A stretch of 64,000 bases of DNA from Thioalkalivibrio thiocyanoxidans ARh2 (GTDB lineage: Bacteria > Pseudomonadota > Gammaproteobacteria > Ectothiorhodospirales > Ectothiorhodospiraceae). Positions 1-64,000 of this stretch are shown one piece after another. Location: NCBI RefSeq assembly GCF_000385215.1, contig NZ_ARQK01000057.1, forward strand, positions 47,677 to 111,676, read 5' to 3'. The first letter of the stretch is position 1. Each line of letters opens with the position of its first letter. Below the pieces are notes generated by a model. The model worked only from the letters and a program-made list of their open reading frames with translations, did no database searches and was not told where the DNA came from. Both the position numbers and the translations under genes were made by a program.

Positions 1-608
1 TGCGTAACCGGCAAGAGCGCCTGGACATCCGACGCCGCGAAGAACTCGCCAATGCCCAGTCCCAGGATCAGCGGGCTGCCGGACCGCGCAACAATCAGCT
101 CGTCGGGAAAGTCGGCAAATACCGCGGCAATGGCGTACGCGCCCTCCAGCTCGGCACAGGCATGGCGCATGGCCTCGAGGGGGGAGGCACCGTCGAGCAG
201 GCTGCGCTCGATGCGGTGGGCGATCACCTCGCTGTCGGTTGCCGACGCACAGGGCCAACCGGCCGCTGCCAGGTCGGTTCGCAGCTTCGCGTGGTTTTCG
301 ATGATGCCGTTATGGACGATCGCGACCCGCCCATCCCGCGAGCGGTGGGGATGCGCATTCACCTCGGTCGGTGGTCCGTGCGTGGCCCAGCGCGTATGCG
401 CGATCCCGACCGGCCCCTGCAGACCCACAGCCTGGATCTGTTCCTCGAGCGCGGACACCTTGCCGACCGCACGGACGTCGCGCAGCGCATGGTCCGCGAC
501 GACCGCTACACCCGCAGAGTCATACCCGCGGTATTCCAGTCGATGCAGACCCTCGACAAAAATCGGGACCAGATTGCGCTCACCAATACCTGCCAGCAGG
601 CCGCACAT
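1..608 (-). CDS. glmS: Glutamine-fructose-6-phosphate aminotransferase, N-terminal part (cut by window edge)
   Basis: This enzyme makes glucosamine-6-phosphate from fructose-6-phosphate and glutamine, the first step toward UDP-GlcNAc for peptidoglycan and LPS. Only the first 202 codons are visible, and the gene runs off the left edge. The protein begins MCGLLAGIG, so Cys2 becomes the N-terminal nucleophile of the class II glutaminase domain after Met removal. HRLEYRGYDSAG (about residues 22-33) and HTRWATHG (about 70-77) are the family's glutaminase motifs. An AAGGAG ribosome site lies 7 bases before the ATG. It follows glmU by 9 bases, so the two successive hexosamine enzymes are probably co-transcribed. 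Certain for the part seen. Confidence 0.97.
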   Translation of the reverse strand, partial: MCGLLAGIGERNLVPIFVEGLHRLEYRGYDSAGVAVVADHALRDVRAVGKVSALEEQIQAVGLQGPVGIAHTRWATHGPPTEVNAHPHRSRDGRVAIVHNGIIENHAKLRTDLAAAGWPCASATDSEVIAHRIERSLLDGASPLEAMRHACAELEGAYAIAAVFADFPDELIVARSGSPLILGLGIGEFFAASDVQALLPVT

Positions 609-617
609 GGAAGCTCC

Positions 618-1997
618 TTAGTCAGATTTCTTTTTCGGGCGCGGCCAGTCCTGGATGATGCGCGGGCGGGCGCGGGTCAACGCCAGCGCGCGTGGCTCCA
701 CATCGTCGGACAAGGTCGAACCTGCACCGACCGTCGCATCATCCCCGATGCGAATGGGCGCCACCAGGGCCGTGTTCGAGCCGATGAACGCACGCTCGCC
801 GATCTCGGTGCGATGCTTGTTCGCACCATCATAGTTGCAGGTGATCGTTCCTGCCCCCAGATTGGCGCCAGCCCCGACGCTTGCGTCCCCGACATAGGTC
901 AGGTGGTTGGCCTTCGCGCCGGGGCCGAGCGTAGCGTTCTTGATCTCGACAAAATTGCCCACGCGGGCGCCGGGGCCCAATTCCGTACCCGGCCGCAAGC
1001 GAGCAAACGGTCCAACGTTGGCGGCTTCGCCGAGCCGCACACCTTCCAGGACACTGTGTGCCGCGATCTGCGTGCCGGATCCGATCTCGCAATCGCGCAG
1101 CACGCAGCCGGGGCCAATATAGACATCATCCGCCAGGGTCACCGTGCCCTCGATCACGACGTTCACGTCAATCGTGCAGTCCTGTCCGAATTTCAGGACG
1201 CCGCGCACATCCAGGCGGGCGGGGTCCGCTACGGCGAGGCCTTCCCGCATCATGCGCGAGCACTCCTCCGCCTGGTGCAAGCGCTCCTGCACGGCCAGTT
1301 GCTCGCGGTCATTGACACCCAGTACGGCCGCGGGGTCGCAGCTGCGCACGACATCGATTATCCGCCCCTGACCTCGCGCCACGGCCACGATATCCGTCAG
1401 ATACCATTCCCGGGGCCCAGTTGGTTCCGGTTCGCAGGACGCAAGCCAGCGACGCAGGTCGCCGGCGGGTGCCGCAAGGACACCGGTGTTGATCAGATCG
1501 ACCGCACGCTCCGCCGCGGTGGCCTCCTTGTGCTCGACGATGCGCTCGAGCTGGCCAGCGCCGTCGAGGATCAGGCGACCGTAGCCGCTCGGGTCGGAGA
1601 CCTGAGCGGCCAGAACCGTCACGCCGGCTCCACGGGCACAGGCCTCCAGGTCTGTGACCGGGATCCGCGGGACATCCCCGTAGGTGACGAGCACCCGCGC
1701 GTTGTCCGGGATCTGTTTCAGGGCCTGATAGACCGCATGTCCGGTCCCCCGCGGCTCGCCCTGGTCGATCCACTCGAGAGGGGGCATGTGATCGGCAAAC
1801 GCCGTTCGCACGCGTTCCTGTTCGTGGCTGACCACGACATGAACCGCGGCTGCATCCAGCGGTGCCACGCGCTGCAGGACATGGGCAAGGAGGGGGCGTC
1901 CGGCAAGCGATTGCAGGACCTTGGGGAGGCGCGACCGCATGCGCGTCCCCTTACCCGCCGCCAGGACCGCGATATGAAGGGGTGTCGTTTCAGGCAT
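618..1997 (-). CDS. glmU: Bifunctional UDP-N-acetylglucosamine pyrophosphorylase / glucosamine-1-phosphate acetyltransferase
   Basis: This enzyme acetylates glucosamine-1-phosphate and then couples it to UTP, giving UDP-GlcNAc. The 459-residue length is normal. The N-terminal uridylyltransferase domain shows LAAGKGTRMRSRLPKVL near the start. The C-terminal half is a left-handed beta-helix acetyltransferase built of hexapeptide repeats, with NFVEIKNATLG and NHLTYVGDA. The start at 1997 (MPETTPLHIAVLAAGKG) is preferred because the in-frame ATG at 2009 abuts the hairpin at 2011-2037 that ends the atp operon. Neither start has a clear Shine-Dalgarno. It sits between atpC and glmS, the usual gammaproteobacterial order. 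Confidence 0.96.
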   Translation of the reverse strand: MPETTPLHIAVLAAGKGTRMRSRLPKVLQSLAGRPLLAHVLQRVAPLDAAAVHVVVSHEQERVRTAFADHMPPLEWIDQGEPRGTGHAVYQALKQIPDNARVLVTYGDVPRIPVTDLEACARGAGVTVLAAQVSDPSGYGRLILDGAGQLERIVEHKEATAAERAVDLINTGVLAAPAGDLRRWLASCEPEPTGPREWYLTDIVAVARGQGRIIDVVRSCDPAAVLGVNDREQLAVQERLHQAEECSRMMREGLAVADPARLDVRGVLKFGQDCTIDVNVVIEGTVTLADDVYIGPGCVLRDCEIGSGTQIAAHSVLEGVRLGEAANVGPFARLRPGTELGPGARVGNFVEIKNATLGPGAKANHLTYVGDASVGAGANLGAGTITCNYDGANKHRTEIGERAFIGSNTALVAPIRIGDDATVGAGSTLSDDVEPRALALTRARPRIIQDWPRPKKKSD

Positions 1998-2010
1998 GGG
2001 TGCAATCATA

Positions 2011-2037
2011 AAGGGCCAACCGAATCGGTTGGCCCTT
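2011..2037 (-). terminator. Hairpin ending the ATP synthase operon
   Basis: A perfect 12-bp inverted repeat (2011-2022 with 2026-2037) has a 3-base loop and lies between the atpC stop and glmU. On the minus strand it is followed by only a short T run (TTTAT). It therefore probably terminates incompletely, allowing some read-through into glmU-glmS. Confidence 0.7.
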
Positions 2038-2067
2038 GGGGTCGGTCATCCGTCGCAGTTTGCCGGA

Positions 2068-2487
2068 TTATTTCCGGCGCAGCTTCTGGATCATTTGCAG
2101 GCGGGCGGCAGCCTCCGCGAGTTCCGCCTGCGCCTTGGCGTAGTCGAAATCGGCCTTGGAATTGGCCAGGGCCTCTTCCGCGCGCTTCTGCGCCTCCAGG
2201 GCCTCGGCCTCGTCGAGGTCCTTGGCCCGTACCGCCGTGTCCGCAAGCACGGTCACGTGATAGGGCTGGACCTCGAGGATCCCGCCCGAGACGAACACCG
2301 GCTGCGGGTCGGCACCTTCCTTTTCCAGGATGCGCAGCTCGCCCGGGTTCAGCCGTGCCAGCATCTGGGTGTGGCCCGCATAGACGCCGACCTCGCCACC
2401 CTCGGCCGGGGCCGCGATCATCAGCGCGGTGCCGGAGTAGATCGACTCCTCGGCGCTGACCACATCCACGTGCATCGTCATGGGCAT
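2068..2487 (-). CDS. atpC: F1Fo ATP synthase subunit epsilon
   Basis: This is the central-stalk subunit of F1; it contacts gamma and the c-ring and inhibits ATP hydrolysis. The 139 residues are the normal length. The N-terminal beta-sandwich begins [17 protein letters not shown], and [23 protein letters not shown] is the usual core. The C-terminal helical hairpin is rich in Ala, Glu and Lys ([20 protein letters not shown]). An AAGGAG site lies 8 bases before the chosen ATG; an alternative ATG is three codons in. It is the last gene of the atp operon, 12 bases after atpD. Confidence 0.97.
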
Positions 2488-2499
2488 CTCGATTACTCC

Positions 2500-4795
<2,296 letters not shown>

Positions 4796-4807
4796 TGCGT
4801 GCTCCCG

Positions 4808-6349
<1,542 letters not shown>

Positions 6350-6362
6350 GTTAAATATCCTC

Positions 6363-6899
6363 TTAGCGACTCAAATTGGCAGCCAGGCGGTTCAGCTGGC
6401 CTCGCACGGAGCCGTCGATTACCAGGTCGCCGGCGCGGATGATGGCCCCCCCGAGCAGGGAGCTGTCGACCGAACACTCGAGATCGACTTCGCAGCCCAG
6501 GCCCTTGACCAAGGCGTCGTGGATCTCTTTCTCCTGCGCCTGCGTCAACTTGCGGAAGGCGACGACATCGGCGTGCACACGCTTTTCGGCCTCGGCCTTC
6601 ATGGCGGAGAACGCATCGAACACGGCAGGCAGCACCGGCAGGCGACCGTTTTCGGCCAACAGCCGAACCAGGTTGGCCGCTTCGGCGCCGACCTTGTCGC
6701 CGGCAACATCGAGCACCAGCTGTGCGCGATCGGCACGCGGGAGCCGCGGGTTGGAGAGGAGACTGTGCATCTGCGAGTCACGGGCGATCGCCGCCAGCAA
6801 CTCCAGCTGCTCGGCCCAGCCAGCGAGATCGTTCTTCTCCTGGGCCCGCTCGAACGCGGCGCGGGCGTAGGGTCGGGCGACCGAAATCAGGTCTGACAT
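6363..6899 (-). CDS. atpH: F1Fo ATP synthase subunit delta
   Basis: This peripheral-stalk subunit caps F1 and joins it to subunit b. The 178 residues are normal length. The N-terminal six-helix domain starts [17 protein letters not shown], and the C-terminal domain has the signature [24 protein letters not shown]. It follows atpF by 9 bases and precedes atpA by 13. Confidence 0.97.
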
Positions 6900-6908
6900 A
6901 ACGTCTCC

Positions 6909-7379
6909 TTAGAGCTTGGCCGCGAGCTTCTTGAGCAGATCGCCGTGGGCCTTGGCATCGATCTCCTTGGCCAGGATCTGCTCGGCACCGGCAACCGCCA
7001 GCTGGGAGACCTGCTTGCGCAGGTCTTCCTTGGCACGGTTGATCTCCTGCTCAATCTCGGAGTGCGCCTGTTCCTTGATGCGCTCGCCTTCCTCGCGCGC
7101 GGTGGTCTTGCTTTCTTCGACCAGCTCCGTGGCGCGCTTCTGCGCGGAGGCCATGATCTCGTTGGCCTGCTGTTTGGCCTCCTTGATCACCTCGGTCGCG
7201 CGCTCCTGGGCAAGCTCCTGTTCTTTGGCGCCGCGCTCGGCGGCAGCCAGACCGTCCGCAATCTTCTTGCGGCGTTCTTCCAGGGCGGCGGACATGGGCG
7301 GCCAAACGTAGCGCATCGTGAACCACACGAACACGCTAAACGCGAGGAGCTGGCCGATGATGGTCAGATTGATATTCAT
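6909..7379 (-). CDS. atpF: F1Fo ATP synthase subunit b
   Basis: This is the membrane-anchored stator stalk. Its 156 residues comprise one N-terminal membrane helix (about residues 4-25, [20 protein letters not shown]) followed by a long, charged, coiled-coil-forming helix rich in Ala, Glu, Lys and Gln. A single b gene, rather than b and b-prime, fits a heterotrophic or chemolithotrophic gammaproteobacterium. Confidence 0.97.
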
Positions 7380-7432
7380 CCTGCTACCTCAGGTTGACGA
7401 GTGGAGGGGACCTCGGGACTCGCTCAGCCTTG

Positions 7433-7699
<267 letters not shown>

Positions 7700-7720
7700 T
7701 CAGTTTGAAGGTGAAGCGGA

Positions 7721-8981
<1,261 letters not shown>

Positions 8982-9024
8982 TCAGCGGATGGGCACACCC
9001 ACCCCTCTCCCAAAAAGTGCGCGC

Positions 9025-9053
9025 ATTATAAGAGCACCCTTCTATTAGGTCAA
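9025..9053 (-). promoter_or_regulatory. Sigma-70 promoter of the ATP synthase operon
   Basis: On the minus strand a TTGACC -35 box (9048-9053) and a perfect TATAAT -10 box (9025-9030) are separated by exactly 17 bases. They lie about 45 bases before the atpI start. This is the strongest consensus promoter noticed in the window, as expected for a highly expressed operon. Confidence 0.85.
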
Positions 9054-9113
9054 ACCGTTATGGGGTGCGGGAGGGCCTGTTGCAAGGGGTTTCGGGAAGC
9101 CCCGGCGGGCGCT

Positions 9114-9956
9114 TTACTGGATGTGTTCGAGGATACCGTCGAGTTCGTCGAGGCTGTTGTACTCGATGACCAGGCGGCCCTTCCCTTGCCGGTTGTAGCG
9201 GACCTGAACGGGGGCGCCGAGGCGGTCGGACAGGCGGCTCTCGAGTTGCCGGACCTCGGGCGAGGGACCGCTGTCCTTGCGCGGCTCGGGCTGGGCGGAC
9301 AGCACCTTCTTGACCAGTTGTTCGGTGGCGCGGACGGTCATGTCGCGCTTGACGACCGTCGCGGCCACACCGGGCTGGTCGTCCAGCGGCAGCGCGAGCA
9401 GGCAGCGGGCATGGCCCATCTCGAGGCGGCCCTCGTTCACGTGTTCCTTGACCGCATCGTGCAGCTCCAGCAGACGCAGCAGGTTGGTCACGGACGTACG
9501 CGAACGGCCGACCGCATCGGCCGCGGCCTGGTGGGTCATCTCGAATTCGTCGATCAGACGCCGGATGGCCTGCGCCTCTTCCAGCGGATTGAGGTCCTCG
9601 CGCTGGATGTTCTCGATCAGCGACATCGCGGCCGCCGCCTGATCCGGGATATCACGCACGACCGCCGGGACGCTCTCCAGCCCGGCGATCTGGGCGGCAC
9701 GCCAGCGGCGCTCGCCGGCGATCAGCTCGAAGCCGCCCTCGACCCGCCGCACGACGACCGGCTGGACAATGCCCTGGGCGCGGATGGACTCCGCCAGTTC
9801 GGCGAGCGCGGGCTCGGACATGTGCACGCGCGGCTGATACTGACCGCGGCGGATCTGTTCGATCGGCAGTTGCGCCAGGGAGTCGCTCTCGTCGCCGCCG
9901 CTCTGTGCCCCCGACAGGAGGGCATCGAGCCCGCGGCCCAGTCCACGTTTTGCCAT
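9114..9956 (-). CDS. parB: Chromosome-partitioning protein ParB
   Basis: This CTP-dependent DNA clamp loads at parS sites and organises the origin region with ParA. The chosen start gives 280 residues beginning MAKRGLGRGLDALLSG, the conserved ParB N-terminus; a longer frame upstream is not ParB-like. GERRWRAAQIAGL is the CTP-binding/arginine patch. Around residues 140-175, LNPLEEAQAIRRL and the following HTH (VGRSRTSVTNLLRLLEL) form the DNA-binding core. The C-terminus is a dimerisation domain. It lies 28 bases downstream of parA. Confidence 0.97.
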   Translation of the reverse strand: MAKRGLGRGLDALLSGAQSGGDESDSLAQLPIEQIRRGQYQPRVHMSEPALAELAESIRAQGIVQPVVVRRVEGGFELIAGERRWRAAQIAGLESVPAVVRDIPDQAAAAMSLIENIQREDLNPLEEAQAIRRLIDEFEMTHQAAADAVGRSRTSVTNLLRLLELHDAVKEHVNEGRLEMGHARCLLALPLDDQPGVAATVVKRDMTVRATEQLVKKVLSAQPEPRKDSGPSPEVRQLESRLSDRLGAPVQVRYNRQGKGRLVIEYNSLDELDGILEHIQ

Positions 9957-9984
9957 CGTTTCAGTCCTGCTCGTGTATGCGGGA

Positions 9985-10740
9985 TCAGCGGCGCAGCATC
10001 TCGCCAGCCAGCGCGAGGTAGGCCACCGCCCCGCGCGAGGAGGCATCATACAACAAGGCCGGCTGACCAAAGCTGGGGGCCTCGGCCAGACGGATGTTGC
10101 GCGGGATCACAGTCCGGAACACGCGTTCGCCGAAGTGGCCGGTGAGCTGGTCGGAGACGTCACCGGACAGGCGGTTGCGCGGGTCGAACATGGTGCGCAA
10201 CAACCCGGCGATGCGCAGCTGCGGGTTCGGGCCCTTCTGGATACTCTCGATCGTGCGCATCAGCGCGGTCAGGCCTTCGAGCGCGTAGTACTCGCACTGC
10301 ATCGGGATCACCACCCCGTCGGCGGCCACCAGGCCGTTGACCGTCAACAGGTTCAGCGAGGGCGGACAGTCGATCAGGATATGGTCGTAGTCGGCGGCCA
10401 CCGGGGCCAGTGCCTCGCGCATGCGGTACTCGCGCCGCTCCTGGTCCATCAGGCGAACCTCGGCCACGGTCAGGTCCCCGTTGGCCGGCACCAGATCGAA
10501 GCCTCCCTCGACGCGATGGGCGGCCTCGGGAACCGTCGCCTGGCCCAGCAGCACCTCGCAGGAGGTCGGGTCGTCGGCATGCTTGTCCACACCGGAACCG
10601 GTGGTGGCATTGCCCTGCGGGTCGAGGTCCACGACCAGCACGCGCTTGCCCAGCCGCGCAAGCGAGGCGGCGAGGTTCACGCAGGTGGTGGTCTTGCCCA
10701 CCCCGCCCTTCTGATTGGTGATGGCCAGCGTATCGGTCAC
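9985..10740 (-). CDS. parA: Chromosome-partitioning ATPase ParA
   Basis: This Walker-type ATPase moves ParB-bound origins. Its 251 residues show the deviant Walker A KGGVGKTT near residue 11 and LVVDLDPQGNATTG, followed by LIDCPPSLNLLT. The start is a GTG whose first bases overlap the rsmG TGA (GTGA, 10737-10740), implying translational coupling. No upstream ATG gives a ParA-like N-terminus. Confidence 0.97.
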   Translation of the reverse strand: MTDTLAITNQKGGVGKTTTCVNLAASLARLGKRVLVVDLDPQGNATTGSGVDKHADDPTSCEVLLGQATVPEAAHRVEGGFDLVPANGDLTVAEVRLMDQERREYRMREALAPVAADYDHILIDCPPSLNLLTVNGLVAADGVVIPMQCEYYALEGLTALMRTIESIQKGPNPQLRIAGLLRTMFDPRNRLSGDVSDQLTGHFGERVFRTVIPRNIRLAEAPSFGQPALLYDASSRGAVAYLALAGEMLRR

Positions 10741-11366
10741 GTCTCGGCTCTCTCGATAATGGCGATGTGCCGCTCGGCGGTCTCGCCGGGAATGGTAACC
10801 GGGTCCACACTCCGGTACGACCACGGGGCGGGCAGCGGCGCGTCCGCCACCGAGCGCTGTCCGAGCATGGCCAGCACGCGACCGCCCGGGGCCACCTGCG
10901 GTGCGACGCGCGCGACCATGTCCGCCGGGGCCTTGAACGCCCGCGCCAGCACCGTGGTGTAGGGCGCGGAGGGCCGGAAGTCCTCGATCCGCGTGTGCAC
11001 GGCCTCGACCCGGGTCAGCCCGGCGAGCCCGACCACGTTGCGCAAGAAGCGGATGCGCTTGGCCGCGCTGTCCAGCAGGCAGAAATCGCGCTCGCGCTCG
11101 CAGGCGGCCAGCACGAAGCCCGGCAGGCCGGCGCCCGTCCCGACATCCAGGATGCGGTCCCCGTGAAGATACGGGCGCAGGGTCAGGCTGTCGAGGATGT
11201 GGCGGGGGATCCACTGTGCCGGGTCGCGCACCGCGGTCAGGTTGTGCACCCGGTTCCAGCGCCCGAGGTGCTCCAGATAGACCGCCAGGGCCTCGATAGC
11301 GGTTGCGTCCAGCGCCCACTCGTCGGCCACGGCGGAAAGCGCCGCGCGCCAGTCGTTACTCGCCAC
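10737..11366 (-). CDS. rsmG: 16S rRNA (guanine-527 N7) methyltransferase RsmG
   Basis: This SAM-dependent enzyme methylates G527 in the 530 loop of 16S rRNA. The 209 residues are normal. It shows [19 protein letters not shown] and the SAM-binding loop [16 protein letters not shown]. The start overlaps the end of mnmG by 11 bases and the stop overlaps the parA GTG by 4. The order mnmG-rsmG-parA-parB is widely conserved near bacterial origins. Confidence 0.97.
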
Positions 11367-13230
11367 TGGCGCGCTGTTTCAGGTGTACGGCCAGGGCGGA
11401 CAGCGCAGCCGGGGTCACGCCCGGGATGCGCTGGGCCTGACCCAGCGTATGCGGACGGAATTCGGCGAGCTTCTGGCGGATCTCGTTGGACAGGCCGTGC
11501 ACGCGTGCGTAGTCGAGGTTGTCCGGCAGTGCCGTCTGGTCGGCCTTCGCCTGGCGTGCGACCTCGGCCTGCTGGCGCTCGATGTACCCGGCGTATTTGG
11601 CCTGGATCTCGACCTGCTCGCGCACGTCCGGCGTGCAGGCCGCATCCAGTTCGGGGAGCGCACCCATCAGCCCGTCATAGTCGGCCTCCGGCCGGCGCAG
11701 CAGGTCGAGCAGCGTGGCATCCGGCTCCGGGGCCTTGCCGAGGAGCTCGACCAGGGCCGGGCGGAGGCGCTGATCCCGATCTGGTCGCGTCTGTGCAAGC
11801 CGGCTCATTTCCGACTCGATCGCGGCGGCGCGGCACTCGAACTGTGCCCAGCGGGCATCGTCGACCAGGCCGTACTCGCGGCCGATCGGGGTCAGGCGCA
11901 GATCCGCGTTGTCCTCGCGCAGCAGCAGCCGGTATTCCGCGCGCGAGGTGAACATCCGATAGGGCTCCTGCGTGCCGCGGGTGACCAGGTCGTCGATCAG
12001 CACGCCGATGTAGGCCTCGGAACGCTGCGGGATCCAGGGCTCGGCGTCCTCCACAAGGCGGGCGGCATTGAGTCCTGCGACCAGGCCCTGGGCGGCGGCC
12101 TCTTCGTATCCGGTGGTGCCGTTGATCTGCCCGGCGAAGAACAGATTGGCCACCTCGCGCGTGGCCAGCGACGGGCGCAGGCCGCGCGGGTCGAAGTAGT
12201 CGTACTCGATCGCGTAGCCCGGACGGGTTATGCGGGCGTGCTCGAAGCCCTCGATGCTCTGCACCAGCGGCACCTGGATCGCATAGGGCAGGGAGGTGGA
12301 GATCCCGTTCGGGTAGAGCTCGTGGGTGGTCAGCCCTTCCGGCTCGACGAAGACCTGGTGGCTGGCCTTGTCGGCAAAGCGCACGACCTTGTCCTCGATC
12401 GAGGGGCAGTAACGCGGTCCGGTGCTGTCGATCTGGCCGGAATACATCGGCGCCTGATCGAGGTTCGCCCGGATCAGTTCATGCGTCTTTTCGCTGGTGC
12501 GCGCGATATGACAGGGGCGTTGGGCCGGGTGATCGTCCATCGAGCCGGTGAACGAGAAGACCGGGCGCGGGTCGTCGCCGGGCTGCACCTCGAGGCGCGC
12601 GAAGTCGACGCTGCGCCCGTCGATGCGCGGCGGGGTGCCGGTCTTCAGACGCCCGACCGCAAAGGCCATCTCGCGCAGGCGCGCGGCCAGGCGCACGCTC
12701 GGCGGATCGCCCGCGCGGCCGCCCGGCTGCTGGGTCAGCCCGGTATGCATCTGACCATTCAGGAAGGTCCCCACCGTCAGCACGACGGCACGGGCCTGGA
12801 ACGCAATCCCCGCCTCGGTGACTACACCGGTCACGCGGTCACCCTCCATGGTGATGTCGGCCACCGGCTGCTGAAAGATCTCGAGATTCGGCTCGGCCTC
12901 CACGAGCTGGCGAATGGCCTGGCGATAGAGCTGCCGGTCGGACTGGGCGCGGGTCGCACGCACTGCCGGGCCCTTGCGCCGATTGAGGATGCGGAAGTGG
13001 ATGCCGGCGGCATCCGCCGCCCGCGCCATCACGCCCCCCAGGGCATCGATCTCCTTCACAAGGTGGCCCTTGCCGATGCCGCCGATCGCCGGATTGCAGC
13101 TCATCTGGCCAATGGTCTCGATGTTGTGGGTCAGCAGCAGCGTGCGCGCACCCGCGCGCGCCGCGGCCAGTGCGGCCTCGGTGCCGGCGTGTCCGCCGCC
13201 AATCACGATGACATCGAATTCTTCTGCCAT
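11356..13230 (-). CDS. mnmG: tRNA uridine-5-carboxymethylaminomethyl modification enzyme MnmG
   Basis: This FAD-dependent subunit works with MnmE to modify wobble U34 of several tRNAs. The 624 residues begin [20 protein letters not shown], the FAD dinucleotide fold. They also contain [35 protein letters not shown] and [19 protein letters not shown], all standard family blocks. It lies 151 bases after mnmE, and its partner is therefore its neighbour. Confidence 0.98.
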
Positions 13231-13381
13231 GACCTCTATAAGCCCGACCCATGGTCGGCCCGAAAACGTAAAATCAGCAGTTTAGCAGGAGTGGCGGCGG
13301 CATCGAAGCGGCCGCAACGGGATCGCGGAATCCTGGGGTAACAAGGCGAGCGTATACATGGATCAGGGTTTCCCTACGCCA

Positions 13382-14695
13382 TCACTTGCCGATGCAGAAG
13401 CCGGCGAAGATCTCGCCGAGCAGGGCCTCGTGGTCCTGGCGACCCAGCAGGGCATCCAGCGCGGCCTCGGCCAGGCGCAGCTCCTCGGCGATCAGGTCGG
13501 GCGCAGCACTGGCCTCGATACGTCCCAGATGCAGCGCCGCCAGGCGCAGGCCATCTAGATGGCGTGCCCGCACACTGAAGCGCTGCTGTCCGCCCTCGCC
13601 GGCACCCAGCCGCTCGACGATCGCCTGCTTCAGTTCATCAATGCCCGCGCCCGTGCGCGCCGAGATGACGATCCCCTCTGCAGGTCGGGAATCCCCAACG
13701 CAGTCCTGCTTGTTCCAGACCGTGAGCCGCGGGATCTCGGGTGGGGCCTCCAGATCGGGGACGGCCTCCGGCCGGGTCAGATCCCGCAGCTCCAGGATCA
13801 GGTCGGCCCCGGTCGCCGCCTCGCGGGCGCGCTGCATGCCGATCCGCTCTACCGGATCGTCGCTGGCATGCAAGCCGGCGGTATCGATCAGCTCGACCGG
13901 GATGCCGTGAATGGCGATGGGTGAGCGCAGGACGTCGCGGGTGGTCCCGGGGCGATCGGTGACGATCGCCACCTCGCTCTCGGCCAGGCGATTCATCAGG
14001 CTGGACTTGCCGACATTCGGGGCACCCACCAGGGCCAGACGCAGGCCCTGGGCGAAGTAGCGGGCCGGGCGCAAACGCTCGAGGAGCGCAAGGATAGTCG
14101 TGTGCAGGTTCTCCGCCCGCCGGGCGATATCCGGGGCGGCCTCGGATTCGAGGTCGGTCTCGCCGAAGTCGATCTCGGCCTCGATGATCACGCGCATGTC
14201 GCGGATGGCCCGGGAGACCGGCTCCAGCTCCGCGGCCAGCGCGCCATCGAGGCTGGAGCGGGCCAGGCGCGCGGCCTGGGCCGTCTGGGCATGGATCAGG
14301 TCCGCGACGGCCTCCGCCTGCGCGAGGTCGAGGCGGCCATTGAGAAAGGCCTGTTCGGTGAATTCGCCCGGCCGTGCGCGGCGCGCACCAAGGCCGACCG
14401 CTGCCGCGACCATCCCCTCCAGCAGCACCGGGCTGCCGTGGCCCTGCAGCTCGATCACGTCCTCGCCGGTGTAGGAATGGGGGGCGGGGAAATAGAGGAT
14501 CAGGCCATCGTCGATCGCCTCGCCGCTGGCCGGATCGAGGAGGCGGCCGTAGTGGGCATGGCGCGGTCGCAGGCGGTCGCGCCCGGTCAGGCGCCGCGCG
14601 ATCGCCAGTGCCTCGGGGCCCGACAGGCGGACCACGCCGATGCCGCCGACCCCCGGCGGGGTGGCGACCGCGACGATGGTATCCGCCACGGTCAC
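13382..14695 (-). CDS. mnmE: tRNA modification GTPase MnmE
   Basis: This is the GTPase partner of MnmG in U34 modification. Its 437 residues comprise an N-terminal tetrahydrofolate-binding domain ([19 protein letters not shown]), a central helical domain, and a G domain with [12 protein letters not shown] (G1), DRPGTTRD (G2), DTAGLH (G3) and NKQD (G4). It ends with the conserved FCIGK, whose Cys is needed for modification. It lies 7 bases after yidC. Confidence 0.98.
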
Positions 14696-14702
14696 GGCCC
14701 GG

Positions 14703-16409
14703 TCAGCTCTTCTGCTTGTCCGGGTCCTCGCCGCCCTCGATCTTGCGCGTGATGTACCACTGCTGGGCGATGGAGAACAGGTTGTTGGTGAACCAGTACA
14801 GCACCAGGCCCGCCGGGAAGAAGGCGAAGAAGATCGTGAACACGAATGGCAGTGCCATGAAGATCTTCTGCTGCACCGGGTCCATCGGCGGCGGGTTCAG
14901 CTTGTACTGCACGAACATGGACACGCCCATCAGGATCGGCAGGATGAAGTACGGATCACGCGAGGACAGATCCTGAATCCACAGCCACCACGGCGCCTGG
15001 CGCAGTTCCACACTCTCCAGCAGCACCCAGTACAGGGCAATGAACACCGGGATCTGGACCAGGATCGGAAGACAGCCACCCAGCGGGTTGATCTTCTCCT
15101 TCTTGTACAGGTCCATCAGCGCCTGGTTCATGCGCTGCTTGTCGTCCTTGTAACGCTCCTTCAGTGCCTGCAGCTTGGGCGCGACCTTGCGCATGCGCGC
15201 CATCGAGCGGTAGCTGGTCGCGGACAGCTTGAAGAACGCGATCTTGATCAGGATGGTCAGCAGCACGATCGACCAGCCCCAGTTGCCGACCACGCTGTGG
15301 ATCAGGTCCAGCAGCCAGAACAGCGGCTTGGCCAGGAAGGTGAACATCCCGTAGTCGACGGTCAGTTCCAGCCCCTGGGCAATCTCGGAGAGTTCGTCCT
15401 GCAGCTTCGGCCCGACCCACAGGCGCGTCTGCAGCTGCCCGCTTTCGCCCGGGCGCACCGTCAGGGGCTCGGCCGAGTGCAGGCCGATCAGGTATTCCTC
15501 GCCGACCTCGCCGGGCACGGCGCGCGCGTACAGGGCGTTCACCTCGTCACCGCCCGGGACCCAGGCCGAGACGAAATAGTGCTGGATCATCGCGACCCAG
15601 CCGCCATGCAGACGCTGCTGGATCGGGTCATCGGCGAGCGACTCGAAACGTTCGCGCTGGTAGCTGCCGTCGTAGTAGGCGGCCCCGGTAAAGGTATACA
15701 GCCACCAGGCCTCCCGGTCGGGTGTCGGGCCGTGGCGCAGCTGTCGATACTGGCGACCGGTCCAGGAGGAATCGCCCTGGTTGCGAATTTCGTAGTCCAC
15801 CTCGATCAGGTGGGTTCCTCGGGTAAAGGTGTAGGTCTTGATGACCTCGATCTCGCCATCGTCCGAAGTCCAGCGCATCGGGACCTGGAGCGTGTCATCG
15901 TCCTCCGCCATCTCGAAGTGATCGCCGTCGACTTCGAAATTGGCGTGGTGCGAGGGCGCTCGGCCCTCCAACGCCCGGTCGTTGACGCGGTCGTGGGTCA
16001 GGCCACTCTGGGCGACGTAACCACGCACGCGATGGTCGAACAGGCGCACGGGCACCAGCGGGTCGTCCTGCAGGTCCCGTGGGTACTGGAGGAGATCGGC
16101 GCGCAGGATAGTACCGCCACGGGTGTCAATCAGTAGTTCGTGCTTGTCGGTACGGACCGTGAACTGGCGGCGATCCGGTTCCTGGATCGGGCTGATCTCG
16201 GGCTCGTCCTCGGCCGCGGCGCGGGGATCATCCTCGTCCTCGAACTGCGGCGCATCGGGCACGTCCTCGGGGCGCGCCTCGGGATCCTCGACTTCCTGCT
16301 CGGCGGTCTCGGGCTCCGCGGGGGTGCCGTAATCCTGGTTCCAGGCCTGCCACATCAGGAACAGGACAAAGGCCAGGCTGAGCCACAAGAGGGGACGCAA
16401 GTTATCCAT
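14703..16409 (-). CDS. yidC: Membrane protein insertase YidC
   Basis: It inserts proteins such as subunits a and c of the ATP synthase into the inner membrane, alone or with SecYEG. Its 568 residues have an N-terminal membrane helix (about 5-20), then an acidic linker rich in Glu and Asp (about 28-75). The large periplasmic P1 domain of Gram-negative YidC follows, then the conserved five-helix core with LGGCLPILVQIPVFIALYWV. The acidic linker is longer than in enteric YidC, consistent with a salt-adapted host. Confidence 0.98.
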   Translation of the reverse strand: MDNLRPLLWLSLAFVLFLMWQAWNQDYGTPAEPETAEQEVEDPEARPEDVPDAPQFEDEDDPRAAAEDEPEISPIQEPDRRQFTVRTDKHELLIDTRGGTILRADLLQYPRDLQDDPLVPVRLFDHRVRGYVAQSGLTHDRVNDRALEGRAPSHHANFEVDGDHFEMAEDDDTLQVPMRWTSDDGEIEVIKTYTFTRGTHLIEVDYEIRNQGDSSWTGRQYRQLRHGPTPDREAWWLYTFTGAAYYDGSYQRERFESLADDPIQQRLHGGWVAMIQHYFVSAWVPGGDEVNALYARAVPGEVGEEYLIGLHSAEPLTVRPGESGQLQTRLWVGPKLQDELSEIAQGLELTVDYGMFTFLAKPLFWLLDLIHSVVGNWGWSIVLLTILIKIAFFKLSATSYRSMARMRKVAPKLQALKERYKDDKQRMNQALMDLYKKEKINPLGGCLPILVQIPVFIALYWVLLESVELRQAPWWLWIQDLSSRDPYFILPILMGVSMFVQYKLNPPPMDPVQQKIFMALPFVFTIFFAFFPAGLVLYWFTNNLFSIAQQWYITRKIEGGEDPDKQKS

Positions 16410-16417
16410 GAGCGCGA

Positions 16418-16675
16418 CTATTTCCGGGAGCGATGCGAATGGGCGGACAGGCGAGGTTCCGGGACGGGGTCATAACCGCCGGGCGACCACGGGTGGCAGC
16501 GCAGAATCCGCCGCAGGCCAAGCCAGAAGCCGCGCGCGACGCCGTGTTTCTCCACCGCCTCGACCGTGTAGGCCGAGCACGTCGGGTAATGCCGGCAGTG
16601 CGGCGCCATGAACGGTGAGATGCCGTATTGATAGGCGCGCACCGGCAGCAGGGCAATCTTGCGTACGAGCGTCAT
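16418..16675 (-). CDS. yidD: Membrane protein insertion efficiency factor YidD
   Basis: This small, membrane-associated protein helps YidC-dependent insertion. Its 85 residues include [20 protein letters not shown] and the typical Cys pattern ([10 protein letters not shown], then [18 protein letters not shown]). The start overlaps the rnpA stop by 4 bases (ATGA), and yidC follows after 8 bases. Confidence 0.96.
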
Positions 16676-17022
16676 TGCAGGCGATCCAGCAGCGTTTCCA
16701 TCTCCGAGCGCAGGGCCCGACTGTCACAGGCGCCGGCCCCTGGCCGGGCCAGGATGATCAGGTCCACCGGCGGCAGCACGGCGCGGCGTTGGCGAAAGGC
16801 CTCGCGCGCAATGCGCTTGATCCGATTGCGGTCCGTCGCCTTCCGGACATGGCGCTTGCCAATGGCCAACCCCAGCCGGGGCCCGTCGGCAACCTCGCGC
16901 GCGCGATACAGCAGCGTCAAGTAACGACCACGTACGGGCCGCGCATCGGCAAAGACGTGCTGGTAATCAGCACCGACCAGCAGGCGCGCCTGGCGCGGGA
17001 AGCCCTGCGCCCGGGCAGTCAT
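16672..17022 (-). CDS. rnpA: Ribonuclease P protein component
   Basis: This is the protein subunit of RNase P, which matures tRNA 5-prime ends together with the RNA component (not in this window). Its 116 residues carry the signature [18 protein letters not shown] (about 60-77) and the N-terminal [15 protein letters not shown] segment. It lies 22 bases after rpmH. Confidence 0.96.
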
Positions 17023-17044
17023 GATGGCCGGCGGGTCAGCGCGT

Positions 17045-17185
17045 TCAGTTGGTCGGGCAGAGACGCTTGCGGCCCTTGGCGCGACGGGCGTTCAGGACCT
17101 TGCGGCCGCCACGGGTGGCCATGCGGGCACGAAAGCCATGGGTACGGGCACGGACAAGCCGACTCGGTTGGAAGGTGCGCTTCAT
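17045..17185 (-). CDS. rpmH: 50S ribosomal protein L34
   Basis: A 46-residue, very basic ribosomal protein starting [20 protein letters not shown] and containing [20 protein letters not shown], diagnostic for L34. The C-terminal LCPTN is slightly different from the more usual ending but harmless. It is the first gene of the leftward rpmH-rnpA-yidD-yidC series and faces away from dnaA. Confidence 0.97.
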
Positions 17186-17334
17186 GACGGATCTCGGACT
17201 ATGGGATAAAGGGCGGAGAAAACTACCTCCAACGGTGCGTGAAGTCAATGAGCGGGCAGGAATCGGCTAGCGCCGGGGGGCGCCATCGGCGTAGACTCGG
17301 GGCCCCCGAACCTCGTGATCCCGGAGAGCCGCGT

Positions 17335-18702
17335 GTGACTGCCAATTCCCTGTGGACAGCCTGTCTGGATCGCCTGCAGGGTCGCGTAAGTGAGCAACAG
17401 CTGAACACCTGGCTGCGGCCCCTGCACGCCGAAGAGGAGGAAGGGGCCTTGCGCTTGCTGGCACCGAACCAGTTCGTCTTCGAGCATGTACGCGATCACC
17501 TGTTGCGGTCCATCGAGGAGGCCGTGAGCGAAGTACGTCCCGGGTCCGACGAGGTCGATGGGCAGCGCGTGCGGCTGGGTATCGGCGGTGCCGAGTGGCC
17601 AGCCGGGCAGCCGGAGGGCGTCGAGCCCGTCAGGGCTCCGTCAGGGACGAAACAACCGCGGGCAACCCTCCCGAAGGGTCCGGTAAGCAACCTCAACCCC
17701 GCGTTCACTTTCGAAACCTTTGTGGAAGGCAAATCGAACCAGCTGGCACGGGCCGCAAGCCTGCAGGTCGCCGAGAATCCCGGCGTCGCCTATAACCCTT
17801 TGTTTATATACGGCGGCGTGGGCCTCGGGAAGACCCACCTGATGCATGCAATCGGAAACCGCATCCTGGCCCGTCAACCGGAGGGGCGGATCATCTATCT
17901 GCACTCCGAACGCTTTGTGGCTGACATGATCAAGGCGTTGCAGCACAACGCGATCGACGATTTCAAGCAGTACTATCGAAGCGCGGATGCCTTGCTGATC
18001 GACGACATCCAGTTCTTTGCCAACAAGGAACGCTCGCAAGAAGAATTCTTCCATACCTTCAATGCATTACTGGAAGGTCAGCAGCAGATCATTCTGACTT
18101 CGGACCGCTACCCGAAAGAGGTCGAGGGGCTGGAGGAACGCCTCAAGTCGCGATTCGGCTGGGGACTGACCATCGCTATCGAGCCCCCGGAACTGGAGAC
18201 ACGCGTAGCCATCCTGCAGCGCAAGGCAGAGCAGGCCGGTATCGAGCTGCCGACGGAAGTCGCCTTTTTCATGGGCAAACGCATACGGTCGAACATCCGC
18301 GAGCTGGAAGGGTCGCTGCGGCGGGTCATTGCCAATGCGCACTTCACCGGGAAACCCATCACCCTCGACTTTGCGAAGGAAGCGTTGCGCGATCTCCTGG
18401 CGGTGCAAAGCAAGCTGATCACGCTGGAGAACATCCAGAAGACAGTCGCAGACTACTATCGCATCAAGGTGGCCGATCTGCTCTCCACCCGCCGCAGCCG
18501 TTCGGTCGCAAGGCCGCGCCAGATGGCCATGGCGCTTGCCAAGGAGCTTACGCAGCACAGCTTGCCGGAGATCGGTCAAGCGTTCGGTGGTCGCGATCAT
18601 ACGACGGTGATCCATGCCTGCCGCAAGATCGCGGAGTTGCGCGAAGCCGATGCCAGCCTGGACGAGGATTACGCCAATCTGCTGCGTACCCTGAGCAGCT
18701 GA
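17335..18702 (+). CDS. dnaA: Chromosomal replication initiator DnaA
   Basis: It binds DnaA boxes and melts the origin. The GTG at 17335 ([19 protein letters not shown]) is preferred; GGAGA lies about 8 bases upstream, and an upstream in-frame extension has no DnaA similarity. The 455 residues comprise domain I, a linker, and the AAA+ domain starting [18 protein letters not shown]. They include Walker A GGVGLGKT, Walker [10 protein letters not shown] and the C-terminal DNA-binding signature [14 protein letters not shown]. Confidence 0.98.
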
Positions 18703-18954
18703 ACCCTCGGAAAGGCGAATACCGGCCCGGGAACAAGCTGTGGATAAGATGGGAGTAAATCGTGCGTATCCAGCAGAAAAAGTCCGGACCCGATTTCATC
18801 CACAGGATAGACACAGGCCTTGCAGAGGATTCAGGACCGCTGAGAGCCTTAAAAAATCATTAAAGTCAAATAGATAACGGTTTTCCTCACAGGGAGCCGC
18901 GGGCCTTATTATTATCAGTTTTAAATTACTTAAACCCAATTACAGGACACCGCC
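18703..18954. other. Probable replication origin (oriC) between dnaA and dnaN
   Basis: This 252-base gap is much richer in A and T than the surroundings, especially 18848-18886 and 18905-18947, which could be the duplex-unwinding element. It holds an exact consensus DnaA box on the minus strand (18739-18747, TGTGGATAA) and a one-mismatch box on the plus strand (18796-18804, TCATCCACA). Gene orientation diverges just to the left, between rpmH and dnaA. The 149-base rpmH-dnaA gap showed no good DnaA box. Confidence 0.7.
18739..18747 (-). promoter_or_regulatory. Consensus DnaA box
   Basis: The plus strand reads TGTGGATAA, the exact complement of the TTATCCACA DnaA box, 37 bases after the dnaA stop. 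A second, weaker box lies at 18796-18804 in the opposite orientation. Confidence 0.75.
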
Positions 18955-20058
18955 ATGGAACTCTCTTTCCAGCGCGAAGCGATGACTGATGCCCTGCAAC
19001 GGATTGTTGGGGCGGCCGAGAAGCGCTTGACGATGCCGATACTTGGTAACGTCCGCTTACGCCCGGACGAACGTGGCGGAATCCGGATGGATACGACGGA
19101 CCTGGAGCTGGCCTGGCAGGGCGGGGCTGCCGGAACAATCCCGGGCGAATGCGATGTGACGGTATCGGTGCGCAAGTTGCTGGATGTGGTAAAGGCGGCA
19201 CCGGAAGAAAGCGAAATTCGGGCGACGATCGATGGCGAGCGGATGTCGGTCGGGTTCGCCGGTTCCCGCTTCAGTCTCGCGACTCTTCCGGGTGCGGATT
19301 TCCCGGACTGGGAGAGCAAGAGCGCAGAGTGGACCCTGGATATCCCGCAGAATCGGCTGCGGCGGTTGTTGGAGGCAACGATGTTCTCAATGGCGCAGCA
19401 GGATGTGCGCTACTACTTGCAAGGATTGTTGCTCGTGGCCAGTGGGCCAAGTCTGCGGGCCGTGGCCACCGATGGGCATCGCCTGGCGCTGGCAGAGGCT
19501 GAACTCGATCAGGCGGTCGACGGGCGTGTAGAGAAGATCGTGCCGCGCAAGACGATCGCAGAGCTCCGGCGCAATCTCTCCGACGATGATGTGCCGGTGC
19601 GAGTGGGATTCAGCGATGACCAGGTGCTGTTCGATCTGGGAGAAGCGGTGCTACGCAGCAAGGTCATAGAAGGCCGTTTCCCGGATTACGAGCGCGTCAT
19701 CCCGACGGATTTGCCGGCGACGCTGACGGTGGAGCGGGAACGCCTCAAGCAGGCACTCGGGCGAGTGGCGATTGTGGCGTCGGACAAGTATCGCGGCGTC
19801 CGGATGACGCTCGGGGATCAAGGGTGTCAGGTAATGACGCACAATGCGGATCGTGAAGAGGCGCAGGAATCTGTCGAGGCGGAATACCAGGGGCCGGCGA
19901 TGGAGATCGGGTTCAATCTTGGTTACCTGGTCGATGTACTCAATGCGATCGAGACGGATCAGGTTCGGATCGGTCTGCGCGATGGAAATTCTTCGATTCT
20001 GGTCCAGGCTGAGCCACCAGGCGGCGCGCGCTACGTCGTGATGCCGATGCGACTTTAG
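18955..20058 (+). CDS. dnaN: DNA polymerase III beta sliding clamp
   Basis: This processivity ring encircles DNA. Its 367 residues start MELSFQREAMTDALQRIVG and contain the three repeated clamp domains; TMPILGNVRL and FPDYERVIP are family landmarks. It ends with YVVMPMRL, the conserved clamp C-terminus. It lies between dnaA and recF in the standard order. Confidence 0.98.
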   Translation: MELSFQREAMTDALQRIVGAAEKRLTMPILGNVRLRPDERGGIRMDTTDLELAWQGGAAGTIPGECDVTVSVRKLLDVVKAAPEESEIRATIDGERMSVGFAGSRFSLATLPGADFPDWESKSAEWTLDIPQNRLRRLLEATMFSMAQQDVRYYLQGLLLVASGPSLRAVATDGHRLALAEAELDQAVDGRVEKIVPRKTIAELRRNLSDDDVPVRVGFSDDQVLFDLGEAVLRSKVIEGRFPDYERVIPTDLPATLTVERERLKQALGRVAIVASDKYRGVRMTLGDQGCQVMTHNADREEAQESVEAEYQGPAMEIGFNLGYLVDVLNAIETDQVRIGLRDGNSSILVQAEPPGGARYVVMPMRL

Positions 20059-20081
20059 TCGCGGTGGGGTGATTGCCCGTC

Positions 20082-23653
<3,572 letters not shown>

Positions 23654-23659
23654 TGACTG

Positions 23660-24190
23660 ATGGCGATCCTCGTCATCCTTGCGATTGTCGGGCTCGTCGC
23701 TCTGACACTGGCGATCGCCCGCTTGTATTCCCATCTGGCTGTGCAGGAACGGCGGGTGGTCGGGGCATGGGACCAGCTGGAGCGCCTCCTGGTGCAGCGA
23801 AACGGTCACCTGCAGCAGGTCTGTACCGAAGGCGGAGATCGTGGTCCCGCCGCCCTGCGAGACCTGCATCGATCCTTGCAGCGCCAGGAGACTGCCCGTC
23901 GCCAGGGGGATCTGACTACAGTCGCCGAGGCCGAACGCGAGATCAGGAGCCTCTGGGATTTAATATCGTCACAAGGTCTTGATTTAAAAGCCGAAAAAGA
24001 AGGGGAAGCGGGCCGCCGAGTGGCCGCTCTGGACCAGGCGATCCGGGACACCCTGGTCCGTTACAACAGCGCCCTGGACGCGTATCAGCGTACGCGGCGC
24101 GCCCCCTTCTACGCACCGCTTGCGTGGCTCGCGGGCATGGGCCGTTACCTCCCCCTGCAGCCCCCTTCATCCGACAAGACTTCGCGCTGA
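23660..24190 (+). CDS. Divergent LemA-like membrane protein
   Basis: Its 176 residues have one N-terminal membrane helix (about 2-20, [19 protein letters not shown]) followed by a mostly helical cytoplasmic or periplasmic part. [21 protein letters not shown] resembles the LemA pattern R-V-x-A-W-x-Q-ID-x-x-L-x-R-R-x-x-L. The later [11 protein letters not shown] resembles the LemA YN-x-x-x-x-x-Y segment, and the hydrophobic-proline end is also LemA-like. LemA function is not settled. It begins 6 bases after gyrB and may share its transcript. Confidence 0.6.
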
Positions 24191-24300
24191 GTCGACCGGA
24201 CGGTTTCTGTGCAGAATCGAGGCGCGCAACCCCCGGAACACCCTCCCGGGGTTGCGGTCCGAATGGCATAATTCCCTCCCTAGTCGAACCAGGAGTCTCC

Positions 24301-26349
24301 GTGCCCAATCCCCTGCTGCAAACGGATCGTCTGCCGGCGTTTCGATCGATCGCCCCCGAACACGTGATACCGGCGCTCGATACCGTCCTCCAGGAGAATC
24401 GCGACGGGATCGAACAGCTCGTTGCGCAGGCCGGCGAGGCCCCCACCTGGGACGGCCTGGTCGCACCGCTCCAGCACCTGGATGCCCGACTCTCCCAGGT
24501 ATGGGCGCCGGTTGGTCACCTGAATGCGGTGATGAACAGCCCTGAGCTGCGTCAGGCCTACAATGCCTGCCTGCCCAAGCTGTCCGAGTTCGGCAGCTGG
24601 GTGTCGCAGCACCAGGGCCTGTATGCCGCCTTCCGCCGCCTCGCCGATGGCCCGGAGTATGCCCAGCTCTCGCCCGAGCGGCGCAAGGTGATTGATGACG
24701 CCCTGCGTGATTTCCATCTGAGCGGCGTCGATCTCCCCGAGGATGCGCGTGCTCGCCTGCGCGAGATCGACTCCCGTCTGTCCGAGCTGACGGCCCGCTT
24801 CGAGGAGAACGTCCTCGATGCGACCCAGTCCTGGACCTGGCAGACCGACGACCCGGACGCACTCTCGGGCGTCCCGGCCGCCGAACAGGCGATGCTCGCC
24901 CAGAACGCCCGTGCCCACGAACAGACCGGCTACCTTGTCACCCTCGACTTTCCCAGCTATTTCGCCGTCATGAGCCACGCGGACGATCGCGACCTGCGTC
25001 GCCGGGTCTACGAGGCCTTCGCGACCCGTGCATCTGAACAGGGCCCCGATGCAGGCCGCTTCGATAACAGCGAAGTGATGGTCGAAATCCTCCAGCTACG
25101 GGAGGAGAAGGCAGGTATCACCGGGTTCGGGCACTACGCCGAGCGTTCGCTGGCGACCAAGATGGCCGAGACCGCCGCCCAGGTCGACACTTTTCTGCAG
25201 GACCTCGCCCGGCGCGCGCGCCCCCGGGCCGAGCAGGATCTGCAGGAACTGCGTACCTTCGCGCGCGAGGAGCTGGGGCTCGATTCCCTCGAGGCCTGGG
25301 ACATGGCCTATGCCGCCGAGAAGATGCGTGAACGACGCTTGGGCCTGAGCCAGACGATGCTGAAGCCTTATTTCCCCGCCACCCAGGTTGTCGAGGGTCT
25401 GTTCCGTCTGGTCGAGCGCCTGTTTGGCGTGCGTTTCGAGGCCGACCCGAGTGTCGAATGCTGGCACGACGACGTGCTCTACTACCGTGTTATTGATTCC
25501 AACGGTGTCGAACGTGCCGGCTTCTACTTCGATCTTTACGCTCGCAAGAACAAGCGCGGTGGCGCCTGGATGGATGTCTGCCGCCAGCGTTTTGTCTCCG
25601 CCGACGCCCAGCAGGTCCCGGTCGCGTTCATGACCTGCAACTCCACCCCGCCCGTGGATGGCAAGCCGGCCCTGTTTACGCACGACGAGGTCATCACCCT
25701 GTTCCATGAATTCGGCCACGGTCTCCACCACATGCTTACGCGCGTGAACGAGCCCGAGATTGCCGGGATCAATGGGGTCGAATGGGACGCGGTGGAGCTG
25801 CCAAGCCAGTTCATGGAGAACTGGTGCTGGGAGCGCGAGGCCCTGGATCTGTTCGCTCGTCACCACAAGACTGGCGAGCCCATGCCGGACGACCTCTACC
25901 AGCGCCTGGTCGATACCCGCCACTTCCATGCGGCGCTCCAGCTGCTGCGCCAGGTCGAGTTCTCCCTGTTCGACATGCGTCTGCACGCGGGTCCGGCACC
26001 GGACAGTGCACAGGCCATCCTCGATCTCCTGGAAGCGGTCCGCGACGAGGTCGCGGTGGTCCGGCCGCCGGCGTTCAACCGCTTCCCCCATGGCTTCGCT
26101 CATATCTTTGCTGGCGGCTACGCGGCGGGCTATTACAGCTACAAGTGGGCGGAAGTCCTCTCTGCCGATGCCTTTGCGCGCTTCGAGGAGGAGGGGCTGT
26201 TCTCGCCCGACGTCGGAGCGGCCTATCTGCGCGAGATCCTGGAAGTGGGGGCCTCGCGACCCGCGGCCGACTCGTTCCGGGCGTTTCGGGGACGTGACCC
26301 CGAAATCGATGCGCTATTGCGCCACAGCGGCCTGGAGGATGCCGCGTGA
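24301..26349 (+). CDS. prlC: Oligopeptidase A (M3 zinc metallopeptidase)
   Basis: This cytoplasmic metallopeptidase degrades short peptides, including cleaved signal peptides. The GTG at 24301 has AGGAG 5-6 bases upstream and yields MPNPLLQTDRLPAFRSI, matching the family start. The length is 682 residues. The HEXXH zinc site is HEFGHGLHH (about residues 468-476), with the downstream helix NGVEWDAVELPSQFMENW carrying the third ligand. Its stop overlaps the xthA GTG by 4 bases. Confidence 0.96.
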   Translation: MPNPLLQTDRLPAFRSIAPEHVIPALDTVLQENRDGIEQLVAQAGEAPTWDGLVAPLQHLDARLSQVWAPVGHLNAVMNSPELRQAYNACLPKLSEFGSWVSQHQGLYAAFRRLADGPEYAQLSPERRKVIDDALRDFHLSGVDLPEDARARLREIDSRLSELTARFEENVLDATQSWTWQTDDPDALSGVPAAEQAMLAQNARAHEQTGYLVTLDFPSYFAVMSHADDRDLRRRVYEAFATRASEQGPDAGRFDNSEVMVEILQLREEKAGITGFGHYAERSLATKMAETAAQVDTFLQDLARRARPRAEQDLQELRTFAREELGLDSLEAWDMAYAAEKMRERRLGLSQTMLKPYFPATQVVEGLFRLVERLFGVRFEADPSVECWHDDVLYYRVIDSNGVERAGFYFDLYARKNKRGGAWMDVCRQRFVSADAQQVPVAFMTCNSTPPVDGKPALFTHDEVITLFHEFGHGLHHMLTRVNEPEIAGINGVEWDAVELPSQFMENWCWEREALDLFARHHKTGEPMPDDLYQRLVDTRHFHAALQLLRQVEFSLFDMRLHAGPAPDSAQAILDLLEAVRDEVAVVRPPAFNRFPHGFAHIFAGGYAAGYYSYKWAEVLSADAFARFEEEGLFSPDVGAAYLREILEVGASRPAADSFRAFRGRDPEIDALLRHSGLEDAA

Positions 26350-27113
26350 AGATCGCCAGCTGGAACGTCAACTCGCTGAAGGTCCGCCTGCCCCAGGTCC
26401 TCGACTGGCTGGGCCGCTCGCGCACCGACATCCTCGCACTGCAGGAGACCAAGCTGACCGACGAGAACTTCCCGGTCAGCGCCATCCAGGATGCCGGTTA
26501 CGAGGTCGTTTACTCTGGCCAGAAGACCTATAACGGCGTGGCCATCCTCTCGCGCAGCCAGGCGACCGACGTGGTCACCGACCCGCCCGGGTTAGAGGAT
26601 GCCCAGCGCCGCATCCTGGCGGCCACGGTCGGCGATACCCGCGTCGTCAATCTCTATGTGGTGAACGGCGAAAACGTAGGCACCGAAAAGTACGCCTACA
26701 AACTCGACTGGCTGGCGCGCATGCGCGCCTGGCTGGCCGCCGAGATCGAGGCGCACCCGAATCTGGTGGTCCTGGGTGATTTCAATATCGCCCCGGAGGA
26801 CCGTGACGTACACGATCCCGAGGCCTGGCACGAGCGCATCCTCTGCTCGACCCCGGAACGCGAGGCCCTGGCGGCCATCACGGAGCTGGGCCTCGCGGAC
26901 ACCTTCCGTGCGTTCGATCAGCCGGAGGGGGAATTCTCCTGGTTCGACTACCGTGCCGCCTCGTTCCGGCGCAACCGTGGCCTGCGCATCGACCTGGTGC
27001 TGGCCAGCCCGGCCTTGCAGAAACGCCTGACCGCTGCGGGGATCGACCGCGAGCCCCGCGGCTGGGAACGGCCCTCCGACCACGCCCCCGTCTGGGCCGA
27101 ATTCAGCGACTAG
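26346..27113 (+). CDS. xthA: Exodeoxyribonuclease III
   Basis: This AP endonuclease and 3-to-5-prime exonuclease works in base-excision repair. Its 255 residues start MKIASWNVNSLKVRLPQVL and contain LQETKLTDENFP (metal ligand Glu), NLYVVNGE, GDFNIAPEDRDVH and the terminal catalytic SDHAPVW. The GTG start overlaps the prlC TGA (GTGA), suggesting coupled translation. Confidence 0.97.
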   Translation: MKIASWNVNSLKVRLPQVLDWLGRSRTDILALQETKLTDENFPVSAIQDAGYEVVYSGQKTYNGVAILSRSQATDVVTDPPGLEDAQRRILAATVGDTRVVNLYVVNGENVGTEKYAYKLDWLARMRAWLAAEIEAHPNLVVLGDFNIAPEDRDVHDPEAWHERILCSTPEREALAAITELGLADTFRAFDQPEGEFSWFDYRAASFRRNRGLRIDLVLASPALQKRLTAAGIDREPRGWERPSDHAPVWAEFSD

Positions 27114-27146
27114 GCCCGGCCACCGGCCGTGCCCTGGGAGATACCC

Positions 27147-28610
27147 GTGAAATACAGGGACCTGCGTGATTTCATCGATGGGCTCGAGGCCCGCGGCGAG
27201 CTCAAGCGCATCACCACCGAGATCGACCCGAACCTGGAGATGACCGAGATCGCCGATCGTGTGCTGCGCGCCGGCGGCCCTGCGTTGCTGTTCGAGAACC
27301 CCAGGGGTTCCGAGATCCCGGTGCTGGCCAACCTGTTCGGCACACCGGAGCGGGTCGCCATGGGCATGGGCGAGGACTCGGTAGAGGCCCTGCGCGAGGT
27401 TGGCCGGCTACTGGCCTTTCTCAAGCAGCCGGACCCGCCCAAGGGGCTGCGAGCGGCCTGGGAACAGCTGCCCGTGTTCCGCAAGGTGCTCGACATGGCG
27501 CCGAAGAAGACCCGCGGCGCTGCCTGCCAGCGCCACGTGATCGAAGGTGACGACGTGGATCTGTCGACCCTCCCGGTGCAGACCTGCTGGCCCGGGGATG
27601 CCGGGCCGCTGATCACCTGGGGGCTGGTCGTGACCCGTGGTCCGGAGAAGTCGCGGCAGAACCTCGGCATCTACCGTCAGCAGGTGATTGGTCGCAATCG
27701 CGTGATCATGCGCTGGCTGTCGCACCGCGGGGGCGCGCTGGACTATCGGGAGTGGTGCCAGGCCCGCCCGGGCGAGCCCTTTCCCATTGCGGTGGCCCTG
27801 GGCGCCGATCCCGCGACCATCCTCGGCGCGGTCACTCCGGTGCCGGATACGCTGTCGGAGTATGCCTTTGCCGGTCTGCTGCGCGGCAGCCGCACCGAGG
27901 TCACCCGCTGCATCGGTTCCGATCTCGAGGTGCCGGCATCGGCCGAGTTCGTGCTGGAGGGCCATATCCACCCCGGCGAAACCGCGCCGGAGGGACCGTT
28001 CGGCGATCACACCGGTTACTACAACGAGGTGGACGAATTTCCGGTGTTCACCATCGACCGTATCACCCACCGTGACCAGCCGATCTACCATTCCACCTAC
28101 ACCGGGCGCCCGCCTGACGAACCGGCGGTCCTGGGGGTTGCCCTGAACGAGGTGTTCATCCCGATCCTGCAGAAGCAGTTTCCGGAGATCGTGGACTTCT
28201 ACCTGCCACCGGAGGGCTGCTCCTATCGCATGGCGGTGGTCTCCATGCGCAAGCAGTACCCCGGCCACGCGAAGCGCGTGATGATGGGCGTGTGGTCGTT
28301 CCTGCGCCAGTTCATGTACACAAAATTCGTGATCGTCGTCGATGATGACGTGAACACGCGCGACTGGAACGATGTGATCTGGGCGATTACAACGCGCATG
28401 GACCCCGCGCGCGATACGACGCTGGTGGAGAACACGCCCATCGACTATCTGGATTTCGCCTCGCCAGTATCGGGGCTGGGCTCCAAGATGGGTATGGACG
28501 CGACCTCCAAGTGGCCGGGCGAGACTGAGCGCGAGTGGGGCCGACCGATCACGATGGATCCGGCCGTACGCGAGCGGGTGGATGCCCTCTGGGACGAGCT
28601 GGGGCTGTAG
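27147..28610 (+). CDS. ubiD: 3-octaprenyl-4-hydroxybenzoate carboxy-lyase UbiD
   Basis: This prenylated-FMN-dependent decarboxylase acts in ubiquinone synthesis. The GTG at 27147 ([20 protein letters not shown]) is chosen because GGGAG lies 6 bases upstream and the N-terminus fits the family; another GTG lies 18 bases earlier. The length is 487 residues. [19 protein letters not shown] includes the active-site Glu region, and [15 protein letters not shown] is a conserved block. A partner UbiX, needed to make the cofactor, is not in the window. Confidence 0.96.
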
Positions 28611-28626
28611 CTGTCGCTACAGCCCC
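28601..28626. terminator. Hairpin between convergent ubiD and lipoprotein genes
   Basis: An 11-bp perfect stem (28601-28611 with 28616-28626) with a 4-base loop includes the ubiD stop codon. There is no obvious T run on either strand, so it may act in both directions as a weak or factor-assisted terminator. Confidence 0.5.
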
Positions 28627-28639
28627 GCCCGACAGACTC

Positions 28640-29221
28640 CTAGTTGCCCAGGTGTGCGCCGTCCTCGGGTAGCCGCACCCAGGCCGCGATGTCGGAGCCC
28701 ATGGCCCGTACCGTGCGCCCCATCACCGAGCAGCTGCCCTTGAAACCGCCGAACGCGCCGCCACCGGAAACCCGGCGCGAGGTGAATTCGGCCACTGCCT
28801 CGCCGTTCTCGTACAGCGTGCCCTCGGCCTCCGCCAGGGACCGGTGTCCGGACCAGGCATTGCCGTCATTGCGGGCCTGGGTGATCTCCACCATCAGCAC
28901 CTTTCCGGCATCATCGGGGCCTACGTCTGCATCGGTCTCGACCCGCACATCGTGGCGCGCCCCGAACTCCTGGACGAAGCCCGGGAAGCGTTCCTCCAGC
29001 TCGCATTCGCGGCGAATGGCCTCGGCCACCGTCGCATCCTCGCTGTAGGCGAAGCGCTCCGGCACCGTAACGATCACCTCCGGATCGGTCACCTCGGCGG
29101 CGGCGGCCTCGGCGCTTGCATCGGCCCCCGAGTCCGCTTCACGGGTTTCGTTGGCCGCACAGCCGCCAAGCAGCATCAGCCCGCCAGCGGCCAGTGCGGC
29201 CACCCATTTTTCTCCCTGCAT
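28640..29221 (-). CDS. Putative lipoprotein of unknown function
   Basis: The 193 residues start MQGEKWVAALAAGGLMLLGGC, a lipoprotein signal with lipobox LGGC (Cys21). An AGGGAG site stands 6 bases before the ATG. The mature part starts with an Ala/Glu/Asp-rich linker, then a soluble domain. The glycine-rich segment RRVSGGGAFGGFKGSC near residues 158-173 and a final helix (MGSDIAAWVRLP) faintly recall DUF4410-type lipoproteins, but I cannot confirm this. It is convergent to ubiD and divergent from the downstream flavin oxidoreductase, and is probably monocistronic. Confidence 0.75.
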   Translation of the reverse strand: MQGEKWVAALAAGGLMLLGGCAANETREADSGADASAEAAAAEVTDPEVIVTVPERFAYSEDATVAEAIRRECELEERFPGFVQEFGARHDVRVETDADVGPDDAGKVLMVEITQARNDGNAWSGHRSLAEAEGTLYENGEAVAEFTSRRVSGGGAFGGFKGSCSVMGRTVRAMGSDIAAWVRLPEDGAHLGN

Positions 29222-29377
29222 TCCTTTCTCCCTGCCTGTGTCTGGCGCCCCGAGTCTGCCCCATCCCGCCTGTGGATTGCACCCCCGGCATCGCCACATG
29301 CCGCTTCCGGGGTTGCTTGCGTTCGCCCGGGCCGTGGCGACAATGAGCCCCTTTGTTCGAGGTGCGAGGAACAGCGC

Positions 29378-30415
29378 ATGGCCTTTGACGTGATCATCCA
29401 GCCCAGCGGGCAGCAGCTCGAGGTCGAGGACGACGAGACGGTACTCGAGGCCGCGCTGCGCCAGGGGTTTGCATTCCCCTACGGCTGCCGCAACGGCGCC
29501 TGCGGATCCTGCAAGGGTCGCGTGCTCGCGGGCGAAGTGGACCACGGGCCGACCAAGCCGCCGGGCATTACCGAGGCGGAACTGGCCGATGGCTGGGCAC
29601 TGTTCTGCCAGGCGGTCCCGGTGGATGATCTGGAGATCGAGGTCCGCGAGATCGGCGCGGCCAAGGACATCGTCGTGAAGACGCTGCCCTGTCGCGTCGC
29701 GCAACTGAACCGCCTGGCCGATGACGTGATGGAGCTGCGCCTGCAGCTCCCCGCTACCGAGCGCATGCAGTTCCTCGCCGGACAGTACCTGGATGTCCTG
29801 CTCAAGGGCGGCGGGCGTCGCAGCTACTCGCTGGCCAATGCCCCGCATGACGACGAACAGCTGGTCCTGCATGTGCGCCATCTGGAGGGTGGGCGCTTCT
29901 CGAAGATGGTGTTCCAGGAGATGCAGCCGAAGGCGCTGCTGCGTATCGAGGGGCCGCTCGGCACGTTCTTTGTCGACGAGGAATCAGAGCGACCGCGCCT
30001 GTTCGTCGGCGGCGGCACGGGCTTCGGCCCGCTCAAGGGGATGCTGGACCATCTGGCGGTCGAGGGCTTCGACCGCCCGCACCACCTGTTCTGGGGCGCG
30101 CGCAGTGCAGAGGGGATTTACGCCCCCGAATGGCTCGGCCGCATGAGCGCCGAGCATGGCGAACACTTCCGCTTTACGCCGGTGCTGTCCGATGTCCCGG
30201 CGGATACGGCGGCCGGGTTCGCGGCTGTCGCGGGCTGGCCGCACGATGCGGTACTGGCCGAATACCCGGACCTGTCCGGCTTCGATGTCTACATGGCCGG
30301 CCCGCCGGCGATGATCGAGGCGGCGACCAATGCCTTCCTCGCCGCGGGGCTACCGACGGAGCAGCTCTACTACGACAGCTTCGAGCCGGCCGCGCCCCAC
30401 GAGGTCGCTAACTAG
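29378..30415 (+). CDS. [2Fe-2S] ferredoxin-NAD(P)H flavin oxidoreductase (CDP-6-deoxy-glucoseen reductase-like)
   Basis: The 345-residue electron-transfer protein has an N-terminal plant-type ferredoxin domain with ligands Cys37, Cys42, Cys45 and Cys77. An FAD-binding domain (RRSYSLANAP, the R-x-Y-S motif) and an NAD(P)-binding domain (FVGGGTGFGPLKGM) follow. Automated annotation often names such proteins CDP-6-deoxy-delta-3,4-glucoseen reductase, but no dideoxysugar genes are nearby. In Escherichia coli the flavin reductase gene fre sits beside ubiD, so a flavin-reducing or oxygenase-reductase role is more plausible here. Its stop overlaps the end of hemD tail-to-tail by 8 bases. Confidence 0.85.
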   Translation: MAFDVIIQPSGQQLEVEDDETVLEAALRQGFAFPYGCRNGACGSCKGRVLAGEVDHGPTKPPGITEAELADGWALFCQAVPVDDLEIEVREIGAAKDIVVKTLPCRVAQLNRLADDVMELRLQLPATERMQFLAGQYLDVLLKGGGRRSYSLANAPHDDEQLVLHVRHLEGGRFSKMVFQEMQPKALLRIEGPLGTFFVDEESERPRLFVGGGTGFGPLKGMLDHLAVEGFDRPHHLFWGARSAEGIYAPEWLGRMSAEHGEHFRFTPVLSDVPADTAAGFAAVAGWPHDAVLAEYPDLSGFDVYMAGPPAMIEAATNAFLAAGLPTEQLYYDSFEPAAPHEVAN

Positions 30416-31223
30416 TCGCGAGTTGCGCGGCCAGGCGCTGCACCGCCAGCTGCATTGCGGCGTCGGTCGGATCCTCGGCGACCTCCACGGTGGCCTTGAA
30501 CCCCAGCTCCTGCGCGATCTCGCCGATGCGTTCGGAGCCTACCACCAGCGGTGTCTTGCGCAGCCACATGCGCCCGAGCTTGCCGACCATCTCGTAGAGA
30601 TTGCGCAGGCCCTCTCCACTGGTGATGGTGATGATGTCGATCTGGTCGCGTGAGAACGCATACATCAGCGCACCGGTATCGCCCTCCGGGCGACCGCGGC
30701 GATAGGCCTCGGCAAAGGTGACCTCCGCGCCACGTGATTTCAGCGTATCGCCGAGGTATTCGCGCCCGCCGTCGCCGCGAAAGATCACCACACGCTGGCC
30801 GGCCACGTCCTGCATGGCCGGCTGTTCCAGCAGCGCCTCGCTGTCGAAGCGCCGCGGCGGGGCGATATCCACATTCAGGCCGAAGCCCTTCAGCTCCTTC
30901 GCGGTCCGGTTGCCGATGGCCGCGATCCGTGTCCCCTCGGGCCAGGCGCGGTCGGCCAGCGCCAGGTTCAGCACCCGCTGCACCGCGTTCGGGCTGATAA
31001 AGACCGCGATGTCGAAGGAGTCCAGCTGATCCAGCACCGCGCGCAGATTGGTCGGGTCGCTGGGCGCCAGGATCTCCAGCACCGGAAAGCGAATCACCTC
31101 GGCGCCATCGCCGGCCAGCAGGGTGCAGAACTCCTCGGCCTGCGCCGCCGGCCGCGTGACCAGGATCCCGCAGCCGTTCAGGGGGCCGTCGGCGGTGGGC
31201 TTCATGATATCCAGATCGGCCAT
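30408..31223 (-). CDS. hemD: Uroporphyrinogen-III synthase
   Basis: It cyclises and inverts hydroxymethylbilane to uroporphyrinogen III for haem, sirohaem and related tetrapyrroles. The 271 residues are poorly conserved, as in all HemD. LVTRPAAQAEEFCTLL at the start, SPNAVQRVL, AIGNRTAKEL and ITSGEGLRNLYEM match the two-lobed fold. The start at 31223 is two bases after the hemC stop; MKPTADG at 31205 is an alternative. Confidence 0.93.
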   Translation of the reverse strand: MADLDIMKPTADGPLNGCGILVTRPAAQAEEFCTLLAGDGAEVIRFPVLEILAPSDPTNLRAVLDQLDSFDIAVFISPNAVQRVLNLALADRAWPEGTRIAAIGNRTAKELKGFGLNVDIAPPRRFDSEALLEQPAMQDVAGQRVVIFRGDGGREYLGDTLKSRGAEVTFAEAYRRGRPEGDTGALMYAFSRDQIDIITITSGEGLRNLYEMVGKLGRMWLRKTPLVVGSERIGEIAQELGFKATVEVAEDPTDAAMQLAVQRLAAQLATS

Positions 31224-31225
31224 CT

Positions 31226-32173
31226 TCAGGATCCTTTCGTGGAGGCTGCGTTTTCGGCATGGGCGGCGGCCAGCAGCTCGCCGGCCCCCAGTTCCAGCAG
31301 CTGTTCGGCCAGTTGCACCCCAAGGGCCTCCGCGTCCCCTCGCGGCCCTTCCACCTGGCGTCGCAGGAGCTGGCTGCCATCGACCGCGCCGACCAGACCG
31401 TCCAGGTGCAGCCGGTCGCCGTCCAGGGTTGCGTGGGCGGCCAGCGGTACCTGGCAGCCGCCCTCCAGGCGGCGATTGAACGCGCGTTCGGCGCGTACGC
31501 GGTCGGAGGTGTCGCGGTCGTTCAGGGGTGCGATCAGCGCAGCGATCTCCGGGTCGTTCTCGCGGCACTCGATGGCGATCGCCCCCTGCCCCACGGCCGG
31601 CAGGCTGACCGCCGGTTCCAGGCGGGCGCGGATGCGCTCGTCGAACCCGAGGCGCTTCAGTCCGGCTGCCGCCAGCAGGATCGCGTCGTATTCGCCGGCA
31701 TCCAGCTTGCCCAGCCGGGTGTTCACGTTGCCGCGCAGATCCGTGATGTGCAGATCCGGCCGCCGCGCACGCAGCTGGCACTGCCGACGCAGGCTGGACG
31801 AACCCACGCGCGCGCCCTGGGGCAGCTCGTCGACATGTGCATAGGTGTTGGAGACGAACGCATCCAGCGGGTCCTCCCGGTCGAGGATGACCGGCAGCAC
31901 CAGGTCCGCCGGCAGCTCCATGGGCACGTCCTTGACCGAATGCACCGCGATATCCGCACGATCTTCCAGCATCGCGATCTCCAGCTCCTTCACGAACAGC
32001 CCCTTGCCGCCGATCCGGGCCAGGGGGGAGTCGAGCACGCGGTCGCCCTGGGTGGTCATGCCGACCAGCTCCACCGGCCGATCCGGGTGCAGTTCCCGCA
32101 GGCGCGCGGCAACATGTTCCGCCTGCCACATGGCGAGCGGGCTTTTTCGAGTGGCGATACGCAGGGGTTTCAT
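31226..32173 (-). CDS. hemC: Porphobilinogen deaminase (hydroxymethylbilane synthase)
   Basis: It joins four porphobilinogens into hydroxymethylbilane. The 315 residues begin [20 protein letters not shown]. They show [18 protein letters not shown], and [13 protein letters not shown], whose Cys (near residue 241) anchors the dipyrromethane cofactor. A TATACT sequence (minus strand, 32214-32219) about 40 bases upstream is a possible -10 box. hemC-hemD behind algZ-algR is the same order as in Pseudomonas. Confidence 0.97.
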
Positions 32174-32273
32174 GCGGGGTCCGTGGTCCGGCGGCTGGAG
32201 AATAAAGCGCCGTAGTATAACGGTTTCGGCGAAGTGGCCCGAACCCAGCCTGATCCAGGGGCTTTCCTCCCTG

Positions 32274-32999
32274 CTATGCCAGATCGCCGCGGAGGAAAGC
32301 CCGTACCTGCGACAGCTGACGGCGGCTGACAGGGACGGGATCCACGTTGCCGTGAAACAGCAGGCGGTGATCGGCCGGGCCGCGCGTCTCCAGCCCCCGG
32401 ATCGCCGTGCGTACCACCAGGTAGCCCCGGCGCACGCACAAAAGGGCATCGCCGAATCGGGCCTCCAGTTCGCGCAGTCGCGTATCCACAAACCCCTCGA
32501 GCTGTTCGCCACGCGCAATCACGTAGCCGTCCTCGGCCGCGAAGTAGGCAATACGAGCCAGGGCCACGCGCTCCTCGCGCCGCCCGATGGTCAGGCGAAC
32601 GGTCTGCGGAGCGGGCGCCGAGGGCCCCGTTTTGTACCGGGCCGCGCGCTCCAGGGCCTGGCTCAGGCGATCGCCACGCACGGGCTTGAGCACGTAGTCG
32701 CGCACGCCGGCCTCGAAGGCATCCAGGCTGAACTGGTCATGTGCGGTCACCAGGATCACCATCAGGTCGGGTCGCCTGGAGCCGATCTCGGCGGCCAGAT
32801 CCATGCCCGACTCGCCGGGCATCTCGACGTCCAGAAGGACCAGATCGGGCCCTTCGCGGGTAATGGCATCGCGCGCGCCAATCGCCTCGCCCGCCTCTCC
32901 GATTACCTGGTGTCCGGCGTCAGCCACCAGCCCCGCCAGGCGCTGGCGCGCGATGGGTTCGTCGTCCACGATCAGGACGCGCAAGGCTTCACTCGACAT
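32274..32999 (-). CDS. algR: LytTR-family response regulator (AlgR-like)
   Basis: The 241-residue DNA-binding response regulator has a receiver domain with VLIVDDEP and phosphoacceptor Asp in [13 protein letters not shown] (about residue 54). Its C-terminal LytTR domain is recognised from [14 protein letters not shown] through [11 protein letters not shown] and [11 protein letters not shown]. In Pseudomonas, AlgR controls alginate and type IV pili and also maps beside hemC. Its start lies one base after the kinase stop, so the pair is clearly an operon. The target genes here are unknown. Confidence 0.93.
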
Positions 33000-33000
33000 G

Positions 33001-34080
33001 TTAATCCCCCCGTTCCAGTGGCAGGCGCATGCGGACCTCGAACTCGCGTTCCCGGGACTCGGTCTCGAAGCGGAACCGATCGCCGAACGCATGGTGCAGG
33101 CGCAGGCGCACGGCATCGGTGGCGGTGCCGGTTCCCTCGCTGTTCGCCTCCGGGTCGACACTGTTGGTCAGCGACAACATCACCGTGCCGGAGTCGAGCC
33201 AACAGCGCACGCGCACAAAGCCGGGACCACGCGCCGGCCCGATCCCGTGCTGGATCGCGTTTTCCGCCAGCGGCTGCAGGATCAGGGTGGGCACGCTGAC
33301 GTCCAGGCCGGCCTGGTCCGGGCAGTCCCACTCCACCTGGAGGCGTTCGCCAAAGCGGGTCTGCTCGATATTCAGGAACGCGCGCACCAGTTCCAGTTCT
33401 GCCCGCAGGGACTGGCGATCCCCGGTCGCGAAGGTGGCGCGAAAGAGATCCGCCAGATCCAGCGTGACCTGTTCCGCGCGCGGGGGATCGCTGCGGCACA
33501 ACCCCGCGATGGTGTTCATGCTGTTGTAGAGAAAATGCGGCCGCAGCCGGGCCCGCATCGCCTGTTCGCGGGCCCGCGAGACCGCCCGGGTCTCGCGCTG
33601 CCAAGCCGCCTGCAGATAGAGATAGTGCATCGCCACCAGGCTCAGGATCGTGGCCACCGCGATCGCCGGCCAGCGCCAGGCCGGATCGGCCAGCTGCAGC
33701 CCCTCGGCCCCGAAAAAGACCGCCGCCGTGTTGGCGATCGGCACCAGCGGGGGCAGGATGATCTGGCCCCACAGGGGCAGGCGCACCAGCAGCCGCTTGC
33801 CGGCGCACAGGATCAGCAGGCTGGTCAGGGCGACCCAGAAGATGAACAGCGCATGCAGGGCCAGCCCCGGCACCCAGTCCTGCCCGCCCCCGCGCAGCAG
33901 GGTCACCGCCAGGGCCAGCAGTACAGCGACCATCAACACGCGCAACAGCGTCTCGGCGCTGCAGAAATCCGGCAGCGGCGATTGCTTCGCCAGCTCGGTG
34001 GTCTCGTCGTCCGGCGCAGGTGCCCTCACGACCCGTCTCCCCTCCGGGTGCTGCCCATCCTTGTAATTGGTCGGGGACAC
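33001..34080 (-). CDS. algZ: Membrane sensor histidine kinase of the AlgZ/FimS (LytS-like) type
   Basis: The 359 residues have four predicted membrane helices between about 43 and 160. A short coiled coil, the His_kinase block [13 protein letters not shown] (phospho-accepting His) and an N box [13 protein letters not shown] follow. The G box is degenerate: the usual G-x-G-L-x-N is replaced by GTGTATDAV, which may weaken ATP binding. GTG start, with AAGGGAG about 10 bases upstream. It pairs with algR immediately downstream and is divergent from argH. Confidence 0.9.
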
Positions 34081-34102
34081 TGTGGCGTGTCTCCCTTATA
34101 CT
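34074..34102 (+). promoter_or_regulatory. Candidate argH promoter
   Basis: A GGGACA box (34074-34079) and TATACT (34097-34102) are separated by 17 bases and lie 34 bases before the argH ATG. The -35 box matches consensus only in GACA. The element overlaps the start of the divergent algZ gene, so the two may influence each other. Confidence 0.4.
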
Positions 34103-34135
34103 TCCGGGTCTTTCCAACCCGGTTCAGGGTGCACC

Positions 34136-35572
34136 ATGACGCAGGATTCCGCACGCGACAAGCCGCAGGCCCCCGCCCCCGAGGGCGAGGCCAAGCTCTG
34201 GGGTGGCCGTTTCTCCGAGCCCACCGATGCCTTTGTCGAACGCTTTACCGCCTCGGTCGAGTTCGACCAGCGCCTGTACCGCGAGGACATCCAGGGCTCG
34301 CAGGCGCATGCGCGCATGCTGGCGAAGGTCGGCGTGCTGACCGACGCCGAGGCCGAACAGATCCTGCAGGGGCTGGATGCCATCCGCGACGAGATCGCCG
34401 CCGGCGAGTTCGAGTGGCAGATCGGCCGCGAAGACGTGCACATGAACATCGAGGCGCGGCTGATCGAGCGCATCGGTGATGTCGGCAAGAAGCTGCACAC
34501 CGGCCGCTCGCGCAACGACCAGGTGGCGACCGACATCCGCCTGTGGCTGCGCGCCGCGATCGACGACATCCTCGCCCTGATCCGGGGGTACCAGCGCGGG
34601 CTGGTGGATCTGGCCGAGCGCGAGGCCGCGACGGTGATGCCCGGTTTCACCCACCTGCAGACCGCGCAGCCGGTGACCTTCGGTCACCACATGCTGGCCT
34701 GGTACGAGATGCTGGAGCGCGATGCCCGGCGCCTGGTGGACTGCCGGGCGCGGGTCAACGTCCTCCCGCTGGGCGCGGCCGCGCTGGCCGGAACGCCATA
34801 CCCGCTGGATCGCGAGTACACCGCCGAGCTGCTGGGTTTTGACGGGGTGACGCGCAACTCGCTGGACGCGGTCTCGGATCGCGACTTCGCGATCGAATTC
34901 ACCGCCGCGGCGGCGACCCTGATGATGCACCTGTCGCGACAGGCCGAGGAGCTGATCCTCTGGACCAGCGCGCAGTTCGCGTTCATCGACCTGCCGGATC
35001 GCTACTGCACCGGTTCGTCGATCATGCCGCAGAAGAAGAACCCGGACGTGCCCGAGCTGGTGCGCGGCAAGACCGGCCGGGTCTATGGCCACCTGATGTC
35101 CCTGCTGACCCTGATGAAGGGCCAGCCGCTGGCCTACAACAAGGACAATCAGGAGGACAAGGAACCGCTGTTCGATACCGTGGACACCCTGCTCGGCTCG
35201 CTGCGCGCGTTCGCCGACATGGTGCCCAACCTGGAGGTGCGCGCGGAGAACACCCTGGCCGCCACGACCAAGGGCTTTGCCACGGCAACGGATCTCGCCG
35301 ACTACCTGGTCGGTCGGGGTGTGGCCTTCCGCGATGCCCACGAGGTCGTGGGCCGTGCGGTGCGGGTCGCGCAGGAGCGCGGGGTCGACCTGGCGGAACT
35401 GCCGCTGTCCGACCTGCAGGCCATCAGCGAGGCGGTGGGCGACGACGTCTACACCGTGCTGACCCCGGAGGGCTCCGCCGCTGCCCGCAACCTGACCGGT
35501 GGTACCGCCCCGGAGCAGGTCCTGCGCCAGGTCGCGGCCGCGCGCGAACACCTCGCGGGCATGCTGGACTGA
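34136..35572 (+). CDS. argH: Argininosuccinate lyase
   Basis: This is the last step of arginine synthesis: argininosuccinate to arginine plus fumarate. The 478 residues contain [29 protein letters not shown] and the superfamily signature [12 protein letters not shown] (flexible catalytic loop). The N-terminus carries about 15 extra residues ([16 protein letters not shown]). The gene is divergent from algZ, as in Pseudomonas. Confidence 0.98.
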
Positions 35573-35584
35573 AACAAGATCGAA

Positions 35585-35604
35585 GTGGTGCGAAGCCGCA
35601 CCAC
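35585..35604. terminator. Hairpin after argH
   Basis: An 8-bp perfect stem (35585-35592 with 35597-35604) with a 4-base loop lies 12 bases after the argH stop and before the convergent small membrane protein gene. No long T run follows, so strength is uncertain. Confidence 0.45.
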
Positions 35605-35621
35605 CTGATTGGTCAGGATCG

Positions 35622-36125
35622 TCAGTAGTCCAGCGTCGAGTCGATCACTTCCCACATCACGTTGCCGTGCACCACCTCGTAGCCGAGCAGGACCTGGCCG
35701 TGGGCCTCGTCACCCTCGAAGTTCGCCAGCACCCAGCGATGGTTCAGCACGTGGATGCCGTCGGGCCGGAACGCAAAGCCCTCGTCGCCCTCGGCCTCGT
35801 GCGGGATCAGCTCCGGGTGCTCCATCAGGTCATCGCGCAGGCGCTCCTCGGCACGCGCCATGCCGCGGCGCTGCAGGTCCTGGATATGCGCGTTGGTCAG
35901 GCCCAGCTCGACCGGGCGCGGGATCTCGTGCCGCGTGTACTCCTGCAGCTGCACCTGGGTCTCATACAGCTCGCGCTGCGCCTCGGTCACATCCTGCTCC
36001 AGCCCGGTGGCGCGGGCAATGTAGATGGCGAGGATGATGACGAAAAACAGCATGAAGCCCAGCCAGGCCAGGCGTTCGCTGTTTTTCAGGCCACCCTGAT
36101 TCTTGTTGTCCTGCTCTTCGCTCAC
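35622..36125 (-). CDS. Small single-span membrane protein, unknown function
   Basis: The 167 residues start at a GTG (MSEEQDNKNQGG) preceded by a GGGAGGAG site. A hydrophilic N-terminus of about 20 residues is followed by one membrane helix (LAWLGFMLFFVIILAIYIA). A short Glu/Gln-rich coiled coil and a C-terminal periplasmic-type domain then follow, with LNHRWVLANFEGDEAHGQV and GYEVVHGNVMWEVIDSTLDY. I do not recognise the family. It is convergent with argH, with nothing obvious in context. Confidence 0.75.
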   Translation of the reverse strand: MSEEQDNKNQGGLKNSERLAWLGFMLFFVIILAIYIARATGLEQDVTEAQRELYETQVQLQEYTRHEIPRPVELGLTNAHIQDLQRRGMARAEERLRDDLMEHPELIPHEAEGDEGFAFRPDGIHVLNHRWVLANFEGDEAHGQVLLGYEVVHGNVMWEVIDSTLDY

Positions 36126-36264
36126 GGGTCTCCTCCCGGAAATGGGGCGTACGGCATGGCCGCCGTGCCCGCGTGACGGAACACCCGGGCACTGTGGGCC
36201 CAAAGGTGCAAAATCCAAACGTCGCGCATCATAACGCCTGAAGCCGCGATCTGCCGAGGTATCG

Positions 36265-37767
36265 ATGTCCCGCGCCGAAGCCCCAGCGCCTAGCGCCCCC
36301 GAACTGCAATGGGTGAATCGCTTTGCCAGTCTGCCGGAGGCCTTTTATGACCGTCCGGCGCCGGCCCCGTTCCCGGACGCCACATGTCTGGCGACCAGCC
36401 CCGCGATGTGCCGGCGCCTGGGACTGGCCGAGACCGACCTGGCCAGCCAGCCCTGGCTGGGGGCCTGTACCGACGGACACCCGATGGAAGGCCCCGACCC
36501 GCTCGCCAGCGTCTATGCCGGGCACCAGTTCGGTGTCTATGTCCCGCAGCTGGGGGACGGGCGCGCGAAGCTCCTGGGCGAGGTCAAAACCGCCTCCGGC
36601 GAACACTGGGAACTGCAGGTAAAGGGTGCCGGGCGCACCCGCTATTCGCGCGGCGCCGATGGCCGCGCGGTACTGCGCTCCTCGATCCGTGAGTACCTGA
36701 TCTCCGAGGCGATGGCCGCGCTGGGCGTGCCGACCACGCGCGCGGTGGCCCTGTACGGCTCCAGCCTGCAGGTGCTGCGCGAGCGCGTGGAGCCGGGGGC
36801 GATCGTGCTGCGCGCGGCACCCAGCTTCCTGCGCTTCGGGCACTTCGAGTACTTCCACTACAGCGGCTACAGCGAACGTCTGCGCGAACTGATCGACTAT
36901 GCGCTGGCGCACGATTATCCCGAGCTGGCGGACGCCGACGACCCGGTGGCCGCGATGCTCGAACAGGTCATCGCGAACACCGCCGAGATGATCGCCGACT
37001 GGCAGGCCGTCGGGTTTTGCCACGGGGTGATGAATACCGACAACATGAGCCTGCTGGGGCTGACCATCGACTATGGCCCGTTCGCGTTCCTGGACGCCTA
37101 CGATCCGGGCTACATCTGCAACCACACCGACCAGGGCGGCCGCTACGCCTTCGACCAGCAGCCGGCGATCGCCCAGTGGAACCTGATCCGTCTGGCCGAA
37201 ACCCTGGTGATCCATTTCCAGGACGCCACCCGCGAGGCCGCGATCGAGCGGGCCAAGGCACTGCTGGTGGACTTCATGCCCCGGTTCGAGCAGGCCTGGC
37301 TGGCGCGCATGCGCGCGAAGCTGGGGCTGGTGGAGGAACGCGAAGGAGACCTTGAGCTGAGCCAGGACCTGCTGGCGCGCATGGCTGCGGAGGGCGTCGA
37401 CTACACGCGCTTCTTCCGCCAGCTGCCGGATCTGGAACAATCCGAGATCCGCGAACAGCTCGAGGCCGAACTGGAGGACACGGCTGCCTGGCACGCGTGG
37501 TGGTCGCGCTATCAGTCGCGCCTGCAGGTGGAGGCCCGCCCGTTCGCGGCGCGCCGGGCAGCGATGAACGCGGTCAACCCCAAGTACATCCTGCGCAACC
37601 ACCTGGCGCAGGCCGCGATCGAGCAGGCCGAGGCGGGCGATACCTCCGAGCTGGTACGGCTGCAGGCCATCCTCGCGCGTCCGTACGACGAGCAGCCCGA
37701 GTTCGAGGCCTACGCGGACCTGCCGCCCGCCTGGGCCGCCGGCATCCAGCTGAGCTGCTCCTCCTGA
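36265..37767 (+). CDS. selO: Protein adenylyltransferase SelO (YdiU family)
   Basis: This pseudokinase-fold enzyme transfers AMP from ATP to protein Ser/Thr/Tyr; the Escherichia coli homologue is linked to redox-stress glutathionylation. The 500 residues match the family: LASVYAGHQFGVYVPQLGDG near residue 80, GAGRTRYSRGADGRAVLRSS, and NTDNMSLLGLTIDYGPF. The C-terminus is IQLSCSS, where animal SelO has selenocysteine; here the codon is an ordinary TGC Cys. It is convergent with uspA, with 15 bases between stops. Confidence 0.95.
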   Translation: MSRAEAPAPSAPELQWVNRFASLPEAFYDRPAPAPFPDATCLATSPAMCRRLGLAETDLASQPWLGACTDGHPMEGPDPLASVYAGHQFGVYVPQLGDGRAKLLGEVKTASGEHWELQVKGAGRTRYSRGADGRAVLRSSIREYLISEAMAALGVPTTRAVALYGSSLQVLRERVEPGAIVLRAAPSFLRFGHFEYFHYSGYSERLRELIDYALAHDYPELADADDPVAAMLEQVIANTAEMIADWQAVGFCHGVMNTDNMSLLGLTIDYGPFAFLDAYDPGYICNHTDQGGRYAFDQQPAIAQWNLIRLAETLVIHFQDATREAAIERAKALLVDFMPRFEQAWLARMRAKLGLVEEREGDLELSQDLLARMAAEGVDYTRFFRQLPDLEQSEIREQLEAELEDTAAWHAWWSRYQSRLQVEARPFAARRAAMNAVNPKYILRNHLAQAAIEQAEAGDTSELVRLQAILARPYDEQPEFEAYADLPPAWAAGIQLSCSS

Positions 37768-37782
37768 TGATCCGCTGCCTGG

Positions 37783-38271
37783 TCAGTTGACCGCGCCCTC
37801 CGGGGGCAGCTTTTCCTTCATGGCGTCGGACAGCGGGACGTCGTGCACCACCAGCACCGGCAGGCGCGCGTTGCGCACCAGCCACTCGGTCGCGGACCCG
37901 GAGAGCATACTGGCGATCTGGCTGCGACCGCGGGTGCCCATCACGATCATGTCCGCACCCCATTCCTCGGCATGGCGGGAGATCTCCTCCGGTGCGCTGC
38001 CGATGGCCACGGCGACCTCGTCGTCCGCCTCGGCCCATGCCTCGAGCTGTGCGCGGACCTTGTCTTCCGCCGAGTGGCGCATGTCCTTCGCGTTCAGCGG
38101 CGAGGTGCCGGCGCCACTGAAGGCGCCGGCCGCGCTGGGCCCGGCCACGTCCGAGGGCTTCATCACGTAGAGCAGGCGCTTCTTCGCCCCCGGGCAGTGC
38201 TGCCGGGCGACGGCCAGGGCCGCGGCGGAGGCAGGAGAGAAGTCGACGGCGATGATGACGCGCTGCAGCAT
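37783..38271 (-). CDS. Universal stress protein, ATP-binding type
   Basis: The 162-residue single-domain UspA-fold protein starts [19 protein letters not shown]. It carries the ATP-binding motif G-2x-G-9x-G-S as [15 protein letters not shown] near residues 114-128, followed by [12 protein letters not shown]. The Gly/Ala-rich insertion near residues 50-60 is a little longer than usual. It is divergent from the SulP gene; stress or carbon/sulfur-related regulation is possible but not shown. Confidence 0.92.
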
Positions 38272-38522
38272 GGGGATCCTCGGGCTGGTCGTGGGAAGGG
38301 CCTCGGCGAGACCCCACAGGGGGCGCGCGGTTCAGCGTCGTGGTGCGAGGTGCTAGACTTCGCCCCCTTTCGGCGGTTTCAGTCTGTACTGGCACCAGAC
38401 CGCTTGCAACCGCGCCCGCCAGGGGTGTCACACGGGCGAGTTTCCCCCGGCACCTGTTCGCTCACCCGTCAGTCCGGCCCCCGGTCGATAGAGCGGCGCG
38501 CATCCGTATGGGGGATTCCCAC
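38272..38522. other. Divergent intergenic region between uspA and sulP
   Basis: These 251 bases hold no gene. They must carry the promoters for both neighbours, but no convincing -35/-10 pair was seen. A TAGACT at 38354-38359 is the only weak -10-like element on the plus strand. Confidence 0.4.
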
Positions 38523-40028
38523 GTGCAGCAGACCCTACAAGACTTCCTGGCCCGCCAGCGCAAAGTCTGGTTCTTCAACGTCCGCGCTGACCTGATCGCC
38601 GGGATCGTGGTCGCGCTGGCGCTGATCCCGGAGGCGATCGCGTTCTCCATCATCGCCGGGGTGGACCCGAGCGTGGGCCTGTACGCCTCGTTCACCATGG
38701 CGGTGGTAATCGCCTTCGCTGGCGGACGCCCCGGCATGATCTCGGCCGCGACCGGGGCCATGGCGCTGCTGATGGTGACGCTGGTGGCGGAACATGGGCT
38801 GCAGTACCTGCTGGCCGCGACCATCCTGACCGGGATCATCCAGCTCCTGTTCGCCTGGGCCAAGCTCGCGCGCTACATGATGTTCATCCCGCGCACGGTG
38901 CTGGTCGGCTTCGTCAACGCGCTGGCGATCCTGATCTTCCTGTCCCAGGTGCCCTACCTGGTGGATGGCGACACCACCATGTGGGCGCTGGTCACCGCCG
39001 GGCTGCTCATCCTCTACGGCCTGCCGATGATCCCGGGCTACCCGAAGCTGCTGCCGCCGCCGCTGGTCGCGATCGTGGTGCTCAGCGTCCTGGTCTACTT
39101 CATGGGCCTGCCGACGCTGGAGGTCGGCGACATGGGCGAACTGCCGGACGGCCTGCCGGTGTTCCTGTTCCCGGACATCCCGCTGAACTGGGAGACCCTG
39201 CAGATCATCTTCCCGACCGCCTTCGCGCTGGCGATCGTCGGCCTGCTGGAGTCGCTGCTGACCGCCTCCATCCTCGACGACCTGACCGACACCCCGTCGG
39301 GCAAGAACCGCGAGGCCCAGGGCCAGGGCATCGCCAACATCGTCACCGGCTGCTTCGGCGGCATGGCGGGCTGCGCGATGATTGGCCAGTCGGTGATCAA
39401 CATCAAGTCCGGGGGGCTGGGGCGGTTGTCCACGCTGTCGGCGGGGATCTTCCTGCTGATCTTCATCGTGTTCCTCGGCGACCTGGTGTCGATGATCCCG
39501 ATGGCCGCGCTGGTGGCGGTGATGATCATGGTCTCCATCGCCACCTTCGACTGGGGCTCGCTGACCACCCTGCACAAGCTGCCGCGCACCGATGCCACTG
39601 TGCTGATCGTGACCGTCGGCACCACCGTGATCACCCACGACCTGTCGCTGGGCGTGTTCGCCGGCGTGCTGCTCTCCGCGATCTTCTTCGCGCGCAAGAT
39701 GGTCAAGGCGGTCGAGGTCACCAGTGCCTTGTCCGAGGACGGCCGGACGCGCATCTACACCGTGCGCGGCCAGCTGTTCTTCGTCGCCGTGGACAAGTTC
39801 ATCGACAGCTTCGACTACCGCGAGGGTATCCATCACATCGAGATCGACCTGACGCGCGCCTCGCTGTGGGACAGCTCGGCGGTGGCCGCCATCGACAAGG
39901 TGGTCGGCAAGTTCCGCCGCAACGGCATGGAGGTCGAGGTGAAGGCTCCGCGCGGTGAAAGCGGTGAACTGCACGACAAGCTCGCGCAACACGACAAGGG
40001 CGCCGACCTGGGACCGGGCGGGCACTAG
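38523..40028 (+). CDS. SulP-family anion transporter with STAS domain
   Basis: The 501 residues start at a GTG ([20 protein letters not shown]) with GGGGGA 7 bases upstream; an ATG 15 bases earlier lacks a site. About 11-12 membrane helices begin [22 protein letters not shown]-terminal STAS domain (about 410-490) has [20 protein letters not shown]. The family carries sulfate, bicarbonate or other anions, and the sequence alone does not decide. In an alkaliphilic autotroph, Na+-driven bicarbonate uptake (BicA type) is as plausible as sulfate. Confidence 0.92.
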
Positions 40029-40035
40029 CGCCGCC

Positions 40036-40151
40036 ACCGTCATTGCGAGGAGTGCAGCGACGAAGCAACCTCCCTCCGAAACCCTCGGACCCCGACACTG
40101 CGCAAGCTTCAGGAGGTTGCCGCGGCCCCTGCGGGGCCTCGCAATGACGGT
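40036..40151. repeat. Palindromic repeat element, copy 1
   Basis: A 116-base element has perfect 15-bp terminal inverted repeats (40036-40050, ACCGTCATTGCGAGG, and 40137-40151). An inner inverted repeat pairs 40065-40073 with 40112-40120. It sits 8 bases after the SulP stop and could also fold as a transcript end. It shares the CGTCATTGCGAGG...GCAA(C/T)CTCC core with the copy at 41021. Similar short palindromes are scattered through many bacterial genomes. Confidence 0.8.
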
Positions 40152-40216
40152 GCCCGTGGCGGCGCCGGGGGATGGGAGAGATTGGACCTCTTGTCCAGGC
40201 ATGGCAGGCTAGGCGG

Positions 40217-40945
40217 ATGATGAACCTTCGCCGGCCGGCAGCCCCGGCCGACCCCCGGGCCGAGCAGGAACGGATTCGGCGTGCGCTGTTCTGGCCCATG
40301 CTGGGGGCTGCCATCCTGATCGTGATCCATGCCCTGCACGACCTGCTGGGCGGGGACTGGTCGCATTTGGGCATCCTGCCGCGCGACGCGGTGGGGACAC
40401 TGGGCATCATCACCTCGCCGCTGATCCACGGCTCCTGGGGTCACCTGCTCGCCAATGTGCCGACCCTCTGGGTGCTCGGCATGCTGACGCTCTACGGTTT
40501 CCCGAGGGCCACACGCGTTGCGGTCCCGCTGATCTGGCTGATGGGCGGACTAGGCGTCTGGCTGTTCGGCCGCGAGGGCCTGCACATCGGCGCCTCGGGC
40601 CTGACCCACGGGCTGATGTTCTTCGCCGTGGTGATCGGGATTCGCCGGCGCGATGCAATGTCCATTGCCGTCGCCATCATCATCCTGTTCCTCTACGGCA
40701 GCATGATCTGGGGCGTCTTCCCGAGCGCGCCCGGGGTATCGTACGAGGCACACCTGTTCGGGGCCGTGGCGGGCGCGGTCTGTGGCTGGTTCCTGTACCG
40801 CCGCGACCCGTTCCCGGTGTACCGGCGGCACGACTGGGAGGACGACGACCCCACCGACCCTGAGACGCTGCGCAAGATCGAACAGGGGCGGCTCGACGAG
40901 ATCGAGCCGAAGGAACCGCCGGAGGGGCCTGGGCGGCGCGATTAG
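40217..40945 (+). CDS. Rhomboid-family intramembrane serine protease
   Basis: The 242 residues (ATG at 40217 or 40220) have about six membrane helices. HGSWGHLLANVPTLWVLG is the conserved oxyanion-side motif, the catalytic serine is in GASGLTHG, and the catalytic histidine is in YEAHLFGAVAGAVCGW. So it should be active. After the last helix comes an acidic tail of about 45 residues rich in Asp, Glu and Pro. Substrate unknown. Both flanks carry the same palindromic repeat (40036-40151 and 41021-41126). Confidence 0.92.
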   Translation: MMNLRRPAAPADPRAEQERIRRALFWPMLGAAILIVIHALHDLLGGDWSHLGILPRDAVGTLGIITSPLIHGSWGHLLANVPTLWVLGMLTLYGFPRATRVAVPLIWLMGGLGVWLFGREGLHIGASGLTHGLMFFAVVIGIRRRDAMSIAVAIIILFLYGSMIWGVFPSAPGVSYEAHLFGAVAGAVCGWFLYRRDPFPVYRRHDWEDDDPTDPETLRKIEQGRLDEIEPKEPPEGPGRRD

Positions 40946-41020
40946 CCGGACACCCTTTCTGGATGCCGTTCGTCGCGCTCGGTGCATCCCGCGACGTAGC
41001 GGCGACGGCGCTTCGTCGCA

Positions 41021-41126
41021 CCGTCATTGCGAGGAGGCGAAGCCGACGTGGCAATCTCCGAACTCTGGCAACGCGGTGCTTCCGGAGCGAGATTGCTTCG
41101 TCGGCTTCGCCTCCTCGCAATGACGG
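41021..41126. repeat. Palindromic repeat element, copy 2
   Basis: A 106-base near-perfect palindrome: the outer 28 bases (41021-41048) pair exactly with 41099-41126. An inner pair (41051-41058 with 41089-41096) continues the stem. It begins CCGTCATTGCGAGGAGG and belongs to the same family as the copy at 40036. It lies between the convergent rhomboid and TonB-receptor genes, where it could stop transcripts from both sides. Confidence 0.88.
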
Positions 41127-41153
41127 GGGCAGGGTCCGGCGTGGTGGGGCGCG

Positions 41154-43289
41154 CTAGCGCCCGAAGGTCATGCGCATGCCGGCCATCAGGGTCAGGCCCG
41201 GGGCCGGTTCGAAGTAGCGACGGTTGCCGTCGTTGATGCGGATGTTGTCGACGTTGTCCGCATCCAGCAGGTTGTTCGCGGCCACGAAGGCCTCGACATG
41301 GGCGTTGCCATCCTGCCAGTGGCGGCCCGCGCGCAGGTTCAGCGTGGTCTGGCCGCCCACGCGTTCGTCGTTGGCGTCGTTCACGTAGCGCGCGCCTGTG
41401 TACAGCGCATCGACGGTGACAAAGTAAGGGCCCTGGCGCCAGTCGGCCTCCACGAACAACTGCTCGCGCGGCAGCCCGGGCAGGCGGTTACCATCGCGCC
41501 GCTCACCCCGCTGGTCCACGAAATCCCGATAGCGGAAGTCGTTCAGGCTGAGCGCGCTGGACAGCGTCCACTGCTCGGTTGCGGACCAGTCGACCGCCAG
41601 TTCGAAGCCGTTGCGCGCGGTTCGGCCGGCGTTGGTGTAGAACGTGCGACCGTCCACGTTGGGCTCTTCGAACGGGGCGATCTCGTCGCGCACGCGGGTC
41701 GCGTAGACCGAGGCATCCCAGGCCAGGCGACCGGTCTCGCGGCGGATCCCGACCTCGATGCTGCGTGCCCGTTGAGGGTCGAGATGGGCGTTGAATCCGC
41801 CCCCGCCCTCGGGGTTCGCGAACTCGGTGAAGGTCGGCGTCTCGAAGTTGGTGGCCACGTTTACGTACGCTCGGTATTCGGGCCGGAAGTGCCAGATCAG
41901 CCCCGCCATCGCGCTGGTCTCGCGGAAGGTCCGCGCATCCGAGCGGTCCGGTTCGCCTACCCTTTCGGAGAAATGGTCATCGATGGACATGCGGATACGG
42001 TCGTGGCGCGCGCCGAGCACCATGTTCCAGTCCGACCCCAGCGCGGTGTCGGTCTGCACGAACACCCCACGCGAGCGGGCGCGTTCGCGCTGATCCAGCG
42101 CGAGATCGGTCAGAGCATCTTCGGGTTCTGCCGAACATTCGCGGGCGTCAGGTGCACGGTCAAACAACTGGCCAGCGGAACAGCGCCGGGTGCGGTCGTC
42201 GCGCTGTTCTTCCAGGTCGATTCCGGTCAGCACCCGGGTCGGCCCGATATCCTGCTCGTACTGGGCGTTGAGCCCGTAAAAGTCGCGATCAAAGGCCACC
42301 CGCGAGTCGCCGGGAAATGGCAGTTGCTGCGCGTAGTCGCGCTGGGTCCAGAACCCGCCGAGGCGCAGCTCGCCGGGGCCGAGCGACTGCTCCCACTGCA
42401 GCCCCGTCGTCAGCTGCTCGGCCTCCTGGGTGCTGTCGAGGGCCGTGGCCAGGGGTGCGGCGGCACGCCGGTTCTGGCGCATCTCCTCGCGCGTGAGCCC
42501 GCCAGGGTCGTCGGTGCGCGGGGCATCGAGGTAGCGCAGGTGGAAGTTCAGCGTACCCGCCTCCAGTTCCGAGGCGGTGTGCAGGCGCAGGTAGCGCTTC
42601 TCGGCGGTGGACTGGTCGCGGTAGCCGTCGATGGCGAAGTCGTGGGCGGTCAGGGAGTAGCGATGGGCCCCGAGATCCTGTTCGGCGATGGCCTCGGCGC
42701 GGCGATAGCCGTAGCTGCCCAGCATGACCCCGCCGCCAAAGCCGCGCTGGTCGCGGCCGTCGCGGGTGCGCGCCGAGATCACGCCGCCGGAGGCATTGCC
42801 GTATAGCGCCGCGCTGGGCCCGCGCAGGACCTCGACGTCGCGCAGGTTCAGCAGGTCGATCGCGTCCACCTGCGACTGGCCGTCCGGGGTGGTCTCGGGG
42901 ATGCCATCCTGCAGGATGCGCAGCCCGCGCACCCCGAACGGTGCGCGCGAGCCGAAGCCGCGGATGGAGATGCGCGCGTCCTGCGCGAAGTTGTAGCGGT
43001 TCTGGGCGAACAGCCCCGGAACGCGATTCAGCGACTCGTCCAGCTGCAGGCCCTGGCGTCCCTCGGTGGCCTGGCGCTCGTCCACCCGCGATACCGCCGC
43101 CGGCAGGTCCGCCAGCGGGGTGGCCAGCCTGGGCGCGGTCACCGTGATCTCGACCGGGTCGAGCACGGGTACGTCGTCCTCGGCGATGGCCGTTGGAGCG
43201 GCCAGGCCCAGCACCGGCAGGGACAGCGGCAGCAGAGCGACCGGTCCCCTGAGGCTCCGGGTCTGCCCGTCTGCCGGTCGCCTGTGCAT
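41154..43289 (-). CDS. TonB-dependent outer-membrane receptor
   Basis: The 711-residue outer-membrane transporter has a signal peptide ending near AIA (about residue 36). A TonB-box-like VEITVTA and the plug domain follow (ESLNRVPGLFAQNRYNFAQD, SIRGFGSRAPFGVRG, LRGPSAALYGNASGGVI). The beta-barrel ends in GMRMTFGR. The plug resembles ferric-siderophore or ferric-citrate receptors, but the ligand cannot be told. Two Cys lie in a predicted outer loop near residues 370-385. The gene starts 6 bases after the stop of the exported protein upstream, so they are co-expressed. Confidence 0.92.
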   Translation of the reverse strand: MHRRPADGQTRSLRGPVALLPLSLPVLGLAAPTAIAEDDVPVLDPVEITVTAPRLATPLADLPAAVSRVDERQATEGRQGLQLDESLNRVPGLFAQNRYNFAQDARISIRGFGSRAPFGVRGLRILQDGIPETTPDGQSQVDAIDLLNLRDVEVLRGPSAALYGNASGGVISARTRDGRDQRGFGGGVMLGSYGYRRAEAIAEQDLGAHRYSLTAHDFAIDGYRDQSTAEKRYLRLHTASELEAGTLNFHLRYLDAPRTDDPGGLTREEMRQNRRAAAPLATALDSTQEAEQLTTGLQWEQSLGPGELRLGGFWTQRDYAQQLPFPGDSRVAFDRDFYGLNAQYEQDIGPTRVLTGIDLEEQRDDRTRRCSAGQLFDRAPDARECSAEPEDALTDLALDQRERARSRGVFVQTDTALGSDWNMVLGARHDRIRMSIDDHFSERVGEPDRSDARTFRETSAMAGLIWHFRPEYRAYVNVATNFETPTFTEFANPEGGGGFNAHLDPQRARSIEVGIRRETGRLAWDASVYATRVRDEIAPFEEPNVDGRTFYTNAGRTARNGFELAVDWSATEQWTLSSALSLNDFRYRDFVDQRGERRDGNRLPGLPREQLFVEADWRQGPYFVTVDALYTGARYVNDANDERVGGQTTLNLRAGRHWQDGNAHVEAFVAANNLLDADNVDNIRINDGNRRYFEPAPGLTLMAGMRMTFGR

Positions 43290-43295
43290 CGCGCG

Positions 43296-44708
43296 TTAGT
43301 CCCGGACGATCAGCTGCTCGGTCAGGACCTCGCCATGATCGAGGAAGGCGTCGTACAGCGCCCGGCTGCGTTCCGCCAGCGCCTCGTCGTCGCCCCAGGA
43401 CCCTGGGCGGTCGAAGGCCTCGCCCGTACGGTAGCCATTGGCCACGGCCATCATGAAGGCCGCGACGGACCGGGTGGTCACGGTCGGGTCGGCCACCGAC
43501 CCGTCTTCGTAGGCCAGGCGAGTGGGGACGATGGCAGAATCGAGCTGGTATTCGAGTGCGCCCTTGAACAGACGGTCGATTGCGGCACCCATTTCTTCTT
43601 CCAGCTCCGGCGCCCGCTCGCTCAGCAGCTTTGCGGTCCCCTCGCGTTCGCGCAGCAGGGAAAAGCCGCCAGTGACCTGGTGGACGAACCGCCATTGCGC
43701 GGCGACGTCGACGTGGTCGGAGGCCGCACGGGCCTCGCCGTCCTCGAACGCGATGCGTGCGGGCAGGCCCCAGTCGCGGATCGGCCCGTCTTCGGCCACG
43801 ATGGCGCGGGTGATGGATGCAGTGCGGTCCGCCAGGGTCTCGGCGCGTGCCTGGTCGTCTGCATCCCCGAACAGGTAGAGCGTCTCGTAGACACCCTTGA
43901 GGCCACGCAGCAGCGCCCCGACCTGATCCACCGACCATTCGGCGCCCTGGTCGCGGACAAACATCCCGGCATCGTCGTCCCAGGCCGCGTCGGCGGTATC
44001 CGCCATGGCCCGGGCGATCTCGACCATGTCGTCGCGCGAGTGGCCCAGCCAGCCCGCGAGGGTCTGGAGCTCCAGTTGGCCCATGTCGTCCTCGCCACCC
44101 GGCTTGTGCTGGCGCACCCAGGCGTATGCGGGGCCGTGCAGGGCGTCGAGGCCGAAGGCGAGGGCATCGGTGTCCGAGTCGTTGGCCGCTGCCACCTCGC
44201 CGTCGGCGTAGCGCTCGTTGACCAGGTGGTCCGCCAGCGCCGACATCAGCGGGGCGGGGTTGTGGGTGACCTGGTCGTACAGGCCCAGGTGCTCGAAGCG
44301 ACCCCCGCTGTGATGCATATGGTAGAGATACGCGGCATCGGCATAGGCGGCGGGATCGGCCTCGTCGTCGCGGCCGGCCTGGGCGCGCATGCGCCCTTCA
44401 TCCACCAGCTTGCCGTGCACCGTATCCAGCAGGCCGAGCCAGGTCTCGCCGATCTGCCGCATCGGGTCATCGGCCAGTTCGGGGCGGTAGTCGTCGTGCC
44501 CCAGCTCGCTGTCGCGCATCAGGCGGCCCTTGACCGTCAGAGCCCCCAGCGTCATGAACGCATCATCGGCCGGCATCCCGTCGGCATGCACGAGCACACG
44601 GTCCTGACTATCGAGCCCGTGGGCGATCCCGAGCGGCGAGGCCTGTGCGAGCATGGGCCCCAAGAGCGAAAACGCGGCTGCTGCCGCGATTGCGGACTGC
44701 TTCATCAT
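43296..44708 (-). CDS. Exported protein of unknown function, in operon with TonB receptor
   Basis: The 470 residues start MMKQSAIAAAAAFSLLGPML with cleavage likely after AQA, so it is periplasmic or outer-membrane associated. The mature part is acidic and looks almost entirely alpha-helical, with clusters of His (YLYHMHHSGGRFEHLG) and many Asp and Glu. I do not recognise a family. Its 6-base spacing to the TonB receptor suggests a partner role, perhaps in substrate capture or processing before or after uptake. AGGGAG lies 3 bases from the first ATG and 6 from the second. Confidence 0.8.
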   Translation of the reverse strand: MMKQSAIAAAAAFSLLGPMLAQASPLGIAHGLDSQDRVLVHADGMPADDAFMTLGALTVKGRLMRDSELGHDDYRPELADDPMRQIGETWLGLLDTVHGKLVDEGRMRAQAGRDDEADPAAYADAAYLYHMHHSGGRFEHLGLYDQVTHNPAPLMSALADHLVNERYADGEVAAANDSDTDALAFGLDALHGPAYAWVRQHKPGGEDDMGQLELQTLAGWLGHSRDDMVEIARAMADTADAAWDDDAGMFVRDQGAEWSVDQVGALLRGLKGVYETLYLFGDADDQARAETLADRTASITRAIVAEDGPIRDWGLPARIAFEDGEARAASDHVDVAAQWRFVHQVTGGFSLLREREGTAKLLSERAPELEEEMGAAIDRLFKGALEYQLDSAIVPTRLAYEDGSVADPTVTTRSVAAFMMAVANGYRTGEAFDRPGSWGDDEALAERSRALYDAFLDHGEVLTEQLIVRD

Positions 44709-44832
44709 GGACTCCCTGGTTCGTTCGTAGGTTTTGGGCCCGGAAGGCCCTGTTTCACCTGGCCGAGCACATTGGGCCACGGTTCACTTCTTCTGTCTTG
44801 CCCGGGCGATCCCCCAACAAGGCGAGCGTTCC

Positions 44833-45888
44833 CTAAAAGTCGTAGCGGATGCCGGCGGCGATCACCTGGCCACCCGAGGCGCCTGCGGGGAAGGTCTCGG
44901 CCCCGGCGCGGCGTTCGGTGATCGCCGCGGTTTCCTCCTCGGAGTAGTACTCGGCAAACAGCTTCAGATTGTCGGTCCAGAGGTAGTCGTAACCGAGATG
45001 GGCAATGGTCTCGCCATAGTGGTCGACCTGCGCCAGCATGCCCTTGAACACATGGGGTCCCCAGCGGTAGCTGGCGAACACGTTGAAGGCCTCGGAGCCA
45101 TCCTGGCCGAAGGCCTGCTCGTCGATGTCACTGGAAAATCGTTCGTACTTGGCCGCGAGATACAGGTCGCCCATCACATGGGAAATGGAAGCTCCGTAGA
45201 GACGCAGGTCCTTTTCACCTCGCTGATCGTCGACACCGACCGCGACGGTGGTATCGCCCACGGCGTACTGGGCGACGGCCTGATAGTGGTCATCGGGCGT
45301 TCCGTCCACTCGCAATGCGCCCCGGTTGCGGCTGTAGGAACCGGCAAACGTAAACCCGCCCAATTCGGGAGTGTAGTACGACACGGTATCGCCCAGCCGA
45401 AAGGATGTGAACGTCGCAAAGCCGCTGTAGTACGTACTGAACATGTCCAGCGGGGATGCGATCGCGTTGTAGTACGGCATCCACTGCTGGCCGTAGGCGA
45501 CCCGACCGAAGTCCCCGCGCAGCCCTATCTGCGCGACACGGACGTCCGCGTCCTGGTCCCAGGGGTCCTGCACCTTCCCGTTGGCGGTGTCGATCGGGAG
45601 CTCTACCTGTCCGAAGAGGTCGATCCAGTCATTAAGGGCCCAGTCCATATGGACGCCCAGGCGCGAGTAGGCATCCCGCACTCCCCAGTAGGCATCCAAT
45701 CCATCCTCGGACTCGTCCCGGTTGTCCGGCCGCACATACTCACCCTGTGTTCGCAGCGAGCCATAGAAGTCGAACTGGGGGGCACTGTTCGCCCCCTGGT
45801 CCGCGTGGATGGCCCCCGTGCCGGCAACCGTGGCGATCGCAACCGCGGCCGACAGGGCCGCCTTGCCCCAAGCAGGGTGCTGGTCCAT
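44833..45888 (-). CDS. Gram-negative porin
   Basis: The start MDQHPAWGKAALSAAVAIAT is fixed by AGGAGGG 5 bases upstream, giving 351 residues. A signal peptide ends near AIHA; the mature part begins QFDFYGSLRTQGEYV. SRLGVHMDWALNDWIDLFGQVE and GDFGRVAYGQQWMPYYNAIA are typical of the trimeric OmpC-like family. It ends IRYDF with the C-terminal Phe needed for barrel assembly. Substrate preference is not evident. It precedes the exported protein and the TonB receptor by about 120 bases. Confidence 0.93.
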   Translation of the reverse strand: MDQHPAWGKAALSAAVAIATVAGTGAIHADQGANSAPQFDFYGSLRTQGEYVRPDNRDESEDGLDAYWGVRDAYSRLGVHMDWALNDWIDLFGQVELPIDTANGKVQDPWDQDADVRVAQIGLRGDFGRVAYGQQWMPYYNAIASPLDMFSTYYSGFATFTSFRLGDTVSYYTPELGGFTFAGSYSRNRGALRVDGTPDDHYQAVAQYAVGDTTVAVGVDDQRGEKDLRLYGASISHVMGDLYLAAKYERFSSDIDEQAFGQDGSEAFNVFASYRWGPHVFKGMLAQVDHYGETIAHLGYDYLWTDNLKLFAEYYSEEETAAITERRAGAETFPAGASGGQVIAAGIRYDF

Positions 45889-46068
45889 TCGAACCCTCCT
45901 CTTGAATCGAAAATGAAGCGTCACAGCGGGGTCGGCGTCCAGACCCCAAACGGGGGAACCCCCGGGAGTTGCTCTTGAAGAGGGGACGCCAATGAGGGGG
46001 CTTCAGTTCCTCTCGGTAGACAGGGTTTTCGTCCGGACGCCCGACACGCGAAGTTGCAAGCACGTTAT

Positions 46069-46080
46069 TTTTGTACAAAA
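46069..46080. promoter_or_regulatory. Palindromic operator candidate upstream of marR
   Basis: A perfect 12-base palindrome TTTTGTACAAAA lies in the porin-marR divergent gap, 34 bases before the chosen marR ATG. A second small palindrome TGATCA lies at 46086-46091. MarR proteins bind such sites and repress themselves or neighbours, so this may control marR, the porin, or both. Confidence 0.45.
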
Positions 46081-46114
46081 CTATATGATCATTGCCATAC
46101 CGAGCCCATTTGAA

Positions 46115-46633
46115 ATGTCAGCCGTTTCCGCCCAGAGCCAACCCGACCGCACGCCCATGGAGACAGAACCGGATCTTTCGCGTTCCGTGATTCGTCAGTT
46201 GCGCGTGATCATCCGTGCCCTGCAGGGGCATTCGCGGGCGGTCGAGCGTGCCTGCGGGATCAGCGCCTCGCAGTTGTGGGCCCTGTGGGAACTGCAGCGC
46301 ACGCCCGGGCTGAACGTCAGCGATCTTTCGCGGCGGCTGTCGGTGCATGCCTCGACCACCTCGAACCTGCTGGACAAGCTGGAGTACAGCGGGCTGGTCG
46401 AGCGCCGCCGGCCCGAGAAGGACCAGCGCATCGTGCGGCTGTATGTCACGGCCAAGGGCGAAGAGCTTCTGGCCAATGCGCCGGCGGCCCCCCAGGGCGA
46501 GCTGAACCGAGCCCTGCAGGCCCTCCCGCCCGAGCGCCTGGCGGAGCTGGACGGGGGGCTCACCCTCCTGGTCGAGGCCATGAATACCACCGAGCCTCGT
46601 GCTGGCCTGCAGCCGTTCGAGGTGAAAACCTGA
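46115..46633 (+). CDS. MarR-family transcriptional regulator
   Basis: The 172-residue winged-helix regulator. The helix-turn-helix and wing are ISASQLWALWELQRTPGLNV, then HASTTSNLLDKLEYSGLV and RRPEKDQRIVRLYVTAKGEEL, the standard MarR layout. The start is uncertain: ATGs at 46085, 46115 and 46157 are all in frame and none has a good ribosome site. It is divergent from the porin and stands just before the carbamoyl/amide cluster in the same direction, making it the likely regulator of one or both. Ligand unknown. Confidence 0.9.
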   Translation: MSAVSAQSQPDRTPMETEPDLSRSVIRQLRVIIRALQGHSRAVERACGISASQLWALWELQRTPGLNVSDLSRRLSVHASTTSNLLDKLEYSGLVERRRPEKDQRIVRLYVTAKGEELLANAPAAPQGELNRALQALPPERLAELDGGLTLLVEAMNTTEPRAGLQPFEVKT

Positions 46634-46659
46634 GCGGCGTGACCGCCGGGAAACGCGCC

Positions 46660-47064
46660 ATGCGCCCTATCCTGCCTGCCAGCCTCCTGCTCCTCCTTCT
46701 GCTGCCGCTGGCTGCTCTCGCCGAACCTCGCTTTGACGATCCGCCCACGGATTCGCGCGATGGCGGCTTCACCCTGGAATGGAACGCCGAGGGGGCCGTC
46801 GAACTCGAACGGGCAAGCGGACCGGACTTCGATGACGCCCGCGTGATCTATCGTGGCGGAGATACCAGCAGCGTGATCAGCGGCCTGCCGGATGGCGAGT
46901 ACCGGTTCCGTCTGCGAGCCGAGGGTGCGGACGACTGGGCCGACGAGGCCCGTGTTGAAGTGGCGCACCACAGCCTGGCCCGAGCGTTTGGTTTCTTTGC
47001 GCTGGGAGGCGCCGTCTTCCTGGTCCTGATCGTCGCCATCCTGCGCGGCCGACCGCGCGACTGA
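46660..47064 (+). CDS. Small exported/membrane protein with fibronectin-III-like fold
   Basis: The 134 residues start MRPILPASLLLLLLLPLAALA (signal peptide or anchor). A single beta-rich domain follows whose pattern (GFTLEWNAEGAVELERA, then GLPDGEYRFRLRAEG) resembles a fibronectin type III domain. It ends with a membrane helix near residues 107-128 (FGFFALGGAVFLVLIVAIL) and a short basic tail. GGGAA lies 8 bases upstream of the ATG; a GTG at 46639 is an alternative. It lies 26 bases after marR and 68 before the M20 gene. Function unknown. Confidence 0.8.
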   Translation: MRPILPASLLLLLLLPLAALAEPRFDDPPTDSRDGGFTLEWNAEGAVELERASGPDFDDARVIYRGGDTSSVISGLPDGEYRFRLRAEGADDWADEARVEVAHHSLARAFGFFALGGAVFLVLIVAILRGRPRD

Positions 47065-47132
47065 ATTCACCTGCCCCGTCCGTCGATCCGCGTGCACCGC
47101 GACCGGGGCCGGTGGCCCCACCGGAGAACACG

Positions 47133-48374
47133 ATGCACGAGCTCAAGATCAACATGCAGCGCCTTCAGCAGGACATCAACGAACTGGGGCAGATCGGTCG
47201 CGATGCCGATCGGGGGCTGCACCGCCGTGCCTTCAGCGAGGGTGATCGCGCCGGACGCGAGTGGTTTCGCAGCCGGCTCGAGGCCGCAGGACTGGATGTC
47301 TGGCAGGACGGTGCCGCCAACCTTCATGGCCGGCTCGACTACGACGGCAAGCGCCCGGTGGTTGCCATGGGTTCGCATCTCGATACCGTCCCCGGCGGAG
47401 GCCCACTGGATGGTGCCCTAGGCGTACTGATCGGGCTGGAGGTGCTGCGCACGGCCAAGGAACACGAAGTCGACCTGCAGTATCCCCTGGAGGTCATCGA
47501 CTTCACCGACGAGGAGGGCCGCTTCGGCGGCATGTTCGGCTCGCAGGCGATGGCCGGCAAGCTGACCCCTGAAAGCATCAGTCATGCCCGGGATCTCGAG
47601 GGCATCACGCTGGTCGAGGCGATGGCGGACTGGGGGCTTGATGCCGACGATGCACTGAACGCCCGTCGTGATCCGCACACCCTGCATGCCTTCATCGAGA
47701 CCCATATCGAGCAGGGCCCGGTGCTGGATCGCCGCGGCCTGAGCGTGGGGGTGGTCGAGGCCATTACCGGCCTGTTCAAGTGGGAGGTGCGCCTGAAGGG
47801 GCAACCGAATCATGCGGGCACCACGCCCATGGACATGCGTATTGATGCCTTCCAGGGGCTGGCCGAGTTTGGCGGCGAGATCAATCGCCTGCTGGAGGAG
47901 CACGGCAGCCCGAACTCGCGCGCCACCATTGGCCGCGTGGAGCTTTCGCCGGGTGCGGCGAATACGGTCCCGGGTGCGGCAACGTTCTCCTTCGAGGTGC
48001 GCGACACTGACGAGAAGGTGCTGACCGCACTGGCCCACGCGGCCCGGCGTACCTTGTCGAGTCTCGCGCGCCGCCGCGATCTGATGTTCGAGTTCGACGT
48101 GCTCTCCGAGATCGACCCGGTGCGCTGCGATCCAGGGGTCGTGCAGACCATCGAGACGACAGCGGAGCGCATGGGCCTGGAATACCTGACCATGCCGAGC
48201 GGGGCTGCGCACGACACGCAGAGCATGAGCGCGATCACGCGCACGGGCATGATTTTTGTGCCGAGCCTGCAGGGTCGTAGCCATTCCGCGGCGGAATGGA
48301 CAAACTGGGAGGACATCGAGACCGGCGCCAACCTGACACTGCAAAGCGTCCTGGCCCTGGCCGCCCGTTCGTGA
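47133..48374 (+). CDS. M20 hydantoinase/carbamoylase-family amidohydrolase
   Basis: This binuclear metallo-amidohydrolase is of the N-carbamoyl-L-amino acid hydrolase / allantoate amidohydrolase / beta-ureidopropionase type. The 413 residues start MHELKINMQRLQQDINELG with GGAG 6 bases upstream. Metal-ligand motifs are MGSHLDTVPGGGPLDG (His82, Asp93), DEEGRF (Glu127-Glu128) and HIEQGPVLDRRGL. HAGTTPMDMR belongs to the dimerisation/substrate domain. Known members cleave the ureido group of N-carbamoyl amino acids to CO2, NH3 and the amino acid. With the carbamoyltransferase downstream, a carbamoylated amino acid is the likely substrate; the exact one is not decidable from sequence. Confidence 0.92.
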   Translation: MHELKINMQRLQQDINELGQIGRDADRGLHRRAFSEGDRAGREWFRSRLEAAGLDVWQDGAANLHGRLDYDGKRPVVAMGSHLDTVPGGGPLDGALGVLIGLEVLRTAKEHEVDLQYPLEVIDFTDEEGRFGGMFGSQAMAGKLTPESISHARDLEGITLVEAMADWGLDADDALNARRDPHTLHAFIETHIEQGPVLDRRGLSVGVVEAITGLFKWEVRLKGQPNHAGTTPMDMRIDAFQGLAEFGGEINRLLEEHGSPNSRATIGRVELSPGAANTVPGAATFSFEVRDTDEKVLTALAHAARRTLSSLARRRDLMFEFDVLSEIDPVRCDPGVVQTIETTAERMGLEYLTMPSGAAHDTQSMSAITRTGMIFVPSLQGRSHSAAEWTNWEDIETGANLTLQSVLALAARS

Positions 48375-48410
48375 CCGTCTACCATCACCGCGATCCAAGG
48401 ACAGCCCGGT

Positions 48411-49154
48411 ATGGCCAATAACGACAACGTCTCCCAGATCACCGACTACGACGCCCTGGATCCGCTGCGCGAGCAGTACCAGGAGAGCCTGATCACGACC
48501 CCGGTCCTGCGCCAGGAGCTGCGCGAGCATCACGTCGCCCTGCTGTGCATCGACCTGCAGTACCTGGACGCCGCGCGCGGCCACGGTGTGTTTGCCGACT
48601 CGGTCCAGTCGGGGGTCCCGCCCGAGGCACAGGAGTACTACTTCAACCGCCTGGAGCAGACGGTGCTCCCGAACGTGCGCCGGCTGCAGGATGCGTTTCG
48701 CGAGCAGGGGCTGGAGGTGATCCACACACGCATCCGCTCGCTGACCCACGACGGCCGCGACCGCAGCCCGGGGCACAAGCGTCTGGGGCTGCATGCCGCG
48801 CCCGGCTCCAAGGACGCGGAGTTCGTCGAGCAGGTGGCGCCGGTGGGCGACGAGATTGTGCTGGACAAGACCGCCAGCGGGGTCTTCAACTCGACTAACC
48901 TGCACTACATCCTGCGCAACCTGAACATATCGGCCCTGTTCATCGTCGGCGTCTATTCCAACGAGTGCGTATCCACGGCGGTGCGCGATGCCTGTGATCT
49001 GGGCTTCTATGTCACGCTGATGGACGACGCCACCGCGACGGTGACCCCGGAGATGCAGAAGGCGACGATCACCACCATCAAGGACCGCTACGCCCGCGTG
49101 ATGACCACCGACGAGGCGATCCGCGAGATCAAGAAGGTGAAGGAGGCCTCGTGA
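48411..49154 (+). CDS. Isochorismatase-fold cysteine amidohydrolase
   Basis: The 247 residues carry the complete catalytic triad of the family: Asp48 (LLCIDLQ), Lys153 (VLDKTASG) and Cys186 (GVYSNECVSTAV). Relatives include N-carbamoylsarcosine amidase, ureidoacrylate hydrolase, biuret hydrolase and nicotinamidase. The N-terminus is about 40 residues longer than minimal members. It lies 36 bases after the M20 gene, and its stop overlaps the symporter GTG by 4 bases. It probably hydrolyses an amide or ureido bond in the same pathway. Confidence 0.92.
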   Translation: MANNDNVSQITDYDALDPLREQYQESLITTPVLRQELREHHVALLCIDLQYLDAARGHGVFADSVQSGVPPEAQEYYFNRLEQTVLPNVRRLQDAFREQGLEVIHTRIRSLTHDGRDRSPGHKRLGLHAAPGSKDAEFVEQVAPVGDEIVLDKTASGVFNSTNLHYILRNLNISALFIVGVYSNECVSTAVRDACDLGFYVTLMDDATATVTPEMQKATITTIKDRYARVMTTDEAIREIKKVKEAS

Positions 49155-50617
49155 CCGGCCTCGACGCCCCGATCCTCCCGACCTCCATCGCCTGGGGGCT
49201 GCTGATCGCGTTCAGCATCCTCTGGGTGTTGCTCGGCTGGTGGCTGGGTCGTCGCAACCGAACCGCCGAGGACCACATGCTGGCCGGGCGCAACGTGGGG
49301 CTGGCGCTGGCCACCGCGACCGCGATGGCCACCTGGGTCACCGCCAATACCACGATGACCGCCCCGCAGCTGGCACTGCAGCTGGGCGTCTGGGGCATGC
49401 TCGGCTACTCGCTGGGGGCGCTGGGCCTGATCCTGTTCGCGCCGCTGGCGCGGCGCATCCGCGAGCTGATGCCGGGCGGGTTCACCTCCGGGGACTTTAT
49501 CCGGCTGCGGTTTGGCACCTTTACCTGGCGGGTATTCCTGGTGGTCTCGCTGATCTATGCCTTTGGCTGGCTGGTCTCGATGGCCATGGCCGGTGGCGTA
49601 CTGATCAATGCTCTCGCCGGGATCGATTATCGCGTGGGCATGAGCGTGATCCTGACGGTCTGCGTGATCTATACCCTGCTGGGCGGTCTGCGCGCTGTCA
49701 TCGGGACCGACTTCATCCAGACCATCATCATCATCGCCGGTGCGGCGTTCATCGCCTGGCTGACCATCGACCGGGTCGGCTTCGAGGCGATCCACTTCAA
49801 CCTGATGGAAGAGCGCCCGGAACTGCTGAGCCTGCTGTTCCCGGCCGCGATCATGTTCCTGTTCAATAACCTGCTGTTCGGGGTCGGCGAGATCTTCCAC
49901 TCCAACGTCTGGTGGTCCCGCGCGTTCGCCTTCGGCCGCAACGTCGGCTTTCGTGCCTACCTGCTGGGCGGATTGCTGTGGCTGCCGATTCCGATCGTCG
50001 CCGGCTTCGTCGCCCTGGCCACGCCGGCGCTGGGCATCAACGTGCCCGCCGCGGACATGGTCGGGCCGCTGGTCGCGGCCGAGGTGCTCGGACTTACGGG
50101 CGCGATCGTGGTCTTCATCGTGGTGTTCGCCGCACTGGCCTCGAGCCTCGATTCGCTGCTGGCCGCGACCTCGGACCTGGTCACCCGCGACATCTATCGC
50201 GGCCACATCCGTCCGCAGGCCAGCGAGCAGAGCCAGTTCCGTGCGACCAAGGTGATCGTCGTGCTGCTGGGGCTGCTGACCTGGCTGGCCGCGAGCTATC
50301 GCGGCGAGTTGCCGATCATCGGCTCGCTGGCCGAGCTGTTGTACTTCACCGGTGCGTTCGTGGCATCCGCGATCTGGCCAATCGTCGCCGGGCTGTACTG
50401 GCGGCGGGCGAACCCTCATGGCGCGGCCTGGTCGATGATATTGGGGTCGGGCATCGGACTGGCCAGCTATTTCCTGATCGGCTTTTATGTCGCGGCACTG
50501 GTGGGCGCGGCCGTCTCCCTGGCCGTGATGGTGCTGAGTACCTGGCTGGCGCCCCGGTCGTTTGACTGGGATCGTCTGTCCCGCGATGCCTCGACCGAGG
50601 AGGTCCGGACCGCATGA
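49151..50617 (+). CDS. Sodium:solute symporter (SSS family)
   Basis: The 488-residue carrier with about 13 membrane helices starts MTGLDAPILPTSIAWGLLIA. AEDHMLAGRNVGLALATATAMATW is the conserved TM1-2 region of SSS carriers, and ASSLDSLLAATSDLVTRDIYR is the typical TM8-9 loop. Family members take up proline, pantothenate, urea, sugars and nucleobases with Na+. The GTG start overlaps the amidase stop (GTGA), and its TGA overlaps the ATG of the miniprotein (ATGATGA). Likely substrate: the compound processed by the surrounding enzymes. Confidence 0.93.
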   Translation: MTGLDAPILPTSIAWGLLIAFSILWVLLGWWLGRRNRTAEDHMLAGRNVGLALATATAMATWVTANTTMTAPQLALQLGVWGMLGYSLGALGLILFAPLARRIRELMPGGFTSGDFIRLRFGTFTWRVFLVVSLIYAFGWLVSMAMAGGVLINALAGIDYRVGMSVILTVCVIYTLLGGLRAVIGTDFIQTIIIIAGAAFIAWLTIDRVGFEAIHFNLMEERPELLSLLFPAAIMFLFNNLLFGVGEIFHSNVWWSRAFAFGRNVGFRAYLLGGLLWLPIPIVAGFVALATPALGINVPAADMVGPLVAAEVLGLTGAIVVFIVVFAALASSLDSLLAATSDLVTRDIYRGHIRPQASEQSQFRATKVIVVLLGLLTWLAASYRGELPIIGSLAELLYFTGAFVASAIWPIVAGLYWRRANPHGAAWSMILGSGIGLASYFLIGFYVAALVGAAVSLAVMVLSTWLAPRSFDWDRLSRDASTEEVRTA

Positions 50618-50736
50618 TGATCTCGAGTACCGCCTTGTCAGTGATTGTCGTGGTTGCCACGCTGGTGGCCAGCCTGACCCCGATCCTGCTGCTGGCCCTG
50701 TTTATTCGCGACTGGAAAAAAGGATGCCTCTGGTGA
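50614..50736 (+). CDS. 40-residue single-span membrane miniprotein
   Basis: ATGATG overlaps the symporter stop, and the 41-codon frame ends in TGG TGA at 50736, where the last bases overlap the next gene's GTG. The peptide begins MMISSTALSVIVVVATLVAS, continues LTPILLLALFIRDWKKG and ends CLW. It has one hydrophobic helix of about 25 residues and a basic, Trp-containing tail. Overlap with both neighbours and a clean helix argue that it is translated. It may be a small accessory subunit of the symporter; no known family is recognised. Confidence 0.7.
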   Translation: MMISSTALSVIVVVATLVASLTPILLLALFIRDWKKGCLW

Positions 50737-51806
50737 ACTACACCGAAGATCCCCTGCACGTGCTCCACCCGAAAGACGGCGCCGCCGGTACCGATCGGCC
50801 GAAGGCCTTGCTGGCTGCGGTAGAAGAGGACCCGGACCCGCTGCTGAAGCTGGCGGCCGCGCATGTCGTCTCCAGTCAGCAGTTCTCGCGCGAGGAGCTG
50901 CTGCAACTCTTTCGTCTGGCGGCGCAATACGAGACGACACCGGCACTCATGCACCTGCCCCTGGCGGGCAAGATCCTGATCAGCGCGTTCTACGAGCCGT
51001 CCACGCGCACCCGGCTGTCGTTCGAGAGCGCCTGGCACCGCCTCGGCGGGGCGGTGATGTCGATCACCGACCCCAAGAGCACCGGCATCGCCAAGGGCGA
51101 GTCGCTGGCGGACATCGCCGAGATGTTCAACAACTACGGCGACGTTCTGGTGCTGCGCTCCTCCGATGGCGAGGCGGCGCACAACATGCTGGAGAACCTG
51201 CGGATCCCGCTGGTCAACGCCGGCAACGGGATCGACGAGCACCCGACCCAGGCGCTGGCGGACGTCTACACCCTGGCCAAGTGGCGCCCGGAGCTGTTCA
51301 CCGGCCCCGTGGCGCCGGAAAACCGCATCAAGGTCGGCATCATCGGCGTACCGTCGCGCATGCGCACGGTGCGTTCGCTGCTGCGGCTGCTGAGCCTGTT
51401 CCCCGAGGCGATCGCGGAGGTCGTGATCATCTCGCGCGAGGACGAGAACTTCGATCCCGACCAGCGCGAAGAACTGGAGGAGGCCGGTCTGCAACTGCGT
51501 GTAGTGCACGAACTGGATCCGGTGCTGCCGGATCTGGACGTGGTGTACATCAACGCCATCGCCTGGGTGGGCGATACCTTCGAGTCGATGGGAGAGGGGC
51601 TGAAGCTCGACCGCAACTCCCCGCTCAAAGACAGCGCGATCATCATGCATCCGCTGGCACGGGGTGCGGAGCTGTCCACCGACCTCGACGACACCCCGCA
51701 CAACTGGTACTTCGCCCAGGCCCGCGGGGCGGTGTTCGTGCGCATGGCGCTGCTGACCAGCGTGGTGCGCCGCATCAGCCAGGTCATGGATACGCCGGAA
51801 GGCTGA
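50733..51806 (+). CDS. ATCase/OTCase-superfamily carbamoyltransferase, substrate unknown
   Basis: The GTG at 50733 has AAGGA 8 bases upstream and overlaps the miniprotein stop; the ATG at 50724 abuts that site. The length is 357 residues. Carbamoyl-phosphate residues are intact: STRTR (90-94), Arg142, HPTQ (170-173), and Arg211 in RMRTVRS. By alignment from memory with Escherichia coli ATCase, the aspartate loop (TRxQ, Arg229 and Gln231) is replaced by YINAIAWVGD (272-281), and HPLPR by HPLAR (306-310). So the carbamoyl acceptor is probably not aspartate. There is an N-terminal extension of about 40 residues. It is not the usual pyrB context. Confidence 0.88.
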   Translation: MNYTEDPLHVLHPKDGAAGTDRPKALLAAVEEDPDPLLKLAAAHVVSSQQFSREELLQLFRLAAQYETTPALMHLPLAGKILISAFYEPSTRTRLSFESAWHRLGGAVMSITDPKSTGIAKGESLADIAEMFNNYGDVLVLRSSDGEAAHNMLENLRIPLVNAGNGIDEHPTQALADVYTLAKWRPELFTGPVAPENRIKVGIIGVPSRMRTVRSLLRLLSLFPEAIAEVVIISREDENFDPDQREELEEAGLQLRVVHELDPVLPDLDVVYINAIAWVGDTFESMGEGLKLDRNSPLKDSAIIMHPLARGAELSTDLDDTPHNWYFAQARGAVFVRMALLTSVVRRISQVMDTPEG

Positions 51807-51807
51807 G

Positions 51808-51862
51808 CCCGGGCTGCAACTGAACCGCGAGCGGCGCGGCGCGTCGGGTTCGCCCGGGCTGC
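51808..51862. repeat. GC-rich repeat pair before the amidotransferase gene
   Basis: GCCCGGGCTGC occurs at 51808-51818 and again at 51852-51862. Because GCCCGGGC is self-complementary, the two can pair as a stem enclosing about 36 bases. This lies in the only sizeable gap between the carbamoyltransferase and the amidotransferase and could modulate read-through. Confidence 0.35.
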
Positions 51863-51901
51863 GCCCCGCTCGCCGAGAACGAATAACCAAGGAGACATGC
51901 C

Positions 51902-53920
51902 ATGTGTGGCATCGCCGGAATCTTCAACGCCGACCCGAACCGGAAGGTCGACCCGCAAACCCTGGTCAACATGGCCGCGATCCAGTACCACCGTGGCCCC
52001 GATGGCTTCGGCTACAAGACGCTGGATGATCGCGGGGTGGGCTTCTCGCACGCCCGGCTGTCGATCATCGACCTGGACGAGAACCGCGGCCGCCAGCCGT
52101 TCTCCATGCCCGACGGGTCGATCATGACCGCGGTTAACGGCGAGCTGTACGACTACAAGCGCATCCGTACCGACCTGACCTCGCGCGGGGTGAAGTTCCG
52201 CACCAAGAGCGACTCCGAGATGGTCATGCACCTGTACCAGCGCGAGGGCCTGGAGGACGCGCTCAGGCACTTCCGCGGCGAGTTCGCGATCTCCTTGTAT
52301 GACCGCGAGCATGACCGCCTGATCCTGATCCGCGATCGCTTCGGCATCAAGCCGCTGTACTTCACCGAGGCCAACGGCAGCTTCGTGTTCGGCTCCGAAC
52401 TGAAGGTGCTGTTCGCCAACCCCGACGTCCCGCGCCAGTTCGCCGACGACGGCCTGTACCACCAGCTGATGCAGACCATGGTCCCGGGGACCACCGCCTT
52501 CGAGGGCATCCAGCAGGTGAAGCCCGGCCACATGGTCATTGTCGAGCGGGCCCATGGCAGGCTGAAGGTGCGCCAGGAGAAGTACTGGGACATGGACTTC
52601 CCGCTGGCCTCCGAGCGCCCGCCCGAGGAAGACACCGACGAGAACTACTGGATCGAGGGGGTGCGCGAACAGCTGATGGAGGCCGTCCAGCTGCGCCTGG
52701 AGGCCGACGTGCCGGTCGCCTGCTACCTCTCCGGCGGGATCGACTCCTGCATCACCCTGGGCCTGGCCTCGGCCAGCCAGCAGTCGCCGGTCAAGGCCTT
52801 CACCATCGGCTTCGACAACGACGACTACGACGAGACCGCGATCGCCCGCGAGATGGCCGAGAGCGTCGGTGCCGACCAGGACATCCTGCGGCTGGATGCC
52901 GACCACCTCTACGACAACTTCGAAGAGGCCCTGTGGCACGCCGAGCGCACCATCTACAACACGCTGGGGGTGGCCAAGCTGCTGATGAGCCGCCACGTGA
53001 ACGAGGCCGGCTACAAGGTGGTGGTCACCGGCGAGGGCTCGGACGAGCTGTTCGGTGGCTACCCGGCGTTTCGCCGCGACATGTTCCTGCACGGACTGGA
53101 CACCCTGCCGGAGGCCGACCGCGCCGCCTGGCAGCAGATGCTGAACGAGTCCAACGAGCTGTTCTCCGGCGCGATGCTGGCCGAGGACGAGGTCGATGAC
53201 CCCGAGTTCACGAAGATGATGGGCTTTACCCCGTCCTGTCTGCAGCCCTGGCTGGCGGCAGCCGAGCACGTGCCCGGCCTGCTGGCGCCGGAGCGCCGCG
53301 AGCGCATGCAGGGCTATCAGCCCGGCAAGGCGATCGCCAACGCCCTGGACGACGACATGCTGGACGGACGCCATCCGCTGGACAAGGCCCAGTACGTCTG
53401 GATCAAGACCATGCTGGAGGGGCAGATCCTGACCTGGGGTGGCGACCGCATGGACATGGCCAACTCCATGGAGGCGCGCCCGCCGTTTCTCGACCACCAC
53501 CTGGCCGAGTTCTGCGCCCAGCTGCCCCCCACGATGCGCATCAAGGGCCGCACGGAGAAATACGTACTGCGCGAGTCGATGAAGGGCCTGCTGCCGAAGG
53601 TGCTCTACGAGCGCGAGAAGTTCGCCTTCATGGCCCCGCCGGCGCATACCGATCCGGTCAAGTGGGCGGCGATGAAGGCCCTGGCCGATCGCTACCTGTC
53701 GCCGGAGAAGGTGGCCGAGGCCGGGCTGCTGGATCCCGAGGGCGTGCGTCGCGTGTTCGAGCTGCACGAGGACGAGAACACCCCGGCGGCCACCCAGGTC
53801 CAGCTGGATGCGGTGATCAACCACATGATCGGGGTGCAGGTGCTGCACGAGAAGTTCGTCGCCACCGATATCCCGGCGCTGGCCCGCCAGAAGGCCGACG
53901 AGTTCGGCTGGCGCCCGTAA
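51902..53920 (+). CDS. Asparagine-synthetase-type glutamine amidotransferase
   Basis: The 672-residue ATP-dependent amidating enzyme. The class II glutaminase domain starts MCGIAGIF (Cys2 nucleophile) and includes HRGPDGFGY and VNGELYDY. The synthetase domain has the PP-loop YLSGGIDSC (about residue 280), VVTGEGSDELFGGY and MEARPPFLDHHLAEF. AAGGAG lies 7 bases upstream. It could be a plain AsnB, but relatives such as AsnO amidate other carboxylates, for example in the osmolyte N-acetylglutaminylglutamine amide. Its place after an atypical carbamoyltransferase favours amidation of a carbamoylated amino acid. Confidence 0.88.
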   Translation: MCGIAGIFNADPNRKVDPQTLVNMAAIQYHRGPDGFGYKTLDDRGVGFSHARLSIIDLDENRGRQPFSMPDGSIMTAVNGELYDYKRIRTDLTSRGVKFRTKSDSEMVMHLYQREGLEDALRHFRGEFAISLYDREHDRLILIRDRFGIKPLYFTEANGSFVFGSELKVLFANPDVPRQFADDGLYHQLMQTMVPGTTAFEGIQQVKPGHMVIVERAHGRLKVRQEKYWDMDFPLASERPPEEDTDENYWIEGVREQLMEAVQLRLEADVPVACYLSGGIDSCITLGLASASQQSPVKAFTIGFDNDDYDETAIAREMAESVGADQDILRLDADHLYDNFEEALWHAERTIYNTLGVAKLLMSRHVNEAGYKVVVTGEGSDELFGGYPAFRRDMFLHGLDTLPEADRAAWQQMLNESNELFSGAMLAEDEVDDPEFTKMMGFTPSCLQPWLAAAEHVPGLLAPERRERMQGYQPGKAIANALDDDMLDGRHPLDKAQYVWIKTMLEGQILTWGGDRMDMANSMEARPPFLDHHLAEFCAQLPPTMRIKGRTEKYVLRESMKGLLPKVLYEREKFAFMAPPAHTDPVKWAAMKALADRYLSPEKVAEAGLLDPEGVRRVFELHEDENTPAATQVQLDAVINHMIGVQVLHEKFVATDIPALARQKADEFGWRP

Positions 53921-53974
53921 GCTGGCGGTTCGGCCAACGGCCACCTCGGACGAGGCGGCCAGGCCGGCCCGTGC

Positions 53975-54859
53975 TCAATCCCAGTTGATCCGGGCGTCCT
54001 GGTAAAAGCCGGGGTCGTCGCTGGTGGCGCCCTGCAGGGTGCAGACGGCTGCCGCGAAGGCCAGCGCGCGTTCGAGGGTGGTCGGCCAGTCCCAGCCCTG
54101 CCGCATGCCGAGCAGGACCACACTGGCAAAGGCGTCGCCGGCCCCGACCGCATCGCGCAGTTCGGGTACCGGCGGGGCCGGGGCCGCCACGCGTTCGCCC
54201 TCGACGGTGCGAATGCTCGCCCCGTCGGCCCCGGCGGTGACCACCAGGGCCTGACGGATGTCCGCCTGCTCCAGCAGGGCCGTTTCCGCCTCGGTACCCG
54301 CAGTCCCGGGGGCCAGGGTTTCCAGCTCGTCCTGGTTCAACTTGACCACGTCGGCGCCACTGATCAGGGCCAGCGCCGTGTCGCGGGTATACCAGGGTTC
54401 GCGCAGGTTCACATCCACGAAGCGGTGCCCTGCGCGTTCGCGCAGGTGTGCCAGCAGATCGTGGTTCCCCCGGCGCAGCGCCAGGGTCCCGTGGTAGAGC
54501 AGTGGCGTGGCGTCGGGCAGTCGATCCGCCCAGGCTGCGGGTACGTCGTCATAGGCCTGGTCCGGCACGATGGTGTAGCTGGGCTCGCCGTGGGCGAGTT
54601 CGACGCGGACCTCGCCGGTCGGTGCCTCGGGGTGCCGGTACAGCCCGCTGGTGTCCATGCCGATCGCATCCATGCGGGCCCGCACCTCGGCACCCGCCGG
54701 GTCGTCGCCAATACCGCCGACGAAACAGACCGGCTCTCCGAGCTGATGCAGGTTCCAGGCGACATTGAACGGTGCCCCTCCCAGGACGCGCTGTCCATCG
54801 GGAAAGACATCGAACAGGACCTCGCCAAAGATCAGCTGGGGGGATGACTCGGCACTCAC
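53975..54859 (-). CDS. PfkB-family carbohydrate kinase (fructokinase-like)
   Basis: The 294 residues start at a GTG (MSAESSPQLIFGEVLFDVF) with AAGGAGG 5 bases upstream. The N-terminal sugar motif is LGGAPFNVAWNLHQLG, with VGGIGDDPAG. The C-terminal ATP/anion-hole signature is RDAVGAGDAFASVVLLG with catalytic Asp. Overall it resembles bacterial fructokinases. It is convergent with the amidotransferase gene. Sucrose is a minor osmolyte in some haloalkaliphilic sulfur oxidisers, so an osmolyte link is conceivable but unsupported here. Confidence 0.88.
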   Translation of the reverse strand: MSAESSPQLIFGEVLFDVFPDGQRVLGGAPFNVAWNLHQLGEPVCFVGGIGDDPAGAEVRARMDAIGMDTSGLYRHPEAPTGEVRVELAHGEPSYTIVPDQAYDDVPAAWADRLPDATPLLYHGTLALRRGNHDLLAHLRERAGHRFVDVNLREPWYTRDTALALISGADVVKLNQDELETLAPGTAGTEAETALLEQADIRQALVVTAGADGASIRTVEGERVAAPAPPVPELRDAVGAGDAFASVVLLGMRQGWDWPTTLERALAFAAAVCTLQGATSDDPGFYQDARINWD

Positions 54860-54908
54860 ATTGGCCTCCTTCCTATTCGGGAAACACGGATCAGTGCTTC
54901 CCTGGCAA

Positions 54909-56210
54909 TCAGGATGGGTGAGGCTCGCGGTCGGCCCGCTCCACGCGGTCGCGCCCGAGCTGTTTCGCCTGTAGCAGGGCATGATCCGCGGCGTCGAAGA
55001 TGGCCTCGGTGGACTGTCCGGCCACGATCGGGGACATGCCCGCCGATATCGTCACGCGCAGCCGCGTCTTGCCGGCGCGCACGATTAGCCGATCCACGGC
55101 CTCGCGGATCGAATCGGCGCGCCGCTGACAGGTGTCCGGGTCCGAGGTGAGGATCATCACGAACTCCTCGCCCCCGTAGCGGGCGACAAAATCCTCGCTG
55201 CGCACGCCCTCGGCGAGGATCTCCGCAACCGCCTTCAGGACCTTGTCCCCGGCGCTGTGGCCGTATGCGTCGTTGATTGCCTTGAAGCGGTCGATGTCCC
55301 AGACCAGCAGGCAGGCCGGTTGCTCCGGCCCCAGATCCTCGCGCAGTCCGTCCAGATAGTGCTCGAACGCACTGCGGTTGGGCAGCCCGGTCAGATTGTC
55401 GCGGTAGGCCTCGGCCCGCGCCTGATCCAGTCTCTTGCGCAGCGCATGGACCTGCGACTCCAGCGTACGACCCTTCGCCCGCAGCAGGCGGTTGCGTTCC
55501 AGGGCCTCGAGCAGGTCGGTCTCTTGCTGGTTGCGAAAGGTCGCCACATGTTCGACGACCCGATCCAGGCCCCGGGTAATCTCCTGGCGCAGGGTGCCGA
55601 TGTCCTCGTGGTCATCCATGCGGCCTTTCATGGCCCGAACGTCGTCCGAGATGCCGTCGTGCAGGGTGGCAACCGAGGCGCGCGCCCGTTCGCTGCGCGC
55701 CTCGTCTTCCGACAGGGCCGAGTCGACATCCTCCAGGCGATGCCAGATTTCTCCCACGACCTCGGAGAGTTCCTCGCGCTCGTGCATGGCGCGCTCGCAC
55801 TTGTCGTGCAGCACCAGGAAGAGCTGCGAGAGCGTGCGTTCAATCTCGGAGCGATCGCGCCGCTCCGCAGCGCGGTGCAGGTCCTCCAGGCCGGGATCGA
55901 GGAAATCGAATCCGTTGAGTCCGCGGCGCACGACCTCCAGCATCGTGGTCGCCAGATCCTCGTGCTGATCCGAGCTGCGTACGGCGTCGGCCAGCTGAAC
56001 CCCGAGCCGATCCATCCAGGCGGAGTCGGGCGGGCGGGCCTCCACCGCACGGGAAAGATCCTGAACCGCGCCCTCCAGGGTGGGCACGCGGGCCCCAACC
56101 ACCGCCAGTGCCCGCAGCGCCACACGTCTCAGTGCGTCCTGCTGGGCCTGTTCGCGCTCGAGGCGCCGCTCGAGGTCGATGATGGTCCTGCGCATCTCGC
56201 TGGCGGACAT
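54909..56210 (-). CDS. Diguanylate cyclase (GGDEF domain) with long helical N-terminus
   Basis: The 433 residues start at MSASEMRRTIIDLERRLERE (an upstream ATG at 56252 lacks a ribosome site). Residues 1-260 are almost wholly helical, with coiled-coil stretches and no membrane segment, so the sensor is cytoplasmic. The C-terminal GGDEF domain has DNLTGLPNRSAFEHYL, WDIDRFKAINDAYGHSAGD and an active-site GGEEF. No RxxD inhibitory site is apparent just before it. The N-terminal organisation resembles cyclases with a DUF3369-like or uncharacterised helical input. It should make cyclic di-GMP. Confidence 0.9.
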   Translation of the reverse strand: MSASEMRRTIIDLERRLEREQAQQDALRRVALRALAVVGARVPTLEGAVQDLSRAVEARPPDSAWMDRLGVQLADAVRSSDQHEDLATTMLEVVRRGLNGFDFLDPGLEDLHRAAERRDRSEIERTLSQLFLVLHDKCERAMHEREELSEVVGEIWHRLEDVDSALSEDEARSERARASVATLHDGISDDVRAMKGRMDDHEDIGTLRQEITRGLDRVVEHVATFRNQQETDLLEALERNRLLRAKGRTLESQVHALRKRLDQARAEAYRDNLTGLPNRSAFEHYLDGLREDLGPEQPACLLVWDIDRFKAINDAYGHSAGDKVLKAVAEILAEGVRSEDFVARYGGEEFVMILTSDPDTCQRRADSIREAVDRLIVRAGKTRLRVTISAGMSPIVAGQSTEAIFDAADHALLQAKQLGRDRVERADREPHPS

Positions 56211-56289
56211 GGGGCTCCCGGAAGGGCGTTGGCGTGTGGGCGTGCGGCTCATTTAACCGCGTCCGCGACGCGGATGCCAGCCAAGGGGG

Positions 56290-57162
56290 TCAGGCCGTGT
56301 GACGGGTACCGTGCAGCGACTGGGCGGCGGGGAGCTCGATCTCGATGCCGACCGGGAGGTGGTCGGACAGCGCCACGTTGTAGACCCGCATGTCGCTCAC
56401 ATGCAGGTCCGGGGTCAGCAGGATGTGGTCGAACACGAGCCGCGGATCCCAGGACGGGTAGGTCGCCGGGCAACTCATCGGCTCCATCAGTCCGGTACGG
56501 GCAACCAGGCGGCGGATCTCGAGGCTGTCCTGCTGGCAGTTGAGGTCCCCCATGACCACGGCGTGGCGTTCCGACTGGATCCGCTCGGCGACATAGTCCA
56601 GCTGGGCCTGGCGAGCACGCCGGCCCAGGGCCAGATGCAGCAGGAACAGCACCAGCTCCTCGCCGTTATCCATCGCGTAGCGGGCCTCGATGGCCCCGCG
56701 TCCCGGCAGTGGCCCGGGAAGCCGGTGCATTTCGACCTTTTCGGGTTCGAGGCGGGTGAACAGGGCGAGCGAGTGCTTGGCAAACTGGCCCAGATTGCGG
56801 TTGATCCGGTTGTAGGTGTGCGGGAAGCGAGCCTTTTCCGACAGGTAGGACGCCAGGTCGACGAAGCTGGAGCGCAGGCTCCCACCGTCGAGCTCCTGCA
56901 CCCCGACGATGTCGAAATCCGCGATGAACCGCGCCACGCGGTCCAGATTGCCGATGCGGCCCTTGTAGGGCAGCACATGTTTCCAGGAGTTGGTGACGTA
57001 ATGGTGCAGGCGGGAGGACGGGATCCCGACTTGCGCGTTAAAACTGAGCAGGCGCAAGCGCTGCGCACCCTGGTCGTGCTGGTAGGTCAGTCCGCGGGCC
57101 TCCGTCGAGGCCGGTTGCGCGCGGACCGGTTCGGCACTCTTGCCGCTGGCCGTGGCCGTCAT
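56290..57162 (-). CDS. Endonuclease/exonuclease/phosphatase-family protein
   Basis: The 290 residues (ATG at 57162; a TTG at 57180 is possible) have the EEP fold: LLSFNAQVG (metal-side Asn), VGVQELDGG (Glu), HLALGRRARQAQL, VVMGDLNCQQDS (Asp, Asn) and the terminal catalytic LSDHLPVGIEIEL. No signal peptide is seen. This superfamily covers nucleases, phosphodiesterases and lipid phosphatases, and the substrate is not decidable. It lies downstream of acetolactate synthase on the same strand. Confidence 0.88.
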   Translation of the reverse strand: MTATASGKSAEPVRAQPASTEARGLTYQHDQGAQRLRLLSFNAQVGIPSSRLHHYVTNSWKHVLPYKGRIGNLDRVARFIADFDIVGVQELDGGSLRSSFVDLASYLSEKARFPHTYNRINRNLGQFAKHSLALFTRLEPEKVEMHRLPGPLPGRGAIEARYAMDNGEELVLFLLHLALGRRARQAQLDYVAERIQSERHAVVMGDLNCQQDSLEIRRLVARTGLMEPMSCPATYPSWDPRLVFDHILLTPDLHVSDMRVYNVALSDHLPVGIEIELPAAQSLHGTRHTA

Positions 57163-57208
57163 ACTGCTGTAGTTCCCCAAAACTGCGGGTTCATTGCGCC
57201 CCGCCTCG

Positions 57209-58864
<1,656 letters not shown>

Positions 58865-58898
58865 CCGGCCGGCCGGGGCCTCCTGGACACGGGCGGGA

Positions 58899-59531
58899 TC
58901 AGCCCCGGGCCCGTTCGATCAGGAAGTCGGCGACGTCGAGCATTTCCTCGTGGCTGCGCGTCATGCTGGCCGAGACCACGGCCTCGCCATCGATGACCAG
59001 TGTGGGGACGCCCTCGACGCCGTACTCCTGCACGTCCTGGCCGGCCTCGGTCACCTTGCGGCGAATCTCTTCGGAGCGCATGACCTCGCGGAACTCGTCG
59101 GCATCCAGCCCGCGCTGGTTGATAAAGCGCAGGATCGCGCTTTCCGAGCGCATCTCGCGGCCCTGGTCATGGATGGCGTCGTAGAACGCCTGGTGAACCT
59201 CGTCCAGGACATCCAGCTTCTGCGCGGTGTAGAAGACACGCGCATGCAGGGCCCAGACATCGTTCATTGGCGCAGGCAGATAGACAAACTCGATGTCGTC
59301 ATCCAGCCCCTTCTGCCATTCCTGCACATAGGGCTCGAACGAATAGCAGTGGGGGCAGCCATACCAGAAGACCTCGACCACCTGGATCTTGCCATCCTCC
59401 AGGCCGGTATCGACCGGGGGCTGGATCGTGCGGAAGTTCTGGCCGTCCCGGTATTCGCGAGCCAGGCCGGTGCCGGTTGCCAGGAGCAATCCGGCACCGC
59501 CGACGGCGCCCAGGAAATCACGACGCTTCAT
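58899..59531 (-). CDS. dsbA: Thiol:disulfide interchange protein DsbA, Tat-like signal
   Basis: The periplasmic disulfide oxidant of 210 residues. The active site is WYGCPHCYSF (CPHC, about residues 59-62), and cis-Pro is in GVEGVPTLVIDG. The signal peptide MKRRDFLGAVGGAGLLLATG has twin arginines followed by x-F-L, so export may be by Tat rather than Sec. The ATG directly follows the ccsA TAA. Beside cytochrome c biogenesis genes, it may oxidise or manage the CxxCH thiols of apocytochromes. Confidence 0.94.
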   Translation of the reverse strand: MKRRDFLGAVGGAGLLLATGTGLAREYRDGQNFRTIQPPVDTGLEDGKIQVVEVFWYGCPHCYSFEPYVQEWQKGLDDDIEFVYLPAPMNDVWALHARVFYTAQKLDVLDEVHQAFYDAIHDQGREMRSESAILRFINQRGLDADEFREVMRSEEIRRKVTEAGQDVQEYGVEGVPTLVIDGEAVVSASMTRSHEEMLDVADFLIERARG

Positions 59532-60704
59532 TTACAGCTCTCCGTAGGAATGCAGCCCGGACAGGAACATGTTCACGCCCAGGAAGGTGAAGGTGGTGAC
59601 AAACAGGCCGATGATGGCCCACCAGGCCATGACCGGGCCGCGCCAGCCCTTGGTAAAGCGCATGTGCAGCCAGGAGGCATAGGTCAGCCAGAGGATCAGG
59701 CTCCAGGTCTCCTTCGGGTCCCAGGTCCAGTAACCGCCCCAGGCCTCGGCCGCCCACATCGCGCCCAGCACGGTGGCGATGGTGAAGAAGGCGAAGCCGA
59801 TCGCGATGGCCTTGTACATCACGCCGTCCAAGGCCTCCTTGCTGGGCAGGCGCTTGGTGATTGCCGCATCCGGCCGGGTGCGCTCGAACCGGTGTTTGAA
59901 CAAATAGGCCACACCCAGCATCGCGGCGATGGCAAAGCCGCCGTAGCCGACAAAGTTCGTCGGGACATGGATCTTCATCCACCAGCTGTTCAGCGCCGGC
60001 ACCAGCGGTTCGATCTCGTGGGCCTGGCGGTCCCACATGTACCACAGCAGGAAGGTGACGGAGGCCGCGATGACCAGCATCACGAACGCACCCATGGTGC
60101 GCTGGCCGGTACGCTGCTCGTAGTACAGGTACATCAGCGTGGTCATCACCGCCAGCAGGATGAACACCTCGTAGAGGTTGGACACCGGGATGTAGCCCCA
60201 GCTGGGATCAGTCAGGTAGATCTCGCGCCAGCGCACCATCAGCGCCATCATGCCGGCGCCCGAGCCGATCCAGGCGAACGCCGCCCCAAGGCGGGACGGG
60301 AAGTCGGATTTGCTGAACAGGCCGAGGATGTAGGTCGCGGTGGCCATGTAGAGCATCACGCTCATCCACATGACGCCGGCCTGACCCGAACCGACATAGT
60401 TCAGCCAGAAGTTCGTGCTGCCGCGGGCCAGGTCGTCGCCGTACAGCCAGACACCGAACAGGGAGAGGGCGGCGACGATGATGGAAAAGAGCTGCCAGGG
60501 GCGCCAGAACCAGCCCAGCCAGGCACTCATGCCGGCGGCCAGGATCAGGCCCCCGGTGTCGTAGCGATCCATCAGGTGGCCGTACTGCCAGTGGGCGATC
60601 ACCGCAACCGCGAGCACCAGGGCAAAGTATGCCCAGTCGAGCGGCCGGATGCGCTGCAAGATACTGGGCCGTTCAAAATCCAGGGCCTCTTGGGGTACTG
60701 ACAT
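59532..60704 (-). CDS. ccsA: System II cytochrome c biogenesis protein CcsA (CcsB/CcmC-like)
   Basis: The haem handler of system II cytochrome c synthesis. The 390 residues have about eight or more membrane helices. The tryptophan-rich WWD motif is WGGYWTWDPKETWSLILWL near residues 318-336, with conserved histidines such as KIHVPTNFVGYGG. It works with ResB upstream to present haem to apocytochromes in the periplasm. GGAGGAG precedes the ATG. Confidence 0.95.
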   Translation of the reverse strand: MSVPQEALDFERPSILQRIRPLDWAYFALVLAVAVIAHWQYGHLMDRYDTGGLILAAGMSAWLGWFWRPWQLFSIIVAALSLFGVWLYGDDLARGSTNFWLNYVGSGQAGVMWMSVMLYMATATYILGLFSKSDFPSRLGAAFAWIGSGAGMMALMVRWREIYLTDPSWGYIPVSNLYEVFILLAVMTTLMYLYYEQRTGQRTMGAFVMLVIAASVTFLLWYMWDRQAHEIEPLVPALNSWWMKIHVPTNFVGYGGFAIAAMLGVAYLFKHRFERTRPDAAITKRLPSKEALDGVMYKAIAIGFAFFTIATVLGAMWAAEAWGGYWTWDPKETWSLILWLTYASWLHMRFTKGWRGPVMAWWAIIGLFVTTFTFLGVNMFLSGLHSYGEL

Positions 60705-60729
60705 GGATCGCTCCTCCGACTGCTACCGG

Positions 60730-62787
60730 TTAGTCGTTCTTATTGGTTGATTCACGGTGACCATCATCGGAGCCGTTGGCCGGCTTCTGATCAATGATCC
60801 AGCGCTTAAGATGCGCGAAACGATTCTCGAATTCCACCTTGTGCCGGTTGCTGGTGCCGGCCATGGTCACGTGGGTCCCCTCGCCTTCTTCTCGGCGTCG
60901 GGCGATGATCCACAGACGCTGATATGACACGTAGAACATCAGGAAGATCCCGATGATCAGCATCACGCTGCCGGTGTACACGGTGCTTTCACCCGGGGCG
61001 CGCGCAATCTGCAGGCCCGAGGCTTCGCGGTGCTCGAAATCCGTCAGGTGGAAGAAGAACGGCGACTCGTACATGCTGATCGCGTTGATCGCGGAGACCG
61101 CGTCCTCCAGCCAGCGCTGCTCCTCTTCCTGGATCGAGACCACGCCCTCGTCCTCCAGAACCTCCATGTACAGGGCCTGCAGTCCGGCGTGGAGCACGCG
61201 CATCAGCAGTTCGCCGACCTGTTCGCGTTGTTCTTCCGGCACGCGGCGGTCGATTTCGGCGTGCACCGCCCCGTAGCCGCCCTCGGCGAACAGGCGCATG
61301 AGTTCGGCGGTCGTCTGGGCGATAGCGGCCCCGGACGGGTCCTCGGCCGCGACTTCGCGCGCAATGGAGTTGCGCACATCCGCGTTGTGCAGCATCGCCA
61401 GATAGGTCCGGAAGCGGTCCAGCGAGTCATCGGCGTCGGCCGGCAGGAACAGATAGTGGAACTCGTCGCCCGGGCTCTCGCGCACGCCACTCAGGAAATA
61501 CATCGCGCCTTCCTGGAGAGCCGGCCGCATGTAATTGCGGTAGTACAGGCCGTGGCCGGTACGGTCCATCAGGCGGAAATCGAAGGCGGGACCAAGGTGC
61601 CGGTTTTCCCGCTGCCCTTCCTCGTTCAGGAGCGGTACGACGTTTTCGTCCCGGAAGTCGATGAACTCGATGGTTCGTGTGTCCCCCTGCGGCGTCGGGA
61701 CCTCCTGCTCCTGGAATACGCGGCCCGGAACATCCAGTGAGCGCAGCGCCTCCGCTCCCAGCGGGATGGCCTCGATATCCAGCTTGGTCCCGCCGTCGGC
61801 AAAGCTCGCCTGGTAGATGGCGTAGCCTTTGTAGATCAGCGGGTGGTTGACCGAAATGGTGTGACGCAGGGGTTCGTCGCGCTCCGGATCATGAATGACC
61901 AGATCGGATTCGAAGGAGCTCTCCGCACCGGTCGAGAAACGCTCGATGCGGAACTCTTCCAGCTCGATGCGAAACGGCAGCTGCTGGACGAAGTAGCCCT
62001 CGCGCATGGGCAGGAACACCACATCCGCGGAGGATCCCTCGGGGATCTCGACCATGCCGCGGAACGACGGGTTGGAGACCGGTACCCAGGCGGATTCCGG
62101 TACTTCGGACACGGGGACACTGCGGGTCTCGATTTCGATATTGCCCAGCCACTCGTTGAGCTTGAGCAGGGTCTGCCCGTCCACCAGGGCGCCTACACAG
62201 ATCACCACGATCCCCACGTGGGTCAGCAGGTAGCCCAGGCGATTCCAGCGGCCTTTCATGGCAGCGATCACGGTCTGCCCGTCAGATTCCTTCTCGCGTG
62301 CCTTGAAGCCCTGGGCCTTCAGTACGCGCCGGGCATGATCAACGAACTCTTCCTGGGGCTGGTCCAGCTCCCCGGTTGCACTGGAGTGGAACGAGCGCAG
62401 GGACTTTTCCTTCACCTGCAGGTTGTAACGCCGCAGGTCCTTGAGGATCCCCGGGCTTTGCCGATAGACGCAGAAGGAGGTCGATAGCACCAGGAAGGTG
62501 ACGATCAGCAGGAACCAGGTGGCGGAATAGACTTGATAAAGACCCATGCCGGCAAAGATCTCGTGCCAGAACGGGCCATAGTCGATGAGATACTCGGTGT
62601 AGGGCTCGTTTTGCACGAGCACGGTGCCGATCACGGAGGCGATGGCCAGCGCCACCAGCAGGGTGATCGCCAGGTTCATCGACCCCATGAACTCGACGAG
62701 GATGCGGCTGCGCCGCGGAGCACGGGTTGATTTGCTGCGGGCAGTGGCCGCGGGGGCGGAGCCCGCCACCTGTTCGTTATTCGACAT
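60730..62787 (-). CDS. resB: System II cytochrome c biogenesis protein ResB (CcsB)
   Basis: Partner of CcsA. The 685 residues start at MSNNEQVAGSAPAATARSKS; the upstream ATG at 62826 seems less likely. Membrane helices near 40-65, 85-110 and 195-215 precede a large periplasmic domain of roughly 390 residues. A last membrane helix (VMLIIGIFLMFYVSYQRLW) and a basic cytoplasmic tail follow. SMNLAITLLVALAIASVIG and HVGIVVICVGALVDG are family blocks. The periplasmic part carries a helical insertion (about 470-560) longer than in Bacillus ResB. Confidence 0.93.
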   Translation of the reverse strand: MSNNEQVAGSAPAATARSKSTRAPRRSRILVEFMGSMNLAITLLVALAIASVIGTVLVQNEPYTEYLIDYGPFWHEIFAGMGLYQVYSATWFLLIVTFLVLSTSFCVYRQSPGILKDLRRYNLQVKEKSLRSFHSSATGELDQPQEEFVDHARRVLKAQGFKAREKESDGQTVIAAMKGRWNRLGYLLTHVGIVVICVGALVDGQTLLKLNEWLGNIEIETRSVPVSEVPESAWVPVSNPSFRGMVEIPEGSSADVVFLPMREGYFVQQLPFRIELEEFRIERFSTGAESSFESDLVIHDPERDEPLRHTISVNHPLIYKGYAIYQASFADGGTKLDIEAIPLGAEALRSLDVPGRVFQEQEVPTPQGDTRTIEFIDFRDENVVPLLNEEGQRENRHLGPAFDFRLMDRTGHGLYYRNYMRPALQEGAMYFLSGVRESPGDEFHYLFLPADADDSLDRFRTYLAMLHNADVRNSIAREVAAEDPSGAAIAQTTAELMRLFAEGGYGAVHAEIDRRVPEEQREQVGELLMRVLHAGLQALYMEVLEDEGVVSIQEEEQRWLEDAVSAINAISMYESPFFFHLTDFEHREASGLQIARAPGESTVYTGSVMLIIGIFLMFYVSYQRLWIIARRREEGEGTHVTMAGTSNRHKVEFENRFAHLKRWIIDQKPANGSDDGHRESTNKND

Positions 62788-62981
62788 GCTGAAACCTGCG
62801 TTAGCCTTCGCGACTATGCGAAGCACCCCTGTCGGAGTTCAATTTCCTAGACAAACTGCACGGAAGTTTCGTGCAATCCCTGTTATCAGAGGTGGTGGCC
62901 TCTGAGATCCGCCCTGTGTGACGCGACAGCCCCCGGCGCCATTCCCGGCGTCGGACAGTTTTGCATGTCCCGAGCAGCAAA

Positions 62982-63005
62982 AAGGGGCGGCCATGGCCGC
63001 CCCTT
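62982..63005 (-). terminator. Rho-independent terminator after cytochrome c4
   Basis: A perfect 24-base palindrome (AAGGGGCGGCCA and its complement) is followed on the minus strand by TTTTT. It lies 45 bases after the c4 stop and separates that gene from resB, so c4 can be expressed at a higher level than the biogenesis genes. Confidence 0.85.
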
Positions 63006-63050
63006 CCCTGGGAGGTTCTGCCGCCGAGACTGCGCGGCGCTCCGGCCTGA

Positions 63051-63674
63051 TCAGTCGGATGACAGCCCGGCCATGTACTGCGATACGGCCTCGATGTCCT
63101 CGTCGGACATGCGCTGAACCACGTTGCGCATCATGCGTCCGGCGTCGTTCGAGCGCTCGCCGTCGCGGAACTTGCGCAGCTGGTCCGCACTGTAGGTGGC
63201 GTGCTGGCCTGCCACCTTCGGGAACATGGCCTCCGGATTGCCCTGGCCGTTCGGGCCGTGGCACGCGATACAGGCCGCGACGTTCTGCGACGGGATGCCG
63301 CCACGGTAGATACGCTCGCCGCGCTCGACGACGTCCTCGTCGGCGGTCTCGGTGGTGATGGACTGCTCGGCGAAATAGGCCGCCAGGTCACGCATGTCCT
63401 GTTCGTCCAGGTCCGCCACCTCACCTGCCATCAGGGAGTCGGAGCGGGTCTCGCCTTCCTTGAAGTCACGCAGCTGCTTGACGGTGTACTTCGGGTGCTG
63501 GCCCGCGAGCTTCGGCCACTCCGGGTTGGTCGAGTTGCCGTCCGCCTGGTGGCAGGCCGCGCAGGACTGGGAGATTTCCTGGCCGCGCTGGGGATCGCCC
63601 GCCTGAGCCGCCGACAGCGGGAGCAGCAGGGATACGGACAGGGCAGCAAAGAGAGCGGAAAGCTTGTGGTTCAT
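63051..63674 (-). CDS. Diheme cytochrome c4
   Basis: The periplasmic electron carrier of 207 residues has a signal peptide ending SAAQA (about residue 25). Two haem sites are CAACH (38-42) and CIACH (in NVAACIACHGPNGQG), each in a similar half-domain. Methionine ligands are likely in SDSLMAGEVADL and GRMMRNVVQRM. The two halves are tandem duplicates, as in all c4. It passes electrons from the bc1 complex or from sulfur oxidation to terminal oxidases. Its maturation genes lie just downstream. Confidence 0.96.
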   Translation of the reverse strand: MNHKLSALFAALSVSLLLPLSAAQAGDPQRGQEISQSCAACHQADGNSTNPEWPKLAGQHPKYTVKQLRDFKEGETRSDSLMAGEVADLDEQDMRDLAAYFAEQSITTETADEDVVERGERIYRGGIPSQNVAACIACHGPNGQGNPEAMFPKVAGQHATYSADQLRKFRDGERSNDAGRMMRNVVQRMSDEDIEAVSQYMAGLSSD

Positions 63675-64000
63675 GATCGAAGATTCTCCTGCATGTAAAT
63701 GCGTGCCGGGTCGGACCCGCGTTCCTTGTGCCCCTTGGCAGGGCGATCAACATGAAGGAAACACTGGTCAATGTACACCCTCGCGCTCGAGTCGCTTTTG
63801 CGTGCGAACAAGGCGCGGTGACTGCGGTGCAGTCATTCTGCACAAGGGAGCCGCAACGCCGTTCGCGCGCAAAAGCGGCCGAGCCCCTGCATTGTAATGG
63901 GTTATGGGGTTGGTACCCCAGGTTCCCCGATCCTGCGTTGCGCCGCTTGCGGGTAGAACCACTACCCGCTGCACGACGCGCCTTGTCTCGGAAAACCTGG
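63675..64000. other. Intergenic region at right edge, no recognisable gene
   Basis: I see no convincing coding frame in these 326 bases. It includes the c4 leader with a GGAGA site. Further out there is a hairpin with an 8-bp perfect stem and 5-base loop (63949-63956 with 63962-63969), and a 6-bp stem at 63905-63910 with 63915-63920. The hairpins could belong to a small RNA or to the leader of a gene beyond the window; neither has a T run. Confidence 0.5.

What the first reader, a model, noticed from the sequence alone, without database searches (positions are those of the whole stretch)
47133..53920. Gene set for making, importing and recycling a carbamoylated amino-acid amide, possibly the osmolyte N-alpha-carbamoyl-L-glutamine 1-amide
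Seen: on one strand with short gaps or overlaps lie an N-carbamoyl-amino-acid-hydrolase-type M20 enzyme, an isochorismatase-fold amidase, a Na+ symporter, a miniprotein, a carbamoyltransferase with an atypical acceptor pocket, and an asparagine-synthetase-type amidotransferase. Known: carbamoyltransferases put a carbamoyl group on an amino group; AsnB/AsnO-type enzymes turn a carboxylate into an amide (AsnO does this in the osmolyte N-acetylglutaminylglutamine amide); the two hydrolase families remove exactly such groups. Also known, from memory: Galinski and Oren described N-alpha-carbamoyl-L-glutamine 1-amide as a compatible solute of Ectothiorhodospira marismortui, a member of the family this window resembles; I know of no assigned genes for it. 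Inference: carbamoyltransferase plus amidotransferase could convert glutamine to this solute, amidase plus carbamoylase could return it to glutamine, and the symporter could retrieve it. Alternative: a ureide salvage operon in which the carbamoyltransferase runs backwards to give carbamoyl phosphate; the amidotransferase fits that poorly.
Basis: partly seen in the sequence, partly recalled or inferred. Interest (0 to 1): 0.88.

Follow-up and report, generated by a model that had tools for sequence, protein, structure and literature searches.

The report
Likely carbamoyl-glutamine-amide osmolyte gene set
A gene set shared by many salt-water and soda-lake bacteria, and present in the type strain of the species in which the salt-protecting compound N-carbamoyl-glutamine amide was discovered, likely encodes the missing pathway that would make, recapture and recycle this compound.

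Summary
In detail: six same-strand genes (47133-53920) encode an M20 carbamoylase-type hydrolase, an isochorismatase-fold amidase, a Na+ symporter, a 40-residue miniprotein, a third carbamoyltransferase (besides PyrB and ArgF) and an asparagine-synthetase-like amidotransferase. A membrane protein at 46660-47064 belongs too. The host is a Thioalkalivibrio.

Carbamoyltransferase and amidotransferase orthologs occur in the same 23 of 369 class genomes. In 80 of 80 carbamoyltransferases examined the Arg and Gln that bind aspartate's side chain are replaced, while the alpha-carboxylate Arg stays; 77 of 77 amidotransferases lack both aspartate-binding residues of AsnB. Both are thus not the textbook enzymes and together fit amino acid -> N-carbamoyl amino-acid amide.

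Glutamine as acceptor, osmolyte function, symporter cargo and step order are inferred; nothing was measured, and what I read reports no such solute from Thioalkalivibrio. Verdict: likely (about 0.65) the unassigned pathway of Galinski and Oren's solute; a new variant of a known kind.

The parts
45992..46633 (+). MarR-family regulator, likely regulator of the cassette
   Evidence: Pfam MarR; a homologue, in part only ~30-36% identical, is found in 43 of 80 related loci, immediately upstream in Thioalkalivibrio and Ectothiorhodospira, several kb away in Idiomarina. Role inferred, by analogy with the MarR repressor PA3458 of the NAGGN operon (PMC8070244, passages read).
46660..47064 (+). 134-aa protein, predicted membrane-anchored (fibronectin-III-like by eye), predicted symporter partner
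   Evidence: No Pfam match; found in 62 of the 69 loci with a linked symporter and in none of the 11 without; the 7 misses are contigs that start in or just before the symporter (L068: in the amidase). Beside the unlinked symporter in three Ectothiorhodospira loci read.
47133..48374 (+). M20 hydantoinase/carbamoylase-family amidohydrolase, predicted to remove the carbamoyl group
   Evidence: Best model NF006771, a subfamily named allantoate amidohydrolase, 535 bits (cut-off 399, met); TIGR01879 374 bits (cut-off 204, met); best equivalog ErtE N-carbamyl-L-glutamate amidohydrolase 396 bits (cut-off 520, not met); nearest solved structure 3n5f N-carbamoyl-L-amino acid hydrolase.
48411..49154 (+). 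Isochorismatase-fold amidase, predicted to remove the terminal amide
   Evidence: Pfam Isochorismatase 114.6 bits; solved relatives include cysteine hydrolases, N-carbamoylsarcosine amidohydrolase, biuret hydrolase and RutB; far below the BiuH and RutB cut-offs.
49151..50617 (+). Sodium:solute symporter (SSS), predicted to recapture the solute
   Evidence: Pfam SSF 116.2 bits; below every NCBIfam cut-off listed, e.g. panF 92.8 of 328; linked in 69 of 80 loci; of the 11 loci without it, 7 genomes were searched and 6 have an unlinked ortholog at 65-76%.
50614..50736 (+). 40-aa miniprotein with one strong hydrophobic segment, ending in -LW, predicted small subunit of the symporter
   Evidence: Translation; counterpart (30-44 aa as detected, nearly always 39-40, ending in LW or IW) in 69 of 69 loci with a linked symporter and 0 of 11 without; also after the unlinked symporter in three of four loci read; no Pfam match.
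50724..51806 (+). Carbamoyltransferase of a new subclass, predicted acceptor L-glutamine
   Evidence: OTCace_N and OTCace Pfam domains (scanned as the longer ORF from 50562); third carbamoyltransferase of the genome; STRTR 80/80, HPxQ 79/80, R167-equivalent R214 80/80, R229/Q231 equivalents never R or Q (0/80), HPLA instead of HxLP 80/80.
51902..53920 (+). Glutamine-dependent amidotransferase of asparagine-synthetase type, predicted to amidate the 1-carboxylate
   Evidence: GATase_7 + Asn_synthase; Cys2 77/77, SGGxD 77/77, but D320 -> Ile (77/77) and R325 -> Gly/Ala (77/77) of E. coli AsnB; 1 of 78 loci did not cover these positions.

Best explanation
[quoted passage not shown] Proposed steps, all inferred: (1) the carbamoyltransferase (50724-51806) moves the carbamoyl group of carbamoyl phosphate to the alpha-amino group of L-glutamine, holding the alpha-carboxylate with Arg214 and a neutral side chain in a pocket that has lost the aspartate side-chain clamp; (2) the amidotransferase (51902-53920) adenylates the remaining alpha-carboxylate and amidates it with ammonia from a second glutamine, as AsnO does for N-acetylglutaminylglutamine; the uncharged product accumulates under salt stress; (3) the Na+ symporter with its 40-residue partner and the 134-aa protein recaptures leaked solute; (4) when osmolarity falls, the isochorismatase-fold amidase frees the carboxylate and the M20 carbamoylase then frees glutamine; (5) the MarR protein likely controls the set. 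Shown: gene order, conservation, co-occurrence, presence in the producer type strain, and residue changes. Not shown: substrates, product, salt response.
For: Producer: E. mobilis DSM 4180 (L060) has MarR-M20-amidase-CT-ASN, 71-80% identical for the four enzymes; PMC7824335 (passages read) lists E. marismortui as DSM 4180T; PMC1224877 and PMC3857566 (passages) name this species for the solute. Only three CT-like matches there: this one and two at 32-33% identity. Co-occurrence: 23 of 369 class genomes (the window's own among them) carry a CT ortholog (60% identity or more) and the same 23 an ASN ortholog, in 19 genera and 15 families; 2 more genomes have only ~40% CT relatives and no ASN at the threshold used. 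Neighbourhood: ASN in 78 of 80 loci; one miss is a contig end (L068), the other (Thiorhodospira sibirica) has ASN elsewhere. Pockets: alpha-carboxylate Arg kept 80/80, beta-carboxylate Arg/Gln lost 80/80 (roles: PMC7878868 passages, PMC4581275 section 5); ASN lost both Asp-binding residues 77/77 (named as D and R in PMC8554201, passages). The best-scoring M20 equivalog model, though below its cut-off, is N-carbamyl-L-glutamate amidohydrolase. A MarR repressor beside an AsnO-based osmolyte operon is a studied parallel. In E. mobilis DSM 4180 the symporter module lies divergent to a TrkH K+ transporter.
Against: No product, assay or expression data. Residues fit any alpha-amino acid with a neutral side chain, not glutamine alone. 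The best M20 model, over its cut-off, is a subfamily named allantoate amidohydrolase, a ureide enzyme by name. ASN passes the asparagine synthase model TIGR01536 (420 of 267 bits) and keeps GEGSDE, whose acidic residues in human ASNS are modelled to meet a free amine (that they map to this motif is my inference), whereas AsnO, whose acceptor amine is acylated, has GQGADE; this would also fit amidation before carbamoylation. The solute is called minor in E. marismortui and gave no Raman signal there, though no reference spectrum existed. No report of it from Thioalkalivibrio was found; glycine betaine is the solute reported, and the main text of a T. versutus salt transcriptome holds neither 'carbamoyl' nor 'asparagine synth'. 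Amidase and M20 orthologs are absent within the flanks of the Idiomarina and Aliidiomarina loci. In the producer the symporter is unlinked. That the record 'E. mobilis DSM 4180' is the strain studied in 1991 rests on PMC7824335 and recall; the 1991 paper is not held.
Confidence: 0.65

Rival explanations
1. Same two-step chemistry, different acceptor: the pair makes an N-carbamoyl amide of another neutral amino acid (for example asparagine), or of several, still as a solute; the E. marismortui compound then comes from elsewhere or from a side activity.
For: The pocket evidence excludes an aspartate-like side-chain clamp but does not name the side chain; 240s-loop positions vary somewhat (A/S/T and A/S/V).
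Against: The compound of this type that the papers read report is the glutamine one, from the species whose type strain carries the cassette; glutamine is also the expected amide donor for ASN; the best M20 equivalog model acts on N-carbamyl-L-glutamate (below its cut-off).
Confidence: 0.17
2. Ureide salvage: imported carbamoyl amides are opened by the amidase and M20 enzyme and CT runs backwards to give carbamoyl phosphate.
For: Two hydrolases and a symporter in one operon; solved relatives of the amidase act on biuret, ureidoacrylate and N-carbamoylsarcosine; the best M20 model, over its cut-off, is named allantoate amidohydrolase.
Against: ASN, by family an ATP-spending amide-forming enzyme, is the constant partner (78 of 80 loci; 23 of 23 class genomes), while the hydrolases are dispensable (M20 in 55, amidase in 43 of 80 loci).
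Confidence: 0.06
3. Nitrogen reserve: the same compound (four nitrogens, six carbons) is made chiefly to store nitrogen and is mobilised by the two hydrolases; osmoprotection is secondary.
For: Hydrolases directly beside the synthetic genes in the sulfur-oxidiser and Ectothiorhodospira loci; the compound is nitrogen-rich (formula from its name).
Against: Hydrolase orthologs are missing near the core in many carriers; named carriers are almost all marine, hypersaline or soda-lake genera (habitats recalled); the compound is described as an osmotic solute.
Confidence: 0.07
4. Ordinary enzymes in an unusual place: CT is a second aspartate carbamoyltransferase and ASN a true asparagine synthetase.
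For: Names in public records say aspartate carbamoyltransferase; fold nearest to ATCases; ASN passes the TIGR01536 cut-off (420 against 267 bits).
Against: The RxQxER motif of all known ATCases (PMC4581275) is absent (0 of 80) and TIGR00670 is below cut-off (200.7 against 236.95 bits); the Asp-binding D and R of AsnB are absent (0 of 77); an own PyrB exists elsewhere.
Confidence: 0.03

Closest known systems
NAGGN (N-acetylglutaminylglutamine amide) pathway, asnO-ngg, e.g. PA3459-PA3461 with MarR repressor PA3458
   Same: Neutral, N-capped, C-amidated glutamine derivative as osmoprotectant; asparagine-synthetase-type amidotransferase makes the amide; MarR gene nearby (PMC8070244, passages).
   Different: Capping group here would be carbamoyl, from a carbamoyltransferase, not acetyl from Ngg; ASN scores 302 of the 570 bits needed for the AsnO model and host, E. 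mobilis DSM 4180 and T. sibirica each have a separate true AsnO; here also hydrolases and a symporter.
Aspartate carbamoyltransferase (PyrB)
   Same: Fold, carbamoyl-phosphate site, alpha-carboxylate Arg.
   Different: RxQxER replaced by an N-A-I-A-W-V-G-D type loop; HxLP replaced by HPLA; extra ~45-residue N-terminus.
Ureidoglycine transcarbamylase (UGTCase) and the other non-ATCase/OTCase transcarbamylases reviewed in PMC4581275
   Same: Precedent for ATCase-branch enzymes with new acceptors (sections 5 and 8 read).
   Different: UGTCase has H(T/S)LP and proposed S258/K261; here HPLA and the N-A-I-A-W loop.
Asparagine synthetase B
   Same: Glutaminase domain with Cys, SGGxD ATP loop, GEGSDE.
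   Different: Asp-binding D320 and R325 replaced, as mDAP-amidating Listeria AsnB also lacks the D and R (PMC8554201, passages).
N-carbamoyl-L-amino acid hydrolase / ErtE / allantoate amidohydrolase subfamily PRK09290
   Same: Hydantoinase/carbamoylase family; over the cut-offs of TIGR01879 and NF006771; closest solved structure 3n5f.
   Different: Below every equivalog cut-off listed, including ErtE and AllC; substrate untested.

Membership tests
Transcarbamylase superfamily (motifs as given in PMC4581275) | SxRT carbamoyl-phosphate motif | tested here: met
   STRTR in 80 of 80
Transcarbamylase superfamily (motifs as given in PMC4581275) | HPxQ motif and conserved beta-4 Arg | tested here: met
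   HP 80/80, Q 79/80 (one K), R145 80/80
Transcarbamylase superfamily (motifs as given in PMC4581275) | HxLP motif with cis Leu-Pro | tested here: not met
   HPLA in 80 of 80; the review notes that some variations of these motifs exist, so fold membership stands
Aspartate carbamoyltransferase | RxQxER in the 240s loop | tested here: not met
   R229 position A/S/T and Q231 position A/S/V in 80 of 80; TIGR00670 200.7 of 236.95 bits
Ornithine carbamoyltransferase | DxxxSMG in the SMG loop | tested here: not met
   Loop reads NAIAWVGD (window), alignment; TIGR00658 90 of 281 bits
Asparagine synthetase (AsnB) | N-terminal Cys and SGGxD | tested here: met
   77 of 77 with coverage, of 78 loci
Asparagine synthetase (AsnB) | Asp-binding Asp and Arg (D320, R325 of E. 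coli; numbers recalled) | tested here: not met
   Ile 77/77 and Gly/Ala 77/77 (alignment; a 2-residue gap lies just after these positions)
Asparagine synthetase (TIGR01536) | Score over curated cut-off | tested here: met
   420.3 of 267.1 bits
NAGGN amidotransferase (AsnO, TIGR03104) | Score over curated cut-off | tested here: not met
   302.4 of 570.1 bits
Hydantoinase/carbamoylase family (TIGR01879) | Score over curated cut-off | tested here: met
   374.2 of 204 bits
Subfamily NF006771 (PRK09290.1-5, named allantoate amidohydrolase) | Score over curated cut-off | tested here: met
   535.2 of 399 bits; the allantoate deiminase equivalog AllC is not met, 259.6 of 597.75
N-carbamyl-L-glutamate amidohydrolase ErtE (NF058540) | Score over curated cut-off | tested here: not met
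   396.3 of 520 bits
Sodium:solute symporter family (Pfam SSF) | Score over gathering score | tested here: met
   116.2 of 22.8 bits; TIGR00813 not met, 150 of 184
[quoted passage not shown]
   E. mobilis DSM 4180, L060
[quoted passage not shown] ASN amidates N-carbamoylglutamine | not testable with these tools
   needs enzyme assay
[quoted passage not shown]
   needs NMR or LC-MS; no such data for other carriers in the papers read

The most novel reading that the evidence does not exclude
A solute described from one purple bacterium is a common osmolyte of marine and soda-lake Gammaproteobacteria and some Leptospiraceae, made by a tenth class of transcarbamylase (a glutamine carbamoyltransferase that dropped the HxLP proline) plus an AsnB offshoot that amidates carbamoylglutamine, and recaptured by a three-part Na+ symporter that contains an obligatory 40-residue subunit ending in Leu-Trp or Ile-Trp.
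Probability: 0.45. Interest if true: 0.85.

Novelty: new variant of a known kind. Interest (0 to 1): 0.78.

Why it matters
The solute was described in 1991 and four full-text searches of an open-licence library listed no paper that assigns its genes, as far as the listings and the three papers opened show. If right, the cassette gives it a pathway, adds a new acceptor class to the transcarbamylases, corrects many records now called 'aspartate carbamoyltransferase' and 'asparagine synthase', and predicts the compound in Idiomarina, Kangiella, Thiohalophilus and others (in Nitrosococcus oceani only the CT was seen). It also exposes a conserved 40-residue symporter partner.

Tried and rejected
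Ureide salvage with CT backwards: judged unlikely because ASN, not the hydrolases, is the constant partner. True aspartate carbamoyltransferase or asparagine synthetase: judged unlikely on residues. First idea that Ectothiorhodospira lacks the symporter: wrong; it is unlinked in the five Ectothiorhodospira genomes searched. A ~40%-identical CT relative in G191, G274 and G300: no homologue of ASN in the stretches read, and in the two whose protein I looked at (L174, L175) the STRTR motif is altered, so set aside. Extraction of PyrB/ArgF references failed twice through strand mistakes (their PyrB/ArgF rows are meaningless) and was put right. First miniprotein coordinates were one base off, corrected. 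The regex census missed 16 loci and was replaced by the alignment-based one. The print came out empty and was redone. Promoter and terminator scan: nothing above chance. Paper search for solutes of Idiomarina, Kangiella or Nitrosococcus: 59 papers held three terms, 12 were listed, one was opened and does not mention carbamoyl. Structure model of CT (15-sequence alignment, mean pLDDT 77, pTM 0.83) confirms the ATCase fold but its 240s loop, residues 279-290, is below pLDDT 50, so it says nothing on the acceptor.


Full report
1. Observation. The six genes are present as described, on the + strand with gaps or overlaps of 36, -4, -4, -13 and 95 bases. Directly upstream on the same strand are a 134-aa protein with hydrophobic ends (46660-47064) and a MarR regulator (45992-46633). 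The window lies in a 2.77-Mb genome whose nearest relatives are Thioalkalivibrio. The carbamoyltransferase (CT) is the third in this genome: the other two matches are at 31-32% identity, PyrB and ArgF by their aligned motifs.

2. Spread and linkage. A scan of 84,980 species genomes found 294 relatives of CT; the best 80 were kept and examined, 214 were not seen. In these 80 loci (flanks up to 10 kb, some cut by contig ends) the amidotransferase (ASN) is found in 78, the symporter (SSS) in 69, M20 in 55, the amidase in 43. ASN is missing in L068, whose contig ends 100 bases after CT, and in L065 (Thiorhodospira sibirica), where a 74% ortholog lies elsewhere in the genome. In three loci (L075, L079, L110, the last two Leptospiraceae) M20 and amidase stand between CT and ASN, so these two seem to move as a unit. 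In the Idiomarina and Aliidiomarina loci neither hydrolase ortholog is within the flanks; in 13 loci, Kangiella among them, there is only a 43-48% identical M20 neighbour without the amidase. The constant core is therefore CT + ASN.

3. Independent co-occurrence. In 369 genomes drawn from the class (the window's own and E. mobilis DSM 4180 among them), CT orthologs of 60% identity or more occur in 23 and ASN orthologs (E up to 1e-150) in 23, the same 23 genomes, in 19 genera and 15 families; two further genomes (G191, G300) have only a ~40% CT relative and no such ASN. From the coordinates, both genes lie side by side on one contig in 20 of the 23; in G061, G237 and G339 they lie on different contigs of assemblies with about 270-410 contigs. 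A Fisher value computed on genomes (5e-37) ignores relatedness and is only illustrative.

4. The producer. L060 is recorded as Ectothiorhodospira mobilis DSM 4180. PMC7824335 (passages) lists E. marismortui as DSM 4180T; PMC1224877 (passages) says E. marismortui is also known as E. [quoted passage not shown] PMC3857566 (passages) says, in 2013, that the solute was found in one organism only and calls it minor; PMC7824335 speaks more loosely of purple sulfur bacteria. L060 carries MarR-M20-amidase-CT-ASN with 72, 74, 71 and 80% identity for the four enzymes. This genome has three CT-like matches in all. Its symporter ortholog is unlinked and is flanked by a relative of the 134-aa protein and a 39-aa miniprotein, divergent to a TrkH potassium transporter. 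Six further Ectothiorhodospira loci (L057-L059, L061-L063; L057 and L058 are both E. shaposhnikovii) have the same four-enzyme run.

5. Acceptor pockets. In ATCase the alpha-carboxylate of the acceptor is held by R167 and the beta-carboxylate by R229 and Q231 of the RxQxER loop (PMC7878868 passages, in Arabidopsis numbering; PMC4581275 section 5, in E. coli numbering). In all 80 CTs the R167 equivalent (R214) is kept, while the R229 equivalent is A/S/T (67/10/3) and the Q231 equivalent A/S/V (68/11/1); HxLP reads HPLA in 80 of 80; the carbamoyl-phosphate residues checked are intact, except one Q176K (equivalences, which agree). The loop has a gap against ATCases just after these positions, so single-residue equivalence is approximate. 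Reading: an alpha-amino acid with an uncharged side chain. For ASN, the Asp-binding Asp and Arg of E. coli AsnB (said to be absent also from the mDAP-amidating Listeria AsnB, PMC8554201 passages; that these are D320 and R325 is recalled) are Ile and Gly/Ala in 77 of 77 covered (78 loci). The glutaminase Cys and ATP loop are intact. Reading: an acyl-adenylating amidotransferase whose acceptor is not aspartate, although the general model TIGR01536 is passed. The retained GEGSDE cluster, whose acidic residues in human ASNS are modelled to meet a free amine (PMC6748925 passages; mapping inferred), leaves the order of the two steps open; AsnO has GQGADE there.

6. Symporter module. All 69 loci with a linked SSS have, between SSS and CT, a small ORF with a strong hydrophobic segment, nearly always 39-40 residues and ending in (L/I)W; 0 of 11 loci without SSS have one (in those loci the gap is short or absent, so this half is weak). 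A relative of the 134-aa protein is in 62 of 69, and the 7 misses are truncated contigs. Of the 11 loci without SSS, seven genomes were searched: six have an unlinked ortholog at 65-76%, one (L072) has none. Four of these unlinked symporters were read: three are flanked by both small partners, in T. sibirica neither was found. Neither partner has a Pfam match. I infer one transporter complex; cargo is unknown and the solute is the natural guess.

7. Hydrolases. M20 passes two subfamily models, TIGR01879 (hydantoinase/carbamoylase) and NF006771 (named allantoate amidohydrolase), and no equivalog; the best equivalog is ErtE, N-carbamyl-L-glutamate amidohydrolase, 396 of 520 bits. The isochorismatase-fold protein has carbamoyl- and amide-cleaving solved relatives. 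From recalled knowledge of L-carbamoylases, which bind a free carboxylate, the amidase should act first.

8. Literature limits. Four searches that named the compound or pathway terms listed no gene assignment; I opened three of the papers listed (passages only); the library holds open-licence papers only, and the 1991 paper is not in it. In T. versutus D301 under high salt, glnA and nitrogen uptake genes rise while the betaine-synthesis genes do not (PMC9062515 passages); the authors tie this to betaine, but it would equally suit a second nitrogen-rich solute; its main text does not contain 'carbamoyl' or 'asparagine synth'. The solute reported for Thioalkalivibrio in what I read is glycine betaine.

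9. Verdict. A carbamoylated amino-acid amide as product: about 0.8. The glutamine compound in particular: about 0.65. Novelty: enzymes of known superfamilies in a new subclass and a new combination, hence new variant of a known kind.

Noticed in passing
window 50614-50736 and L039-L118: A conserved ~40-residue miniprotein family with one hydrophobic segment, ending in (L/I)W, found in 69 of 69 loci where this SSS symporter is linked to CT; no Pfam match for the window's copy.
   Followed up: partly
window 46660-47064: 134-aa fibronectin-III-like (by eye) protein family, no Pfam match for the window's copy, that travels with the symporter.
   Followed up: partly
L191 1672-5443: In E. mobilis DSM 4180 the unlinked symporter module lies divergent to a TrkH potassium transporter gene, another gene of osmoadaptation.
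   Followed up: partly
L174 9212-10363, L175 2486-3688: Distant (~40%) CT relatives whose STRTR motif is altered (possible non-catalytic paralogs) with no homologue of ASN in the stretch read; G274 has one besides a true CT elsewhere.
   Followed up: partly
window 53975-54982 (-): PfkB-type sugar kinase convergent with ASN; an ORF cluster that begins alike recurs in five related loci (cluster 34), perhaps a fructokinase.
   Followed up: no
G000:C39:31608-33380, G041:C29:8807-10570, G040:C4:198130-199896: Host, E. mobilis DSM 4180 and T. sibirica each carry a true AsnO (911-985 bits, cut-off 570), so they may also make NAGGN.
   Followed up: no
L065, L179, L192: Thiorhodospira sibirica, said in PMC7824335 to have no annotated osmotic stress genes, has CT, ASN and symporter at three separate places.
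   Followed up: partly
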